Of a stretch of DNA of 64,000 bases, positions 1 to 64,000 are shown one piece after another. The DNA is from Natronorubrum halalkaliphilum (GTDB taxonomy: Archaea > Halobacteriota > Halobacteria > Halobacteriales > Natrialbaceae): NCBI RefSeq assembly GCF_009834785.1, contig NZ_WUYX01000003.1, positions 1 through 64,000 on the forward strand, in the 5' to 3' direction. Below the pieces are notes generated by a model. That model searched no databases. It was not told where the DNA came from and saw nothing but the letters and a program-made list of their open reading frames with translations. A program made the position numbers and the translations under genes. How positions within the stretch are numbered: the stretch's first letter is position 1; every line of letters begins with the position of its first letter.

Positions 1-58
1 ACTCACCATCTCTCTTCACGATCAGCGGCGGTCGCTTACCGTTGAGGTTGCGGTTTCA

Positions 59-983
59 GTACCGAACTTTGTGAGGTACTGAGGTTGCGAACGATGTTGG
101 ATTTGATCACGTAAGTGCGGGGCAACACTATCTCTCGGAGTTTTCGCAGTTACAGTTGTTCCCCTTTCTCTCGCGACTTACGGCAGAGGTCGAGGACGTC
201 GAACTCGCAACTGCAATCGTACTGCTTCCGTTTCATCACCCCGTCGATCTCGCCGAACGCGTGGCTACGCTCGACGCGCTTCACGACGGTTCGACGGTGT
301 TCGGTGTCGGCGCGGGGTATCGCGACGTTGAGTTTTCCGCTTTCGACGTCCCGAAACGCGAGCGTATTCCGCGACTTATGGAGTGTCTCGAGCTTACGAG
401 GCGGTTGCTCACCGAACGGAACGTTACGTACAACGGCGACTTCTACGCGGTCGATGGAGCGACGATTCCGGTGCAACCCGACGAACTCACGGTATGGATG
501 GCGGCGAACTCGAATTCGGCAGTCGAACGTGCTGCGAGATGCGCTGATGCATGGTTGGTTAACCCACACGCGACGATTGGCGAGATACGAGCACAGAAGC
601 ACACACAGTACGACCCCATCGTGAGGTCTCGCGGTGAATCGACCCGAGCTCCAGTGATGCGGGAAGCGTTCGTCGCGGAGACCAGCGAGCGGGCGGTTTC
701 GGTGGCACGGGAGCATCTCTGGAAGAAGTATCGACGATACGTCGACTGGGGACAGGATGAAGCGATGGAAGACGAGCGCGATCTTCACAGGCCGTTCGAA
801 GAGCTCGCCAAGGATCGGTTCCTTCTCGGCACGCCCGAAGAGGTCTGTGAAGCTATCGAACGCTACGAGGATGAACTCGACGCGAGTCACGTCATCGTTC
901 GATCACACTGGCCGGGGATGCCTTACGATCGAGTTCGTGAAAGCCTCGAGCTAATTGGTGACGAAGTGATTCCGTACGTCTAA
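59..983 (+). pseudogene. Luciferase-like (LLM class) flavin/F420-dependent oxidoreductase, frame-disrupted at its N-terminus
   Basis: The long open part runs from a TTG at 156 (275 codons), but recognisable family sequence continues upstream in the same frame to about 75, reading EVANDVGFDHVSAGQHYL, which matches the first beta-alpha unit of bacterial-luciferase-like TIM barrels. A TGA at 72-74 closes that frame. The next frame over reads VAVSVPNFVRY just upstream (about 50-79), which is what the family start should look like. A one-base indel near 79-81 therefore appears to split the gene. The rest (substrate loop, GVGAGYRDVEF region, C-terminal LGTPEEVCEAIERY helix) is intact. Members reduce or oxidise small substrates with FMN or F420 in the cytosol; the substrate here is unknown. 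Either the gene is a recent pseudogene or this is a sequencing error. Confidence 0.7.
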
Positions 984-1068
984 CGTCGCTCGACGTACAG
1001 ACGATATCGGTTCCAAGCCGAACTCGAGACGACGGGTTATCGAGAACCGCCCGATAGCAGTTGATCGT

Positions 1069-2241
1069 TCAGTACCCTAACTCGAGCAAGTAATTAACGC
1101 CGAGAGCACAGAACGCGAGGAAGTAGAGCCCGGCGAGGATAATGAACGAAGCGCCCCACCCGAAGGCATCGGCGAAGAAGCCGAGGCCGACGGATCCACT
1201 TGCACCGAAGACGACATACACCGTTCGGACGAGACCGAATCCAATGTTTCGCTCGTCTTCGGAGAGTTCGTCGAGAAAGCGAGGATCGAGCGCCGGGAAG
1301 AACGCGGCACCGATGCCGATTAGGACGATTCCGACGCTCAACGCGAGAACACCGGACCAGGTGACGAGGATAACGAGCCCGCTCCCTCCAGCGATCATCG
1401 ACCCGGCGAGAACGGAGTCTCGACCGTGACGATCCGAAAGCGAACCGATTGCGAGCTGAGCAGTTCCACGAACCACGAAATACGCCGAAAAGAGAACGCC
1501 AGCGAACCCTGCCGAGTAATCTCGGTACACGACGAGAAACGTGGGTAAGAACGACATGAGTCCTTGAACGACGAACGTCGACGTAATGGCGATAACGAGG
1601 GTGAACGCAATCGGTGGCCGTGAAAGAAATCTAACGATAGGACGGACGGTAAGCCGCTCGCGCATCGCCTGATCGGGACGGACCGGGTCAGTCGGACGAA
1701 CGGACACATAAAAGAGTGCGAAAACGGGAAGTCCGACCAACGCACCGAGTGCAACTGCGGGTTGCCATCCGTACCGGATGCCGACCCAAGCAGCTGCGAG
1801 AGGTGCGAGGAAGCCGGCCAGCGGCGCACCGGCGGAATGCAAACCAACGGCCGTACCTACGTCGTCGTACGTCCGAGAGAGCAGTGCCGTCGCAACACTG
1901 TAATGCAATCCCGCGACTGCCCCGAGGGAGATCGTCGCGATCAAAAAGACGGCAAACATCGGCGCAAGCGCGATGAACAGGGACGCCAGTACGGAGCCAC
2001 CGACTGCGATAAGGATAATCGATCGTTCTCCAAACCGGTCGGCAAGAATCCCGCTTGGATACTGGGACAACCCGTACGCAAGCCACATCCCGGTAAGAGC
2101 CATCCCGACCAGCGTATTCGACGTTTGAAAATCTTCGATGATGAGCGGAATGACGGGGCTGATCGTCAGCCGAGCAAAGAAAGTGACAAAAAATGCGAGC
2201 GTACACGATACGAGCACTGTCGTTTGATAGGACCATCGCAT
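1069..2241 (-). CDS. MFS transporter
   Basis: A 390-residue integral membrane protein with about 12 hydrophobic segments in two halves. The loop between helices 2 and 3 carries the major-facilitator signature GILADRFGERS, repeated in the second half as GSLSDRHGRDS, which fixes the superfamily. Transporters of this type move small organic solutes by proton or ion exchange; the substrate cannot be read from sequence. The start ATG at 2241 gives a short cytosolic N-terminus straight into helix 1. It points away from the MBL gene on the other strand, so it is probably transcribed alone. Its neighbours are catabolic enzymes, so uptake of an organic acid or export of a product are both possible. 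Confidence 0.85.
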   Translation of the reverse strand: MRWSYQTTVLVSCTLAFFVTFFARLTISPVIPLIIEDFQTSNTLVGMALTGMWLAYGLSQYPSGILADRFGERSIILIAVGGSVLASLFIALAPMFAVFLIATISLGAVAGLHYSVATALLSRTYDDVGTAVGLHSAGAPLAGFLAPLAAAWVGIRYGWQPAVALGALVGLPVFALFYVSVRPTDPVRPDQAMRERLTVRPIVRFLSRPPIAFTLVIAITSTFVVQGLMSFLPTFLVVYRDYSAGFAGVLFSAYFVVRGTAQLAIGSLSDRHGRDSVLAGSMIAGGSGLVILVTWSGVLALSVGIVLIGIGAAFFPALDPRFLDELSEDERNIGFGLVRTVYVVFGASGSVGLGFFADAFGWGASFIILAGLYFLAFCALGVNYLLELGY

Positions 2242-2435
2242 AAGCTGTGTTCAATGAATCAGTTGCAAGCACCGGCTACTCACGGAACGGTAATGACTGT
2301 ATGGTGATCGGCAAAACCCGCTGGAACAGGACATCGTTGACCTAATACCCTACTGATCCGTCGGCCAACGACCGCTCTGAGTACCTCTTCCCTGCAGATA
2401 CATTTACCTCGATGGGGCACAATGGATTCGTTACG

Positions 2436-3116
2436 ATGCAACTCGTAGACGACATCTATCGATTCGACCTGCCACGCCCGGCGACGCCGCCAAGGGACTC
2501 GAAAATTGCCGGTGACGCAACGATCGACGAGCCGATCAGCGTCCACGTAATCGACGGAGAGCAAACGCTGCTGTTCGGGACGGGATACGAGTCGAGCGCA
2601 GACCAACTGATCGGCGACCTCGAGCCGCTTGGCGGCCCGGACGTCATCATCGTCGAACACGGCGATCCGGATCACTACGGAGCGGTCTCGTCGCTCCGAG
2701 ACGCCTTCGGCGACGTAACTGTTGTGGCTCCTCGAGCGGATTCCGAGCCGCTCAACGACGCCGGAATTACACCGGAGGTCCGGATCGAGGATGGCGACGA
2801 GCGCTGGGGGATCACGGCGATTCACGCGCCGGGACACACCCCGGGAAACATGTCGTTCCTGCACCAGAAACGCGGCGTACTGATCGTCGGGGATACGTTC
2901 GTTCACGCCGACAGCCCGATTGCGGCGCGCGGTTCGTGGTCGGGACCGTTCGCTCCCATGCAGTTCGAATACAACAGTGACGACAAAGCGGCGAAACGGA
3001 GCATTCGAGCGCTGACCGACGAGCGATTTCGAATCGCTCTCCTCACACACGGAAGCGATGTTACGGACAACGCGGCGGATGCGCTCCGAACGATGGCTGC
3101 TGAGATCCCAGAGTGA
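2436..3116 (+). CDS. MBL-fold metallo-hydrolase
   Basis: A 226-residue metallo-beta-lactamase-fold protein. The start is placed at the second ATG (2436, MQLVDDIYRF) because family similarity begins there; the ATG at 2412 would add eight unlikely residues. The metal motif is H75-G-D77-P-D79-H80, a variant of HxHxDH in which the second His is Asp. A third His follows in APGHTPG (H134) and a bridging Asp in GDTFVH. The HxDxDH variant occurs in several thiol-ester or lactone hydrolase subgroups. The substrate is unknown. It is divergent from the MFS gene and convergent with the gamma-carbonic-anhydrase-like gene. Confidence 0.75.
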   Translation: MQLVDDIYRFDLPRPATPPRDSKIAGDATIDEPISVHVIDGEQTLLFGTGYESSADQLIGDLEPLGGPDVIIVEHGDPDHYGAVSSLRDAFGDVTVVAPRADSEPLNDAGITPEVRIEDGDERWGITAIHAPGHTPGNMSFLHQKRGVLIVGDTFVHADSPIAARGSWSGPFAPMQFEYNSDDKAAKRSIRALTDERFRIALLTHGSDVTDNAADALRTMAAEIPE

Positions 3117-3210
3117 TCGTTTTCGCCTCGAGGCGCGACTGGAGATCTGCGACTCATAACTCAACCGACGGTCGCGGCAGAGGGTTGCCGTCAGTCGAGT
3201 AATTCGAGTC

Positions 3211-3735
3211 TCACTCTGGATCGCCGATCTGCCCCTCTTCGATAACGGTCGAGGATTCCGCGTGCTTCTTCGAGAGTTCGACGTATCGATCACCGGCTGC
3301 TGTCCAATCGGAATCTTCGACGGTTTTGACGACTTCGGCCGGCGAGCCTACGGCAAGCACGGAGTCGGGAATGACCGTTCCCTCCGTGACGACGCTATTG
3401 GCGCCGACGAGACTCTCCGAGCCGATAACGGCCTCGTCGAGGACGATCGCACCCATGCCGACCATGCTTTGGCGTTCGACGGTGGAACCGTGAACAATCG
3501 CGTTATGGCCGACGGTAGCGTATGGTCCGATATCTGCTCCTTCGTGAACGGTTGCATTGTCTTGTACGTTTGCACCTTCACGAAGGATAATCGGTTCGTT
3601 GTCCCCGCGGATGACGACACCTGGCCACACGCTTGCGTCGTCTTCGATCGTCACCTGTCCGATAACGACTGCGCGCTCGTCTACGTACGCCGAGTCAGCA
3701 ATCGTTGGCGTTTCACCGTCGAATGAACGGATCAT
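3211..3735 (-). CDS. Gamma-carbonic anhydrase-like left-handed beta-helix protein
   Basis: A 174-residue protein made almost entirely of hexapeptide repeats (for example AVVIGQVTIEDDASVWPGVV), the signature of a left-handed parallel beta-helix, ending in a C-terminal alpha-helix. Three metal-ligand His residues are visible in VHEGADIGPYATVGHNAIVH, as in Cam/CamH and the YrdA/PaaY group. It would form a homotrimer with zinc or iron between subunits. Carbonic anhydrase activity is possible, but PaaY-like CoA-thioesterase activity also occurs in this family and would suit the catabolic context. The start at 3735 (MIRSFDGETP) is preferred over 3774, which adds a non-conserved extension. It is divergent from the nitroreductase. 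Confidence 0.8.
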   Translation of the reverse strand: MIRSFDGETPTIADSAYVDERAVVIGQVTIEDDASVWPGVVIRGDNEPIILREGANVQDNATVHEGADIGPYATVGHNAIVHGSTVERQSMVGMGAIVLDEAVIGSESLVGANSVVTEGTVIPDSVLAVGSPAEVVKTVEDSDWTAAGDRYVELSKKHAESSTVIEEGQIGDPE

Positions 3736-3847
3736 ACTCTTTCCCACGAAAAACAGCGTCTTAACGGTTGGCATCAGCTTCGACCGTACCGGCAGACACC
3801 GCCAATACGAACAACACTTATTGGCATACCACTCGTTTAGAAAGCCG

Positions 3848-4591
3848 ATGTCAGATCACGAGAGCAGGCACTGGAAACCGGAGACGGGATCGTACGAGGG
3901 GCTAAAAGAGATCGTCAGGGAGCGACGAATGGTCTACAAATACGCGTCGGATCCCGTTCCCGAAGCGGACATTGAGCGGATTCTCGACGCCGCTCGTTGG
4001 GCCCCGTCGGGACACAACTCACAGCCCTGGGAATTCGTCGTCGTCCGCGACGACGAGCGTCTCGAACTGCTCGCGGACGTCTTGAAATCACAGCGGAACT
4101 GGATGACCGATATTGACGAACGGTTTCCGGCTCACGGTCGCGTCTACCTTGATCAGGTACCCGTCGCAATCGTCGTTCTCGGGGACGTCCGAAGCAAATC
4201 GTATTTCCCGAACGTCGATAACTTCGGCGCTGGCGAGCGAGAGATTACTGATGCAATCTACCACGAGAGCATTGGGTGTTGTATGCAAACGATCCATCTC
4301 GCGGCAAAGTCGCTCGGGTACGGAACGGTCCACCTCACCGTCCGCCATCACAGTCAGGATCAGCTTCGAGAACTTCTGGATGTTCCCGAACAGTTGATGA
4401 TTCACGACATCGTTCCTCTCGGCGTGCCGGCGGACGAAAACGCCGGTCAGAACGTCGACCGACAACCGCTCGAGCAAAAACTCCACTACGAAACGTTCGA
4501 CGATTCGCAGTTCCGGACAAACGAGGAGTTCATCGAGGACCTCGAGGACCAGGGGAAACGGGTCCGCCTGATGCACGGCGATTCCAGTTGA
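3848..4591 (+). CDS. Nitroreductase-family FMN oxidoreductase
   Basis: A 247-residue protein with the nitroreductase fold. The N-terminal FMN phosphate-binding stretch is VRERRMVYKY, followed by AARWAPSGHNSQPWEFVVV, the classic family signature. The C-terminal region, IVPLGVPADENA, matches the usual IGYP-type segment in altered form. These enzymes are FMN-dependent dimers that use NAD(P)H to reduce nitroaromatics, quinones, flavins or enones, or that dehalogenate. The start at 3848 is chosen because the open frame upstream of it, back to 3557, lies antisense to the neighbouring gene and reads as noise. The natural substrate is unknown. The gene sits 110 bp ahead of an aldehyde dehydrogenase on the same strand. 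Confidence 0.85.
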   Translation: MSDHESRHWKPETGSYEGLKEIVRERRMVYKYASDPVPEADIERILDAARWAPSGHNSQPWEFVVVRDDERLELLADVLKSQRNWMTDIDERFPAHGRVYLDQVPVAIVVLGDVRSKSYFPNVDNFGAGEREITDAIYHESIGCCMQTIHLAAKSLGYGTVHLTVRHHSQDQLRELLDVPEQLMIHDIVPLGVPADENAGQNVDRQPLEQKLHYETFDDSQFRTNEEFIEDLEDQGKRVRLMHGDSS

Positions 4592-4701
4592 GGTTCTGAT
4601 TCACCCCGAGTCGGGTCCATCGCGAGGCGCGGTATTCGGGTGAGCCGATCCGTTCACCAGAAAATACTATAGGCCTTCGAGGCCACTACGTATCCGTAGT
4701 A

Positions 4702-6201
4702 ATGACCGATCCAGTAACTGCTGACGACGTACGCTCCAGAGAGTGGGGCAACTTCATCGACGGCTCGTTTCGAGCGAGCGAAAGCAACCAAATGTACGAC
4801 GTAGAGAACCCGGCGAACGGAACTTCGATCGCATCAGTACCGGATAGCACCGCCGAGGACGTAGATCTCGCAGTCGAATCCGCACGAGAGGCTGCGGTGC
4901 GGTGGCGGCGGCTCGACGCCCATGAGTGGGGCAACTATCTGTTGGAGGTCGCGGACGCGATACGGGACATACGGGAGGAACTCGTAACGATCGAGACGCT
5001 CGAGAACGGCAAACCGTTTCGTGAATCACGAAACGATGTCCGGGCGACGGAGAAAATCTTCCGCTATTTCGGCGGTGCGGCGGACAAGTTCCACGGTGAG
5101 ACGCTTCCGGAAACGAACGGATTGTTCAACTATACGCTCCGCGAGCCCTACGGAGTCGTCGGGAGCATTATCCCTTGGAACTGGCCACCGATGCACACTG
5201 CTGACTTTACTGCACCTCAGCTCGCAACCGGGAATACGGTCGTCATGAAACCGTCGCCCGAAACGCCGCTCTCTACGCTGCGTATCGCCGAGGTGCTTCA
5301 AGATGTCCTTCCCGATGGTGTCGTCAACGTCGTCACTGGGGGGACCGAGCCCGGCGCTGCGCTCGCGGAACATCACGGGATCGACAAGATCGCGTTCACG
5401 GGTCATACGGATACCGGCACCATCGTCATGGAGTCGGCGGCGAAGACGATCACGCCGGTCACCCTCGAGCTCGGAGGCAAGAACCCGAACATCGTTCTCC
5501 CGGACGCAGATATCGAGCGTGCGGTTAACGGAACGTACGATGGGATCTTCTACAACCAGGGCCAGGCGTGCAGTAGCGGCTCTCGATTGCTGTTACACGA
5601 GTCGATCGCGTCAGCGTTCCTTGACGCGTTCTTACCGCTCGCAGAGGAGCTGATAATCGGGCCTGGAACGGACGAAGAAACGGATCTCGCGCCGCTTGCA
5701 AGCCAAAAACAGTACGACAAGGTAACGGACTACATCCGGATCGGAAAGGAAGAGGGTGCGACCGTCCTCTACGAAGGCGTGATTCCTGACGACCTCGAGG
5801 ACGGGTACTACGTTCCGCCCGTGATTTTCGGCGACGTACAGCCAGATATGCGCATCGCCAACGAAGAGATATTCGGGCCGGTACTGTCGGTATTGACGTT
5901 CGAGACGATCGAAGAAGCGATCGAAATTGCGAACGATACGAAGTATGGACTAACAGCAGCGATCTGGACCGAGAATCTGGATGTCGCAAATCGCATGGCT
6001 CGACGGATCGAGGCGGGATACGTTTATCTCAATAACTTCGAGCGCGGTGCCGTTGGCGTTCCGTTTGGCGGCTACAAGCAGAGTGGAATCGGCAGAAAGC
6101 GAGGGTTCCAAGAAACGCTTCATACGTACACCAGAACGAAAGCAATCAAGGCGTCGATGGCATCGCCAGCGGAAGGCGAACTCGATTCGTACTTCGAGTA
6201 A
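4702..6201 (+). CDS. NAD(P)-dependent aldehyde dehydrogenase
   Basis: A 499-residue member of the ALDH superfamily, full length. The oxyanion-hole Asn lies in IIPWNWP, the general base is Glu256 in LELGGKNPN, and the catalytic nucleophile is Cys290 in NQGQACSSGS. The C-terminal GGYKQSGIGR motif is also present. It oxidises an aldehyde to a carboxylic acid in the cytosol. The sequence resembles betaine-aldehyde and semialdehyde-type members, but substrate specificity cannot be assigned. The context (ACMSD-type amidohydrolase, FAH-type enzyme, CoA-transferase downstream) would fit oxidation of a ring-cleavage semialdehyde. Confidence 0.9.
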   Translation: MTDPVTADDVRSREWGNFIDGSFRASESNQMYDVENPANGTSIASVPDSTAEDVDLAVESAREAAVRWRRLDAHEWGNYLLEVADAIRDIREELVTIETLENGKPFRESRNDVRATEKIFRYFGGAADKFHGETLPETNGLFNYTLREPYGVVGSIIPWNWPPMHTADFTAPQLATGNTVVMKPSPETPLSTLRIAEVLQDVLPDGVVNVVTGGTEPGAALAEHHGIDKIAFTGHTDTGTIVMESAAKTITPVTLELGGKNPNIVLPDADIERAVNGTYDGIFYNQGQACSSGSRLLLHESIASAFLDAFLPLAEELIIGPGTDEETDLAPLASQKQYDKVTDYIRIGKEEGATVLYEGVIPDDLEDGYYVPPVIFGDVQPDMRIANEEIFGPVLSVLTFETIEEAIEIANDTKYGLTAAIWTENLDVANRMARRIEAGYVYLNNFERGAVGVPFGGYKQSGIGRKRGFQETLHTYTRTKAIKASMASPAEGELDSYFE

Positions 6202-6324
6202 GGGCCGCGACCGACCGGCTCGTCACATCATCGCAACCGAAGAGAACTGTTTTCGGTTCAGTACTGTGAGACGTTAGTTCCCTGTTCAGCACGGATGCCG
6301 CACCAACGATAGCTCGCGTCCGGG

Positions 6325-6816
6325 TTACGAATCTTCAACAGCAAGGGTGTCGGACGTATGTAGCGTGACTCCCGCATCGACGCTCTGCGAGATCGGACAG
6401 TGAGCCTCGAAAATATCGAGACACCGCGATGCGCGCGGCTCGTGTCCGGGCGGTACTTCGACGGTGATGTCGGTGTGGATATCGGTAATGCGGATATCAG
6501 CCGTTCCGGGCATGTCATCGGCAACCTCGACCTTTCCCTTCTTGCTCTCGACTTGAATTTCGATGTCGTATTCGTCGACCCGTCCCTTCTCGAGGCACTG
6601 CTTGAGCGTTTCGAGCTGACAGCCGCCGACCGTGGCCAACAGATAGTCGTGCGGGCAGGGATGCTCGTCCTCTCCGATATCGACGTATTCCGGTTCGTCG
6701 AAGTACAGTTCGTGAGTCCCTCTGAATATTCCACGCGGTGATTCACCATCAGACGCCGTAAGAACAGCATCGAACCCTTCGTGTCGCCACTTCTCCATAT
6801 CTTCTTGCGAAGCCAT
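6325..6816 (-). CDS. OsmC/Ohr-family protein
   Basis: A 163-residue OsmC-fold protein. The two redox Cys positions typical of the family are present: one in the helix LLATVGGCQLETLKQCL and one in the AHCPISQSV segment near the C-terminus. Members are small dimeric thiol peroxidases that reduce organic hydroperoxides, or are uncharacterised relatives. The start at 6816 gives MASQEDMEKW; a longer frame to 6857 is out of register. It is convergent with the aldehyde dehydrogenase. A role in defence against organic peroxides is inferred from the family only. Confidence 0.8.
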   Translation of the reverse strand: MASQEDMEKWRHEGFDAVLTASDGESPRGIFRGTHELYFDEPEYVDIGEDEHPCPHDYLLATVGGCQLETLKQCLEKGRVDEYDIEIQVESKKGKVEVADDMPGTADIRITDIHTDITVEVPPGHEPRASRCLDIFEAHCPISQSVDAGVTLHTSDTLAVEDS

Positions 6817-6949
6817 ACTATCTCATCTCGGTGCTGTAACAAAGGTCTTGTGATCATATAGCAAACAGTCTACTCTCTGCTTCCGAGTGGCCGGCCAACA
6901 AGTCGGTCCACTGTCGCGACACGAACGCTCGCGCTACCCGATACATACA

Positions 6950-6957
6950 TTATATTG
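6950..6957 (+). promoter_or_regulatory. TATA-like box of the amidohydrolase gene
   Basis: TTATATTG lies about 25 bp ahead of the clustered start codons at 6972, 6975 and 6978. That is the spacing expected for a leaderless haloarchaeal transcript and supports a start at 6975 or 6978. Confidence 0.45.
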
Positions 6958-6974
6958 CATCAGCTAGAGTAGTG

Positions 6975-7937
6975 ATGATGAGCGAGAACAGCAAAGTGAT
7001 AGATTTCGGTGCACACCTGTATCCAGACCAAGTAATTCCCACAGGCCTGCAGGATCGCTTTCGGTCGACCGACGTCGAGCCGCGATTGAGCTGTCCGGAC
7101 ACCTTGCTCTCGTTTTATGACGACGCGGGCATCGACGCGGCGGTACTCTCTCAACCACCGTACATGAGCTCGACCGATGCAGCGGCGACGGCCGAGGCCA
7201 ACGATCGGTTACTTGAAATTGTTGACAACAACGATCGGTTCTACGGACTCGCTGCGATTCCGACTCGAGCGGGCGGGGAGATCGCAGCAGCGGAGTTCGA
7301 ACGCTGTCTCGAAAACGGCTACCACGGCGGGGCCATCGAGACGATGGCCGGCGAGAAAGGGTACGTGTACGAGGACGTTCGACCAGTATTTGACGTCGCT
7401 GAAGCGTGGAACGCACCGATCCTTGTCCACCCGAAACTTCACGAGTCACTCCATCCGAAAGTGCTCGACGAACGGTTCTATTTGAACCGGACGTTCGGAC
7501 GCGAAGTGGCGCTGCTCGCCGATTTGTTTGCGGTCATTCACGGCGGCGTACTGGACCAGCACCCCGAGCTGGCGTTGGTTTATCACCACCTCGGCGGGAA
7601 CGTCGGATCGATGATGGGGCGGATTCGCCTTCAGCTCGACCCAGAGCGTTGGCCAGACGAAAGCGATGCCAAATCGTTCGACGAATTTCGCACACAACTC
7701 CGCGAGCGCGTCTACGTTGACACCTCCGGATTCTTCGGCGACGAAACAGCGACACAGGCGGCCGTCGACGAGTTAGGGGCTGACAACGTCGTCTTCGGCT
7801 CGGATTACCCGTTCGAACCACGCACGCCAACGGAACTCAAGACGCTCGTAGAGAGCGCAGCAACGGCAGCCGGCGATCGATCCAGGGAAGTCTGTTTCGA
7901 AAATGCCGAGTCTCTCCTCGTAAACACCAGCCGTTAG
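6975..7937 (+). CDS. Amidohydrolase_2 family (ACMSD / aromatic-acid decarboxylase type) protein
   Basis: A 320-residue metal-dependent TIM-barrel protein. Metal-ligand positions typical of the aminocarboxymuconate-semialdehyde decarboxylase group can be seen: an N-terminal DFGAHLYP (only one of the usual two His is clear), HPKLHE in mid-protein, VIHGGVLD and the late GSDYPFEP, whose Asp is catalytic. Family members decarboxylate 2-amino-3-carboxymuconate semialdehyde, resorcylate or 5-carboxyvanillate, or hydrolyse 4-oxalomesaconate-type intermediates. The Ala in place of the first HxH residue leaves the exact chemistry open. Start ATG 6975 is chosen from a GTG-ATG-ATG run. Nearby genes for an aldehyde dehydrogenase and an FAH-family enzyme suggest aromatic-ring catabolism. 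Confidence 0.75.
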   Translation: MMSENSKVIDFGAHLYPDQVIPTGLQDRFRSTDVEPRLSCPDTLLSFYDDAGIDAAVLSQPPYMSSTDAAATAEANDRLLEIVDNNDRFYGLAAIPTRAGGEIAAAEFERCLENGYHGGAIETMAGEKGYVYEDVRPVFDVAEAWNAPILVHPKLHESLHPKVLDERFYLNRTFGREVALLADLFAVIHGGVLDQHPELALVYHHLGGNVGSMMGRIRLQLDPERWPDESDAKSFDEFRTQLRERVYVDTSGFFGDETATQAAVDELGADNVVFGSDYPFEPRTPTELKTLVESAATAAGDRSREVCFENAESLLVNTSR

Positions 7938-8784
7938 TCATCCGAGTTGCCGATCGAATAGAGTACCTGATCTTCTCTCGAGTACGCACCCGTCGAGGCC
8001 TCCATGTCACACAGCCTCTTTGCCACTTGTTTACACTCCCCTTTCCATTCTGTGGAACTCGATATTTTGTCGAGAACGAAATTTGTGCTGCTCTCGCATC
8101 CAGTAGCCCTTGCTACGCTGTTCAATTTTCACTATCCGATATTCCATATTACAGGATTGACAATGACAACTAATACCAAGACTCACTCTCTTCTATTCAG
8201 TGTATTTATGGTGTTTCTCGGTAAGTAACCGTAACATTGTTAAGATATGCTTCTTCTGTAGCTTTACTTTCCCAATACCGTCCATTTTGATGCGGGGAAT
8301 CACTGTCCGATTTGGTATCTTGATCGGAGCCGAAAGTCAGAGCAGCTTCCTCGTCACTAATTACAAAGGTACGAGTGTAATTTAGAAACTATCGATTGTG
8401 TTTCGAGAGGTGATTCACCGGAACCTTCGTCTCGGACACTCCGGCGTGGGTACAGTGACGAGACAGCTCTACTGGCAATTAACTCCCTATACCGGCACAT
8501 GAACGGAAAATTCCGCATATCAGAATGGTCCTTCGGAGAACCGCTGATCCCTGAATGCACTGTTTTATGGCCGTTGAGGATCTCCTGTTCGGGTATCACA
8601 GAACCGATGACCGTTCTATAGTCTCAACTGAATCGATTTACACGCCAATCGCACTGTTCACGGTTCTCACTCACTGCGCTCGTTCAGAACCGCGGTCTCA
8701 TCGTGCGATCAGGTTACACTGACTTTCAGTGGCTACTATCGGTACAAGAGTGCACAAAAGTACGACTTCCTGTGTCGTTCGGTA
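7938..8784. other. Gene-free, AT-rich stretch
   Basis: No open frame here reads like a protein. The part from about 8030 to 8400 is clearly more AT-rich than its surroundings and has no codon bias. A copy of a dispersed repeat of about 40 bp lies near its right end (8702-8740). The segment looks like decayed insertion or integration debris. Confidence 0.6.
8702..8740 (+). repeat. Dispersed ~40-bp repeat, copy A
   Basis: This copy begins CGTGCGATCAGG and ends TTCAGTGGCTACTATC. The distance from block start to the TTCAG is 23 bp. Related copies with 24-bp spacing occur at 11429-11467 (inverted), 11472-11500, 26461-26500 (inverted) and 37571-37610. All lie in gene-free gaps. It may be the end of a lost insertion sequence or of a non-autonomous element. 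Confidence 0.55.
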
Positions 8785-9615
8785 TTACGATTCCTCGACG
8801 ATCTGGTTTTGAAGCGCACCAATGCCCTGAACTTCAATCGTCACTTCATCGCCGGGTTCGAGCAGAAGCGGTGGATCTCGGTGGACGCCGACTCCGGGTG
8901 GTGTTCCTGTTGCGATCACATCGCCCGGATACAGTGTCATCGTCTGCGAAACACTCTCAACAGTGGTCGGCACGTCGAAGATCATCTGCTCCGTCGAGGA
9001 CTCCTGTCGCACATCACCGTTAACGAGAGCACGAATTTCTCGATCGGTGGGATCGAAATCATCGGCGGTCGCCATCGCCGGCCCCATCGGAGCGAAGGTG
9101 TCGAAGGATTTTCCACGGAAGTACTGCGAGAAGCCGTACTGTACGTCGCGTGCAGTGACGTCGTTGAACGCCGTGTAGCCTGCAACATGATCGAACGCGT
9201 CAGTAGCATCGATCCGGTGGCCAGCTTTTCCGATTATGATTGCGATTTCGGCCTCGTAATCCAACTGTTCGATATCAGCAGGATGAACCACCGGTCCGTT
9301 TGGGTCGTTCACGGCTGATGTTGCCTTCGAGAACAGAAGGGGTTCCTCCGGTACTTCGTTTCCTCCTTCTTCTGCATGGTCACGATAGTTTAGCCCGAGG
9401 CAGATGATCTTTCCAGGCCGCTCGATCGGGGCTCGGAGTGTCACGTCTTCCGTGTTAATCTCAACACCGGTTGTCTCCACATCGGCAGATCCTCGAGCGG
9501 CGGCGACGATCGGGGGAATCTCGCCGTCTCCGTCTACGTCGAGTTCGGAGATTGTCTCTCCTTCCAGTACACCGATTGCTTCTTTCTCGTCATATGCGTA
9601 TCTAACGAGTCGCAT
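8785..9615 (-). CDS. Fumarylacetoacetate hydrolase (FAH) family protein
   Basis: A 276-residue protein with the FAH C-terminal fold. The start at 9615 (MRLVRYAYDE) fits the family; the frame open to 9642 adds nine residues. Metal ligands are in the expected order: the Glu pair in PEEPLLFSKA and LDYEAEIAIII, then the Asp in GYTAFNDVTARD. The FSQYFRGKSFDTFAPMGP segment is the substrate-loop signature of hydratase and isomerase members (2-hydroxyhepta-2,4-diene-1,7-dioate isomerase, acylpyruvase and 2-oxopent-4-enoate hydratase types). It acts on a 2-keto acid in the cytosol. The neighbouring amidohydrolase and CoA-transferase support a meta-cleavage-like pathway, but the substrate is not readable. 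Confidence 0.85.
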   Translation of the reverse strand: MRLVRYAYDEKEAIGVLEGETISELDVDGDGEIPPIVAAARGSADVETTGVEINTEDVTLRAPIERPGKIICLGLNYRDHAEEGGNEVPEEPLLFSKATSAVNDPNGPVVHPADIEQLDYEAEIAIIIGKAGHRIDATDAFDHVAGYTAFNDVTARDVQYGFSQYFRGKSFDTFAPMGPAMATADDFDPTDREIRALVNGDVRQESSTEQMIFDVPTTVESVSQTMTLYPGDVIATGTPPGVGVHRDPPLLLEPGDEVTIEVQGIGALQNQIVEES

Positions 9616-9845
9616 ACTATACTCATTATCAGCACGATTCATAAATCAATCGTCTCTCAACAGCGTCCCGTTCATACTGTGTTGATGAAAAGAGGCACAA
9701 GTTGACGGTCTGTATTTCCCCTATCCATTACTTTGGCGGAATTTTAACGTTTGCTGGGCAGAGGAAAGTGCTATTTTGCGGAGAACTATCGTTTCCACTG
9801 AGCTAATTCGGGAGCTTTCGGGACGACTACAGCTGAAGCGCAAAA

Positions 9846-9853
9846 CATATTAC
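9846..9853 (+). promoter_or_regulatory. TATA-like box ahead of the CoA-transferase start at 9881
   Basis: CATATTAC lies about 30 bp upstream of the ATG at 9881. This matches leaderless haloarchaeal promoter spacing and is one reason to prefer 9881 over the earlier in-frame start at 9776. Confidence 0.4.
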
Positions 9854-9880
9854 TTCTTGGCCTGCGTACCGGCACTCGTG

Positions 9881-11116
9881 ATGACTCCCCTCGAGACAGC
9901 CTTGGATACCGTATCGCCAAATCCCGTTTTCGTTTTCGGTAACCACCACACGGAACAGGGTGTACAGTCGCTCGTAGACTCCTCGATCGAAGAGGGGACA
10001 GCCGTGTTCTATCCGATCGGATCGGTCCAAGATCACGGCGAAGCGATCGTTGACCTCGGAACTGAGCCGGGCTGGCGTGTGCTGACGACGTTCGTCACAC
10101 CTCCGCTCGTGGACGCAGTCGCCGAGGGAGCCGTCGAATACGTCCCGGTTCGCGCGAGCGATCACACCGCATTTGTCCGTCAACGATTTGCGGACCGTCA
10201 CGTCGTTCTCGTGTGTCACGTCCCGTCTACAACCGTAGACGGTGCGCACACGTTCGGTCTCGCTTGTCCCCACGCACCGGAACTGTTCGACTGGGCGGAT
10301 ACGACCGTCGCGGTAAGGAACGACGCAATACCCGTTGTTTCTGGGCCTACACGTCCGGTTGACTCATGGGACATCCGCGTCTCGACGACCGAACCGTTGC
10401 CGTCGTTTCGGACCAACCGGTCGCCGATAGCCGACGAGATCGGTGAAAACGTCGCGTCGTTGGTACCCAATGGAGCAACGATTCAGCTTGGTATCGGATC
10501 GATTCCAAATGCGGTTTCGAGATCGCTCTCGGGTAAGTCAACACTTTCAGTCCACTCAGGCGTCATTTCCGACGGATTACTCGCTCTCATCGAATCAGGA
10601 GTTGTCTCCGCAAGTCCCGACAGGCCTGCGATCACCTCACAGGTGATCGGCGAAACGGAAACATTCTACGAGCGCCTCGAAAATCAGGATGCATTCGAAC
10701 TCAAATCCTCTGCTACCGTTCATGACCCCTGCACTATGGCCGCCCACGAGCGGTTCGTTACGATCAACGGTGCGATCGAAGTCGACCTTTCTGGGCAGGT
10801 GAACGCGTCTCACATTGGAACAACTCAGTACGCGGCACCAGGTGGATTACCGGATTTTGTAGAGGGTACGAGACGATCGCCGAACGGGAGTAGCATCGTT
10901 GCTATGCAATCTCGAGCGAACGAGGAAACACCGAAAATTGTCCCCAATATCGGGGCTGGTGCTCGAGTCGATGTTTCGCGAACGAATGTCGATTATGTCG
11001 TAACGGAGAACGGTATCGCGGACCTTCGCAACAACACTCGAAGCGAACGTGCTGAGGCCCTCATCGAGATTGCGCATCCGGACGATCGGCCGCAGCTTCG
11101 AGCTACAATATCGTAA
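9881..11116 (+). CDS. Acetyl-CoA hydrolase/CoA-transferase family protein
   Basis: A 411-residue member of the class I CoA-transferase family (4-hydroxybutyrate/acetate CoA-transferase type). Visible motifs are VPNGATIQLGIGSIPNAV, LSVHSGVISDG, the conserved INGAIEVDLSGQVNASHIG block and the late VVTENGIADLR motif. The enzyme would move CoA between carboxylates through a glutamyl-CoA thioester. The open frame extends back to 9776, but those 35 residues do not read like the family and a TATA-like box sits 30 bp before 9881. Activation of the acid end-product of the neighbouring catabolic enzymes is a plausible role. It stands apart from both neighbours, with a long gap downstream. Confidence 0.8.
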   Translation: MTPLETALDTVSPNPVFVFGNHHTEQGVQSLVDSSIEEGTAVFYPIGSVQDHGEAIVDLGTEPGWRVLTTFVTPPLVDAVAEGAVEYVPVRASDHTAFVRQRFADRHVVLVCHVPSTTVDGAHTFGLACPHAPELFDWADTTVAVRNDAIPVVSGPTRPVDSWDIRVSTTEPLPSFRTNRSPIADEIGENVASLVPNGATIQLGIGSIPNAVSRSLSGKSTLSVHSGVISDGLLALIESGVVSASPDRPAITSQVIGETETFYERLENQDAFELKSSATVHDPCTMAAHERFVTINGAIEVDLSGQVNASHIGTTQYAAPGGLPDFVEGTRRSPNGSSIVAMQSRANEETPKIVPNIGAGARVDVSRTNVDYVVTENGIADLRNNTRSERAEALIEIAHPDDRPQLRATIS

Positions 11117-12192
11117 CTAGCCCAGAAGAAAAACCGACAGCGACCCCGGAACCGATTAGAATTAATCACTCACTATTACACGCAAATTGGTCGAGAAGTA
11201 ATCGCCCGTCGTTAGTAGTTCGAAACTGAATAAGTGTTCGAAGACAAACAAATTAATAACTTCTGCTAAGCCTCTTCGAGAGGGGTCTATTTCGACGAAT
11301 CGTTATTCACATGACGGACGCGAAGTCGGTTTGAGTCGCCAGTTGCTGGTGTCGCTGCTCGTTGCGCGATGGTCACGTCCTCGTCGAATTGGTGGCAAGA
11401 GCGATCACTGTTCTCGCCGATCATCCTTATAGTAGCCACTGAACCGATTCGTACAGTGATCACAACGTACTCGCCCGATCAGGTATGCATTGGCGTTCAG
11501 CAAATAGAAACACGCGCGGTCGCGTTGTCCGGGTGATCTGACAGCTGGTCGCGTACCAGACGGGAATCATGCGATACCCGCTCAACGTTTTTTGGTCCGA
11601 TATGATCCGTTTCTTGTACCTCACCACGTGCTGTCTCTGTCGTATTGTTTACGCGTTGTTGCCGCTAAGAGCTGTTGTGGGCTTCTTTCCGTTTACGTTG
11701 CCGAGAGCATCTTGTAATTCTCCGATAGCGATTTCGTCGAGAAGCCACTACGCCACCAATTTACTGTGTAGAAACTTCTAACGGATTCCATAATACCGAT
11801 CGAAGTGAGGTTGTCCGAGAGTTAGAATTGGAAATAGCCAGGTCGTGACAAATTACAGGGGTACGTCTGTAATCTTCTACCAATTGTGAAGTTCGATGCA
11901 TCGACATGAGACGATTGCTGGTAACACACTTCGAGGTGTGTCGCTCGAGTGCGTCCCATCGTATCATAACTCCTGTGAGGATAGTCACCGAGGAACAGTA
12001 GACATTCCGCAGAGAGGAACCCGTGGGCGAGACGTCCATCTTCGATTCAGACGGTCTGCTGTACCGATATACCGGTATATCCACAGACAAGTGCGATTGT
12101 GCCGGTAATGGTTTCCATCCCGATTCCGGTTGAATTGCACGCCTCTGCGTAGGAATAACAACTATTTTATCGGCACTGTCCGAACTGTTTCC
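11117..12192. other. Gene-free stretch of about 1.1 kb
   Basis: No recognisable gene on either strand. A long antisense frame over 11761-13383 is a shadow of the M20 gene. The stretch holds a head-to-head pair of the dispersed ~40-bp repeat (11429-11500) and a short CCTCTTCGAGAGG hairpin at 11271-11283. The rest shows no codon structure and is moderately AT-rich, consistent with relic DNA. Confidence 0.55.
11429..11500. repeat. Dispersed ~40-bp repeat, inverted head-to-head pair (copies B' and B)
   Basis: Copy B' occupies 11429-11467 on the minus strand: ATAGTAGCCACTGAA at its left edge and the complement of CGTTGTGATCAC at its inner edge. Copy B occupies 11472-11500 on the plus strand: CGCCCGATCAGG at its inner edge, then GGTATGCA, then TTCAG 24 bp from the block start. 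The inner edges are only 4 bp apart, so the two copies form one large imperfect inverted repeat. Confidence 0.5.
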
Positions 12193-13476
12193 ATGGACAA
12201 CTTCGTTGACCCGGAGAGGCTTGCCGATCTCCGCCGGGACTTCCACCGGCGACCCGAACCAGCGTGGCGAGAATTCTGGACGACCTGTCGAATCGTGGAC
12301 GAACTCGAGCGTCTCGGCGTCACTGAGATCCACGTCGGACCGGATGCGCTGGCGACGGAGCGACGGGTGGCCGTTCCCGACGAGGAGGAACTCGAATTCT
12401 GGTTCGAACAAGCGCGATCGGCCGGCGCTCGCGAATCGACGCTCGAACGCCTCGAAGGCGGCAACACGGGTGCGGTTGCAGTACTCGAACGAGGGGATGG
12501 ACCCACCGTTGCGCTGCGCGTCGATATCGACGGACTGCCGATCGAGGAGGCGACAGATAGCGATCACACACCCGCCGCGGAGGGGTTCCGTTCGCGCCAT
12601 GCGGGGACGATGCACGCGTGCGGACACGATGCCCACGCGACTATTGGTCTCGGCGTGCTCGAGGCAGTTGCGGAGAGCGATTTCAACGGAACTCTCAAGG
12701 TGGTCTTTCAGCCGTCCGAAGAGCGAATCGCCGGTGGCGAACCCGCTGCAAAGAGCGGCCATCTCGACGATGTCGACGCATTGATAGCGGTTCACGTGGG
12801 GTTGAACCATCCAACCGGGACCGTGGTTCCGGGCATCGAGGGATCGTTGGCGGTCCGTCAGATGGCGGTCACTTTTACCGGGTCTCCCTCTCACGCTGGC
12901 GCTCAACCGAACGAAGGAAACAACGCGAATCAAGCGCTCGCGACGGCGGTGACGAATCTCCAGGGGATCGCTCGGCACTCGGATGGCATCACCCGGGTCA
13001 ACGTCGGCGTGATCGAAGGCGGGACAGCCGTCAATGTCGTTTCGGAACGAGCGTACATGGAGGTAGAGGTACGCGGTGGGACGACTGATCTCATGGAGTA
13101 CATGGCTTCGGACGCCGAACGCGTGATCCGATCGGCAGCCGAAATGCACAATTGTGAGTTCGAGATCGAACCGCAGGGAGGTGCCCCGAGCATCGAGAGC
13201 GACGACCGGCTCTGTAACCTCATCGCGACGGTTGCAGACGATCATCCATCCGTCGATCGCCTCGTCGAGACGGATCGCCTCTCCGGGAGCGAAGACGCTG
13301 CGCACCTGATGGCGGAAGTTCAGAATCGAGGCGGGATCGCAGCGTACGTCGGCGTGGGGACGGACCACCCGACGGGACATCATACATCGACGTTCGATGT
13401 CGACGAGACGAGCCTCGGAATCGGTGTCGACGTCCTAACCGAAGCCGTACTCGCACTAAACGAGTCCGATAATTAA
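12193..13476 (+). CDS. M20-family amidohydrolase (aminoacylase/aminobenzoyl-glutamate hydrolase type)
   Basis: A 427-residue zinc amidohydrolase. Catalytic and metal positions are clear: VALRVDIDGLP (Asp), MHACGHDAHATIG, QPSEERIAGG (Glu), VHVGLNHPTG and the late GVGTDHPTGHHTSTFD. The central dimerisation domain shows SPSHAGAQPNEGNNANQAL. Between the N-terminus and the first Asp is an insertion of about 50 charged residues, also seen in aminobenzoyl-glutamate utilisation AbgA-like proteins. It would hydrolyse an N-acyl or amide bond of an amino-acid conjugate in the cytosol. The start at 12193 (MDNFVDPERL) is preferred over 12130. It is convergent with the downstream IclR regulator gene. Confidence 0.85.
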   Translation: MDNFVDPERLADLRRDFHRRPEPAWREFWTTCRIVDELERLGVTEIHVGPDALATERRVAVPDEEELEFWFEQARSAGARESTLERLEGGNTGAVAVLERGDGPTVALRVDIDGLPIEEATDSDHTPAAEGFRSRHAGTMHACGHDAHATIGLGVLEAVAESDFNGTLKVVFQPSEERIAGGEPAAKSGHLDDVDALIAVHVGLNHPTGTVVPGIEGSLAVRQMAVTFTGSPSHAGAQPNEGNNANQALATAVTNLQGIARHSDGITRVNVGVIEGGTAVNVVSERAYMEVEVRGGTTDLMEYMASDAERVIRSAAEMHNCEFEIEPQGGAPSIESDDRLCNLIATVADDHPSVDRLVETDRLSGSEDAAHLMAEVQNRGGIAAYVGVGTDHPTGHHTSTFDVDETSLGIGVDVLTEAVLALNESDN

Positions 13477-13661
13477 CGCCGTTCGATCTTTCGTGCGGGT
13501 CCGTTGTCACCTCGCTGGGTGCGACCATCGTTTCTCCGCTGGAGCGGCCGCAGGACGGCTCGGGGTCGCTCCGATATATCGGGATAGCGAACTGCGCCGA
13601 TACGTTGTAGTAGGTCGATTTTGGAGTGTGGTTCATCGTTTTCTGAAGCCGGAACCGACCG

Positions 13662-14414
13662 CTACGAGAGTTTCATCTGTAGTTCGAATTCGTTTGCGAT
13701 CCCCAGTATCGTCTGTGGCAGCGAACCGTCGAGCCACTCTTCTTGCATCTGATTTACCGGTCCCGAGACGCTGAAGGCACCGACGACCGTTTCGTCTGCA
13801 TCGAAGACGGGAGCACCCACAGCTCTGACCCCGGAGATTTGTTCTTCCATATTGAGGGCGTAGTTGCGGTCTCGGATGGTTTGTAGTTCCGCTTGTAGCT
13901 CCTCGGCGCTCGTTATCGTCTGCGGCGTAAACTCCTCGAGTTCGAGCTCTGCAACGTTCAACGTGTCGTCGAACGCCAGGACGACTTTGCCGGCGGCGGT
14001 CGCGTGAAGCGGGACCCGTTTTCCGATCGTCGATTTCGTCCAGAGTCCGTGCTTTCCGGCGGCGGTATGGATATAGACCCCGACATCGTGTTCGGCCACA
14101 AGGAACACTGATCGGCAGTTGGTCTCTTCGGCCAACATTTCGGTGTATTTTTTTGCGCTGTCGTACAGCGTTTTTCTCGTGTGGACGTACTCACCTAACT
14201 GGAGAAATCGCAGTCCGAGATAGTAGCGTTCCTGCTCTCGGTCGACGTACCCCATCTCGGAAAGCGTCGAGAGGTGTCGATGTACCGTACTCGGTGCGAC
14301 GTCGAGATGTGATGCCAGCTCCGAGACCCCCGCGCCATCGAGTTCGTACAACGCCTCGATTACGCTGAGCGTGATCTCCGAGGTTTGTAGCCGATCAATG
14401 CGTTGGTTACTCAT
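13662..14414 (-). CDS. IclR-family transcriptional regulator
   Basis: A 250-residue protein with an N-terminal winged helix-turn-helix (about residues 15-70; GVSELASHLDVAPSTVHRHL is the recognition region) and a C-terminal effector-binding GAF-like domain (about 80-245). IclR proteins act as dimers or tetramers and usually respond to a small carboxylate. The nearest candidate targets are the M20 hydrolase, the creatininase-family gene and the ABC importer that starts at 15899. A perfect 10-bp palindrome upstream of its own TATA-like element (14451-14460) may be its autoregulatory site. Confidence 0.9.
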   Translation of the reverse strand: MSNQRIDRLQTSEITLSVIEALYELDGAGVSELASHLDVAPSTVHRHLSTLSEMGYVDREQERYYLGLRFLQLGEYVHTRKTLYDSAKKYTEMLAEETNCRSVFLVAEHDVGVYIHTAAGKHGLWTKSTIGKRVPLHATAAGKVVLAFDDTLNVAELELEEFTPQTITSAEELQAELQTIRDRNYALNMEEQISGVRAVGAPVFDADETVVGAFSVSGPVNQMQEEWLDGSLPQTILGIANEFELQMKLS

Positions 14415-14873
14415 ACCACTGCATTCTTTCCCAAGTAATTAGTGTTCTCCTTTCCGGAAAACTCTGCGATAGTTTCGAGGGGCTGATTATGGGCAAATCT
14501 GCGGTCATTGGGTCGTTGGTGTCTATCTTGGCCTTTTCTTCTCTCAGGAATAGTACTGCAGTCAAGGTTCGGTACGCTAGTCTGTGGAAAACATGACAAA
14601 AATGCTCTCTACTGTCCATAACCGATTGAAAAGCTCCGCCGAACATTCGGTGCGCGGAAAACGACATAGCATCGCACGCTGCGGGAGAACCCGTCTTCGA
14701 ACGGTATTCACCCGTAGAGATTCCACACAAATGATTTTCCGCACGGCGGTTTCAACGTCGTTCAGAGCCGATCACCGCAAGAAGCTCGTCTCGCCGTGTG
14801 TTCCGGCTGCGTTGGCGAGGGCGAGCTGCGATGTCTGAGTCACGTCACGAAACGACGTGGGTCGAGTCCCCCA
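14415..14873. other. Gene-free interval between the IclR and creatininase-family genes
   Basis: The interval holds the IclR promoter (TATA-like CTAATTAC on the minus strand near 14434-14441) and the palindrome TTTCCGGAAA. No plausible coding sequence is seen in the rest. Confidence 0.5.
14451..14460. promoter_or_regulatory. Palindrome TTTCCGGAAA upstream of the IclR gene
   Basis: A perfect 10-bp palindrome about 40 bp upstream of the IclR start codon, just ahead of the TATA-like element. The position suits an activator or autoregulatory site. No second copy was found near the creatininase or ABC promoters, so this is a weak call. Confidence 0.3.
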
Positions 14874-15647
14874 TTACTGGTTGCCAGGGGCCGGGTTTAC
14901 CGTCAGGCTGGGAAGATCCGCGCTGATCGCCTCCAGAATTGCATCGGTCGTTTCGTCGATGAGTTGTTCCATGAATTCCGGATCGGATTCGGTTGGATCG
15001 CCCAGTCCGCCTTCTTTCGTAATCTCGTGAAAGTAACTGAACGGATGTGCTTCGAACTCTTCACGCCTTGTCTGCGGTGTTTTCTTCCCGTCTCGGACCT
15101 GTTCCGGGCAATAGTGCTCTATCTGACTCGTTTCGTATTCGCCGGCGTGGCCCCACTCCGTTCCGAACCGCTCCTCGAGTTGTTCCCTGGCGAAATCCGT
15201 CCAGTGGACGTAGAACACGTTGAGATCGTACTCTCGCTGTAGTCGGTCGATCGCCAGCTTGTGGGGTTCTTTGTTTCCTCCGTGACAGTTCACGATAAGA
15301 AGGTTCGACATCCCGTGATGAGCGACACAGCGTCCGAGTTCGACGATCATTTGGATGTACGTCTCATACGAGAACGTCAGCGTCCCGGGGAAGTCGATGT
15401 GGTGTTCGGAGTAGCCGTACGATAGCGTCGGTAGACCCAGTAACTCGAGATCGTACTCCGCCGCACGTTCGAGAATCTCGTTTGTGAGGTTCTCGGCGCG
15501 GATCGAATCGACCGAGAGCGGGAGGTGTGTTGAGTGTTGTTCGGTACTTCCACACGGAAGTACGGCCATGTCAGCTGTCTGCAATGCGTTCTCTGTTTCT
15601 TCCCACGTTAGATTCTCTAACCAGTAGGTATCGGCTGGATCGGCCAT
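14874..15647 (-). CDS. Creatininase-family amidohydrolase
   Basis: A 257-residue protein of the creatininase/FAPy-deformylase (ArfB) family. Metal-binding motifs are LPCGSTEQHSTHLPLSVDS (Glu, His and Asp ligands), IVNCHGGN and the HAGEYETS motif. Family members hydrolyse cyclic or formamido C-N bonds (creatinine to creatine, formamidopyrimidines, and mycofactocin MftE peptide cleavage). The substrate here is unknown. The gene faces away from the ABC importer that begins 250 bp away, and an FAD amine-oxidase-like protein lies beyond that operon. This loosely suggests catabolism of an amine or guanidino compound. Confidence 0.85.
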   Translation of the reverse strand: MADPADTYWLENLTWEETENALQTADMAVLPCGSTEQHSTHLPLSVDSIRAENLTNEILERAAEYDLELLGLPTLSYGYSEHHIDFPGTLTFSYETYIQMIVELGRCVAHHGMSNLLIVNCHGGNKEPHKLAIDRLQREYDLNVFYVHWTDFAREQLEERFGTEWGHAGEYETSQIEHYCPEQVRDGKKTPQTRREEFEAHPFSYFHEITKEGGLGDPTESDPEFMEQLIDETTDAILEAISADLPSLTVNPAPGNQ

Positions 15648-15865
15648 GAGAGGCCATATTGATGAACAGGTATTAAATGCTTGGGTCGGTGCTTGTACGT
15701 TCTTATAGTTGTACGCCCGTTAGACCCGTGATTCTGGGTCATATCTCGCAAATACCGGCCGGAGAATTTGAATAGTTTCGGACGACTCGGCTCGGTCTCC
15801 CTCTGATTCGATTCTCGACTGCCGTTCCTATTTATGAGATCCTATGATTCCCTCTGGCCAATAAC

Positions 15866-15872
15866 TATTTAT
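15866..15872 (+). promoter_or_regulatory. TATA box of the first ABC importer operon
   Basis: TATTTAT is centred 30 bp before the ATG at 15899, with no obvious Shine-Dalgarno sequence. This is the typical leaderless haloarchaeal arrangement, and it probably drives the five-gene operon 15899-21952. Confidence 0.5.
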
Positions 15873-15898
15873 GGATGTAACTCACAACTGTAACCCGT

Positions 15899-17470
15899 AT
15901 GGGAAACATTGACAGGAGGGCATTCCTGGCGACAGCAGGTGCTTCGGTCTCACTTACAGTCGCTGGATGCACAGGGACGGATGACGGTGCAGGAGAGCGG
16001 ACCACACTGAACGTCGGTCAAGCGTTGAGTCCCGTTCACTTCGATCCTATCGAACAGTTCTCGAACCCCGACGCGATCGTCGGAAACCGGATCTACAGTT
16101 CAGTTTACACGTACACTGAAGGATACGATGTCGAACCGGAACTGGCGACTGCCGCTCCCGAGATCGAACGGGACAATACAAGATACACGATCGAATTGCG
16201 AGACGACGCTCAGTTCCACAACGGCGATCCGGTAACCGCCGAGGACGTCGAATACTCGATTACGGCTCCGGTTGAGGAAGGGACGCCCCTCGCATCGCTC
16301 TTCTCGCCGATCGAAACGACGGAACTCATCGACGAAAACACGATCCAGGTCGATCTCGAGAATCCGTTCGCGATGTTCGAGGAGGTTCTGACTCACCACG
16401 TCGTCCCCAAAGACGTCCGCGAGGCGGATCCTGAGGCGTTCGGGACCAGCGATCCCATCGGCTCCGGTCCGTTCCAGTTCGTCGATTGGGAGGAGGGGAA
16501 CTTCGTCGAACTCGAGCGGTGGGACGATTACTGGGGCGACGAACTGCCGGCGTTAGAACGCGTTCGATTCGAGCCGATCGACGAGTCGACGACCCGGATC
16601 ACGGAGATCGAAACCGGAGCGAAAGACGTCATCGAAACAGTTCCGCCACAGCTCTGGTCGACAGTCGACGAGATGGATGATACGACCATCTACGACTCAC
16701 CCAGCGTCGGGTACTTCTACGTCGCGTTCAACTGTAACGAGGGACCGACGGCCGACGCTCGCGTCCGCGAAGCCATCGATTATACGTTTTCGATGGATCA
16801 GGCCGTCGAACGGTACATCGAACCGGCCGGAGAGCGCCAGCACAGTCCGATACCAACCGACTTGGCCGAAGAGTGGGATATGCCGGTCGACGAGTGGGCG
16901 GAGATCCCACACGAACCAGATCTAGACCGGGCTCAGGAACTGTTCGACGAAGCCGACGTTCCCGACGATTGGACCGCGACGATTCTCGTTCCGCCGGACG
17001 ACAACCGCGAAGAGATCGGCCTGACGATTGCCAACGGCCTTCAGGAAGCGGGATACGATGCGAACGTCGAACGGCTCGAGTGGGGGTCGTTACTTGATCG
17101 CGCCTACACCGGAAACGCGGACGATTACAACATCTACGTCCTCGGCTGGATCCGCTACGCCGACCCCGACGACTTCATGTACAACCTGTTCCACGAGGAA
17201 GCAGAGGAGGTCAATCAGGGCGTCTACTATCGCGATCCCGACGTGCAAGAACAGATCGCCCAGGCGAGAGAAACGGTCGACGTCGACCAACGTCGTGAAC
17301 TGTACATTGACGCGATTACGACGCTTCTCGAGGAGCGAGTCCACTTACCTTCGTACAACTACTACAACGTCTATGCGGCGAAGAACTACGTCCAGGAGTT
17401 CGAGACGCACCCGATCGGTCCCGTTAACCCGCGTCTGCTCACGTCGTACAATAATGTCACCCTCGACTAG
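15899..17470 (+). CDS. ABC transporter substrate-binding lipoprotein, dipeptide/oligopeptide (SBP_bac_5) family
   Basis: A 523-residue exported binding protein. Its N-terminus has a twin-arginine signal (DRRAFLATAGASVSL) followed by the lipobox VAGC, so it should be Tat-exported and lipid-anchored at Cys24 outside the cell. The mature part is a family 5 binding protein (ATAAPEIERDNTRYTIELRD, FHNGDPVTAEDVEYSI, DPIGSGPFQF). Such proteins bind peptides but also opines, nickel and other small solutes. It is the first gene of an operon with two permeases and two ATPases. The surrounding hydrolases suggest a nitrogenous small molecule or peptide. Confidence 0.9.
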   Translation: MGNIDRRAFLATAGASVSLTVAGCTGTDDGAGERTTLNVGQALSPVHFDPIEQFSNPDAIVGNRIYSSVYTYTEGYDVEPELATAAPEIERDNTRYTIELRDDAQFHNGDPVTAEDVEYSITAPVEEGTPLASLFSPIETTELIDENTIQVDLENPFAMFEEVLTHHVVPKDVREADPEAFGTSDPIGSGPFQFVDWEEGNFVELERWDDYWGDELPALERVRFEPIDESTTRITEIETGAKDVIETVPPQLWSTVDEMDDTTIYDSPSVGYFYVAFNCNEGPTADARVREAIDYTFSMDQAVERYIEPAGERQHSPIPTDLAEEWDMPVDEWAEIPHEPDLDRAQELFDEADVPDDWTATILVPPDDNREEIGLTIANGLQEAGYDANVERLEWGSLLDRAYTGNADDYNIYVLGWIRYADPDDFMYNLFHEEAEEVNQGVYYRDPDVQEQIAQARETVDVDQRRELYIDAITTLLEERVHLPSYNYYNVYAAKNYVQEFETHPIGPVNPRLLTSYNNVTLD

Positions 17471-17491
17471 CAAATATACTCTCCTCACACC

Positions 17492-18496
17492 ATGAGTCTC
17501 ATTGGATATACTGTTCGCCGACTATTTCAGTCGGTTTTCATGCTAATCGGAATCGCCACGATCACGTTTCTTCTCGTGAATGCGATGCCCGGTGATCCCG
17601 TCCGAATCATGCTTGGCCCCGGGACGGACCAGGCGACCATCGACGCCGTTCAGTCCAGGTACGGGCTGGATCAGCCGCTGTACGAACGGTATTTCAATTA
17701 CATGGCGGGCGTCGCACAAGGTGATCTCGGCAACAGTATCCACTACAACGGAGTTCCAGTGACGGAGAAAATTCTCGAACGACTTCCCGTCACCCTCCTC
17801 CTCGTCGCCTCGAGTTTCACGCTGGCGATCAGTATGGCCGTTCCGCTCGGAGCGATCGCCGCGAGACGACAGAACAAAGCGACCGATCACGTCTCTCGTA
17901 TTATCGCTCTGATCGGCGTCAGCACGCCTTCGTTCTGGATCGGCCTCATGCTCATCATCGTCTTCGCCTATCAGCTCAACGTATTCCCCTCTTCCGGGCT
18001 GATTATGCCGTGGGCGCATCCGAGCGACGTTCCACAGGCAGCAAACCGGATCGAAGTCCTCGGATCGTCGTTGTACCACCTCGTGTTACCCACGATCACG
18101 CTCGGAACACTCCAGACGGCTGCAATCATGCGTATCCAACGATCGTCAATGCTCGAAGTCCTCAATCGCGACTATATCACCCTCGCTCAGGCGTACGGCG
18201 TCTCGAGTCGGACCGTTCTGCGAAAACACGCGCTTCGAAACGCGCAGCTCCCGGTCGTCACGATCATCGGAATTCAGTTGACGACGGCACTCGGTGGCGC
18301 CGTGCTCACCGAGACCGTTTTCAGCATTAACGGGATGGGGACGTTGATAATCACGGCTGTCGAGAGTCAGGACTATCCGCTCATTATGGGGGTGACGCTG
18401 TTTTTCGGCGTCATCTTCGTCGTCGGCGTACTGATCACCGACTTGCTCTATGCCTATCTCGATCCCCGTATCACGTACGGTGGAGGTGATCACTGA
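17492..18496 (+). CDS. ABC transporter permease, DppB type
   Basis: A 334-residue inner-membrane permease with about six transmembrane helices. The N-terminal IGYTVRRLFQSVFMLIGI helix is typical of DppB/OppB proteins. The ATPase-coupling EAA-like loop is RDYITLAQAYGVSSRTVLRK. It forms the heterodimeric channel with the next gene, with which it overlaps by one base (TGATG). It lies 21 bp after the binding-protein gene. Confidence 0.92.
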   Translation: MSLIGYTVRRLFQSVFMLIGIATITFLLVNAMPGDPVRIMLGPGTDQATIDAVQSRYGLDQPLYERYFNYMAGVAQGDLGNSIHYNGVPVTEKILERLPVTLLLVASSFTLAISMAVPLGAIAARRQNKATDHVSRIIALIGVSTPSFWIGLMLIIVFAYQLNVFPSSGLIMPWAHPSDVPQAANRIEVLGSSLYHLVLPTITLGTLQTAAIMRIQRSSMLEVLNRDYITLAQAYGVSSRTVLRKHALRNAQLPVVTIIGIQLTTALGGAVLTETVFSINGMGTLIITAVESQDYPLIMGVTLFFGVIFVVGVLITDLLYAYLDPRITYGGGDH

Positions 18497-19482
18497 TGGC
18501 AACTCCCCCGGAAACCGCGGAAATGGGCGATCAGCCGGTCTCGTCATCCGCCGGTGAAGCGGACGAATCAATCCGAGATCTCACCGGGTGGCGATACACG
18601 CTGGCCCAGATCAAGCGAGACCGGACGGCACGCCTCGGTTGGTACATCATCAGCGTCGTCTCGGTCGTTGCTATCGTCACCTACGTCGATTCGCAGCTTT
18701 TGAACTACTACATCGCGGATACGTTCTGGTACCACCCCGAACGGGATGCCGAGGGGACCGCGTTGCTCCCGCCGGTTGGACTGGAAAACAGTTACGGTGC
18801 GGGGACGTGGTCGCACCCGCTCGGAACGGACCAGCGTGGCCGGGACCTCCTCGTCCGCATCGTTTACGGCACCCGGATCGCAATCCAGGTTGGCGTCGTA
18901 GCGACGGGACTCGGCGTGATCGTCGGAACGATCATCGGCGCGGTCTCCGGATACTACGGCGGCTGGATCGATGACATCCTCCAGCGAACCGTCGAAACGG
19001 TGTACGCGATTCCGTTTCTTATTCTCGTCATCGCGATCATGTCCGCGTTTGGACGTCATCTCTGGATCGCCATCGTCGGCGTTGGTATCGTGACGGTCCC
19101 GATTTTCGCACGCCTCATTCGGTCGGAGGTGCTGAAGGTACGGGAAGAGGAGTATATCGAAGCCGCAAAAGCCATCGGGGTCAAGGATCGCCATATCCTG
19201 GCCAGACACATCATCCCGAACAGCTTTGCCCCGGTACTGGTCCAGGGAACGCTCCAGATCGGCGTGAACATTCTCATCGTTGCGGGACTTTCGTTCCTCG
19301 GATTCGGCGTCCAACCGCCGACTCCGTCTTGGGGCCAGATCCTCGCGGATTCGCGGGGGTATATGCTCCCGAACCCCTGGTTTAGCATCTTCCCAGGAAT
19401 CGCGATTCTCGTAACCGTCATGGGATTCAATCTCCTCGGAGACGGACTCCGAGACGCACTCGACCCACGAAATAACGGATAA
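18496..19482 (+). CDS. ABC transporter permease, DppC type
   Basis: A 328-residue permease with a long N-terminal cytosolic tail (about 35 residues), a first helix near residues 50-70, then the periplasmic-side segment carrying HPLGTDQRGRD, the DppC signature. The coupling loop is EEYIEAAKAIGVKDRHILAR. It partners the preceding DppB protein. The ATPase gene follows after two bases. Confidence 0.92.
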   Translation: MATPPETAEMGDQPVSSSAGEADESIRDLTGWRYTLAQIKRDRTARLGWYIISVVSVVAIVTYVDSQLLNYYIADTFWYHPERDAEGTALLPPVGLENSYGAGTWSHPLGTDQRGRDLLVRIVYGTRIAIQVGVVATGLGVIVGTIIGAVSGYYGGWIDDILQRTVETVYAIPFLILVIAIMSAFGRHLWIAIVGVGIVTVPIFARLIRSEVLKVREEEYIEAAKAIGVKDRHILARHIIPNSFAPVLVQGTLQIGVNILIVAGLSFLGFGVQPPTPSWGQILADSRGYMLPNPWFSIFPGIAILVTVMGFNLLGDGLRDALDPRNNG

Positions 19483-19484
19483 CT

Positions 19485-20599
19485 ATGACTCAAGATCCAC
19501 TTCTCAGCGTTCAGAACGTGACGACTCAGTTCGTTACGGAGGAAGGTATCGTTCGGGCAGTTGACGACCTCTCTTTCGACGTACACAGGGGAGAGACCCT
19601 CGGTCTCGTCGGAGAGTCGGGTGCCGGAAAGAGCGTCGCGATTCGCTCGATCATGCGGCTCATATCCTCACCCGGCGAAATCGTCTCCGGGACGATCACG
19701 TACAAGGGCCACGTCATTCTCGACCGGTCCCAGGGACCCGACGGCGAGGTACGCGACGGCGAGGCGATGCTCTCGGAGGCGGAGATGCGATCGAAGATAC
19801 GGGGCCGTGAGATCGCGCTCATCTTCCAGGACCCGATGGAGAGTCTGAATCCGGTGTTCACCATCGGGAGCCAGCTCCGGGAGTTCATCGAAATCAATCG
19901 GGACCTTTCGAACGCCGAAGCGAAAGCGGAAGCGATCGAACTACTTCGGGAGGTCGGCATTCCGGAAGCGGAGTCTCGATACCACGAGTACCCCCACCAG
20001 TTCTCCGGCGGCATGCGACAGCGCGTCCTCATCGCGATGGCGCTGGCTTGCAAACCCGATCTCATCATTGCGGACGAACCGACGACTGCGCTCGACGTCA
20101 CCGTCGAAGGCCAGATACTCGACCTGATCGAGCAGTTGAAAACGGAGTACGAGACGAGTTTTATCTGGGTCACCCACGACATGGGCGTCGTCGCCGAGAT
20201 CTGCGATCGGGTGAACGTCATGTATCTCGGCGAACTGATCGAACAGGCCCCCGTCGACGAACTCTTCCACGAGACGAAACATCCGTACACGGAAGCGCTT
20301 CTCAGATCGATCCCCAAACCGCACGAGACGACGGGTGAGTTCGATCCGATTCGCGGGATCATGCCCGACGGGATGAACGCACCCAGCGGCTGTCGGTTTC
20401 ACCCCCGCTGTCCCGACGCCCGCGAGGTCTGTATGAGCGTCCATCCGGACCTCAGAGAGATCGACGACGGTCAAAACGCCGCGTGTCTGAAATACGATGT
20501 CTTCGACGCAGACTACGACGACAGTCCACCACTCGTCGTCGATGAGAACGGCGAGCGGGTTCCTGCAGAGACGGTGGAATCCGTCGGAGGTGACGACTG

Positions 20600-20600
<1 letters not shown>
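19485..20600 (+). CDS. ABC transporter ATP-binding protein, DppD type
   Basis: A 371-residue ATPase. It has Walker [15 protein letters not shown], the signature FSGGMRQRV, Walker [15 protein letters not shown] and the switch His in [11 protein letters not shown]. The C-terminal oligopeptide-transporter domain carries [14 protein letters not shown], a Cys-rich motif. It powers the importer with the adjacent DppF-type subunit. Its last base overlaps the next start (TGATG). Confidence 0.93.
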
Positions 20601-21952
<1,352 letters not shown>

Positions 21953-22004
21953 CCATCGGCCGTCTCGTTTCCTGACGCTCGATTGCCCCCTCAACGATCC
22001 CGTT

Positions 22005-22829
22005 TCAGTTATCGACGAACTCGGCGGCGACACTCGAAAGCGTCCGGAAATCGACGTTCGAGAACTCTTTCAGCGACTCGAGCAACTGATCGAGATTTGT
22101 TAACCGATGCGATTGGCCGCTGACCTGCGGATGAATCGTGAGGACGAACACGCCGTCGTCAATGTGCTCGTGCATCCATTCGAACTGCGTTAGCCACTGA
22201 TCGAATACCGATCGTTCGGTGACGAACCCCTGTCCGCGTCGGTACGCGAACGGCGGGAAGTCGTCGCGTTGCCACGAGACCGGTAGCTCGACGATGTCGG
22301 TCGGCTCACCTCTATCAAACGGTTGGTCGAGCGGAGCTTCCCATCCGGTGCGGAGTCTGTACGGGTGAAAATCTGCCCCCATCTGACTCGAATCCCACTC
22401 GAATCCGAGATCGCGAAGGATCGAAAGCGTCCGCGGTGAGAAGTCCCACGACGGTGAGCGAAACCCGATCGGTCGTCGGCCGGTGAGCGTTTCGATGCTC
22501 TCGATCCCGCGTTCGATATCGCTCCGCTCTTCGGCTTCGGTTTCGTAACTCGACAGCGGCCGGTGGGTCCAGCCGTGATGCTGGATGTCGTGTCCGCGTG
22601 ACCAGACCGCTTCGCACGCGTCGGGAAAACTCGCTATCGTGTGCCCCGGGACGAACCACGTGGCCTCGATATCGTGCTGGTCGAACAGTTCTAACAGCCG
22701 CGGCGTCCCGTAATCGACGCCGAAGAGCCCCCGCGACAATTTCGTCGGACTCTCCTGGCCGTCGAATAGATGGAGCCACGGCGATACCGCATCGAAGTCA
22801 CACGTAAGGCAAACCGTCGATCGAGACAT
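22005..22829 (-). CDS. Polysaccharide-deacetylase family protein (NodB fold)
   Basis: A 274-residue protein with the NodB-type carbohydrate esterase 4 barrel. Visible motifs are TCDFDAVSPW (metal-binding Asp), the His pair in HDIQHHGWTHRP, and FRSPSWDFSPRTL. The sequence is closer to the cytosolic PuuE allantoinase-like branch than to chitin deacetylases, and there is no signal peptide. Hydrolysis of an amide of a small nitrogenous compound is therefore more likely than wall modification. The start at 22829 (MSRSTVCLTC) is preferred over 22910. It lies tail to tail with the ABC operon and downstream of the phosphotriesterase-family gene. Confidence 0.75.
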   Translation of the reverse strand: MSRSTVCLTCDFDAVSPWLHLFDGQESPTKLSRGLFGVDYGTPRLLELFDQHDIEATWFVPGHTIASFPDACEAVWSRGHDIQHHGWTHRPLSSYETEAEERSDIERGIESIETLTGRRPIGFRSPSWDFSPRTLSILRDLGFEWDSSQMGADFHPYRLRTGWEAPLDQPFDRGEPTDIVELPVSWQRDDFPPFAYRRGQGFVTERSVFDQWLTQFEWMHEHIDDGVFVLTIHPQVSGQSHRLTNLDQLLESLKEFSNVDFRTLSSVAAEFVDN

Positions 22830-22928
22830 ACGGAGACCACGGGCTGAAATACCTAAATGTTGCCGTCTCAGACGACACCACTGCAGGCTGACGAGTAGTT
22901 GTTTCGGCAATGATTTCCAGCGACCGCC

Positions 22929-24020
22929 TCACTCCGCGAACGTCAACAGCCGCTTCGGGTTCGCCTCGAGCACGGTCGAAATCTCCTCCTCGCTGATCCC
23001 GCGGTGACGCATCATCGGAACGATCGTCTCCAGAATGTGGGCGTAGCCGTCCCCGCCGTAGGAAACTCTGCTCGTCTTCGTTGCGACGTCCTGGGAGAGC
23101 AAAAGCTGCTCGAGATAGCCGGCATCGATCAGTTCGCGAATGGACTCGACGCGCCACGTATCGGACGGGTATCCGTCTTCGATGGCCTCGAGATAGGCGT
23201 GGCGCCCGAACAGGTCGTACTCGAGGAACGCCCCGCGGCCTGCAACCCGTTTCTGATACTCGAGATCCGCGTAAAGCGATCGGTCCACGTGCCCGATGAC
23301 GACTCGTTCGGGCGCGATCCCTTCCGCTTCGACGATGTCCAGAATCTCGAGGCCCCACCGCGACGTCGGATACGTTCGGTCGCGTTGGCTGTACGGGGTC
23401 TTCCCCGGCGGATGGATCGTCAGCGGCGCACCGGTGTGCGTTGCCGCTCGTGCGGCCGCTCGAAGCACCTTCTCCTCGTCGTCGTGGATCCGACCACTCA
23501 CGCCGATTTCGCCGATAATTCCCGCCCGGACGTCGGTGTCGTTGATACCGTCGCGGACGTCTCGAACGAACTCATCGGCGATCGCGTCCACGGTGCGATC
23601 CGTAAGAGCGTTCGGGTGTGCTCCCTCTACGTAGTAGCCCGTTCCGTGGACGATCGTGAGACCGGTCGCTTCGGCGATTGTCCGAACACCAGCGGGATTC
23701 TCGCCGAGTCGTTTCGGCGTCACGTCGACGACTGCGTCACCGCCTGCCCGCGAGAACTGCTGGAGTTCGTCGACGAGTTGCTCAGTGGCCGTTGCGCGAA
23801 GGTTGTCCCGAGTGCTGGCTGGATGCCGTCGGAGCCACGAGAGGTGCTCGATCGAGACGCCCTGTCGGGCGATCGCTCGTTCGGCCGCAGATTCGGGTTC
23901 GACGAACAGTGCGTCGGCCCCGTCGAAGAAGACGTGCTCGTGTGGCAGCGTCGTTCCGAGTTCGTCTGGATCGATCCTTCCGGTTACGGTAACGATGGAG
24001 CCGGTATCCGCGCTCGACAT
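22929..24020 (-). CDS. Phosphotriesterase-family metal-dependent hydrolase
   Basis: A 363-residue amidohydrolase-superfamily protein of the PTE group. The first metal pair is in TTLPHEHVFFDG (HxH). A Glu in GIIGEIGVSG occupies the place of the bridging ligand, as in the PHP/lactonase branch rather than the carbamylated Lys of true phosphotriesterases. Later ligands are His in LTIHPPGK and VIGHVDRS and the Asp in LLSQDVATK. Relatives are lactonases or amidases; the substrate is unknown. The start at 24020 (MSSADTGSIV) fits, whereas the upstream extension to 24074 does not. It is co-oriented with the deacetylase, 99 bp away, so an operon is likely. Confidence 0.85.
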   Translation of the reverse strand: MSSADTGSIVTVTGRIDPDELGTTLPHEHVFFDGADALFVEPESAAERAIARQGVSIEHLSWLRRHPASTRDNLRATATEQLVDELQQFSRAGGDAVVDVTPKRLGENPAGVRTIAEATGLTIVHGTGYYVEGAHPNALTDRTVDAIADEFVRDVRDGINDTDVRAGIIGEIGVSGRIHDDEEKVLRAAARAATHTGAPLTIHPPGKTPYSQRDRTYPTSRWGLEILDIVEAEGIAPERVVIGHVDRSLYADLEYQKRVAGRGAFLEYDLFGRHAYLEAIEDGYPSDTWRVESIRELIDAGYLEQLLLSQDVATKTSRVSYGGDGYAHILETIVPMMRHRGISEEEISTVLEANPKRLLTFAE

Positions 24021-24135
24021 GGGTACCGAGATGGATCGTATCCACGTATACGTACCGCTCCTCGGAGCCGCCACATATCCGGCGCGTCGTCGGATAATCG
24101 TGTGGATTTATCTTCTCCCGGCCACAGAGTGACGT

Positions 24136-24993
24136 ATGGACGGCGGATTCAGCGCGTTCCAGTTCGATCACGCAATCTTCGCCGGGCGGGACCTCGAGTC
24201 GATGAGCGACCAGTTTGCTGCTTTGGGACTCGCCCCTGAGTACGGCGGTGTCCACGCAAACGGTGTCACGCACAACGCGATCGTTGGGTTCGACGACGGT
24301 AGCTATCTCGAACTACTCTCGACCGTCGAACCGGACCAGACGCCGCCGCGGCGTGAACGATTGATCGGCGAGACGGCGGGACCCTGCGGATGGGCCGTCC
24401 GGACGACGGCTCTCGAGACAGCGGCCGAACGCCTCAGAAGTAGCGGCCTCTCGGTCGAGGGCCCCGTCGCAATGGAACGGCGGACGGACGATGGCGAACT
24501 GGCGACGTGGGAGTGTGCGTTTCTCGGGGACTGCGTTCCCGGAACGCGGTACCCGTTTCTCATCGCCGACCGAACGCCGCGGTCGCGGCGTGTCCCCTCG
24601 AGCGACTCCGTCCGCGGAACGGAACTGACCGGCGTTCACTCGGTACTCCTCGGCGTTTCCGACCTCGAACAGGCGATCGCCGAGTACGAACGGTACTTCG
24701 ATCTCGAGTCCGTCACCCGGTGGACTGACGCCGATCTGAACCTCGAAGTCGGGACGTTCGAGGGGTCGCCGGTAACGATAACGGCACCGCTTCCGGAGAA
24801 CGAGTGGCTGACGGAACGGCTGGACCGATTCGGTGCACTTCCGTGGGGATTTCTCCTCGAGACGACGGACTTCGATCGAACAGCGGCCCGGATCCCTCTC
24901 CGACGGTGGCCACAGCCGTTTCCAGAACGGGCCGGTTGGATAGACGAAGAGTTCGGCGTCAGCGGCCGACTCGGGGTGATCGAAGGTGCCTGA
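24136..24993 (+). CDS. Glyoxalase-like (VOC) domain protein
   Basis: A 285-residue protein with two VOC-type beta-alpha-beta-beta-beta modules. The first starts with FDHAIFAGRDLESMSDQF, the second with GVHSVLLGVSDLEQAIAEY. The His of FDHAI and Glu of SYLELLS fit the N-module metal positions of the glyoxalase-like family. This fold covers dioxygenases, lyases and resistance proteins. No specific reaction can be assigned. It is divergent from the phosphotriesterase-family gene across a 115-bp shared promoter region and lies 81 bp upstream of the FAD oxidoreductase. Confidence 0.7.
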   Translation: MDGGFSAFQFDHAIFAGRDLESMSDQFAALGLAPEYGGVHANGVTHNAIVGFDDGSYLELLSTVEPDQTPPRRERLIGETAGPCGWAVRTTALETAAERLRSSGLSVEGPVAMERRTDDGELATWECAFLGDCVPGTRYPFLIADRTPRSRRVPSSDSVRGTELTGVHSVLLGVSDLEQAIAEYERYFDLESVTRWTDADLNLEVGTFEGSPVTITAPLPENEWLTERLDRFGALPWGFLLETTDFDRTAARIPLRRWPQPFPERAGWIDEEFGVSGRLGVIEGA

Positions 24994-25074
24994 TCGACGC
25001 CAGTCGTTCGAGGAGCGCGCGTACGCCACGCCCCGTTTCGCGAACGGAGCCCGTTCAACAACTATGCGAGAACC

Positions 25075-26217
25075 ATGACTCGAGAAACCTACGACGTAAT
25101 CCTCGTCGGCGGTGGTATCGTCGGTATCAGTACCGCCTATCATCTCTCGACGCGGACGGATCTCGACGTCGCGCTGTTCGAGGCCGACCGCATCGGTGGC
25201 CGGTCGACCGGTCGATCCGCTGGCGGTATCAGACAGCAATTTGCGACCGAACTCGAGGTCCGACTCGCGATGGAAAGCGTCGAGCAGTTCGGACGGTTCG
25301 CGGAGGAAACGGACCGCGTTACGTTTTCCCAGAACGGTTACCTTCTTCTTGCGCGGACGGACGAAGAGGCGGCCCGCCTTCGAACGAACGCGAAGAGACA
25401 GCGTCAACTCGGTCTCGATGTACGGGAACTCGCCCCGGAGACGCTCACGGAGTACGTCTCCTATCTCCGACCTGACGATATTGTCGTGGCAAACTACTGC
25501 CCGACCGATGGCGTTGTTGAGCCTCACACCGTCACGAGATGGTTGTCCGACCGTACGCGAGAAGCGGGCGCCACTGTCCGCGAACAGACACCGGTTACCG
25601 GCGTTCGAACGAACGCTACGGGTGAAACGAGCGTGATCGTCGGAAACGACGAAATCAGCGCCGAACACGTTATCGTCGCTGGCGGTGTCTGGTCGGAGCG
25701 ATTATTCTCTACGATGAGGCTCTCACTGCCGGTCGATCCGACCCGCATTCAAATCGTCGTGACGGACCACCATACCGAAATCACCGAAGACGATCCGTTC
25801 GTGATCGATTTGCAGCGAAAGATGTTCTTTCGCCCGGAAGGTGGCTCCTCGTTACTCGTCAGCGGACAGCATCCGACGGCTGACGCGCCGGCGGATATCC
25901 AGAGCTACAACAAGTCCCACGATTACGCTTTCAGCGCGGCAGTGTCGGAGTTCTTGCTCGAGCGGACTACCGGCCTCGAAGATCTCCAGATTGCAACTGG
26001 TTGGGCCGGACTCAAAGGCGTTACACCCGACGGGCTTCCGCTTGTCGGCCCCGTTTCGGTCGACGATGATGAGGGACTGATCGTCGCGACAGGGTTCAAC
26101 GGTCACGGGTTCATGCTCGCACCGGCGATCGGTCGTGCGCTCAGCGAGTACGTTGTCGAGGGGACGTGGACGGATCTCAACCTCGAGCCGTTTTCACCGA
26201 CCCGGTTCGATCGCTAA
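25075..26217 (+). CDS. FAD-dependent oxidoreductase of the D-amino-acid oxidase / sarcosine oxidase-beta (DAO) family
   Basis: A 380-residue flavoprotein. The Rossmann dinucleotide motif is VILVGGGIVGISTAYHL at the N-terminus, with ADRIGGRSTGRSAGGIRQQF following as in sarcosine-oxidase beta subunits. The C-terminal FAD-contact motif is GVTPDGLPLVGPV and ATGFNGHGFMLAPAIG. It would oxidise a C-N bond of a secondary amine or amino acid in the cytosol. With a creatininase-family gene, an ABC importer and several amidohydrolases in the same 12 kb, an amine or opine catabolic cluster is likely, but the substrate is open. Confidence 0.88.
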   Translation: MTRETYDVILVGGGIVGISTAYHLSTRTDLDVALFEADRIGGRSTGRSAGGIRQQFATELEVRLAMESVEQFGRFAEETDRVTFSQNGYLLLARTDEEAARLRTNAKRQRQLGLDVRELAPETLTEYVSYLRPDDIVVANYCPTDGVVEPHTVTRWLSDRTREAGATVREQTPVTGVRTNATGETSVIVGNDEISAEHVIVAGGVWSERLFSTMRLSLPVDPTRIQIVVTDHHTEITEDDPFVIDLQRKMFFRPEGGSSLLVSGQHPTADAPADIQSYNKSHDYAFSAAVSEFLLERTTGLEDLQIATGWAGLKGVTPDGLPLVGPVSVDDDEGLIVATGFNGHGFMLAPAIGRALSEYVVEGTWTDLNLEPFSPTRFDR

Positions 26218-27162
26218 GTCGCGTCGGCTTTCCGGAATCGGTCCGCTATCGTCGTCGCAGCGTTTTGCGGGCCCTTTTCAACGAATGGCTCCACACACTA
26301 CTCTCGGACCAATCAGAAGTAACCACTCACCAAATCAACATACTGTGGAGTTACTATTCATTGTCGTTAGCCAGTAAACGGTTCATATAATTGGTGTTCC
26401 ACGGGCCCAAATCTGTTTTTAACGTATCGGGGGCAGTTCGGTTCGGAAACGGTCGGCAGTTATAAGGGCCACTGAACGTCACTGCATACCCGACTGTACG
26501 ATAGGTCCGTAGTCAGTGCGGGAACCGTATTAGTTGACACTACAGGGCGATTCGTACTCGTTGTGGGCTGCCAGATCCGAGTATCGTTTGTTCGATCGAT
26601 TTGCCCGTACCGGGCCTGATAAGCTAGTTATCGGTCGTTCGTTGCTCGGCCTCGAACTTAGTGAAACCGTCGCGACACCGTTTTACGGAATCGCCGCTCG
26701 AAGGCGTGGTACCGGCACCTTTTCATCTTCGCTAACGGGATCTTGTTATACTCTTGAATAAAATCATCATTGGCCTGATTTACTAATACACTCAGAAATT
26801 TGAGCAACTACTTCTGACAGCGATTATGGGAACTCGAGTTGCCGTTCCGGTGAAGATCGAGAACTGTTTCCGCCGCGAACGGTCGGAGCTCGCTCGTAGT
26901 TTGCGTTACGGCTCCTCTCGCAGTAGGCGTCGAGTCAGTCGCTGCGAACTCGTCGCTGACGAAATTCTGCTGATGTATAGTTGAAACGGCCCTGACTATA
27001 GGCTGTTTTTCGAGCGAAACTCCGGTGTTGTTCGACGACAAACGGTTGCCGTCGTAGCGAGTATCCAATCCTCTCGCACCCCGTGACTGCAACCCTCTAT
27101 TAGACGAAGAAGAAACTGGATATTCGTAAACTTCTAGTAGGCGGCGTGAGTTGCGGTACTCA
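26218..27162. other. Gene-free stretch of about 0.95 kb
   Basis: No convincing gene. Short frames at 26534-26761 and 26808-27092 lack haloarchaeal codon bias and acidic composition. An inverted copy of the dispersed ~40-bp repeat lies at 26461-26500. The remainder is AT-enriched and looks decayed. Confidence 0.55.
26461..26500 (-). repeat. Dispersed ~40-bp repeat, copy C
   Basis: Read on the minus strand this copy starts CGTACAGTCGGGTATGCAGT and ends TTCAGTGGCCCTTATA, with TTCAG 24 bp from the start. It is closest to copy B, with which it shares GGTATGCA, a TG and CGTTCAG. Confidence 0.55.
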
Positions 27163-27627
27163 ATGACCTACGAACATCTGGACTCAGACCTGATCAATGA
27201 ACTGTTAGATAACGGCCGATCGAGCCTTCGCAGCCTCGCTGAGGAACTCGATGTCTCCGTCACCACCGTCTCTAATCACCTCTCTGACCTCGAGGATGAG
27301 GGCGTAATCGAGGGCTATACGCCGAAGGTCAACTACGATGCGGTCGGCTACGACGTGACTGCGGTCATGCAGTTCAAGGCCGAGGGTAATGCGCTTCCCG
27401 AAATTACCGAAACCCTCCGTGAGCATCGGCAAATGATCTCCGTCTACGAGGTTACCGGCGACTACGACGTCATTGCCATCGGCAAGTTCCAGGACACAGA
27501 CGATATGAACGATCAGATCAAGACGCTGATCACCGATCCCGATATCAATCAGTCGAACACCAGTATTGTTCTCAACGCCGTCTCCGAGAACGAGCAGTTC
27601 GAACTCGAGACCGGCGAAGAAAACTGA
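27163..27627 (+). CDS. Lrp/AsnC-family transcriptional regulator
   Basis: A 154-residue regulator. The N-terminal HTH covers about residues 5-50 ([21 protein letters not shown]), and the C-terminal RAM ligand-binding domain follows ([16 protein letters not shown]). Haloarchaeal Lrp proteins closely resembling this one are usually next to glnA and respond to amino acids. Here there is no glutamine synthetase gene nearby, so this looks like an extra copy on an accessory replicon. The start at 27163 ([10 protein letters not shown]) is preferred over the TTG at 27151. Targets are unknown. Confidence 0.9.
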
Positions 27628-27723
27628 TACGGTCTACTGCACCGTCCACTATATTTGCTGCCCGGGAGACGGGCAGGATGCTCCTCGGTATCGGCCGTAT
27701 CCGTCATCCCGTTCAGTCTGTCG

Positions 27724-28011
27724 TCACTCTGCGAGGAGGTCGTCGACGTACTGTGCTTCCCAGTCGCGTCGCGCTTCGATTTCCCGACGTCCGCGTCGCG
27801 TCACCGCGTACACGTTCGTTCGTCGGTCCATCTCCCCTTTCTCGAGGAGTCCTTTGTCGACGAGCGTATCCAGATTCGGATACAGTCGTCCGTGGTGAAT
27901 CTCGGATTCGTAGTAGTCCTCGAGTTCCTCTTTGATTGCGAGACCGTGTGGCTCATCCAAGCCGGCTGTCACATACAATAGGTCGCGCTGAAATCCAGTT
28001 AAATCGTACAT
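27724..28011 (-). CDS. PadR-family transcriptional regulator
   Basis: A 95-residue protein consisting of a winged helix typical of short PadR regulators: FQRDLLYVTAGLDEPHGLAI, SEIHHGRLYPNLDTLVDKGLL and the wing MDRRTNVYAVTRRGRREIE. It acts as a dimeric repressor. An inverted repeat, ATAC-N10-GTAT, lies between the TATA element and the start codon and may be its own operator. It is convergent with the Lrp gene. Confidence 0.88.
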   Translation of the reverse strand: MYDLTGFQRDLLYVTAGLDEPHGLAIKEELEDYYESEIHHGRLYPNLDTLVDKGLLEKGEMDRRTNVYAVTRRGRREIEARRDWEAQYVDDLLAE

Positions 28012-28019
28012 ACACTGCT

Positions 28020-28046
28020 ATACGAAAAATAGGGTATTAAATATAT
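28020..28046 (-). promoter_or_regulatory. padR-like promoter with inverted repeat
   Basis: A TATA-like stretch (ATATTTAAT on the minus strand, about 28036-28046) lies roughly 30 bp ahead of the PadR start. An ATAC-N10-GTAT inverted repeat (28020-28037) overlaps its downstream edge, the expected place for an autorepression operator. Confidence 0.4.
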
Positions 28047-28168
28047 GGGATTATGACTGACTCGAATCTATGAAAGATCTCGGTCATATTTGTTACTGAA
28101 CTCTCCTGTAGTATCTCTCTAGCGGATAGGATCAGTGATTCGCACTTCATCCAAAATTGTAATGGAAA

Positions 28169-28330
28169 TTACCAATAACCGTCGGACTGGGGGAACTCGT
28201 GGCGATTATCGGATTGCCCGGCGTCGGGAAGACGACAGTCTTCCGCTTCCTTGCCCCGTTCGAACGACCACAGGGTGGCACGCTCGAGTACATCGGTACC
28301 GGTATCTGGCAACTCTCCAACGAGCGCAAC
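28169..28330 (+). pseudogene. Relic of an ABC transporter ATPase (N-terminal Walker A part only)
   Basis: The frame reads ITVGLGELVAIIGLPGVGKT and continues into TVFRFLAPFERPQGGTLEY, then IWQLSNERN. This is the Walker A region and start of the helical domain of a haloarchaeal tungstate/phosphate-type ATPase. No Q-loop, signature motif or Walker B follows; the frame stays open to 28507 but no longer reads as a protein. Upstream, a TAA at 28160 closes it. It marks the left edge of the AT-rich repeat region and suggests past recombination here. Confidence 0.65.
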
Positions 28331-28502
28331 ACGAGTACTGATCCAGTCGTAGTTTTTGTTCGCTCGAGAGTTCGAGCAGTGGCCACGAACGTATCGAATC
28401 TATTCTGCGATGGGACAAGCGATCTCCCGCGTGTAACATACAGTGGTGGCCGTGGCGTATCAAGACAATGGAGACGATTAGCTCCGCGGGTTCAAATCGT
28501 CG

Positions 28503-29406
28503 ATTAGGTCTTACGGTTATACTAATTCGTTAGGCTAAATTGGTGGTTGGCGGAGCGGGCAAAGGGTGCCGACTGTGCTTTGTAGCTCTTCTTAGCCAGT
28601 CTGTCGGGTGGTCTAGTTGACTAGTCTAATTGGGTAGGCTCTTCGGTTAGGTTAGCAGTTGTGGACAGGATCTCCAAGCAACCCTTCTGTCTATCTATAT
28701 GGGGTTGTGAGTTAGGCTACTGGTGTAGTCTAATCAGTTAGGCTGTATGGTTGGTTCAATAGTGCCTGGACGAACTGGGGCTGGAGATTAAGTCTATTCT
28801 GATGAATGGTGTGGGCATGCTATTTGGATAGGCCACTCAGTTAGATTATCTGGAAAGGCTTGACTGGGCACAACCACTGGGAATTCTGGCTGGAACGTGG
28901 TTGTTGGTTAGGCTGACCGATTAGGCCAATGAGAAAAGCCATTTGGATGGGGAAAAAGTCTAGCTAATTTTATAGGCGTATTGCGCAAGATGGGGGCTTT
29001 ACTTCCGGACCGCGACTACAACGACAGGGCTGCCGTTGCGTTTGTCCGCAATTACGGTCGGATTCAAACAGCACCGTTCTGGGTCAGGGGCTATCGGCGG
29101 GGTCGTTCGACCGGAGTACCTAGTCGACCGACCGAATCGGTTAGGCTATTCTGTTAGGCCATCCAAAAGCTCCAGCTGAATTAGTTTCTCTTCTTCCGTA
29201 TGAGTTAGACTAACCAATTAGGCTAATGGTCTGGTCTGTATTGGTGTCCTATTCCGAACGACTACAGATCTATGCTGGCCGAGAAATCTGGTCGGGAAGG
29301 GGGCTGGTCACTCGCAAATAGCAACCACTCACGGACTATTGGTTAGGCTAACCAGTTAGCCTTCCCGATTCGTATGACGAAGAATTATATTCGGGGAGAC
29401 TAACTG
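28503..29406 (+). repeat. Clusters of a 13-bp direct repeat upstream of parA: candidate centromere (parS-like) or iteron array
   Basis: The consensus unit is GTTAGGCTAACCA, in head-to-tail runs with exact 13-bp period. Unit starts: 28503, 28516, 28529; 28607, 28620, 28633, 28646; 28711, 28724, 28737; 28814, 28827, 28840, 28853 (outer ones degenerate); 28907, 28920; 29140, 29153; 29204, 29217; 29342, 29355; and 29394. The best matches are at 28711, 28907, 29140, 29204 and 29342. The first three clusters start exactly 104 bp (8 x 13) apart and the fourth 103 bp on. The array is AT-rich compared with the flanks, contains no gene, and its last unit sits between the parA TATA box and start codon. 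Confidence 0.75.
29385..29390 (+). promoter_or_regulatory. parA: TATA box of parA, followed by an operator-like repeat unit
   Basis: TTATAT is centred 25 bp before the parA ATG at 29413. A 13-bp repeat unit (29394-29406) fills the space between it and the start codon. Binding there would block transcription, so the locus is probably autoregulated. Confidence 0.5.
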
Positions 29407-29412
29407 GTTCGT

Positions 29413-30255
29413 ATGCTCACGTATACGACCTATTCGGAGGCCGGCGGCGTCGGAAAGACGACGGTCGGTGCGGCGTTGCTCGAGACCCACGCCAGTCACG
29501 GACTCGACGTCCTCGCGATCGATATGGACCAGCAAAACGGCTCGCTTACGTACCTCCTCGACGTCGACGCACCCCGGGACGACAGTCAGGCCGACAATAT
29601 CGTCCGCCATATGATCGATCGTCCGAAGGGGCCGCTTCAGGATCTCATTCTCGAGACCGACTACGGCTTCGATCTGCTACCGAGTCACAACATGCTCGAG
29701 AACCTGGAAGAGTTGTTGACGCGCGCTCAGCGGATGGCCGACGATCTGGGCGAGGGAGACGAGTTCGATCCGTACGACAGACTCCGACAGGTGCTGCTGG
29801 AGGCCGGTGTTCCACAGGAGTACGACGTGATCGTCATCGACCCGCCGGCGACTGCGGGCCCGCATCTCTACAACGCCGTGTCCGCGACGCGAAGCCTGGT
29901 GATCCCGGTCGAGCCGACGGGGAAAGGAATGCAGAGCGTACTCGGACTCGAGGAACTCGTCGACGGATTGGAGGATCGCCTCGAGGCAGAAATCGGCGTG
30001 CTCTCTGCGGTTCCGAACGGTATCGGTCGGACGTCCGATCAGGAGCGCTATCTCACCGAGATTCGAGACCGCGGCTATCCCGCACCGGTTGCACTCCGTG
30101 ATCGATCCTCGCTCTTCGAGGGCTGCTGGGACCAGCAGTGTACGCCGCGACACTACGTTACGGAACACCGAGACCGGCAACGCGATCACGAGATGGAGAC
30201 GCTCGAAAAGATCGACGAACTGGCGGCGACGATCGAGGAGGTGGGTGGCCTATGA
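29413..30255 (+). CDS. parA: ParA-family partition ATPase
   Basis: A 280-residue deviant-Walker ATPase. The P-loop is YSEAGGVGKTTVG near the N-terminus, where the usual signature Lys of KGGxGKT is Ala (residue 10). The A' motif LDVLAIDMDQQNGSLTY and Walker B YDVIVIDPPATAGP follow. There is no N-terminal DNA-binding domain, so it is of the small type Ib kind that needs a separate centromere-binding partner. The next gene overlaps by ATGA. It would segregate the replicon by ATP-dependent binding to nucleoid DNA. The array of 13-bp repeats upstream is the probable centromere. Confidence 0.88.
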   Translation: MLTYTTYSEAGGVGKTTVGAALLETHASHGLDVLAIDMDQQNGSLTYLLDVDAPRDDSQADNIVRHMIDRPKGPLQDLILETDYGFDLLPSHNMLENLEELLTRAQRMADDLGEGDEFDPYDRLRQVLLEAGVPQEYDVIVIDPPATAGPHLYNAVSATRSLVIPVEPTGKGMQSVLGLEELVDGLEDRLEAEIGVLSAVPNGIGRTSDQERYLTEIRDRGYPAPVALRDRSSLFEGCWDQQCTPRHYVTEHRDRQRDHEMETLEKIDELAATIEEVGGL

Positions 30256-30779
30256 AGAAAGGCTCCGGAAGCGATCCGTTCGCGGACGTCGTCCAGGAGG
30301 AAAGCGACGAGTCGGGCGGCGAGGAGACGACGGACGAAACGGGCAGTGTGTCCGATTCCGGCCCGGAATCGGAACAGTCAACGGCTGATCAGGCCGCGGA
30401 CACGACAGCGGATTCGACGGACGCAGCCGATGTGACTGAAACTGCCGAAACGACCGAGACAGGCGATGCGAGCACTGAGTCGGACGCGGACTCGAGTGAA
30501 AAAATCGTTAGTGAACCGCCTCAGGCGGGGGCCGATGACAACGGCGTCCCCTGGGTGTACGTCCGCGATAACGTCAAACAAGACCGCGAGATGGTGCAGT
30601 TCTACCTTCGAGATTATCTGGTCGATGCGGAAGGGGAGTTCGTCGATGCGGTAAGCGAGGAACTCGGTACGGACGTGTCGAAGACCGACGTTCGGGAGGC
30701 GGCCTACGAAGCGGCGATGCACAACGTCGACGAGGTTGCCGATCGTCTTCGTGACTGGGGATTCGAATCCGAGAAGTGA
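30252..30779 (+). CDS. Small acidic ParA partner, probable ribbon-helix-helix centromere-binding protein
   Basis: A 175-residue protein whose start overlaps the parA stop (ATGA), so the two are translationally coupled. Residues 1-95 are low-complexity and very acidic (Asp, Glu, Thr and Ser rich), probably disordered. Residues about 99-170 look folded: a strand-like REMVQFYLRDY, then helices EGEFVDAVSEELG and SKTDVREAAYEAAMHN and a final EVADRLRDWGF. One strand followed by two helices is the ribbon-helix-helix pattern of ParG- or omega-type partition adaptors. The flexible tail also matches that plan, though it lacks an obvious Arg finger. The role is inferred from position and pattern. I cannot name a family. 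Confidence 0.6.
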   Translation: MKKGSGSDPFADVVQEESDESGGEETTDETGSVSDSGPESEQSTADQAADTTADSTDAADVTETAETTETGDASTESDADSSEKIVSEPPQAGADDNGVPWVYVRDNVKQDREMVQFYLRDYLVDAEGEFVDAVSEELGTDVSKTDVREAAYEAAMHNVDEVADRLRDWGFESEK

Positions 30780-30901
30780 ACGGCGCCAAAATCACCAGAT
30801 AGCAAATCAGCCGAGGGTCCTCCGTTGGGGAGTCCTTCGCCACTGTAATTTCCCAAAATAAAGACATTCAGCACCAACTCCCGTGCAGTTGTCCACTCCA
30901 A

Positions 30902-31283
30902 TCACTCGAGAAGTTCCCGTAGCTGAGCAACGTACGGATTATTGGCCCAACTGCGGTGCGAGCTGATCGTTGCCAGCAACGTTCGGGCTGGTTGTCGGAC
31001 ATATGGCTGTTCCGGGCGTAATCACAATGAGTCGTGGCGTGGGAACGATTCGCGAGGCCTGCAACACGGCATGAATCAGCGCAAAATTCGTTCCACCGAA
31101 CTCGTCGGTCAGGAACCCGTCGACGTCGAGTGTGTTCGCGAGGACGATTCCGTCGGTTTCACCGTCATCGAGGCCGAACGTGGGCCGAGACGACGGTGTA
31201 TTCGATCGATCGTAGGGGTCCGTGAACGTATAGTACTCTCGAGCCGCGAGGACGTTCGTCGCTGGACCACCCACCTCGTTCAC
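30902..31283 (-). pseudogene. Broken PIN-domain-like gene (N-terminus missing, two frameshifts)
   Basis: On the minus strand one frame reads NEVGGPATNVLAAREYY and later TLDVDGFLTDEFGGTNFAL down to PTPRLI near 31030. The next frame then gives DYARNSH, and the third gives YVRQPARTLLATISSHRSWA followed by NNPYVAQLRELLE and a TGA at 30902-30904. Joined, these make one continuous protein tail, so two indels lie between about 30995 and 31035. The N-terminal third has no counterpart upstream of 31283. The order of acidic residues fits a PIN-like nuclease or related haloarchaeal protein, but the family call is tentative. Confidence 0.6.
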
Positions 31284-31353
31284 ACCTCATAGTGGATCTC
31301 TATCTATCAAAAGTTAAGTACCAAAACATCTCTAATCTAATAGATAGTTCCTG

Positions 31354-32127
31354 ATGTCCGCTCCATCACTGGCACTGGCGATCGAAGCCAACGGATTGAC
31401 GAAGCGATTCGGCACCACGACGGCCGTCGACGGTGTCGATCTCGCCGTCGAGCGCGGGACCGTCTACGGCTTCCTGGGTCCCAACGGCGCGGGAAAGACG
31501 ACGACGATGCGAGTACTGACGACGCTGACGCGGCCGACGTCGGGCGAGGCGTTGATCGCGGGCAACCCCGTCAGCGACCGCGACGCCGTCCGTTCCTCGA
31601 TCGGCTATCTGCCGGAGGAGCCGCCGCTGTTCGACGAACTCTCAGGCCTCGAGCAACTGGAGTACTTCGCACGTCTCCGCGATATCCCGGCCAAGGAGGC
31701 AAGTCGACGCATCGACGCGTGGCTCGAGCGCTTCGGACTGGCGACCGATGCCGGCAAGCGGATCGAAGACTACTCGAAGGGGATGCGCCAGAAGGTCGGC
31801 CTCATCCAGGCGCTGTTGCACGAACCCGACGTCGTCTTTCTCGACGAACCCACGAGCGGACTCGATCCACGGGCTGCACGGACGGTCATGGACGCCATCG
31901 CGGAGATGGCCGCTGAGGGGCACACGGTCTTTCTCTCGACGCATATCCTTCCGGTCGTCGAGGAACTCGCCGATACTGTCGGCGTGCTGTACGACGGCCG
32001 ACTCGTCACCGAAGGGGCTCCCGACGAGTTGACCAGGCAGGTCGAGGGCGCCGAAGCCGGATCGACGCTCGAGGACGTGTTTCTCGCGGTGACGACTGAC
32101 CACGCGGCACCGGCGGAACAACGATGA
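31354..32127 (+). CDS. ABC-2 type transporter ATP-binding protein
   Basis: A 257-residue ATPase of the drug/Na+ exporter type (CcmA/NatA-like). Walker A is GPNGAGKTTTMRVL, the signature is YSKGMRQKVGLIQALL (the LSGGQ equivalent), Walker B is VVFLDEPTSGLDPR and the switch His is in FLSTHILPVVEE. The permease gene overlaps its end by ATGA. The substrate is unknown; haloarchaeal pairs like this are annotated as exporters. Confidence 0.92.
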   Translation: MSAPSLALAIEANGLTKRFGTTTAVDGVDLAVERGTVYGFLGPNGAGKTTTMRVLTTLTRPTSGEALIAGNPVSDRDAVRSSIGYLPEEPPLFDELSGLEQLEYFARLRDIPAKEASRRIDAWLERFGLATDAGKRIEDYSKGMRQKVGLIQALLHEPDVVFLDEPTSGLDPRAARTVMDAIAEMAAEGHTVFLSTHILPVVEELADTVGVLYDGRLVTEGAPDELTRQVEGAEAGSTLEDVFLAVTTDHAAPAEQR

Positions 32128-33737
32128 GACAGTGGACCCACGTGACGGAGATCGGCCGAATCGAACTTCGACGACGCTGGCGAGTCCTGAAGGGAAACAC
32201 CGGCCAGCTGATCGCGATCACGCTTACCGGCCTGTTCTTCGTCCCGCTCTCGATGCTGGGAATGGTCGGGCTCTACTTTTTCGGGCGGGAAATTGCATCC
32301 GGCGGCATCGAGATGCCACTCGAGTGGGTCCGGATGGGCAGTATTTACCTGTGGCTGTCCGTCGCGGGGTTCGGCGGCTATCGTGCGTACGCGACGGCAC
32401 TTCGACCGGATCGACTCGACGGCCTCCTGACGACCGTCTCACACCGCGAACTGTTGGGCGGTCTCCTGTTCGCCGAGTACGTTCTGTGGGGCGGGGTCGC
32501 GGTTCTGGCCAGCAGCGTCGGAGCGCTCGCGTTCGCTGCAGGGGCCCGATCCGTCGTTCTGGCTCCGCTCGGATTCCTCGCCGTCTGTCTTACGCTGACG
32601 ACGGCGCTGGCGCTTGGCTTTCTGGTGGCGCTCCTCGTCAGGAACACCGGCGTCCGGTCGAAGCTTGCGACGCGACTGCGAACCGTGCTCTTCGGAGTGC
32701 TCGGAATCGCGTACTTCTGGCTCATCATCTCACAGAACTTCGCCAGCGTGCTCGAGCCGCTGTTTCGAATCCTCGAGCCCACGCCGGTCGGCTGGTACGG
32801 CGATCTCGTCCTCCTCGGCACTGTTTCGGAGGCGTCGATCGGTCGGAGTGTCGGGGCCGTTCTCTCGAGTGTGTTGTTCGTCCTTGCGAGCGGAGTTCTC
32901 CTCCCACGGCTCGCCGAATGGCTCTGGTACGCTGACGGCGTCCATATCGAGCATGAGGTAACGGGAACGACGGCAGCGGCGGCCGGTGAACCACGCCTCT
33001 CGACCCTCCTTCCGCGGCCGGTGGTCGGCGTCGTGCTAGCGGACTGGAAACGTGCGCGCCGAGCGCCGATCGCGCTGTCGTTCGTTCTCTACCCGCTCAT
33101 CGTGTTGATCAGTCCAATCATGACGGTCTTCCAGACCGGAACCGTCGGGAGCACGTTTCCACTGTGGATCGTTCTCTGTGGAGCGTGGATCGCGGGCTCG
33201 CTGTTCACGCTCAACGTCGTCGGGAACGAGGGTGCCGTGCTCCCGGCGACGCTGTTGGGTGGTGCTCCCGGCCGAACGCTCGTCGGTGGCCACGTCGTCG
33301 CCGGAACGCTGCTCGTGGCACCGGTAACTGTCCTCGCGACGGTCGGTGTCGGTCTGGCCAGTCCCCACTCCGTCGCGTCGGTCCTCACCCTCGCTCTGAG
33401 CGGACTCGTGCTGGCGCTCTGTGCCGGCCCGATCGCGACGGGTATCGGTGCGGCATTTCCGCGCTTCGAAGCGGTCAGCGTCTCTCGAAGCCGGAAGGCG
33501 ATCGTTCCGAGTATGCTCGCGTTCACCGTTTACTCCGTGGTGTTGTTCGTCGTGGCTCTGCCGGCGCTGCTCGGCCACGTCTCGTTCGTCGCCGACGCGT
33601 TCGCGTCGCTGCTCGGCACCTCTTCGTTCGTTATCGCTCTGAGCGGAACGGTGCTGACGGCCCTCGCAGCCGGTCTCCTCGGCGTGCTATCGGCGTATTA
33701 CGCGGTCCGGTCCGTCGAGACGTTTCACTTCGATTGA
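32124..33737 (+). CDS. ABC-2 type transporter permease
   Basis: A 537-residue polytopic membrane protein with roughly 10-12 hydrophobic helices after a short cytosolic amphipathic start (IGRIELRRRWRVLKGNTGQ). It is coupled to the preceding ATPase by an ATGA overlap, so both form one exporter. At 537 residues it is about twice a minimal ABC-2 permease, suggesting a fused double-membrane-domain unit. Substrate unknown. Confidence 0.85.
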   Translation: MRQWTHVTEIGRIELRRRWRVLKGNTGQLIAITLTGLFFVPLSMLGMVGLYFFGREIASGGIEMPLEWVRMGSIYLWLSVAGFGGYRAYATALRPDRLDGLLTTVSHRELLGGLLFAEYVLWGGVAVLASSVGALAFAAGARSVVLAPLGFLAVCLTLTTALALGFLVALLVRNTGVRSKLATRLRTVLFGVLGIAYFWLIISQNFASVLEPLFRILEPTPVGWYGDLVLLGTVSEASIGRSVGAVLSSVLFVLASGVLLPRLAEWLWYADGVHIEHEVTGTTAAAAGEPRLSTLLPRPVVGVVLADWKRARRAPIALSFVLYPLIVLISPIMTVFQTGTVGSTFPLWIVLCGAWIAGSLFTLNVVGNEGAVLPATLLGGAPGRTLVGGHVVAGTLLVAPVTVLATVGVGLASPHSVASVLTLALSGLVLALCAGPIATGIGAAFPRFEAVSVSRSRKAIVPSMLAFTVYSVVLFVVALPALLGHVSFVADAFASLLGTSSFVIALSGTVLTALAAGLLGVLSAYYAVRSVETFHFD

Positions 33738-34513
33738 GCCGACCGATCCACGACTGGCCAATCAGCGGGTGAGTGGTCCGTCGTATGATCCGTGGGCACA
33801 AAGGACTCACGTGTTCTGCCGGCGAGTTTTCTCCCGGGAAAAACTCGTTCCTTACCTCGGCGGCTCTCTTGACGGTGGGACCCGACGAAAGCGATGTGAT
33901 TAATTTGTGATATTGTTCCAGAGGTGCTGTTTCGTGAAGCGAGAACGGATATCGCCTCGACTGGTGGTGCTCGATATTCAATCTCCCTCACCGACCTATC
34001 TCCTCCGAATACAACTCGAGAAAAAGACATATATAGTGTAGAAGTGATCGGAAGGCGGTTCACGATTGAGTTCGCAAATCCGATCCGCCGTCGACAGTCG
34101 ACGAGGCCCCGAATCACGTCGCGTTCGGCGAGACAGTGATTCAACTCGGCGAACATCGCTGTTGACTGTACACCGCTGCTAATCAAAAACGAACCGACCC
34201 CTTCAGATGCGCTATGCCTCACGAATACGGTCGTACCAACAGAACCATCCCCGTACGCTCACTGAGAAACATGCCCTCGACGATGCCGTGTTCTCGTCGG
34301 TGGGTGAACCATCTTCAACCGACCTCCGCCGAACTGGAATCCGGTTCCGATCCGAAAAACATGGGAATCGAAACCCTTCTAAATATATACTCTGTGTGAT
34401 AAAATAGGACAACTCTTTGTTTTCAATCCATTCTAGCGACGTAAACCATCAACCGCTAAATCGTGGCATTGACCCTTCGTGTCTGGCACGCTGGGACAAA
34501 CCAAACGCGACCC
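33738..34513. other. Gene-free stretch of about 0.78 kb
   Basis: No frame here resembles a haloarchaeal protein. The left part holds an 8-bp inverted repeat (33823-33847). The right part is AT-rich and ends at the 3' end of the SDR gene. Confidence 0.5.
33823..33847. terminator. Inverted repeat downstream of the ABC-2 operon
   Basis: CGAGTTTT and AAAACTCG are separated by nine bases. It lies about 85 bp past the permease stop. It could be a terminator-like hairpin or a protein-binding site; no clear U-tract follows. Confidence 0.25.
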
Positions 34514-35296
34514 TCAACACACTTGCCACCCACCGTCTACGTGAAGTAGCTCACCCGTAACGTACGCCCCGTCGTCGCTAGCCAAAAAGAGGTACGCCCC
34601 CGCCACGTCTTCGGGCGTTCCGGCGCGGCCGAGAGGAACCGGTTTGAGTAGTTCGTCTTCGGCGACCATTTCTTCCGCCTGGTCTTTCCACCCCTCCGTG
34701 AACTCCGTCGCGATCTGGCCCGGTGCGACACCATTGACGCGAATGCCGTCGTCCGCGTACTCGAGAGCTGCCCCGCGGGTGATCATCTTCACCGAACCTT
34801 TCGACGAATCGTACTGGACTTGCTCACGCTGTGCGAGGTCGGAGCTAATCGATGCCGTGTTGACGATGACGCCGGGATCCTCGCGGTCGATCATATCCGC
34901 TGCGGCGACTTGTGTTCCGAAGAACGTTCCTTTCGAGTTAACTCCGTGGATTCGATCGAACTCGGTAGGCGTCACATCGCTCATCGGTTTCGGAATCTGG
35001 AGACCGGCGTTGTTGATCATCACGTCAACACCACCGAACTCGTGTGCACGTTCAACTAACTCCACGATGTCTTCCCGTTCGGTGACGTCCGTCGAAACGT
35101 ACTCACCGTCCCCGTACTGTTCGTCGATTACCACGTCGGTCGGTGTCGTCGCGTCTTTTGGTTCCCGATCGATGTCTCCGTTGAGTACCGTTGCACCCGC
35201 TTTCGCAAACCGGAGCGCGATCTCGCGCCCGATCCCGGACGAGCCACCGGTTATGACTACCGTCGTTCCCTCGAAGTCGTAAGTCGGTCTTCCCAT
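34514..35296 (-). CDS. SDR-family NAD(P)-dependent dehydrogenase (sugar/glucose-1-dehydrogenase-like)
   Basis: A 260-residue classical short-chain dehydrogenase. The cofactor motif is VVITGGSSGIGREIALRF near the N-terminus, followed by VMINNAGLQ. The catalytic Ser is in IVNTASISSD and the YxxxK motif is YDSSKGSVK. The overall pattern (LADDGAYVTGELLHVDGGWQ at the C-terminus) is that of glucose- and pentose-1-dehydrogenases. The start at 35296 (MGRPTYDFEG) is preferred. In this cluster it would be the candidate that oxidises the free pentose to its lactone. The specificity is inferred from context only. Confidence 0.85.
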   Translation of the reverse strand: MGRPTYDFEGTTVVITGGSSGIGREIALRFAKAGATVLNGDIDREPKDATTPTDVVIDEQYGDGEYVSTDVTEREDIVELVERAHEFGGVDVMINNAGLQIPKPMSDVTPTEFDRIHGVNSKGTFFGTQVAAADMIDREDPGVIVNTASISSDLAQREQVQYDSSKGSVKMITRGAALEYADDGIRVNGVAPGQIATEFTEGWKDQAEEMVAEDELLKPVPLGRAGTPEDVAGAYLFLASDDGAYVTGELLHVDGGWQVC

Positions 35297-35406
35297 GTCC
35301 TCTCGGTACACAGTCGACCCCTAAAATACTGCCGAGATGTTGTACCGCGACGTCTTTTCCCGACCTTCCGGCGGGAGTCGACTCGACGAGGTCACATCGT
35401 GTGACT

Positions 35407-37365
35407 TCAGTACCGGTTCCAGGGCGTATCGATGGTCCCCTTGAGAACGAAGTACTCCCACTCACCCGAAACCGGTAGTTCCCGAAGGGTTCCGTCTTCA
35501 TCCTCGTACCCGTAGTACTCGTCGTCGGGTTCGAATCCACCGAAGACGCGGATATTCGCGTCCGAAGGACCGGTTCGCATGGCCGTGAGGATCGGCGACG
35601 AAAAGACCACCTCGATCTCGTCTTCAGTCGCGGTGACGGTTTCTGCACGAATATCGTCGTGGTGTTCGGTAACGGCGTAAAAGCTGTCCGGATAGATCGA
35701 GAGCGCCGGGTCGGGACGTTCAAACGTGAACGTCACCTGTTGACCGTCGACCTCGAAATCCGTCGGGTGTCCTATTTCCGCATCGACCCGCAGAATTCGG
35801 TTCCCCTGTCGCGGCTCTACGGTTCCCTTCTCTTCGAGGTATTCGAGGACGATCTCGCCGAGTAAATCGGTCGTCTGATCGACCACGTTTGCTCCCTCGA
35901 GGACGTCTCTGGCCCCGAGCAGGTGATCGGTCGTCACGACCTCGTAATACTCGTCTTCCTGAATCGGTTCCCCCTGCACGTAGACGTTGCTAATTTCGGG
36001 ACGGTAGTACAGGTCCCAGTCGTCCTCATCGTTAGTGACTTCGTGGGAGTTGTACTCGTACTGCACGCCGCCGACCTGTTTTGCCGGCTCTGCACCAAAG
36101 TTCGTTTCGGGGAATCCCGGTTGCGCCTGTCTCCCGAGCCACTCAATCAACGTTTCGCCGGTGAGTTCGATTTTGACGAGGGTGTTCGGGAACGGCAGGA
36201 TGTCCATGATATCTCGGCCGGTAATCGATCCGGGGCCGTACTGTTCGCCCGATCGGATACCGCCCGAATTCTGGATCGCGACGTCGCCACCCATTTTGTC
36301 CAAGAACGCATCACAGATCAGGTTCCCCATGAAACTCTCTCTCCCGTAATTGACGCCCATATCGGTGTCGAGTAACCTGTCGACCGTAAACGCCTCGCCA
36401 CCGAGTTCGTCGTCGAGTTCGTCCATCCACCGGTCGACGACCGCTTGTACGTCCGGATCCGGCTCGACGTCGGAACCGATGTCGACCCGTTCCCATTCGA
36501 CGAAGTCGCCGTTGGCGTCGACGGTAAGGGCTCCGAGGTGATCGAACTCCTTTCCGACGCGGCTAACGATCGTTCCGTCCACCATCGTCGGGTCTTCGTC
36601 GCCGGGATCGACGTCGCCCGAGGAACCGAGCAACGCGTCGATTCCGTCGACTTGCTCGGGGAGGTTGAACTTCTCGCCTCGCGGAACCCGACCGGCACCG
36701 ATAATGATGTCTGCTCCTTCGTCGGTGAGTGCCTCGACCGCCGCTTCTGCACCTTCTACCTTACTGAGGAGATCGTACTCTTCCGGATAGTCAGTTACCG
36801 AGTAAAAGTCTTCACGGGCGGCTGAAAAGAAGCCGACGGTCAATCCGCCGGCGTCGATAGTGGTCCACCGCTCTGCTTCCGGTATCGGGTCGCCGTCGAT
36901 ATGCAGTTGAGCGTTCACCCACGGGAAATCGCTCTCTTCGAATCGCTGCTCTGCCACGTCTGCACCGAAGTCGAAGTCGTGGTGGCTGATGCCGTTGACG
37001 TCGAGTTCCATTTCGTTGAGCGCTTCGATAATGTGTTCGCCCTCGAACAGTGCGCCTTCGACGGATGGGGAAAGGTCGTCTCCACCGCCGACGAACAGCG
37101 TGTTTTCGTATTGGTTGCGCAACTCTTCGACCTTGGTCTGATAGCGAGCAATGTTCGCCTCGTCTTCGTCACCGAACCGACCTTCGAAGTGCGTATCGTA
37201 AATGAGTGTGACCGTTTCGCCTTCGTCTTCGCTCGCACCGACGGTGCCGACTCCGTTCAGCGCGGCGAGAGAAATCCCGCCGGCAGTCGCTCCTAAAATG
37301 CGTCGGCGCATTCCGTCGATTCGTCCGTCATCCGATTCCGTCGTCCGATTGTTATCGTTCGTCAT
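35407..37365 (-). CDS. Tat-exported 5'-nucleotidase/metallophosphoesterase family protein with altered metal site
   Basis: A 652-residue protein with a twin-arginine signal (R20-R21-R22, then ILGATAGGISLAAL), so it is probably extracytoplasmic. The N-terminal calcineurin-like domain keeps DxH (D57, H59) and GGDDLSPS, but the GNHEFD motif reads SHHDFD. The later SHxG and GGHTH segments are replaced by GAGRVPRGE and GSSGDVDP, so several metal ligands are missing. The C-terminal 5'-nucleotidase domain (AIQNSGGIRSGEQYGPGSIT) is well conserved, and a haloarchaeal tail of about 100 residues follows. It may hydrolyse nucleotides outside the cell or be a binding relative. Its neighbours are pentose-oxidation genes and a nucleoside hydrolase. 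Confidence 0.8.
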   Translation of the reverse strand: MTNDNNRTTESDDGRIDGMRRRILGATAGGISLAALNGVGTVGASEDEGETVTLIYDTHFEGRFGDEDEANIARYQTKVEELRNQYENTLFVGGGDDLSPSVEGALFEGEHIIEALNEMELDVNGISHHDFDFGADVAEQRFEESDFPWVNAQLHIDGDPIPEAERWTTIDAGGLTVGFFSAAREDFYSVTDYPEEYDLLSKVEGAEAAVEALTDEGADIIIGAGRVPRGEKFNLPEQVDGIDALLGSSGDVDPGDEDPTMVDGTIVSRVGKEFDHLGALTVDANGDFVEWERVDIGSDVEPDPDVQAVVDRWMDELDDELGGEAFTVDRLLDTDMGVNYGRESFMGNLICDAFLDKMGGDVAIQNSGGIRSGEQYGPGSITGRDIMDILPFPNTLVKIELTGETLIEWLGRQAQPGFPETNFGAEPAKQVGGVQYEYNSHEVTNDEDDWDLYYRPEISNVYVQGEPIQEDEYYEVVTTDHLLGARDVLEGANVVDQTTDLLGEIVLEYLEEKGTVEPRQGNRILRVDAEIGHPTDFEVDGQQVTFTFERPDPALSIYPDSFYAVTEHHDDIRAETVTATEDEIEVVFSSPILTAMRTGPSDANIRVFGGFEPDDEYYGYEDEDGTLRELPVSGEWEYFVLKGTIDTPWNRY

Positions 37366-37450
37366 TGGGTATCAACACCGTGCGACTTCATCTCACACAT
37401 CTATCCAACACTGTATAACATTTTTTATTGTTATTTTGATGAATATCCAA

Positions 37451-37463
37451 ACAGTAATACTGT
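37451..37463. promoter_or_regulatory. Palindrome ACAGTAATACTGT upstream of the 5'-nucleotidase-like gene
   Basis: A perfect 13-bp odd palindrome about 90 bp upstream of the start codon at 37365, in AT-rich DNA. A regulator site is possible, but the distance to the likely TATA region (near 37420-37430) puts it clearly upstream of the core promoter. Confidence 0.3.
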
Positions 37464-37517
37464 AATCACATTATGACAGAATCGGTTGGAAGAGTCCTGG
37501 ATCCGGTTCAACGTTAC

Positions 37518-37610
37518 CCACTGAACGATAAGAACATCTGAAACGAGCGTTACACCAAGTACAGAGCCGTCGTGCGATCAGGTGTGTAGTACTGTTCAGC
37601 GACTACTATC
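37518..37610. repeat. Dispersed ~40-bp repeat, inverted pair (copies D' and D)
   Basis: Copy D (37571-37610, plus strand) starts CGTGCGATCAGG and has TTCAGCGACTACTATC 24 bp on. A weaker inverted partner, beginning CCACTGAA at 37518 and ending near 37550, faces it 20 bp away. The head-to-head layout is the same as at 11429-11500. Confidence 0.5.
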
Positions 37611-38154
37611 GATAGTGGAGACGGAGACGTTCCGTTGCGATGCTGATGATATCTGGGCCCGTTCTATTATACAGAACGATTAGCGGCAGGTTCAGTTCTC
37701 CCTGGTATTTAGCGTACTGCAGCACTGCGTTACATGCATACTGCTGTAAACATATCCGATGTGGCACTCTTCGCGCTCGAAGCGGATTTACATTAGTACT
37801 GGTGTATACCACTGGATAATAGCTCCTGGAACGTTACCTGGCGGCAAATTACGAACTAATAAAGGGTAAAATATCCGCAACGGACGATGTACTTCCAACT
37901 GGTGGTAGTAGTGCCGTGTGTCACATGGCCGTAGCCGGTTGATCGCCGATCTACCTGCTCGAGATACCGATAGCAGTACTCACAACCGCCGATTTCCGTT
38001 TGAAGAATCAGCGTTCTAATGCACAGAACAGCAAGATATCGCCCGTAGTTCGCCTGTACGTCTCATACACCGACACTGATCCCTTGAGGCCGCGGAATAG
38101 TGATTGAGTGTAGGGAACAACTGTTCTTGAGGAATGAACGCACATGCTACCGAC

Positions 38155-38919
38155 TCACATGTGTGTCATACTGAGTTCGATCACGTTCGCGGTACTGTGA
38201 ACGGTATCGGGCATATCAGTACTAAATCGGTCCCCCTTCAGCCGACCGGTGGGGGCAGCGACGCTGATCGCACCGATACTCCGACCGTCCGTATCGGTTA
38301 TCGGCGCAGCGACGCATCGTAGCCCATTGAGTCGCTCCTCACGGTCGAACGCGACGCCACGTTCGCGGATGGTTTCGAGTTCCTCGTGTAGCTCATCTCG
38401 ATCGGTGATCGTGTGTTGGGTTTCCGCCGAGAGGCCGTTCGTCTCGATGATGTCATCGACGCGTGATTCCGGCAGATGGGCGAGCATCGCCTTTCCGAGC
38501 GCGGTGCTGTGTAACCCCGTTCGGAGTCCGGCGTACGTATCGAGCTCGACGGCCTGTGCCCCTTTCGCCCTGTAAAGGTACACACACTTTCCGTGTTCGT
38601 GCGTGGCGAGATTCACCATCTCCTCCGTCTCCTCGGCGAGGGCTCTGACCTCCGGTTCCGCAACTTCATACAGTTTCATCTGATTCCGACTGTGCCCGCC
38701 CAGTTCCAGGAACCGAAGCCCGAGGCGGTACTGCTCGTCCTCTTTCACGACGAAATCGTGCTTTCTGAGTGTACTGAGGTGATTGTGTACGGTACTTTTG
38801 CCGAGGTTGAGCTGATTCGAAAGCTCCGTCACCCCCATTTCGTTGGCTTCCTTGAGCGTATCTAATATCGCTAACGTGGTTTCCGTCGTTCGCACCGGGT
38901 ATTTCGGTTCTTGTTCCAT
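38155..38919 (-). CDS. IclR-family transcriptional regulator, candidate regulator of the pentose cluster
   Basis: A 254-residue protein with a winged HTH at about residues 8-65 (GVTELSNQLNLGKSTVHNHL) and a C-terminal effector domain (LRTGLHSTALGKAMLAHLPE is the family hallmark). The start at 38919 (MEQEPKYPVR) is chosen over 38964. In Haloferax volcanii the xylose/arabinose oxidation genes are controlled by an IclR protein (XacR) next to the same enzyme families found here, so a similar role is likely. A perfect 16-bp inverted repeat lies immediately upstream of its TATA element. Confidence 0.9.
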   Translation of the reverse strand: MEQEPKYPVRTTETTLAILDTLKEANEMGVTELSNQLNLGKSTVHNHLSTLRKHDFVVKEDEQYRLGLRFLELGGHSRNQMKLYEVAEPEVRALAEETEEMVNLATHEHGKCVYLYRAKGAQAVELDTYAGLRTGLHSTALGKAMLAHLPESRVDDIIETNGLSAETQHTITDRDELHEELETIRERGVAFDREERLNGLRCVAAPITDTDGRSIGAISVAAPTGRLKGDRFSTDMPDTVHSTANVIELSMTHM

Positions 38920-38940
38920 GGCATGGGATAACATTCCCCT

Positions 38941-38970
38941 GGTTAAAAACTGTTCCGTTCTCAAGAACGG
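38941..38970 (-). promoter_or_regulatory. IclR gene promoter with 16-bp palindrome CCGTTCTCAAGAACGG
   Basis: The inverted repeat at 38955-38970 has 7-bp perfect arms (CCGTTCT and AGAACGG) around CA. It abuts the TATA/BRE region TTTTTAACC (minus strand, 38941-38949), about 25 bp from the start codon at 38919. This is a good candidate for an autoregulatory operator. Confidence 0.5.
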
Positions 38971-39181
38971 GGGTTCTGCTCTCTTGGGCTCGTGATTTAG
39001 CGGTCTCCAAGCGTTCGATACTCCGCGTATGGGTCGGAACGGTCAATCGTATCAACGGATCGACGTACGTCATTACTGGAGCGACCGTCGAAACGCCGCT
39101 TTCGGAACGTTTCGGAGCCGACGATGTCACCTCGGCATATAATAACTTGAGTGATCGTTGAACCGGAACGGGACTGAGCGG

Positions 39182-40042
39182 CTACTCTCGTAACGAGCGA
39201 GTCTGAACGACCCCGGGTCGGCCGACGTCGATTCGATCGCCGATCTTCACGACATCGACGACGCGAGGATACGCGTACGAATGTGCGTGTTCGTGGAGGA
39301 CTTTCGGATCGGCGCCGACCCCTCTCCACATATCGTAGTGGGCGGGGACGAGTCGATCGACCTGCAGCTGGTTCGCCGCTTCGATGATCTGATTTTCGTC
39401 CATGTACCAGCGCGTCGGACGGGCCTCGTCCTCCGTCGGGTAATAGATATTGCCGACAGTTCCGAACGCGAACGCACCGATATCAACGTCGAACGCGCGG
39501 GCGATCTCTTCGAACTCGCTCGTCGGTCTGCTATCTCCCGCGTGGAAGAACGTTCCCGACTCGTGTTCGACCAGATAGCTCACCGGTTCGATAGCGTCGG
39601 GATCGTTTGCCGGTAGTACGTGAACCACGACATCACCGATATCGAGCGTCGCCCCCGGTTCGACGGTGTGTCGGTTCTCGTCCGGTGCGACGAGGTCGTC
39701 GTCGTAATCCGGCTCGTCGAACGACGCGCTGGGGGCGTACAGGTCGGCCTCGAGGTCGTTTACCAGCGGTTCGTACGAGGGCGGATGCATGTGATCGATG
39801 TGTTCGTGGGTAACCAGAACTGCATCGCACATCGTCGCGTCCGCGGGGTCCATCGGGACGGGTATCATCCGAACGATATTCGGCGGGTCTCCGTCGCCGA
39901 AGTACGGATCGATGTACAGCGTCGTTTCGGGCGTTCGAACGACGAACGCGTTACACCCTAGATACCAGACTGCTAGGCCGTCGGGATCGGCGGCTTCGAT
40001 TTCGGATCCAACGAGCCAGTCGCCCCAGGTTGCGTGGATCAT
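39182..40042 (-). CDS. UlaG-type MBL-fold metal-dependent hydrolase, candidate sugar lactonase
   Basis: A 286-residue MBL-fold protein of the UlaG/UPF0173 group. The metal motif is VLVTHEHIDHMHPP (HxHxDH). Further ligands are in FFHAGDSRPTSE (His, Asp) and VPAHYDMWRG (last His). UlaG itself is an L-ascorbate-6-phosphate lactonase. Located between the IclR regulator and a semialdehyde dehydrogenase, it is the best local candidate for hydrolysing a pentono-lactone to the free acid. That assignment is inference. It lies 123 bp downstream of the aldehyde dehydrogenase gene, on the same strand. Confidence 0.8.
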   Translation of the reverse strand: MIHATWGDWLVGSEIEAADPDGLAVWYLGCNAFVVRTPETTLYIDPYFGDGDPPNIVRMIPVPMDPADATMCDAVLVTHEHIDHMHPPSYEPLVNDLEADLYAPSASFDEPDYDDDLVAPDENRHTVEPGATLDIGDVVVHVLPANDPDAIEPVSYLVEHESGTFFHAGDSRPTSEFEEIARAFDVDIGAFAFGTVGNIYYPTEDEARPTRWYMDENQIIEAANQLQVDRLVPAHYDMWRGVGADPKVLHEHAHSYAYPRVVDVVKIGDRIDVGRPGVVQTRSLRE

Positions 40043-40165
40043 ATCTCCTCATGGACGTGAAAATATATAAAAACCAGTGGACACCCCGCTCGTAACCGAG
40101 CGATAACCGGGTCAGTCGCCGATCGACGAATCGAAGCCGAGAAAACGCGACAACACGGGACTCCG

Positions 40166-41617
40166 TTAGTAGTTCGTATAGACCGTTTTGCTGATCGTGA
40201 AGAAGTCGAGCCCCGCATCGCCCTGTTCGCGGAAGGTCTCGCTCGAGGACGCTTTCATGCCGCCGAACGGGACGTGTAGTTCGAGTCCCGTCGTTTTCTC
40301 GTTGATCTTCACGACGCCGGCTTCGATCTCGGAGACGAACCGGTTCGACTCCGTGAGATCGTTCGTCACGATGCTGGCCGAGAGGCCGTACTGGACGCCG
40401 TTTGCGATCTCGAGCGCGTCGTCGAAGTCGGACGCGGGGATCACGGCGAGTACCGGACCGAAGATCTCTTCCTGAGCGATTTGCATATCCGGGTCGACGT
40501 CGGAGAACACCGTCGGTTCGACGAAGAAGCCGTCGTCGAACCGGTCTCCTTCGGGCTGACCTCCGCCGGTCTCGAGGGTCGCTCCCTCGTCGCGTCCGAG
40601 CTCGATGTACTCCATCGTGCTCTCGAGTTCGGACTCGGTGACCTGCGGGCCCATATCGAACCCGTCCAGACCGGGCCCGATTTCGATTTCCGCTGCTCGT
40701 TCGACGAGACGGTCGACGAACTCGTCGTACAACTCCTCGTGGACGATCGCTCTGGAGGTCGCGGTACAAGCCTGTCCGGTAACACCGAAGGCACCGTTCG
40801 CGGCGATTTCGACGGCGTCGTCGAGATCGGCGCTCTTGCTCACGACGACCGGGTTCTTCCCGCCCATCTCGAGTTGGACGCGCTTTTGATCTTCGGCAGC
40901 CATATCGTAGACGTGATTGCCGACCTGCGTACTCCCGGTGAAGGAAACGGCGTCGACCGCTTCGTGGGTCGCGAACGTGGAGCCAACCTCACTTCCCGGC
41001 CCGGTAACGTAGTTGAGGACGCCCGCCGGAAGCCCCGCTTCGTCGAGACACTCGACCAGTTTCCGCGAGACGTTGGGTGCCATCGATGCGGGTTTGAAAA
41101 CGGCAGTATTCCCGGCTGCAAGCGCCGGAGCGATCTTCCAGGCCGGAATCGCGATCGGATAGTTCCACGGAGTGATCAGTCCCGCAACGCCTACCGGCTC
41201 CGTTACCGTCTGGAGGTTCGTGTGACGACTGCTGGATTGTTTGTTCACCCCGCCGATGTCTCGCGTCTTCTCGGCGTAGTACGAGAAGATGTCGATGGCA
41301 CGCTGGACTTCTCCGGCCGCTTCTCCGCGGGCCTTCCCCTCCTCTCGAACGAGCGTTTCCGTCAACTCGTCCTTTCGATCGTCGAGGTTCCGTGCGGTTT
41401 CGGAGAGGATCGACCCGCGTTCCGGACCGGGGGTTTCGGCCCATTCGGTCTCGGCTGCACTGGCGGCCGCCGCGGCACGCGCTGCATCCTCGCTATTCGA
41501 TTGCTGGAAGTAGCCGATGAGGTCGTCCGAATTAGCGGGGTTCCGGTTTTCGAACGTCTCACCTGTTTCCGATTCGACCCACTCGCCGTCGATGTAATTC
41601 GCATACTCGTCTGCCAT
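40166..41617 (-). CDS. Aldehyde dehydrogenase, candidate 2-oxoglutarate semialdehyde dehydrogenase
   Basis: A 483-residue ALDH. Catalytic elements are ITPWNYPIAIPAWKIAPAL, QLEMGGKNPVVV (general-base Glu) and VTGQACTATSRAIV (nucleophile Cys). The start at 41617 (MADEYANYID) is set by family alignment; the frame open to 41710 runs through the divergent promoter. In haloarchaeal pentose pathways this type (XacF) oxidises 2-oxoglutarate semialdehyde to 2-oxoglutarate. The gene is divergently arranged with a 2-keto-3-deoxypentonate dehydratase-family gene that would supply that substrate. Confidence 0.85.
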   Translation of the reverse strand: MADEYANYIDGEWVESETGETFENRNPANSDDLIGYFQQSNSEDAARAAAAASAAETEWAETPGPERGSILSETARNLDDRKDELTETLVREEGKARGEAAGEVQRAIDIFSYYAEKTRDIGGVNKQSSSRHTNLQTVTEPVGVAGLITPWNYPIAIPAWKIAPALAAGNTAVFKPASMAPNVSRKLVECLDEAGLPAGVLNYVTGPGSEVGSTFATHEAVDAVSFTGSTQVGNHVYDMAAEDQKRVQLEMGGKNPVVVSKSADLDDAVEIAANGAFGVTGQACTATSRAIVHEELYDEFVDRLVERAAEIEIGPGLDGFDMGPQVTESELESTMEYIELGRDEGATLETGGGQPEGDRFDDGFFVEPTVFSDVDPDMQIAQEEIFGPVLAVIPASDFDDALEIANGVQYGLSASIVTNDLTESNRFVSEIEAGVVKINEKTTGLELHVPFGGMKASSSETFREQGDAGLDFFTISKTVYTNY

Positions 41618-41647
41618 ACCACATGTACGAATACGCTCTACTGTTAC

Positions 41648-41720
41648 ACCGTTTACGGTATCAGCAACCGAGCGACCGCCGCCCCCAAAGATTTTATTAT
41701 GCTGTTTCATACCGTATCAG
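41648..41720. promoter_or_regulatory. Divergent promoter with two related palindromic sites
   Basis: The 106-bp interval between divergent starts at 41617 and 41724 holds ACCGTTTACGGT (41648-41659, perfect palindrome) and ATACCGTAT (41709-41717). They share the longer core TACGGTATCAG / TACCGTATCAG (41654-41664 and 41710-41720). TTTATTAT at 41693-41700 is the TATA box of the plus-strand gene, so the second site lies between TATA and start, a repressor position. An IclR-type regulator is the likely binder. Confidence 0.5.
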
Positions 41721-41723
41721 TGC

Positions 41724-42596
41724 ATGCGCTACTACCGAGTATCCGATCAAAGCGGGTCGTTTCGCCTAGTCGTTGACACCGGCGAATCCAGATACGACGT
41801 AACCGCCGTCAAACCGTCACTCACCTCCTTCGAGGATCTGGTCCGGAGCTGCGATATTACCGGAACGTCTATCGACGCTGTCGTCACCAACCTGCTCGAC
41901 GATGCGCCGACCGTCGACGCCGATACGCTCTCCTCGAATCAGCTCACGCCGATCGAGGCCGAAGAAGTGTGGGCGGCAGGCGTTACGTACGAAATGAGCG
42001 AACAGGCGCGAGAAAACGAGAGCGGGATGCCCGACGTCTATCTCAACGTTTACGAAGGAGACCGTCCGGAACTGTTTTTCAAAGCGACACCCAGTCGAAC
42101 GGTCGGTTCAGGCGACCGAATCGGCGTTCGTGGCGACTCCGACTGGAACGTCCCTGAACCGGAACTCGGTATCGTTCTCTATCGTGGTGACATCGTCGGC
42201 TACACGATCGGGAACGACGTTAGCAGTCGGGAAATCGAGGGAGAGAATCCGCTCTACCTTCCGCAGGCGAAGGTGTACGATCGATGCTGTGCCATCGGCC
42301 CGTGTGTTGTCCCCGCCGAGGCGATCGACGATCCACACGATCTCGAACTGACGATGACGATCACCCGCGATGGGGAGACCATGTACGACGAGTCGACATC
42401 GACGGCCGAAATGGTTCGGACGTGCGAGGAACTGGTTTCGTTCTTCGACCGGCATAACACGGTTCCCGAGACGGCCGTGTTATTGACGGGGACCCCCTTG
42501 GTACCCGATGATAGTTTCACGTTACGAGAGGACGATCACGTGGCCATCAGTATCGAGGATATCGGAACGTTAGAAAACCGAACCATTACCGTATAA
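41724..42596 (+). CDS. 2-keto-3-deoxypentonate dehydratase of the FAH superfamily (KdaD/XacE type)
   Basis: A 290-residue FAH-fold protein. Diagnostic stretches are AAGVTYEMSEQARENE, PELFFKATPSRTVG, VPEPELGIVLYRGD (the two metal Glu) and YTIGNDVSSREIEGEN, followed by LYLPQAKVYDRCCAIGPC. This set is characteristic of 2-dehydro-3-deoxy-D-arabinonate dehydratases from archaea (Sulfolobus KdaD, Haloferax XacE). They convert 2-keto-3-deoxypentonate to 2-oxoglutarate semialdehyde with Mg2+. The product fits the divergent aldehyde dehydrogenase, and the substrate fits the enolase-family dehydratase at 44241. Confidence 0.87.
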   Translation: MRYYRVSDQSGSFRLVVDTGESRYDVTAVKPSLTSFEDLVRSCDITGTSIDAVVTNLLDDAPTVDADTLSSNQLTPIEAEEVWAAGVTYEMSEQARENESGMPDVYLNVYEGDRPELFFKATPSRTVGSGDRIGVRGDSDWNVPEPELGIVLYRGDIVGYTIGNDVSSREIEGENPLYLPQAKVYDRCCAIGPCVVPAEAIDDPHDLELTMTITRDGETMYDESTSTAEMVRTCEELVSFFDRHNTVPETAVLLTGTPLVPDDSFTLREDDHVAISIEDIGTLENRTITV

Positions 42597-42638
42597 CGCT
42601 GTTTGGCCTTTCTCGTGGGAGTTCGCGCCGGCGACACG

Positions 42639-43883
42639 TTAAACGATGGCGATGACACCGAGAAGGACCACGGCACCCGCTGCAATGAGGCCCAGACTTC
42701 CTAACAGAACCGGACGGACCAGTTTTCGGTTGATGCTAGCCGCGAGTGTTACTTTCACGAGGATGCTCGCAGCCGTTCCGATGACCACGGCTGCGGTTCC
42801 GAGGGTGTAGCTGATCTGTTCCGAATCGACCAGCAAGACGGCCGTCGTCGTCACGGAGCCACTGGAGACGAGCCCGCTGACGAAACTCGAGGCTATCAGT
42901 CCGCTCGCCCCGAACGTTTCCTCTGCGACGATCGTAAGCAGAATAACGCAGAGGAATAACCCACCGAATTTGAGCGCGTTTTGGAGGCTGAACGGGGATT
43001 CGACCTCGGCTTCGACTTCGGTGTCCCAATCCGTGAGGACGTACGAGAGCGCGATTCCGGTAACGGTGATCGCCAACAACGGTGGGCCGACGATGAAAAC
43101 GAGATCGGGGACGAAAACGACGATAATGAGGAAGTTTCGAAATGCCATCGCCGAATCGGCGAGCATGATCGCACCGACGACGAAGCCGCTCAGACCGCTG
43201 TGGTTTCGCGTCCGACCGGCGAGTTCACCGATCACGGCAGTCGAGTTGACGAGGCCGCCAAAAAACCCGGTGATCGCCAGCCCCTTGCTCCCGTACCGAC
43301 GCATAATGATGTAGTTGACGAAGCCGAGTGCGCTCACCGCGATCACCAGCAGCCAGACGGTCCGGGGATTGATCGCTTCCCAGGGGTCGATCGTCTGATC
43401 CGGCAGAAACGGGAAGATAACGAACGCCAGAATCGCGAGTTCGGTCGCGGACTGAACTTCGTCTTTCGAGAGTCCCCAGGCGAACTCGTGAAGCTCCCGC
43501 TTCAGGACGAGAAGGAGTGACGACAGGACGGCCACCAACACTCCCTCGAGCGCGTACCCTTCGCCGATCAGGATACCAATCCCGTACGCGAGCATCATCA
43601 TCGCGGACGTGGTCAACGAGAGACCCTCCTCGTTCTCTAAGAGTCCGCGAACGCCGAGAAGCATGCTCTGGACGACGATGAGCAACCCGCCGACCGCGAG
43701 CAATAACGGCTGATCGAGGATCGTAAAGACCGTCCCAGTTACCGTGATCAACGCATACGTCCGAATCCCGGCGGATTTTTGTGACCACTCTCGTTCCAGC
43801 CCCAGAAACATGCCGATGGCGACGGCCATCAGCAGTTGCATGGGTTCGTCCGCGATCGATGACAGTATCTCGGTTTCGAGCAT
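42639..43883 (-). CDS. MgtC/SapB-domain membrane protein with DUF4010-like C-terminal half
   Basis: A 414-residue polytopic membrane protein. The N-terminal third is an MgtC/SapB domain (AVAIGMFLGLEREWSQKSAG, then TYALITVTGTV). The remainder, with about eight more hydrophobic segments, matches the conserved MgtC-associated DUF4010 layout (TAVIGELAGRT, SGLVSSGSVTTTAVL). The function is not established; MgtC proteins are linked to growth at low Mg2+. It is out of theme within a sugar cluster. Its leader contains an elaborate hairpin, and the gap to the next gene is 357 bp, so it has its own promoter. Confidence 0.85.
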   Translation of the reverse strand: MLETEILSSIADEPMQLLMAVAIGMFLGLEREWSQKSAGIRTYALITVTGTVFTILDQPLLLAVGGLLIVVQSMLLGVRGLLENEEGLSLTTSAMMMLAYGIGILIGEGYALEGVLVAVLSSLLLVLKRELHEFAWGLSKDEVQSATELAILAFVIFPFLPDQTIDPWEAINPRTVWLLVIAVSALGFVNYIIMRRYGSKGLAITGFFGGLVNSTAVIGELAGRTRNHSGLSGFVVGAIMLADSAMAFRNFLIIVVFVPDLVFIVGPPLLAITVTGIALSYVLTDWDTEVEAEVESPFSLQNALKFGGLFLCVILLTIVAEETFGASGLIASSFVSGLVSSGSVTTTAVLLVDSEQISYTLGTAAVVIGTAASILVKVTLAASINRKLVRPVLLGSLGLIAAGAVVLLGVIAIV

Positions 43884-44240
43884 TATCGGTTCACTATCGT
43901 TGTCGGCCCGAACTCAGACGGGTATCGAGCGAGGGGAAGGCTTCGCTTTCGCGACCGAGAGACGTCGCCGGTCTCTGCGAAGCCGAGTATATTGATCTAT
44001 ATTCGGGTATGTAGAAGTATATATCTTTCCCTCGAGAGTACTCCTTTCCCCCGTCTGGAGATGCTCAGCGCTCGGACGACACGCGAGCGAGCCGTCGCAT
44101 TGGTTCGGTACCGGATACGACGTGACGCTAACAAAAACGGCGGGTGCGGAGACAGACGGGTTCGTACCGGTTCGGATTTGAACGTCGACACGTACGAGTT
44201 AGAACGGATCGATTCCGACCTGCGTGTCGTCCCGGGTCCG
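43884..44240. other. Intergenic leader and promoter of the MgtC-like gene
   Basis: On the minus strand, AT-rich TATA candidates (GATATATAC near 44020-44028, AATATA near 43998-44003) are followed by a structured leader of roughly 100 nt before the start codon. No coding sequence is seen in the rest of the gap, which includes the 3' flank of the enolase-family gene. Confidence 0.5.
43939..43984 (-). ncRNA. Composite stem-loop in the 5' leader of the MgtC-like gene
   Basis: On the minus strand GGCTTCGC (43984-43977) pairs with GCGAAGCC (43946-43939). Inside, AGAGAC pairs with GTCTCT around a 7-nt loop, and an 11-nt bulge sits on one side. The bulge contains a second GCGAA that could compete for the same UUCGC strand, giving two alternative pairings. 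A structured leader is unusual in a mostly leaderless lineage. Sensing by this RNA is a hypothesis. Confidence 0.4.
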
Positions 44241-45413
44241 CTATTCGTGAACGCGTCGATCGATCTCGTTCGCTTCGATGTACTCCCAATCGTACTCGAC
44301 GCCGAGACCGGGTCCGTCGGGTACGGGAACGGTTCCATCGTCGTCGACGGCATCGAGCATATCGGAGTAGCCACACTCGTAAACCGGCGGCTGCGTGTTC
44401 TTACAGTCGGGGTGTACGAGCGCCACCTCGTAGTAATTCGCGTTCCGTATCGCTGCGATGTAGTGGCGGTGGGCGGGACCTGGCGCGTGGGTTTCGATAT
44501 CGAGTCCGAATCCTTCGGCGATTCGAGCCCGTTTGATCGCCCCGGTAAAGCCGCCGTCGTACTCCGGATCCCCTCTGACGAAATCAGTTGCTCCACTGGC
44601 GAGGAAGTCGGTAAATGGCTCCAGTCCACGGATGTGTTCGGTCAGGAGTAACGGTGTGTCCAGCGATTCGCGGAGCTTCTGATGTGCGTGCTGTGAGATG
44701 CCTCCGTCGCGATACGGATCTTCGTACCAGAGGAACTCCTGTTCGTCGCAGGCTTTTCCAACCTTCAGTGCGTCACCGAACGTCTCGTACTCGCAGGCCG
44801 GATCGATCATCAGATCCATGTCGTCGCCGACCCGTTCGCCGACCGCGTGGACGGTTTCGATTTCTCGATCGATGTCGCGCCAGTCGTCGCTCCCGCCCCA
44901 GCCGTGAATTTTGAACCCCTGGTATCCCAGCTCGAGGCATTCCTCGGCAAAGTCTGCGTAGGCTTCGGGCGAGTCGAGGCCGCCGTTATCGTCGGCGTGA
45001 TAGGTCGAGGCGTACGCGGGAATCCGCTCGCGGTAGGTCCCGAGGAGTTCGTGGATCGGCACACCAGCGTGCTTTCCGGCGAAGTCCCAGAGGGCGATGT
45101 CGACCGGACCGATACCCATTCGGTCGTACTTTCGGAGGCCGCGTTTGATCTCGCTCCAGTGCCGTTCGCGCTTTAGCGGGTTCTTTCCGACGAGGTAATC
45201 CGCGTACGAGCTGATCTGGTCCGGAGCGGTTGAGGTGACGAGGACGTACTCCCCGGTGATGTCCGTATTCGTGTGAATCTTGAGTGCAAGCGTCGAACTC
45301 TCGAGGGTGGAACCCGGTTCGTACATCAGATTGAATCCGTTGCCGTCGGTGCTGACGTCCTCGATCGGGTAGCTGAATTCGATGATCTCTACGCTGGTTA
45401 TCTCTGGAGCCAT
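44241..45413 (-). CDS. Enolase-superfamily (mandelate racemase type) sugar-acid dehydratase
   Basis: A 390-residue enzyme of the mandelate racemase/muconate lactonising group. The catalytic and metal residues are in order: YQGFKIHGWGG (KxH), MIDPACEYE (first metal Asp), WYEDPYRD (Glu), LLLTEHIRGL (Glu) and GLDIETHAPGPAH (catalytic His). A KxH motif with a late His is typical of acid-sugar dehydratases, including haloarchaeal xylonate/gluconate dehydratases (XacD, GAD). It would remove water from a pentonate to give the 2-keto-3-deoxy acid. The start at 45413 (MAPEITSVEI) is preferred over 45437. Confidence 0.85.
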   Translation of the reverse strand: MAPEITSVEIIEFSYPIEDVSTDGNGFNLMYEPGSTLESSTLALKIHTNTDITGEYVLVTSTAPDQISSYADYLVGKNPLKRERHWSEIKRGLRKYDRMGIGPVDIALWDFAGKHAGVPIHELLGTYRERIPAYASTYHADDNGGLDSPEAYADFAEECLELGYQGFKIHGWGGSDDWRDIDREIETVHAVGERVGDDMDLMIDPACEYETFGDALKVGKACDEQEFLWYEDPYRDGGISQHAHQKLRESLDTPLLLTEHIRGLEPFTDFLASGATDFVRGDPEYDGGFTGAIKRARIAEGFGLDIETHAPGPAHRHYIAAIRNANYYEVALVHPDCKNTQPPVYECGYSDMLDAVDDDGTVPVPDGPGLGVEYDWEYIEANEIDRRVHE

Positions 45414-45555
45414 AGTAGTAGTGTTGTACTGTTCCACAAAAAGTTTGTGAGAACGAATACCGCTCGGAGACGGTCATCAACTGAACGACGAGTTCTCGCC
45501 CGCCGAAGTTGACGGTAGTGCGACACAATAGGGTGTGATAGTAGTCAGAAGCGAT

Positions 45556-46464
45556 CTATTCCAGGCTCCACAGCGCGTCGAGAAGGATTTCACAGAACCG
45601 CTCGGTATCGATCTCGACGGCGACTTCGATGTTAGCCGGCTCGTCGAGAACGCGGTGCTCATCACAGATCACGGCCCCGTGAGAGGGTCCCCCGCTCGTA
45701 TCGATTTCAGCGTAGTACTCTTCGAAGGTGAGTACGTCCTCGACGATGTCGACGCCGACGGCAGCGTCGTGAATGCTGATCAGATCTCCACTAACGATCT
45801 CGGACGGATAGTCGAGCCAGGAACCAATGACCTCGAGCGGAGCCCCGGCGTTCTGGAACTCCGTGATCGTGGAGGCGGGAACCGATGCGTCGTTGGTCGC
45901 ATCGAGGCCGACCATCCGTGGAGCACCGTCCTGTATGACGCGACTGGCGGCCGCAGGGTCGTTGTAAAAGTTAAATTCCGCCATCGGTGTGGTGTTCCCC
46001 GACGTCATCGCTGCCCCTCCCATCTGATAGATCTCTCCTACCAGGTCCGGCAAATCGGGTTCGAGGATGAGCGCAGTGGCGAGGTTCGTCTGCGGGCCAA
46101 CGGAAGCGATCGTCAGCTCTTCACCGTACGCGTGCGCTTGTTCGATGATGAATTCCGTAGCGTGTGTCTCGATCGGTTCCGTCTCCGGTTCGGGAAGATC
46201 ACCTCGCAGTCCGTCTTCTCCGTGTACCCACTCGGCTAGTTCCAACTCGTCGACGATCGGTCGGTGGCAGCCGCGTGCAACTGGTATTTCGGTTCGATCG
46301 AAGTGCTCGAGAATCGAGAGCGCGTTTTTCGTCGTGTTGTCGACCGTCGTATTTCCGGCGACGGTCGTGACGCCGACGACGTCGACGTCGTCGCGGGCGA
46401 GCATGAACGCTAGCAGTACGGCGTCGTCACAGCCCGGATCCACATCTAGCAATACGTTCTCCAT
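45556..46464 (-). CDS. Nucleoside hydrolase (IUNH family)
   Basis: A 302-residue inosine-uridine-type nucleoside hydrolase. The calcium-binding N-terminal motif is LLDVDPGCDDAVLL. GVTTVAGNTTVDNTTKNAL and SVGPQTNLATAL are family hallmarks, and the catalytic His is in SIHDAAVGV. It splits ribonucleosides to base and ribose in the cytosol. The start at 46464 is chosen because TTATAA (minus strand, 46488-46493) lies about 25 bp upstream; ATGs at 46470 and 46473 are alternatives. It is divergent from an ABC importer that could bring in its substrate. Confidence 0.88.
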   Translation of the reverse strand: MENVLLDVDPGCDDAVLLAFMLARDDVDVVGVTTVAGNTTVDNTTKNALSILEHFDRTEIPVARGCHRPIVDELELAEWVHGEDGLRGDLPEPETEPIETHATEFIIEQAHAYGEELTIASVGPQTNLATALILEPDLPDLVGEIYQMGGAAMTSGNTTPMAEFNFYNDPAAASRVIQDGAPRMVGLDATNDASVPASTITEFQNAGAPLEVIGSWLDYPSEIVSGDLISIHDAAVGVDIVEDVLTFEEYYAEIDTSGGPSHGAVICDEHRVLDEPANIEVAVEIDTERFCEILLDALWSLE

Positions 46465-46809
46465 GCCCATCATTTCTTCATCCCGGATTATAACATTTTT
46501 GGGAGGGTGATACAAGCATCTAATCGGTACATTGCTATCGCGGTTACGGGTATACTTCCGTCGTCGCTGTTTCGTTCGACACACGAGTTCACGTCACTTC
46601 GACTTCACCTGTTCCGCCGGGATACCACGCAGATGTTGCTACCGTCTCAGATATCGTTTTTGCTGCGCCTTTCAGCGAAATAACTGTTCGGAATTTGCAT
46701 CCGCTACTTACAGGTCGGTATTTTAAATACTGTTTTTCTGCTAATAGATCACATACGGACGTTCAACCCAAACGTTTTTATTCCACTAATCCAATTTACC
46801 CGATAGTAC
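46465..46809. other. Divergent intergenic region between the nucleoside hydrolase and second ABC importer
   Basis: The region holds the TTATAA box of the hydrolase (46488-46493, minus strand) and a TTTTTATT box (46775-46782) about 30 bp before the binding-protein ATG at 46810. The middle is non-coding with no clear palindrome found. Confidence 0.5.
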
Positions 46810-48591
46810 ATGAGTCAGCGTGACATGGGTGCCTCAGACACAGAACGTAATAGCCACACTCGCCGATCGTTCCTTGCCGCAGGTGGGGTTGCAGCTGCAA
46901 CGGCTCTCGCCGGCTGTGGGGGCGGCGAAGAAATCGATGATGAGGAAGAGGTCGAAGGGGATTACCTTCGAATGGCCGTCGACTCGGTCAGTTCACTGGA
47001 CCCGGTTATCATCCAACTCGACAGCGTCGGTGAGTACAACGTCTACGAACGACTCACCGAACACGTGAACGGGTCGCTTCCCGTCGAAGGCGACCTGGCC
47101 GAAGATTGGACGACCGAGGAGGACGGCCAGATCTACGAGTTCGAACTCAAGGAGGGGGTCCAGTTCCACGACGGCAGTGAGATGACTGCTGAGGACTTCG
47201 TTTACTCGTGGCGGCGGATGGCCGAGTCGCCGGATACCCGAAATGCAGACGACCTGTTCGATACGTTCGAAATCGCTCACGAGCGAGACGACGACGGCGA
47301 ACTCGTACCCGACTCGCTGGCCGTCGAGGCCGTCGACGACTACACGCTCAGAGTCGAACTCGCTCGCCCGTTCTACATGACTCTCGACCAGCTGGCAAAC
47401 ATCTCCTTCGCCGTCACCCCCGAGGGCGTCGTCGGCGACATCGAGGGCTACGACGGCGAGATGGACCAGAGCGAGTTCGGAACCGAGAACCCGATCGGAA
47501 CTGGACCGTTCATGTTCGAAGAGTGGGAGCAAGGGAGCTACATTTCCTTCGAACGCTTCGATGACTATCACGGCGAAGTCGCCGATATCGAGGGCATTCA
47601 CTGGTCGATCATGGACGACTCGAACGCGCGTCTCAACCGCGCCCTGAACCAGAACCTCGACGTATTCACGATGGAGCCGGCCCAGTTCGACCCCGACCTG
47701 CTCGAGATCGAAGAGACCGATGACCAAGGGCGAGAGTTCGGAACTTACGGGCCACTCGACAACGACGAGACGGTCCAGTACATGTCGTCGGAGGTTCTCA
47801 TCTCGCATTACATCGTTTTCAACACCGAGAACACCGACGAACTCGCTGCAAGACGGGCGATCGCTCACGTCATTAATCAGAACCGCCTTGCCGAAAACGA
47901 GTTCAACGACATGTACGACCCCGGCTATCACATCGTGGCTCCGTCAGCGTTCCCCGGTGGTGAGGACAACTACTGGGAGCGCGCCGAGGAGGAATACCCG
48001 TACGGGTACGACGAAGAGCAAATCGACGAGGCCCGCGACGTGATGGAAGAAGCGGGGTACGACGAGGACGACATGTACGAGATGACGCTGACGGTAATGC
48101 CCGAAAGTATCTGGCAGGACTTCGGGGAACTGCTGGCGTCGCAGGTGCAGGCCGCACACATCGATATGTCGATCGAAGAGGCGCCGTTCGCGACGATCAT
48201 TAACCGAGCTATCGAGGGAACGATGGATGCCTTTACACTCTGGGACCGAATGGATTATCCCGGCCCGGACATCTTTCACCGATTCCTCTACCCGACGCCG
48301 GACGCGCCGCAGTTTACTAGAATCTCGGGAGGTGTCGACGAGGAGTACGCTGACGCCGCCGAAGCGGCGTGGGAGCAGTATCTCGACAACCGCGGGCCGA
48401 CCGACGAGGAGGAGGAAGCCCGAAACGAGGCGTTCGAACGGATCGAGACCGAAAACTGGAATATGGTCGCCCAGCTACCGCTGTTGCACGAACGAGTTCA
48501 TCGGTTCGCCTACGACTGGGTCGATATGCCGATGCACGGCGTGATGGAGTATCAAAAGTACAACACCGTCAGTATCGGCGATCAGCCCTAA
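46810..48591 (+). CDS. ABC transporter substrate-binding lipoprotein, dipeptide/oligopeptide (SBP_bac_5) family
   Basis: A 593-residue Tat-exported lipoprotein. The signal is HTRRSFLAAGGVAAATAL, then the lipobox LAGC. The mature protein shows ERLTEHVNGSLPVEGDLAED, VQFHDGSEMTAEDFVYSWRR and NPIGTGPFMFEEW of family 5 binding proteins. It is the first gene of an operon with two permeases and two ATPases. The nearby nucleoside hydrolase makes a nucleoside or related ligand worth testing, although the family norm is peptides. Confidence 0.9.
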   Translation: MSQRDMGASDTERNSHTRRSFLAAGGVAAATALAGCGGGEEIDDEEEVEGDYLRMAVDSVSSLDPVIIQLDSVGEYNVYERLTEHVNGSLPVEGDLAEDWTTEEDGQIYEFELKEGVQFHDGSEMTAEDFVYSWRRMAESPDTRNADDLFDTFEIAHERDDDGELVPDSLAVEAVDDYTLRVELARPFYMTLDQLANISFAVTPEGVVGDIEGYDGEMDQSEFGTENPIGTGPFMFEEWEQGSYISFERFDDYHGEVADIEGIHWSIMDDSNARLNRALNQNLDVFTMEPAQFDPDLLEIEETDDQGREFGTYGPLDNDETVQYMSSEVLISHYIVFNTENTDELAARRAIAHVINQNRLAENEFNDMYDPGYHIVAPSAFPGGEDNYWERAEEEYPYGYDEEQIDEARDVMEEAGYDEDDMYEMTLTVMPESIWQDFGELLASQVQAAHIDMSIEEAPFATIINRAIEGTMDAFTLWDRMDYPGPDIFHRFLYPTPDAPQFTRISGGVDEEYADAAEAAWEQYLDNRGPTDEEEEARNEAFERIETENWNMVAQLPLLHERVHRFAYDWVDMPMHGVMEYQKYNTVSIGDQP

Positions 48592-48812
48592 GCGACCGCT
48601 CTCCCCGTTAATTTGACAAAAATGAGGAATATACAACTGATACGGTATTTACCGTGGATCGGGCCCAATCAACTTCGCGGCGCCGATCCACGCACGAACC
48701 GGGGTCCACAGTCCCGTGGAGGGGGCGATTTCCGAGGCCCGGTGCTGGTAGCGTCGAATTCGTCGTTCCTACCGTCCTCTGCCCTCGTAGCTGACCCTGT
48801 CGGGTGGAATCG

Positions 48813-49841
48813 ATGAGTCGGCTAGGCTATCTGTTACGGCGACTGCTGCTGGCGATTCCAGTCGTCGTATTCGGAACGTCGTTGACGTTTCTGATTATTC
48901 GTATGGGGCCGATCGATCCAGCCGCCGCGATTGTCGGTTCACCGGATACGCCTTCGGCTCAACAACAGTACGAACGAACGCGGGAACAGCTCGGACTCAC
49001 GAAACCGCTCTGGGAGCAGTACGTCGATTTCATGACTGATCTGCTCACGTTCAACCTCGGGCAGTCGTGGGTTCTCAGTCCCGGAACGAACACCTACGAC
49101 CTGATCCTGACGTACGCTCCACGAACGCTCTGGCTCGGCTTTTGGTCGATCCTGATCGCGATCCTGTTCGGGATTCCGCTCGGCTTCTACGCCGGGCTCA
49201 ACCCCAACACGCGTATCGATTACTTCGTTTCCTTCGGGGGCATCGTCTGGCGAGCCATGCCGAACTTCTGGCTCGCGATCATCCTGCTTGCACTGTTTGC
49301 CCAGTCACAGCAGTACTTCTTCGGCTTCGACTGGAGTAATTTCGTGGTTCAATCGCCGGTGACCGGCGCCTATGAGTTCAGCGATATCACAACGAGGGAT
49401 GGGTTCATCCGCGAATTCAAGCGAGTCCTCCCGGCTGCGCTCGTTCTCGGATCGGCGTCGATGGGTAACGAGATGCGAATCGGCCGTACCGCAGTGCTCG
49501 AAACGATCAATTCGAATTACGTCGAGACGGCCAAAGCGAAGGGGCTCTCGGCGAAGAAAATCGTCTGGAAGCACGTCTTCCGAAACGCGCTTATTCCGTT
49601 GGTTCCGGTTATCACGAGCGAGGCGTTCCTCCTGATCGGTGGCGCAGTGCTTGTCGAAGTCGTCTTCGGCATCAACGGGCTTGGCTACCTGTTCTTCCAG
49701 GCGGTCATTAACGGTGACCTGCCGCTCGTTGCGTCGCTCATGTACGTGTTCATCATCGTACTCGTGGGCGTGAACATCCTGCAAGACCTGCTGTACACGA
49801 TCATCGATCCCCGTGTGGGGCTCGAGGAGGGAGGTGCATGA
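48813..49841 (+). CDS. ABC transporter permease, DppB type
   Basis: A 342-residue permease with about six helices. It begins SRLGYLLRRLLLAIPVVVFG, the DppB N-terminal helix. The coupling loop is SNYVETAKAKGLSAKKIVWK. Start ATG 48813 lies nine bases inside an open frame that starts with GTG at 48804. It overlaps the next gene by ATGA. A 220-bp gap separates it from the binding-protein gene. Confidence 0.9.
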   Translation: MSRLGYLLRRLLLAIPVVVFGTSLTFLIIRMGPIDPAAAIVGSPDTPSAQQQYERTREQLGLTKPLWEQYVDFMTDLLTFNLGQSWVLSPGTNTYDLILTYAPRTLWLGFWSILIAILFGIPLGFYAGLNPNTRIDYFVSFGGIVWRAMPNFWLAIILLALFAQSQQYFFGFDWSNFVVQSPVTGAYEFSDITTRDGFIREFKRVLPAALVLGSASMGNEMRIGRTAVLETINSNYVETAKAKGLSAKKIVWKHVFRNALIPLVPVITSEAFLLIGGAVLVEVVFGINGLGYLFFQAVINGDLPLVASLMYVFIIVLVGVNILQDLLYTIIDPRVGLEEGGA

Positions 49842-51373
49842 CCGATACGAACGAGAGCAACGACACGCCGCGCGATCCCGATGAGGAACTGCACGATCCG
49901 CGAACCGGCGACGAAGGCAGGTTCGAGGATCAACCGTTACGCGAACGGATCGCGGCTAACCCTCGGCCGGCGGCAATTTGGGTAGCCGGTCTCACTCTGC
50001 TCGTCGCCCTACAGTTCGGCGCGATCGCAAATTTCGTCGTCAACACGATCCCGTGGTCGCTCCTGTTCGGCATACTCCCGTCGATCCCCGGAGCGGGCAG
50101 CGTGAGCGCGGCCGGGCAGTGGTTTGCTGACCTTCCAGCGTTGCTCACGCGCGAGACGATTCCGAACGAGGGGTACTACGTCCCCGGCGAAGGCTGGCAA
50201 GGAACGTTCCTCGGCCTCTCCCCGGCGATAGCGTGGGCGATACGCGTCGTACTCGTCTACGCGTACTCGTTTGCGTTCCTGGCGTGGGTCTGGTACGCCT
50301 ACGTACTCTTTCGCCGACACTACCGGTACGCCGACTGGACGCCGCGTGACGATATCGTCGGCCGACTACGCACCCACCGCTGGGGCCAGTTCGGCATCGT
50401 GGTCGTCCTCGCCTTCCTCGTGCTCGCGTTGTTCGCACCGGCACTGGCGACGGCACCTGTCGAACAGAACATCGAAGATCCGTACTCCCACACGATCGAG
50501 TACTACGACGCTGAACTCGGCGAAGTGACCGAAACGACGGTCGGCGATGCCAACCGCGATTCCGCGTCGCGCGGCAGCAGCTCGAACGTCGGTCCCATGA
50601 CTTACGATGAGTACGATCGATTCCATCCGATCGGTACATTACCGTCCGGGGGTGACTTATTCACGTTCATGGCCTTCGGTGCGCGAATATCGCTGTTGAT
50701 CGGTCTGTTGAGTCTGGCGATTAGCGGTATTGCAGCCGCCACGTTGGCGCTGTTTGGCGCCTACTACAAGGGCAAACTCGACCTTTCGTTCGTCGTCGCG
50801 AGCGACTCGGTTCAAGCGATGCCGAGGTTGCTCTTACTGGTGTTACTATCCGTCGTGCTCGCTGATACGTGGCTCGGTGGCCTCTATAGCGGGGCGATCG
50901 TCCTCGCGTTGATCTTCGGGGCGACGGGATGGCCCGCACTCTGGCGGGCGGTTCGTGGTCCCGCGTTGCAGGTCTCCGAAAAGGAGTGGATCGACGCCGC
51001 TCGGAGCTACGGACAGGCGCCGACCGTAACCATGCGTCGGCACATGCTCCCATACATTCTGGGATACTTGCTGATCTACGCCTCGATGACGCTCGGCGGC
51101 ATCATCGTCGGCGTAGCCGGACTCTCGTTCCTCGGTCTCGGCGTTGACTCGCCGACGCCCGAGTGGGGTCGTGCGATCGACGCCGGTCAGGACTACGTGA
51201 CGACCAGTTCGTGGCACATCTCGCTCATCCCCGGGATCTTCATCGTGCTGGTTGTGACGGCGTTCAACGCGCTCGGGGACGGCATCCGCGACGCGATCGA
51301 TCCACAGAGTGACGTCGGAGGCGACTCCGACGATGCTACCGACGAAGCCGCCGCAGGAGGGACAGGAGCATGA
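49838..51373 (+). CDS. ABC transporter permease, DppC type, with a long N-terminal extension
   Basis: A 511-residue permease, about 200 residues longer than the usual DppC. The extra N-terminal part has an acidic tail of some 35 residues, a hydrophobic helix near residues 45-65, and another near 125-150 (VLVYAYSFAFLAWVWYAYVL). The normal DppC start follows (HRWGQFGIVVVLAFLVLALF). The core carries the usual HPIGTLPSGGD segment and the coupling loop EKEWIDAARSYGQAPTVTMR. The role of the extension is unknown. It overlaps both neighbours by ATGA. Confidence 0.88.
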   Translation: MTDTNESNDTPRDPDEELHDPRTGDEGRFEDQPLRERIAANPRPAAIWVAGLTLLVALQFGAIANFVVNTIPWSLLFGILPSIPGAGSVSAAGQWFADLPALLTRETIPNEGYYVPGEGWQGTFLGLSPAIAWAIRVVLVYAYSFAFLAWVWYAYVLFRRHYRYADWTPRDDIVGRLRTHRWGQFGIVVVLAFLVLALFAPALATAPVEQNIEDPYSHTIEYYDAELGEVTETTVGDANRDSASRGSSSNVGPMTYDEYDRFHPIGTLPSGGDLFTFMAFGARISLLIGLLSLAISGIAAATLALFGAYYKGKLDLSFVVASDSVQAMPRLLLLVLLSVVLADTWLGGLYSGAIVLALIFGATGWPALWRAVRGPALQVSEKEWIDAARSYGQAPTVTMRRHMLPYILGYLLIYASMTLGGIIVGVAGLSFLGLGVDSPTPEWGRAIDAGQDYVTTSSWHISLIPGIFIVLVVTAFNALGDGIRDAIDPQSDVGGDSDDATDEAAAGGTGA

Positions 51374-52458
51374 GCGGCGATTCGATCGCTCCCGGGGAAC
51401 GATCGCTCCCCGACGAGGACGAAGACGAGGGCGAGGAATCGCTGCTCGAGGTCGAAGACCTCCGGACCGTGTTTTACACGGACAAGGAGGAGATCCACGC
51501 CGTCGACGGAATCGACTTCTCCATTCGCAAGGGAGAAACGCTCGGTATCGTCGGCGAGTCCGGGTCCGGAAAGAGCGTTACGGCTCGCTCGATCATGGGG
51601 CTCATCAAGTCTCCCGGACGTATCGTCGGCGGGAGTATCCGGTATCGCGGCGAGGATCTCGTCGGAAAGTCCGAAACGGAGCTCGAAGGCTATCGCGGCG
51701 GCGACATCGCGATGATCTTCCAGGACCCGATGACGAGTCTCAACCCGGTCTACACCGTTGGCAATCAGATCAAGGAAGCACTCGACCTTCACCAGGATCT
51801 CACCGGCGAGGAAGCGACCGACGAAGCCGCTAGGCTGCTCGAGTCGGTCAACATCCCCGACGCGAGACGGCGACTCAGCGAGTATCCACACGAGTTCTCC
51901 GGCGGGATGCGTCAGCGCGCGCTAATCGCGATGGCGCTCGCCTGCGATCCGGATCTGTTGATCTGTGACGAACCGACGACCGCGTTGGACGTGACGACCC
52001 AGGCCCAGATCCTCGAGCTCCTCCAAGAGATCCAGCGCGAGCGCGACCTGGCGATGCTGTTTATCACCCACGATATCGGCGTGATCGCCGAGGTCGCAGA
52101 TCGCGTAGCCGTCATGTACGCGGGCGAGATCATCGAACGGGCGGCGGTCAAACCGCTGTTTGCGGACCCGAAACACCCCTACACACAGGGGTTACTCGAA
52201 AGCATTCCGGGCCGCAATCCGGAGGCCAACCAGTTACACACGATCGACGGAGACGTACCGACGGCAACCGAACCCGCGTCGTCGTGTCGGTTTGCGCCGC
52301 GGTGTCCGGCGGCGTTCGACGAGTGTCAGAAGGTCCATCCCGCAACCGTTTCCGTCGACGACGACCACACCGTTTCCTGTCTGCTGTATCCGGAGGCGGA
52401 TTCGAAGACCGACCGACTCGCGCAGCATCGCGACACTGACGAGGTGATCGACGAATGA
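51370..52458 (+). CDS. ABC transporter ATP-binding protein, DppD type
   Basis: A 362-residue ATPase: Walker A GESGSGKSVTARSI, signature [15 protein letters not shown], Walker [15 protein letters not shown], switch His in FITHDIGVIAE. The C-terminal Cys-rich motif is CRFAPRCPAAFDEC. It starts with an acidic tail of about 25 residues. It overlaps the preceding and following genes by four bases each. Confidence 0.93.
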   Translation: MSGDSIAPGERSLPDEDEDEGEESLLEVEDLRTVFYTDKEEIHAVDGIDFSIRKGETLGIVGESGSGKSVTARSIMGLIKSPGRIVGGSIRYRGEDLVGKSETELEGYRGGDIAMIFQDPMTSLNPVYTVGNQIKEALDLHQDLTGEEATDEAARLLESVNIPDARRRLSEYPHEFSGGMRQRALIAMALACDPDLLICDEPTTALDVTTQAQILELLQEIQRERDLAMLFITHDIGVIAEVADRVAVMYAGEIIERAAVKPLFADPKHPYTQGLLESIPGRNPEANQLHTIDGDVPTATEPASSCRFAPRCPAAFDECQKVHPATVSVDDDHTVSCLLYPEADSKTDRLAQHRDTDEVIDE

Positions 52459-53792
52459 GCCAACACGTCCAAGACTACGACGAAACGACGGCGAACGAAA
52501 CGGAGCCGCTCGTCTCGGTACAGAACCTCAAAACGTACTACGAAACCGGCGGCATGCTTTCGTCGGATCCGGTCAAGGCCGTCGACGGCGTGAGCTTCGA
52601 TATTCAGCGCGGCGAAACGCTCGGACTGGTCGGCGAAAGCGGGTGTGGAAAGACGACGCTGGGTCGGACGCTCGTCCGCCTCGAGACGCCAACGGACGGT
52701 GAAATCAGCTTCGACGGGACGGATATCGCGACGCTAAGCGGCGACGACCTCAAGGCCTGGCGAGAGAACGCCCAGATCGTCTTCCAGGATCCCGACTCGA
52801 GTATGAACGATCGGCTTACGATCGGGAAAATCATTCGGGAACCGCTCGACGTCTACGAGTGGAAGACGCCGCGAGAGCGACGGACGCGCGTGCGGGAGTT
52901 GCTCGATACGGTCGGGCTGCAGCCCGAACACTACTATCGGTACCCCCACCAGTTCTCGGGCGGTCAGCGCCAGCGGATCGGGATCGCGCGAGCGCTCGCG
53001 CTCAACCCCGACTTCATCGTTCTCGACGAACCGACGAGCGCGCTCGACGTCTCGGTACAGGCGAAGATCCTCAATCTGCTCGAGGAGCTTCAGGACGAGT
53101 TCGGCTTGACCTACCTACTGATCGCACACGATCTCTCGGTCGTCCGCCACGCCTGCGACCGGATCGCAGTCATGTACCTCGGCAACATCATGGAGATCGG
53201 CGATACGGAGCAACTGTTCAACGATCCCGCGAACCCGTACACGCATACGTTGTTGTCCTCGATTCCGGCTCCCGATCCGACCATCGAGCAAAACCGCATC
53301 CCGCTTCGGGGCTCACCGCCGAGTCCGCGGGATCCGCCTTCCGGCTGTCCGTTTTCGACGCGGTGTCCGATGAAGGTCCGCCCCGACGAGTGGGACGACC
53401 TCTCCGAAGAGCTGTGGATGCAACTCGACGTTCTCCAGGATATCCTCCGAGAGCGCGCAAAACGGGCCGGGGGACTCTCGAACCGAATTCAACGAGCGAT
53501 CGGCCTCGAAGATCCGACCGCTGACTTCGACGAGGTCCGTCGAACCGTGTTCGACGACGTCTCCGTTCCGGAGTCCGTCGCACAGCAACTCGACGAAACG
53601 CAGACGCAACTGGCTGAGGAAGGCGAAGATGCTGCCCTCGACTATCTGCGTGAACAGTTCGGGAGCGACTGTGATTCCGTCTTCCCGGAAGAGCACGTCG
53701 TAGACGACACCGATCGAACGAGTCGCTGCCATCGCCATCGAGACGCGAACGCCGAACCGGCCGAACTCGATCGAATCCCGTCTCCAGAGTGA
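52455..53792 (+). CDS. ABC transporter ATP-binding protein, DppF type, with a long C-terminal insert
   Basis: A 445-residue ATPase: Walker A GESGCGKTTLGRTL, signature [15 protein letters not shown], Walker B FIVLDEPTSALDVS. After the CPFSTRCP motif, more than 100 helical, charged residues intervene (WDDLSEELWMQLDVLQDIL onward) before the terminal SRCHRHRD. The Cys-rich tail is thus split, as in the DppF-type protein at 20600. Last gene of the importer operon. Confidence 0.9.
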   Translation: MSQHVQDYDETTANETEPLVSVQNLKTYYETGGMLSSDPVKAVDGVSFDIQRGETLGLVGESGCGKTTLGRTLVRLETPTDGEISFDGTDIATLSGDDLKAWRENAQIVFQDPDSSMNDRLTIGKIIREPLDVYEWKTPRERRTRVRELLDTVGLQPEHYYRYPHQFSGGQRQRIGIARALALNPDFIVLDEPTSALDVSVQAKILNLLEELQDEFGLTYLLIAHDLSVVRHACDRIAVMYLGNIMEIGDTEQLFNDPANPYTHTLLSSIPAPDPTIEQNRIPLRGSPPSPRDPPSGCPFSTRCPMKVRPDEWDDLSEELWMQLDVLQDILRERAKRAGGLSNRIQRAIGLEDPTADFDEVRRTVFDDVSVPESVAQQLDETQTQLAEEGEDAALDYLREQFGSDCDSVFPEEHVVDDTDRTSRCHRHRDANAEPAELDRIPSPE

Positions 53793-53795
53793 ACA

Positions 53796-54188
53796 ATGCG
53801 ACTCGCTTTCCCCGTCCTCGATTTGGTCCTTTCGACGGCGTTCGTCGCAACCCTCATCGTCGCGGCCGTCTCGGGTGGTGTACTCGCCGGCAGCGGTAAT
53901 TTCGTCGTCGTCAAACAGATCCTCTTCGTGATCGGGTTGTTTCTGGTCGGCGTTGCCGCCGTTCAACTCCGTATGAATACCACTCTCGGTGACGAACAGG
54001 ACGTCCAATACGGGGACGGGCCCGACGAGCGGTCGCGGATCCGTTCCGTTTTCGAGTCGTTGATCCCGGACGCGTGGGTCCTCCCGAGGTCTGATCGGTT
54101 CCCCGACGCCGCGAAGTGGGTCGTCATCGGCCTGTGGATCTTGCTCTTCTCGTACGTCATGGAAGCGGGCTTTGGGGTCGGCGTTTGA
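53796..54188 (+). CDS. Small haloarchaeal membrane protein of unknown function
   Basis: A 130-residue protein with three likely transmembrane helices: about residues 8-30 (LDLVLSTAFVATLIVAAV), 36-57 (QILFVIGLFLVGVAAVQL) and 106-124 (WVVIGLWILLFSYVMEAG). A charged cytosolic or external loop of some 45 residues separates the second and third. I do not recognise a named family. It starts three bases after the ABC operon, but this may be coincidental. Confidence 0.7.
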   Translation: MRLAFPVLDLVLSTAFVATLIVAAVSGGVLAGSGNFVVVKQILFVIGLFLVGVAAVQLRMNTTLGDEQDVQYGDGPDERSRIRSVFESLIPDAWVLPRSDRFPDAAKWVVIGLWILLFSYVMEAGFGVGV

Positions 54189-54250
54189 GAGCGGATCAAC
54201 CGGCTGCTCGAATCCAACACGCTTTTTTGCCAGCCGAGAGACTGACACGC

Positions 54251-54712
54251 ATGGCTAACCAGACCCCGTGGGAAGCGACGCTCGAGGATATGCGTTCGAT
54301 AGCAGCCGACCTCGAGGAAGACGGGTGGGAGACGTTGTCGATCGCTGCTGGCGACACCGCACCCGTCAGCCCCGACGCCGGGCCGGACGACCGATTCGGG
54401 CTCGTTCACGTCGTTCAGGGCGACGATGCTGACCGACTCGAAGAGATACTCGAGACGGCTTCGATCACGGAGTCGGAATCGTATCTTGCCGTCGTCTCCG
54501 GAACAGAGTACACGGTTACCGTCGTCAGCGATCCCGAGTCACGTGTCGCCGTACTCCTTACGGGCGCGTTCGAGTACCAGCAGGCCAGACCCTGTTTCGA
54601 CGCCGCTGCTCGCCGCGGCGTAATCTACAGTCACGTCCAACGACTCGACGGCACTCGAGTCGCCGTCTTCGAGCACGACGATCCGGAACTCTTCGAACCT
54701 TCGGAAACGTAG
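54251..54712 (+). CDS. Conserved haloarchaeal hypothetical protein
   Basis: A 153-residue soluble acidic protein starting MANQTPWEATLEDM. It appears alpha/beta: an N-terminal helix (EATLEDMRSIAADLEEDGWE), alternating strands such as FGLVHVV and YLAVVS, and a C-terminal part rich in strands (YSHVQRLDGTRVAVFEH). No catalytic motif is obvious and I do not recognise a functional family. It lies 44 bp upstream of an MBL gene and may be co-transcribed with it. Confidence 0.7.
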   Translation: MANQTPWEATLEDMRSIAADLEEDGWETLSIAAGDTAPVSPDAGPDDRFGLVHVVQGDDADRLEEILETASITESESYLAVVSGTEYTVTVVSDPESRVAVLLTGAFEYQQARPCFDAAARRGVIYSHVQRLDGTRVAVFEHDDPELFEPSET

Positions 54713-54756
54713 TGAAACCGTAAGAACGATCCTGATCGCTCGCGAGGTTGTAGACG

Positions 54757-55539
54757 ATGGCAACGCTTCGTTTGCTCGGGACGGCAGCCTATCCGCGCGT
54801 GGACGAGACGGTTCATCTGCTTTTGTCGTCGAACGACGAACACCTGCTGGTCGATGCCGGGACACGGATTCCACAGACACTCGAGGAACTGGGATATTCG
54901 CCGGGAGACGTGACCGACATCTTTTGTACACACTCCCACGCTGATCATCTCCTCGGTGTTCCGTACGTGTTGCTCGGTCGCTTTCTCGCACGCAACGGTG
55001 CCATTCGAGCAACTGCACCCGACCGACCGTTGACAGTTCGAGCCAACCCGGATACCATCTCTGACTTGCGTACGCTTACCGGCGTCGTCACGCCCGGGAT
55101 CGACGAATTGCTGACCGATGCCGATCGACTCGTCGAGACCGCCGTCGGGGATACGTTTACCGTCGGCAACGTAACCGTTGGAGTGGGTCCCGCCGATCAC
55201 GCGGTGCCGACCCAGGGACTGGTCTTCGACGGCGAGCAACGAATCGTCTACACCGCCGACACGACGTCGATGCCCGCCCTGCGTGAGTACGTTGGGACGT
55301 GTGACGTCGTGATTCACGAAGCGATGTACGCCGCCGAACAGGCGGATCTCGCGGCTGATCTGGGACACGGAACGTCTCGGGAGGCCGGGGCGTTCGCTGC
55401 GGCGACCGATGCGAACGAGCTGTGGCTCGTTCACGTCGCTGACCGCTATGAGAGCGCCGAACAAATCCGTCGAGAGGCCGAAGCCGAGTTCGACGGCCGC
55501 GTCGTCGTTCCCTCTCGATTCGACACGGTATCGCTGTAG
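54757..55539 (+). CDS. MBL-fold hydrolase (RNase Z / phosphodiesterase-like)
   Basis: A 260-residue MBL-fold protein. The metal site is CTHSHADHLLGVP (HxHxDH). GPADHAVPTQGLVF supplies a later His, YTADTTSMPAL the bridging Asp and IHEAMYAAEQADLAADLGHG the RNase Z-like C-terminal block. It lacks the exosite sequence of true tRNase Z, so it is probably another phosphodiesterase or a hydrolase of unknown substrate. Convergent with the inositol-monophosphatase-family gene. Confidence 0.8.
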   Translation: MATLRLLGTAAYPRVDETVHLLLSSNDEHLLVDAGTRIPQTLEELGYSPGDVTDIFCTHSHADHLLGVPYVLLGRFLARNGAIRATAPDRPLTVRANPDTISDLRTLTGVVTPGIDELLTDADRLVETAVGDTFTVGNVTVGVGPADHAVPTQGLVFDGEQRIVYTADTTSMPALREYVGTCDVVIHEAMYAAEQADLAADLGHGTSREAGAFAAATDANELWLVHVADRYESAEQIRREAEAEFDGRVVVPSRFDTVSL

Positions 55540-55606
55540 CTCTCGCACCTGGTCTCAATCGATACGTCGCCCGTTGATTACGCTCGAACGCAACCAGTTA
55601 TCGGTA

Positions 55607-56398
55607 CTACCGGCCCTCGATCCCGCGTGCTGCTGCGAGGACCTCATCGTGTGCAGTGCCGTTAGAAGCGACGAGCCCGGTGCTCGCGTACGTCCACGGA
55701 TCTCCCTCGAGATCGGTGACGACGCCGCCAGCCTGTCGCACGAGATGAACTCCCGCGATGGTGTCCCACGGTTTCGGCTCGACGTTCGTAATCGTTCCTT
55801 CGATGGAACCGGCGGCAATTAGCGCCAGCGTTCCCTGTACGCTTCCGTACCGGGAGAGATCACCGAACCGAGTGACGATCTCGCGACAGGCTGCGGCGTA
55901 CTCGTCTCGCTCGTCGAACCCCCACCAGATCGTCGGGACGACCGTAAACGTCTCCGGATCCGTTCGTTCGCTTACCGACACCGACGTCTCGTTGAGTCTC
56001 GTGTCGTCAGCATCCGCGACGAACGTATCGCTCTCGGCGGGCAGGATGTTCGCGGCTGCGATCGGTTCCCCGTCGACCACTGCGGCGACGCTCGTCGTCC
56101 AAAAACGCATGTCGCGAACGTAATTGTTCGTTCCGTCGATCGGATCGATAACCCAGGCCGGCCCCTCCTCGGGGACGGATTTGAGCGCATCCGCTTCCTC
56201 TCCGACGATCGGCTCGTCGGGATACGCCTCTCGAATGACTTCGATAACCCGGTCTTGGGCGTTACGGTCGGCCTGTGTCACGACGTCCGTTTTCCCCTCT
56301 TTCGTCGTGATGGCGAGGTCGCTTCGAAACCCCTCGAGTGCGACGTCTGCTCCGGCTCGAGCGGCACGCTTCACTACTGCTGCTTTCTCTCCCGTCAT
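55607..56398 (-). CDS. Inositol monophosphatase-family phosphatase
   Basis: A 263-residue Mg2+-dependent phosphatase. Metal-binding motifs are VGEEAD, WVIDPIDGTNNYVRDMRF and VEPKPWDTIAGVHLVRQAGG. The same frame stays open to 57802, but that extension is antisense to the oxidoreductase at 56645 and is discarded; the start is the ATG at 56398 (MTGEKAAVVKRA). Substrates in archaea include inositol-1-phosphate and fructose-1,6-bisphosphate. Which one applies here is unknown. Confidence 0.87.
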   Translation of the reverse strand: MTGEKAAVVKRAARAGADVALEGFRSDLAITTKEGKTDVVTQADRNAQDRVIEVIREAYPDEPIVGEEADALKSVPEEGPAWVIDPIDGTNNYVRDMRFWTTSVAAVVDGEPIAAANILPAESDTFVADADDTRLNETSVSVSERTDPETFTVVPTIWWGFDERDEYAAACREIVTRFGDLSRYGSVQGTLALIAAGSIEGTITNVEPKPWDTIAGVHLVRQAGGVVTDLEGDPWTYASTGLVASNGTAHDEVLAAARGIEGR

Positions 56399-56644
56399 TT
56401 GTACCCCGTACGTTCGGATGCGACCACTATATATCTGCCCCGACCGATCAAGCAGGCGAATGGGAATCGCCGAATTGTGGTCTATCCCTGTGGATCGTCT
56501 CGATACGGCTGTCCCTGCACCTGCTAGAAATCGATGGCCCGTTCGATATCCGCTCTCGAATCTTCCCGCGAGAACCGCTCGGCCAGGTTCGGCTCGTACT
56601 CCCCCGACCAGTACAATTATTATCTGCGTGTGGTATATGGACCC

Positions 56645-57625
56645 ATGGATATCGGATACTTTGCGGCGCACGAACAGTACGGCCCATCGAAGCTCCTGGA
56701 ACACGTCGAACGGGCCGAGAACGCCGGATTCGACACCGTCTGGACGAGCGATCATATCCACCCGTGGTGGCATACCGACGCCCACTGCGGCGCTGCGTGG
56801 CCGTGGATGGGGTCGGCCCTCGAGCGAACCGAGTCGGTCAGAGTCGGAACGGGTGTGACGCCTCCGATCGGACGGAGTCATCCCGGGATGATCGCCCAGA
56901 CGTTTGGAACTCTCGGGGCGATGTATCCGGGCCGAGTCCACCTCGCGCTCGGCACGGGCGAGGCGATGAACGAGGTCCCCCTCGGCTACGAGTGGCCCGA
57001 GTATTCCGAGCGGCGGAAACGCTTGATCGACGCCTGTGAGATCATCACTCGACTGTGGGACGGCGAGTTCACCGACTACGACGGTCACTACTGGGACGTC
57101 AATACGATGCGTCTCTACACCTTGCCCGACGAGGACGCGCGCGTGCCGCTCTTGGTTGCCGGCAACGGCCCGAAAACGACGACGGTCGCCGGCAGATACG
57201 CCGACGGGTTTCTCACCCTTCGAGACGTCGACTTCTACCATCGAGTTCTCGAACCCGCACTCGAGACGGGCGCCGAAGACGCCGGCCGCGATCCTGACAC
57301 CATCAGCCGGACCAGGCAGTTGTTGATCTCGTACGATCCCGACTACGACCGCGCACTCGAGAGTACCGGATTCTGGCGCGGACCGCCCGCGATCGGGTTC
57401 GATCAAGAGATCTACGACCCTCGCGAGATCGAGGCGGCCGGCCGCGAGATGCCAATCGAAGAGATGGCCGACGAGTTCTTCATCGCGACCGATCCCGCGG
57501 AAATCAGAGAACAGCTCGCCCGCCTCGAGAACGCCGGCTTCGACGAAGTCGAGCTCCTTTCTTCGAGCCCGGATCAGGAGAAGTTCATCGAGACCATGGA
57601 ATCGGAGGTCTTGGGTCGGTTTTAG
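56645..57625 (+). CDS. LLM-class F420/flavin-dependent oxidoreductase (F420-dependent glucose-6-phosphate dehydrogenase-like group)
   Basis: A 326-residue TIM-barrel oxidoreductase. Family motifs are GYFAAHEQYGPSKLLEHVER, VWTSDHIHPWW, RVGTGVTPPIGRSHPGMIAQ, the cofactor loop LALGTGEAMNE and VPLLVAGNGPKTTTVAGRYA. This pattern matches the F420-dependent group containing Fgd-like dehydrogenases. It would transfer hydride between an alcohol or aldehyde and F420. The start at 56645 (MDIGYFAAHE) is supported by homology; the frame open upstream to 56534 is spurious. Substrate unknown. Confidence 0.87.
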   Translation: MDIGYFAAHEQYGPSKLLEHVERAENAGFDTVWTSDHIHPWWHTDAHCGAAWPWMGSALERTESVRVGTGVTPPIGRSHPGMIAQTFGTLGAMYPGRVHLALGTGEAMNEVPLGYEWPEYSERRKRLIDACEIITRLWDGEFTDYDGHYWDVNTMRLYTLPDEDARVPLLVAGNGPKTTTVAGRYADGFLTLRDVDFYHRVLEPALETGAEDAGRDPDTISRTRQLLISYDPDYDRALESTGFWRGPPAIGFDQEIYDPREIEAAGREMPIEEMADEFFIATDPAEIREQLARLENAGFDEVELLSSSPDQEKFIETMESEVLGRF

Positions 57626-58363
57626 CGCGGTGTCTACGCGCGTCTCGAGAGTTCCTTTCGGCGAGTCGAATACCAATAGTCGATCCGGTTGAAAATCCAG
57701 TATCGGTGCTCCCTGTTTGCATACCCTTCTGCCAGCGCCTACGAGTGACATCGCCGGGCCTACACCGATTACGTATCCCCCTTCGCTGGCCAGAGCTACC
57801 ATGTGGATTAATTATCTACAGCTTTGATAATACACTCATATAGATACGATAGACAATCCGATTACAGGGATAGTATGTCGATTTAGTAGGAGTCGTTAAG
57901 GTGCGAACGAACCGTGGAAAACGGAACGCTCGCGGTCAGTACTCCTCGTTAGGGTTTGCAACCGACTTCTGAAGTGATATATTCTGGAACGCAGATAAGA
58001 CACATTTCCCATAACTTGCGACAATATACCATTACCTAATATGAGTATGGCATTGTCGAGGTTAATGTGTGGGTATTATCCAAATCTACGCCGATACAAA
58101 CAGCAATCCAAGTTCGATACCAACGATAGTTGGAGCACTGTAGATATCTCTTCTATATGAGGTATCGGATGTAATGGCATAATATCATCATACTGCGTGT
58201 TGTATGGTATCCCAACACGAACAGATTTCAAATTGTTCTGTTGAATGAAAGGGGATTGCTAACATTCAGACTACTGGAGTTAGCTGGATCGAGGCGCTAA
58301 GTCGCCTTCCGCCGCGACCGAACCAAAACTAAATGGCGGTGTAGGTCCAGTTTTCGCACACTG
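57626..58363. other. Gene-free, AT-rich stretch of about 0.74 kb
   Basis: The part from about 57820 to 58260 is roughly 40% GC by eye, much lower than the genes around it, with no open frame of note on either strand. No copy of the dispersed repeat was spotted. It may be relic foreign DNA. Confidence 0.55.
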
Positions 58364-58888
58364 ATGACTGCCAGACTCTCATCGTTCGAATCGTCGCTCG
58401 ACGAACTGGGTGTCTCGGTGACACGCGTCGATCCGGGTTCGCTGTGTGAACGCCTCGACGAACTGATCACCGCACCTGCCGTCGGCGTGGCGCCCGAGGA
58501 GGCGTTCGACGATCCGTCGCTCTCGCTCGCCGAGACGGCAATCGAGGTCGATCCCACACCCGCAGCGTTGCGCGAGGCGACGACCGGCGTGACGGGGGCG
58601 CGAGTGGGCGTCGCCGATTACGGATCGGTGACGCTCTCGATGACTGACCGAGGGAGCGAACTGGTGAGCCTGTTCGTCGACCGTCATATCGCCGTCCTCC
58701 GGGCCGCCGATATCCTTGCGACGATGGAGGACGGCATCGACGCGCTCGACGACGAAATCGGCCGCACTCGCGGGAGTTCGATCATCGCGACCGGCCCGAG
58801 CGCGACGGCGGACATGGGTGCGCTGGTGAACGGAGCCCACGGGCCGCGAGACGTCCACGTTCTCGTCATAGAAGAGGAGGGGTCGTAA
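58364..58888 (+). CDS. lutC: LutC-like LUD-domain protein (L-lactate utilisation)
   Basis: A 174-residue LUD-domain protein. The recognisable features are VGVADYGSVTLSMTDRGSEL and the C-terminal SSIIATGPSATADMGALVNGAHGPRDVHV, which matches LutC/YkgG. It is one subunit of the iron-sulfur lactate oxidation complex (LutABC/LldEFG) that converts L-lactate to pyruvate. It lies two bases before the fused LutB-LutA gene. The start at 58364 (MTARLSSFES) is the only sensible one. Confidence 0.85.
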   Translation: MTARLSSFESSLDELGVSVTRVDPGSLCERLDELITAPAVGVAPEEAFDDPSLSLAETAIEVDPTPAALREATTGVTGARVGVADYGSVTLSMTDRGSELVSLFVDRHIAVLRAADILATMEDGIDALDDEIGRTRGSSIIATGPSATADMGALVNGAHGPRDVHVLVIEEEGS

Positions 58889-58890
58889 CG

Positions 58891-61071
58891 ATGGCCACTG
58901 CGGACGAACTCCGGGAATTGATGCGGACCGAGGGTGCGGCCGTCGCGACGAACACGCAGGCGTTCAACGACGGGCGATACGCGTCAGTGTCCGATCTCGA
59001 GGACTACGAGGCGCTCAAACGCGAGGCGCGAGCCATCAAGGAAGACGCCATCGAACGGCTGCCGGAGTTACTCGAACGGTTGACAGAGACCGTCGAGGAA
59101 AACGGCGGGACGGTGTATCTCGCGGACGACGCCGCGGACGCCAACGAGTACATTCGATCGGTTGCCGCCGAGCGGGAGGCAAATCGGGTCGTCAAGAGCA
59201 AGTCCATGACCAGCGAGGAACTCGAGGTCAACGAGGTGCTCGAGAAAGACGGCGTCGACGTCGTCGAGACGGACCTCGGCGAGTGGGTGTTGCAACTGGC
59301 TGACGAGGCCCCGTCGCACATCGTCGCGCCGGCCATTCACAAGTCCCGCGATGCGATCGCCGAGTTGTTCAACGAGCGATTCGACCCCGACGAACCGCTG
59401 GAAACCGCCGAAGAGCTGACTCGCTTCGCCCGCGAAACGCTCGGCGAGCAGATCATCGACGCGGAGGTCGGACTGACCGGCGCGAACTTCATCGCGGCCG
59501 AGACGGGGACGATGGCACTGGTTACCAGCGAGGGCAATGCCCGGAAATCCGTGGCCGCGACTGACACCCAGATCACCGTCGCCGGCGTCGAGAAGATCGT
59601 CCCGACGGTCTCGGACCTGCAGCCGTTCGTCGAACTCATCGGCCGATCGGGAACGGGCCAGGACATCACCTCCTACATCTCCCTGTTGACGCCGCCGGTG
59701 GAGACGCCGGTCGTCGACTTCGAGGACGATACGACGCCCATCTCCGAGTTCGACAACGACCGCGAGTTCCACCTGGTGCTCGTCGACAACGGCCGCATGG
59801 ATATGCGGGACGACGAGCACTTGCGGGAGACGCTGTACTGCATCCGATGTTCCGCGTGCTCGAACTCGTGTGCTAACTTCCAGAGCGTCGGCGGCCACGC
59901 CTTCGGCGGCGAGACATACTCCGGCGGCATCGCGACCGGCTGGGAGGCCGGAATCGAGGGCCAGGACGTCGCCGCCGAGTTCAATGATCTCTGTACCGGT
60001 TGCACTCGCTGCGTGAACGCCTGTCCGGTCGGAATCGACATCCCTTGGATCAATACGGTCGTCCGAGATCGCACCAATCGGGAGAGCGAGGGACCCGCCG
60101 ACTGGCTCGTCGACGGACTAACGCCCGACGACGAAGACGAGGGTGCGCCGCTTCAGAAGCGCTTTTTCGGCAACTTCGAAACGGTGGCAAAGCTGGGCAG
60201 CGCGACGGCGCCAGTCTCGAACTGGCTCGCCGGCACGACCGTCTCCCGGCAGTTCATGGCGCGATTTCTCGAGGTCGACCCTCGTCGCGAACTGCCGACC
60301 TTCGAGCGCGAGACGCTCGTCGACTGGTTCGCCGATCGCGAGTCGACGGTTGTCGACCCCGAGCGGCGGGCCGTCCTCTACCCGGATCTCTACACGAACC
60401 ACGTGCAGGTCGACCGCGGAAAGGCTGCCGTCAGGGTGCTCGAGGCGCTCGGCGTCGACGTTGTCATCCCGCAGGTTCCGTCCAGTGGACGAGCACCGAT
60501 CTCTCAAGGAATGGTCGCGACGGCGGCGGACCACGCCGAGCGAGTCGCCGATACCCTCGCCCCGCACGTAGCGGACGGCCGCGATATCGTCGTCGTCGAA
60601 CCGAGCGACTACGCCATGTTCCAGCGGGAGTACGAACGGTTCGTCGACGAGGAGCGGTTTACCGCCCTCGCTGACGGAAGCTACGAGATCCTGGAGTACG
60701 TTTACGGCCTCCTCGAGAACGGCTCCGACGTCTCGGCGCTCGCGACGACCGAGGACGGTGCGGTCGCGTACCACAGTCACTGCCAGCAGCGGACCCTCGG
60801 ACTGGAAGCGTACACCGTCGCTGTTCTCGAGGAGTGTGGCTACGACGTGGCCACGTCCGACGTCGAGTGTTGTGGCATGGCCGGAAGCTTCGGCTATAAG
60901 TCCGATTACTACGAACTGAGCATGGACGTGGGTGATCGCCTCCGCAAGCAGCTGCAGGTAGATGGCGTCCGCGAACGGCCGGTCGTCGCGAGCGGCACCT
61001 CCTGTCTCGAGCAGATTGATGCGCTTTTGGAGCGCCAGCCTCGCCACCCGATTGAACTGTTGGCCGAGTGA
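58891..61071 (+). CDS. lutB: Fused LutB-LutA iron-sulfur protein of lactate oxidation
   Basis: A 726-residue fusion. Residues about 60-290 form the LUD domain (VVKSKSMTSEELEVNEVLE; ISLLTPPVETP). Two 4Fe-4S motifs follow: CIRCSACSNSC near residue 317 and CTGCTRCVNACPVG near 368. The C-terminal 220 residues are a LutA-like CCG part with a pair of cysteine-rich segments (YHSHCQQRTLG near 627, DVECCGMAGSFGY near 657). Bacterial LutB and LutA are separate proteins; joining them in one chain is common in haloarchaea. It would pass electrons from lactate to the respiratory chain. Confidence 0.87.
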   Translation: MATADELRELMRTEGAAVATNTQAFNDGRYASVSDLEDYEALKREARAIKEDAIERLPELLERLTETVEENGGTVYLADDAADANEYIRSVAAEREANRVVKSKSMTSEELEVNEVLEKDGVDVVETDLGEWVLQLADEAPSHIVAPAIHKSRDAIAELFNERFDPDEPLETAEELTRFARETLGEQIIDAEVGLTGANFIAAETGTMALVTSEGNARKSVAATDTQITVAGVEKIVPTVSDLQPFVELIGRSGTGQDITSYISLLTPPVETPVVDFEDDTTPISEFDNDREFHLVLVDNGRMDMRDDEHLRETLYCIRCSACSNSCANFQSVGGHAFGGETYSGGIATGWEAGIEGQDVAAEFNDLCTGCTRCVNACPVGIDIPWINTVVRDRTNRESEGPADWLVDGLTPDDEDEGAPLQKRFFGNFETVAKLGSATAPVSNWLAGTTVSRQFMARFLEVDPRRELPTFERETLVDWFADRESTVVDPERRAVLYPDLYTNHVQVDRGKAAVRVLEALGVDVVIPQVPSSGRAPISQGMVATAADHAERVADTLAPHVADGRDIVVVEPSDYAMFQREYERFVDEERFTALADGSYEILEYVYGLLENGSDVSALATTEDGAVAYHSHCQQRTLGLEAYTVAVLEECGYDVATSDVECCGMAGSFGYKSDYYELSMDVGDRLRKQLQVDGVRERPVVASGTSCLEQIDALLERQPRHPIELLAE

Positions 61072-61638
61072 GCGGCGGTGGCGGCTCCCGGTCGGTCAGT
61101 TCAGGCCGACGTGGCGCCGGAACGACTTCTCCGTTATCCAGGCTCGATCCGCGTCCGAGAGCGAGTCGACGTGTTCGGCTTCGGACGAGAAGCGGCGTAC
61201 GCGAACAGGGCAGCTATACGATTGCCTGCTACGGATCGGCGCCGTCGGATAATTCTGCCACCAGCGGCACCGTTCGTCGGAGATCCGCTTCTGACCGCAG
61301 CTTCGACGAGTCGCTCGGTCCGCAGTTTCGTTCGTTCCAACCTGTTCCGGTGAGAGCGGATCCGAACTCCGTGACGGCTGCCTAGCCGTGACATGCTCAT
61401 CAACTCTCGCGTTCATCCGGTACTGCTGGTATCCGTCCTCGCGAACGTCGCAACGATATAATTACGCCAGTACCGCTGTAAGCCACTCTATCTTTGCTTT
61501 TTAGGAGACGGAAACTCCGTATCGAGTGAACGGAGCGAAACTCGAGCAGTGCGGTTCGGTCGAATCCCGGCTCCGGCAGCTCGAGACGGCCAAGCACTTT
61601 CCCAAACGGTTATGCAACCGCGGGGTGAATCCGCCACT
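61072..61638. other. Intergenic stretch, possible gene tail on the minus strand
   Basis: No complete gene is seen. On the minus strand the last 35 codons of a frame ending at 61096 read like real coding sequence (RFSSEAEHVDSLSDADRAWI, then TEKSFRRHVGLN), but the part upstream of it (beyond about 61200) does not. It may be the remnant of a short gene or just chance. The rest is featureless. Confidence 0.35.
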
Positions 61639-62481
61639 ATGAACACCCTGCTGACCGGTGCGTACGGCCGTTGTGGAACCGCCATCATCGATCATCTGCA
61701 CGACGAACCGGAGTACGAGTTCACTTACCTCGACCGCAAGGTACCCGACGATAACAGCGTAGACGCCGATCACGACACTGTCGTCGCTGACGTTACGAAC
61801 GGACTCGACGTTCGTGAGGCCGCTACCGATCAGGACGCGATGATCCACCTCGCCGGCTACCCCTTTACCGACGGCACGTGGGACGACGTCCACCAACCCA
61901 ACATCATCGGCGTGCTCAACGCCCTCGAGGCCGCCCGCGAAGCCGAACTCGAGACGGTCGTTTTCGCCTCCTCGAATCACGTCATGGGGATGTACGAGGT
62001 CGAAAACGCGCCCGAACTGTACGTGGGTTCGGACGCCCCGTTCAGACTCACCCACGAGGATCCGGTCCGTCCGGACTCCTACTACGGTGTCTCGAAGAGT
62101 TTCGGCGAAGACCTCTGTCGGTACTACGTCGAGAACTACGAGTATCCAAAACGGGCCCACGCGATCCGGATCGGCAGCGTCCGAACGCCCGAGTACGACC
62201 ATCCGTACGGCGACGCCGAACGCGCCGTCGACGGCGGCGAGTACGACCGCGACAGCGACGAGTACGACCGGCAGGTCGCTCGCATGAAAGCGACGTGGAA
62301 CTCCCGCCGCGACTTCGCCCACATGATCGACTGCTGCCTACAGGCCGACGAGCCAGGGTTCGAAATCTTCAGCGGCGTCAGCGACAACGATCGGCGCTGG
62401 TACAGTCTCGAAAACGCCCGCGAAACCATCGGCTACGAGCCGCGGGACAACGGCGAAGAGTGGGACGCCCCGCCGGAATAG
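61639..62481 (+). CDS. NAD-dependent epimerase/dehydratase-family sugar dehydrogenase (uronate dehydrogenase / Azf-like)
   Basis: A 280-residue extended SDR. The cofactor motif is NTLLTGAYGRCGTAIIDHL at the very N-terminus. IHLAGYPF and FASSNHVMG follow, and the active-site YYGVSKSFGEDL carries YxxxK. Short chains like this include bacterial uronate dehydrogenases and the haloarchaeal NAD-dependent glucose-6-phosphate dehydrogenase Azf. Either would fit; the substrate is not resolved. The start at 61639 (MNTLLTGAYG) is fixed by the cofactor motif. Confidence 0.82.
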   Translation: MNTLLTGAYGRCGTAIIDHLHDEPEYEFTYLDRKVPDDNSVDADHDTVVADVTNGLDVREAATDQDAMIHLAGYPFTDGTWDDVHQPNIIGVLNALEAAREAELETVVFASSNHVMGMYEVENAPELYVGSDAPFRLTHEDPVRPDSYYGVSKSFGEDLCRYYVENYEYPKRAHAIRIGSVRTPEYDHPYGDAERAVDGGEYDRDSDEYDRQVARMKATWNSRRDFAHMIDCCLQADEPGFEIFSGVSDNDRRWYSLENARETIGYEPRDNGEEWDAPPE

Positions 62482-62516
62482 CGACTTTGAAGGGGGTTCG
62501 CGACGAATCGAGCGGT

Positions 62517-62798
62517 ATGCACGTAACCTGCACGCTCTACGGCCCGCTTCGGGACGCGGTCGGCGACAAGAGCCTCGAGCGCGAGGTGCCGGCCGACGCG
62601 ACCGTCGGCGACGTGTTCGACGACCTTGCGGACGACTACCCCAACGTTCGGGAGCTGGTGTTCGACGGCGACGACGAGTTCAGCGGATCGATCAGCGTCA
62701 TGCGAAACGGTCGGAACGTCGCCTTCGAAGACGGGACCGAGACGCCGGTCGCCGACGGCGACACGCTCAGTGCGTCACCGCCGGCCGAAGGCGGCTGA
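62517..62798 (+). CDS. MoaD/ThiS-like ubiquitin-fold protein (small archaeal modifier protein type)
   Basis: A 93-residue beta-grasp protein starting MHVTCTLYGPLRDAVGDKSL and ending PPAEGG. The terminal Gly-Gly is needed for adenylation by an E1-like enzyme and for sulfur transfer to molybdopterin or isopeptide linkage (SAMP function). It is 36 bp downstream of the SDR gene and about 100 bp from the end of the convergent aldehyde ferredoxin oxidoreductase gene. Because AOR uses a tungstopterin cofactor, a MoaD role in making that cofactor is plausible. Confidence 0.88.
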   Translation: MHVTCTLYGPLRDAVGDKSLEREVPADATVGDVFDDLADDYPNVRELVFDGDDEFSGSISVMRNGRNVAFEDGTETPVADGDTLSASPPAEGG

Positions 62799-62897
62799 TG
62801 CGGGTGGGCTGACTACAGTCGGCTCGCGTGCCTCCTCAGTAGCATCGGTTCCAACGCACGTGGAACGAAACCGAAAAATTCCGGTCGGGTTCGGTCT

Positions 62898-64000
62898 TCA
62901 GTCGGCCTGTGCGTACTCCCCGACGGCGTCGGTCGGAACCGTCCCGTCGTCGTTCCAGCCGCGGAGTTCGTAGTACTCCTCGATCGACGACGCCAGATCC
63001 GGTAGGTCGTAGGGCAGTCTGTCCTCCTCGCCGTCGTACCCCCGCTGGGTCCGGAAGTGACGCTCGAGTTCGACGACGCGAGCGCCCACCGCGAGCAGTT
63101 CGTCATAGTCTGCGTCGAACAGGGCCTCGAAGCGGTCTCCTTCGACCGCGCGGCCGAGGCCGAACTGACAGATGACGCCGCTGTCTCTGAGCGCGTTACG
63201 GTTCTCGTTTTCGATCACGAGTTCGGCCTTGCCCGTCGTCCCCTGCGGGTCGACGTCGCCGCCGTACTCGTCGGCGAGCGTCGTCGAGTACATGTGGTCG
63301 GCACCGCGGTTCGAGACGGCGTAGGAGAGTCCCTGCCCGTTGAGCGCGCGGCCGTCGTGGGCGGCGAACTCCATGCCCTTGACAGAGAAGTTCTCGACGC
63401 CGAGCGCCTCGTGCGCGCGGGCGACGCCCTCCGCTAACAGATCGCCTTCGTCCTCGCGGAACGCGATCTTCTCGACGAGGTCGTGGACGAGGTCGGCGTT
63501 GCCGAACTCCGCTTCGCTCGCGAGATAGGCCGCGACGACGTTGCCACAGGAGATCGTATCCATCCCGTACTGATCGCACAACTCGTTCGACTGCATCACG
63601 TCGACCAGGTCGCCGACCCCGCAGTTCGAGCCGAAAGAAAAGACAGTCTCGAGCTCCGGCCCTTCGGTCTCGAGGCCGGTTTCCTCATCTTTCGTCGGCA
63701 GTTTACAGGCAAACGCACAGACCGAACAGGAGGCTTTCTTGTACTTTTTCTCCTCGACAGCGTTGCCACCGATGTTTTCGATGTCCTCGAACGAGCGTTC
63801 CGAAAAGTACCGCGTCGGGAACGAGAAGTTGTCGTTGATGAACTCGATCGAGTTCGTCGTTCCCTGGCGGCGCATGATGTGATCGCTGGTTGCGGCCTCC
63901 TGATGAACCGTCGACTGAACGTCTTCCGCTGGAACGTCCACGTCAGGTGCGGAGTCACCCTGGAACGTGACGCACTTGACGTTTTTCGCCCCCATCACGG
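62898..64000 (-). CDS. aor: Aldehyde ferredoxin oxidoreductase, partial (5' end beyond the window)
   Basis: The last 367 codons of a tungsten-dependent AOR. The reading frame enters at the window edge with VMGAKNVKCVTF, the conserved GAVMGSKNLKAI region, so roughly 200-250 N-terminal residues lie outside. Cluster ligands are CSVCAFACK (CxxCxxxC) and the distant Cys in SGVICQFGLG. Further family blocks are EGPELETVFSFGSNCG and VKGMEFAAHDGRALNGQGLSYAVS. It oxidises aldehydes to acids with ferredoxin as acceptor and needs a 4Fe-4S cluster and tungstopterin. Confidence 0.92.
   Translation of the reverse strand, partial: VMGAKNVKCVTFQGDSAPDVDVPAEDVQSTVHQEAATSDHIMRRQGTTNSIEFINDNFSFPTRYFSERSFEDIENIGGNAVEEKKYKKASCSVCAFACKLPTKDEETGLETEGPELETVFSFGSNCGVGDLVDVMQSNELCDQYGMDTISCGNVVAAYLASEAEFGNADLVHDLVEKIAFREDEGDLLAEGVARAHEALGVENFSVKGMEFAAHDGRALNGQGLSYAVSNRGADHMYSTTLADEYGGDVDPQGTTGKAELVIENENRNALRDSGVICQFGLGRAVEGDRFEALFDADYDELLAVGARVVELERHFRTQRGYDGEEDRLPYDLPDLASSIEEYYELRGWNDDGTVPTDAVGEYAQAD

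Follow-up and report, generated by a model that had tools for sequence, protein, structure and literature searches.

An array of 13-bp palindromes upstream of parA as the probable centromere and operator of a haloarchaeal partition system

Introduction

Partition systems of type Ib, such as ParF-ParG of TP228 and delta-omega of pSM19035, comprise a small ParA without an N-terminal DNA-binding domain and a small downstream partner of the ribbon-helix-helix (RHH) type with a flexible N-terminal tail, and short repeats upstream of the genes serve as both centromere and operator. RHH proteins contact the bases of their sites through a beta-ribbon. The signature lysine of the deviant Walker A motif (KGGxxKT) is thought to be necessary for the formation of the ATP-sandwich dimer of ParA.

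In the archaeal SegAB system, a parA-like gene overlaps a downstream RHH gene (PMC5120986; PMC12284271). The SegB site is a 13-bp palindrome of 6-1-6 geometry with S at its centre (TCTAGA-S-TCTAGA), and its copies are single, distributed over the whole chromosome and mostly intragenic (PMC12284271). In the AspA-ParB-ParA system of the archaeal plasmid pNOB8, the DNA-binding protein spreads on its palindromic upstream site (PMC5120986). The nature of archaeal chromosome and plasmid centromeres, including whether they are clustered or dispersed, has been posed as an open question in a review (PMC5120986). Our search of open-access papers found no description of a haloarchaeal megaplasmid centromere, and the literature searched contained no binding or stability reports for the ParA-partner family considered here.

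The locus that we analysed lies in a 64-kb stretch of haloarchaeal DNA (hereafter, the window). Like type Ib systems, it has a short ParA, a downstream partner and an upstream array of short repeats. Unlike them, its repeats are odd-centred 13-bp palindromes that recur every 13 bp and form scattered as well as remote clusters, its ParA lacks the signature lysine, and its partner, which carries a long acidic linker, matches none of the known RHH families in sequence. It resembles SegAB (PMC5120986; PMC12284271) in being archaeal, in the overlap of the parA-like gene with a downstream gene, here for a predicted RHH protein, and in a 13-bp 6-1-6 palindromic site of which one copy precedes the start codon and others lie further upstream. 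This shared geometry is striking. In contrast to SegB sites, the units described here follow one another in tandem every 13 bp, are confined to one replicon and, where the annotation was checked, lie between genes. The pNOB8 system (PMC5120986) likewise serves the partition of an archaeal plasmid with a ParA and a palindromic upstream site, whereas it consists of three proteins, including the winged-helix AspA, and has a 23-bp site and no tandem 13-bp array. Regulators of the CopG/TraM/Arc type share the fold predicted for the C-terminal domain of the partner, but they act as repressors or relaxosome proteins and not as the partner of a ParA.

Structure of the array

Using an iterated weight matrix, 21 units of 13 bp were detected between positions 28500 and 29403, and the array ends at parA, which starts at 29413 (Table 1). 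The scores of 20 units exceeded 9; the unit at 29177, included in the 21, was marginal (7.8). The units form clusters of three, four and three and several of two, and within a cluster they repeat every 13 bp exactly. The best autocorrelation lag was 13, with 327 identities; 1000 shuffles that preserved dinucleotides gave 232 ± 13 (z 7.4). The array had 13 windows with 7/8 identity, compared with a shuffle mean of 0.4 and a maximum of 7. Thus, the clusters of a 13-bp repeat that a sequence-only reading had described in front of parA are real, and their periodicity is significant against shuffled sequence. The unit reads GGTTAG-G-CTAACC, a palindrome with an odd centre (6-1-6); therefore, the head-to-tail array is at the same time an array of alternating half-sites.

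Table 1. Position, strand and basis of assignment of the features at the parA locus (window coordinates)
Feature	Position	Strand	Basis
Cluster 1, three units	28500..28538	+	Weight matrix; paired-unit match at 28517-28538 with 1 mismatch
Cluster 2, four units	28604..28655	+	Weight matrix
Cluster 3, three units	28708..28746	+	Weight matrix
Cluster 4, two units, 116 bp after cluster 3	28824..28849	+	Weight matrix
Cluster 5, two units	28904..28929	+	Weight matrix and paired-unit search
Cluster 6, two units; top-scoring unit TCGGTTAGGCTAT (18.0)	29137..29162	+	Weight matrix
Cluster 7, two units, TTAGACTAACCAATTAGGCTAA, perfect paired-palindrome match	29201..29226	+	Weight matrix and paired-unit search
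Cluster 8, two units, TTGGTTAGGCTAACCAGTTAGCCTTC	29339..29364	+	Weight matrix, paired-unit search and orthologue comparison
Putative promoter element GAAGAATTATATT, BRE/TATA-like	29379..29391	+	Conserved upstream in 21 close orthologues
Single unit between TATA and ATG, core AGACTAAC, predicted operator	29391..29404	+	Weight matrix and orthologue comparison
parA, ParA-type ATPase, 280 aa, P-loop SEAGGVGKTT	29413..30255	+	Pfam AAA_31, 8.5e-18
Partner, 175 aa, predicted centromere-binding protein	30252..30779	+	4-base overlap with the parA stop (ATGA)

The G+C content of the array stretch was 49%, compared with 58% for the 64-kb window, and its composition is uneven. The segment 29000-29130, which forms a gap in the array between clusters 5 and 6, has 60% G+C and no units, and it is perhaps a remnant of inserted DNA. 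Directly before the array, a short open reading frame at 28199-28507 showed a weak match to an ABC-transporter P-loop and is probably a gene remnant. The array region was also read as RNA and gave no Rfam match. In the remainder of the window, the weight matrix found one strong single unit, at 48818. Across the source genome, the sole perfect match to one unit and all paired-unit matches were located on the contig of this locus (C50).

Conservation of the period and variation of the motif

The 13-bp period is shared by most homologous loci. Lag 13 exceeded all 100 shuffles in 45 of the 61 distinct homologous upstream regions, and approximately one quarter of the regions had no clear lag-13 signal. 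A score of 7 was reached by 30/43 parA-upstream windows compared with only 7/765 control windows (same loci, contig collection). Such repeats are therefore present upstream of most orthologous parA-partner pairs. Among the relatives, most of the array lies more than 1.3 kb upstream of parA in one locus (L039), and few units lie beside parA in another (L017).

The letters of the unit, in contrast, change with divergence. Upstream of ParA proteins with identities down to 37%, the 13-bp period was kept with other letters, and joint motif finding yielded GGTTAG-g-CTAACt, cAGTA-a-TACTGg, atCTGT-t-ACAGAt and taTCT-t-AGATac. These four motif classes are palindromic (r 0.87-0.96), and none of 2000 permuted matrices was as good. 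Palindromy is not universal, since the class 7 motif, TGTTCATT, has the 13-bp period but is not clearly palindromic; arrays of this type stand before parA on Haloferax mediterranei pHME132 and Halobacterium pNRC200 (L225 and L223). The motif class goes with the class of the partner. This association is consistent with co-evolution of site and partner but does not prove it, because both the motif class and the partner class follow phylogeny.

Restriction of the units to the parA replicon

Large plasmids are the main location of the orthologues of this parA; examples are Natrialba magadii pNMAG01 and Natrinema versiforme pNVE414. Paired units, defined as two adjacent units with at most two mismatches, were searched for in 13 genomes. 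In all ten genomes with this parA class, every paired unit was on the contig that carries parA, and none was found in the three searched genomes without this class. The 16 remote clusters were also all on the parA contig, for which P was 8.7e-17 under uniform placement. On annotated plasmids, whose gene table is incomplete, six remote clusters fall between the genes listed, and no gene was listed at the position of a seventh that was checked. A remote cluster of the source genome consists of three units between open reading frames at C50:85408-85442, outside the window and approximately 56 kb from parA.

A comparable restriction was found for the ATCTGT-t-ACAGAT class, which was searched for in 14 genomes: matches with zero or one mismatch were found only on replicons with their own parA class, with one stray. 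This stray, a class-11 paired unit at G120:C1:567210, has an orc1/cdc6 gene approximately 1 kb away, and its replicon has no class-11 parA; it is perhaps the relic of a fused replicon. In four genomes (G112, G113, G120 and G106), the GGTTAG and ATCTGT motif classes were found on different replicons within each genome. In G106, parA and all clusters lie within 53 kb (C1:1214483-1267953) on a contig of 4.19 Mb, which suggests that the system there belongs to a replicon integrated into the chromosome.

Since related plasmids share the same 13-bp spacing with different letters, it appears that every replicon of a cell is individually addressed. We consider it an evenly balanced prospect that haloarchaea with several large replicons use mutually orthogonal centromere codes, in which a single 13-bp palindrome geometry is spelt with different letters on each replicon, a dense cluster by parA is combined with scattered ones, and the sites are served by a new kind of RHH reader and a lysine-less ParA motor. 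The motif classes could also serve to predict plasmid compatibility.

ParA and its partner protein

The closest solved relatives of this ParA are Soj proteins. It is short, its P-loop begins at residue 8 (positions 29434-29463 of the window), and it has no N-terminal helix-turn-helix domain, as is typical of type Ib. In its deviant Walker A motif, however, the signature lysine is replaced by alanine (SEAGGVGKTT compared with NQKGGVGKTT in Soj). Among 99 distinct ParA homologues, the residue at this site was alanine in 86, serine in 13 and lysine in none; for 18 of the 86, the alanine was read from listed P-loops that the regular expression had missed. Strict membership of type Ib is therefore not claimed, and the type Ib assignment of the sequence-only reading holds as an analogy. 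An ATP-sandwich model for this lysine-less family would need another residue, which raises the question of how its ATP switch works. A profile search linked the ParA to 7dut, which we take to be SegA, at a marginal E of 0.0011, and this was the sole sequence link to that protein. No match to this ParA was found in a phage collection.

The partner gene overlaps or directly follows parA in nearly all loci. Alignment of the homologues revealed a conserved N-terminal MKxGxGxDPFA, a variable acidic linker and a conserved C-terminal domain; in the present partner, the disordered linker has 27 acidic residues and one basic residue among 84. Members of this family were found in 156 of 242 haloarchaeal genomes, with up to five copies per genome, and in no genome outside the haloarchaeal order in a phylum sample.

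Sequence comparisons did not assign the partner to a described family. It had no Pfam or NCBIfam match, the Pfam matches of 43 family members included no RHH family, the RHH_1 (PF01402) profile was not matched, and an hhalign comparison with haloarchaeal RHH_1 proteins gave no significant result. Searching the PDB by sequence gave nothing credible, and SegB was not among the matches to solved structures. The model of the full-length partner was confident in the C-terminal domain only; modelled alone as a monomer (AF2), this domain had a mean pLDDT of 84. Its best alignments, obtained with VIA-align only, were to RHH proteins, namely, CopG (1ea4; Z 4.7, 42/42 residues at 1.4 Å), TraM (4qpo; Z 4.8) and DinJ (Z 3.9), with VapB further down, and Foldseek returned no significant match for the full-length partner or the C-terminal domain alone. 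Given that the Z scores are below 5 and that Foldseek and the profile comparison were not significant, the C-terminal domain of the modelled partner is likely, but not proved, to be an RHH domain.

Function of the array

The periodicity, its recurrence in front of most orthologous parA-partner pairs, the palindromes, the restriction of clusters to one replicon, the tracking of the parA class by the motif class and the predicted RHH domain all support the proposal, already made in the sequence-only reading, that this is the centromere and operator of a haloarchaeal ParA system. We put the probability that the array is the main, parS-like centromere and the operator of a two-gene ParA-RHH partition system at about 0.85. 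Points that count against it are the loss of the signature lysine, the modest support for the RHH fold, the homologous regions that lack a clear lag-13 signal, the layouts of L039 and L017, the absence of orc1/cdc6 from the present contig and the 4.19-Mb contig of G106. In this role, the array looks like a handle for pulling a large plasmid into the daughter cells.

By analogy with type Ib systems and SegAB, a dimer of the partner would bind each 13-bp palindrome through its paired beta-ribbon. The head-to-tail arrangement at 13 bp would place such dimers side by side, so that with one dimer per palindrome adjacent dimers are proposed to touch, and a nucleoprotein cluster would be formed. Several clusters over approximately 900 bp, together with the remote clusters on the replicon, could act as a multivalent cargo. 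The N-terminal tail of the partner, MKxGxGxDPFA, borne on the long acidic linker, might contact ParA and trigger ATP turnover, although the conservation of this tail is only suggestive of an ATPase-stimulating role. The plasmid would then travel along a gradient of ParA, and the unit between TATA and ATG would allow the partner to repress its own operon.

Alternatively, the partner might be mainly an organiser of the plasmid, similar to SegB, with clusters whose task is to fold the replicon and not to provide a cargo handle. In Sulfolobales, scattered SegB sites connect organisation with segregation (PMC12284271), and the scattering of the present clusters over one replicon is similar. However, the present sites are dense by parA, few elsewhere and intergenic where checked, whereas SegB sites are mostly intragenic and chromosome-wide. 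We therefore regard a mainly organising function as unlikely, and the two roles are compatible.

It could also be that the units have no centromere role and serve only to control transcription of the parA operon, or of other genes on the plasmid. As the earlier reading had stated, one unit is located between the parA TATA box and ATG (29391-29403), and all 21 close orthologues listed have its core, AGACTAAC, at the same place with two substitutions or fewer. Promoter-proximal clusters at about -85 and -72 recur in most orthologues and in nearly all of the close ones. While this conservation favours a regulatory function, approximately 20 units over 900 bp are far above the need of an operator, and the further clusters, at distances of tens to hundreds of kilobases, are on the same replicon only. 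An operator without centromere function is thus quite improbable.

Short tandem repeats are also typical of iteron origins, and two of the six intergenic remote clusters on annotated plasmids adjoin orc1/cdc6 genes. However, no initiator gene lies beside the array, and no orc1/cdc6 gene was found on the 109-kb contig. Moreover, the motif class tracks the parA-partner class and its replicon, and the repeats stand before parA in nearly all loci. Hence, we consider it very unlikely that the units are iterons of an initiator-bound replication origin.

With the partition role as the preferred reading, this family of arrays offers a sequence-level answer to the question of the archaeal centromere, and it is testable in tractable strains, namely, those with pHME132 and pNRC200.

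Spacing between clusters

Successive starts of clusters 1 to 3 (28500, 28604 and 28708) differ by exactly 104 bp, as had been reported (with starts at 28503, 28607 and 28711). The fourth cluster had been placed 103 bp after the third; in the present analysis, the next clear cluster was at 28824, 116 bp on. These distances had been taken as the second of two layers of phasing. The layer of 13 bp within clusters stands, whereas the layer of about 104 bp between clusters is not general: in 29 related loci, 104 bp was not a preferred spacing (Rayleigh p 0.08), a period of 90 bp was not significant, and the spacing was broad, from 52 to more than 400 bp. The clusters in these loci had a weak shared 13-bp register (p 0.007). 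Therefore, the 104-bp spacing at this locus is probably incidental or a decayed duplication.

One relative has a more regular layout. In L019 (G120:C1, approximately -624 to -85 upstream of parA), clusters are spaced at 88-90 bp and alternate spacers are alike when read by eye, which suggests duplication of a segment of approximately 180 bp. That the whole array has no function and arose by chance or by mutation through local tandem duplication is, despite this example, scarcely credible, since period and palindromy outlast the deep divergence of parA while the letters change, and the spacers between the first three clusters of the present array are unlike each other (20/59 and 17/59).
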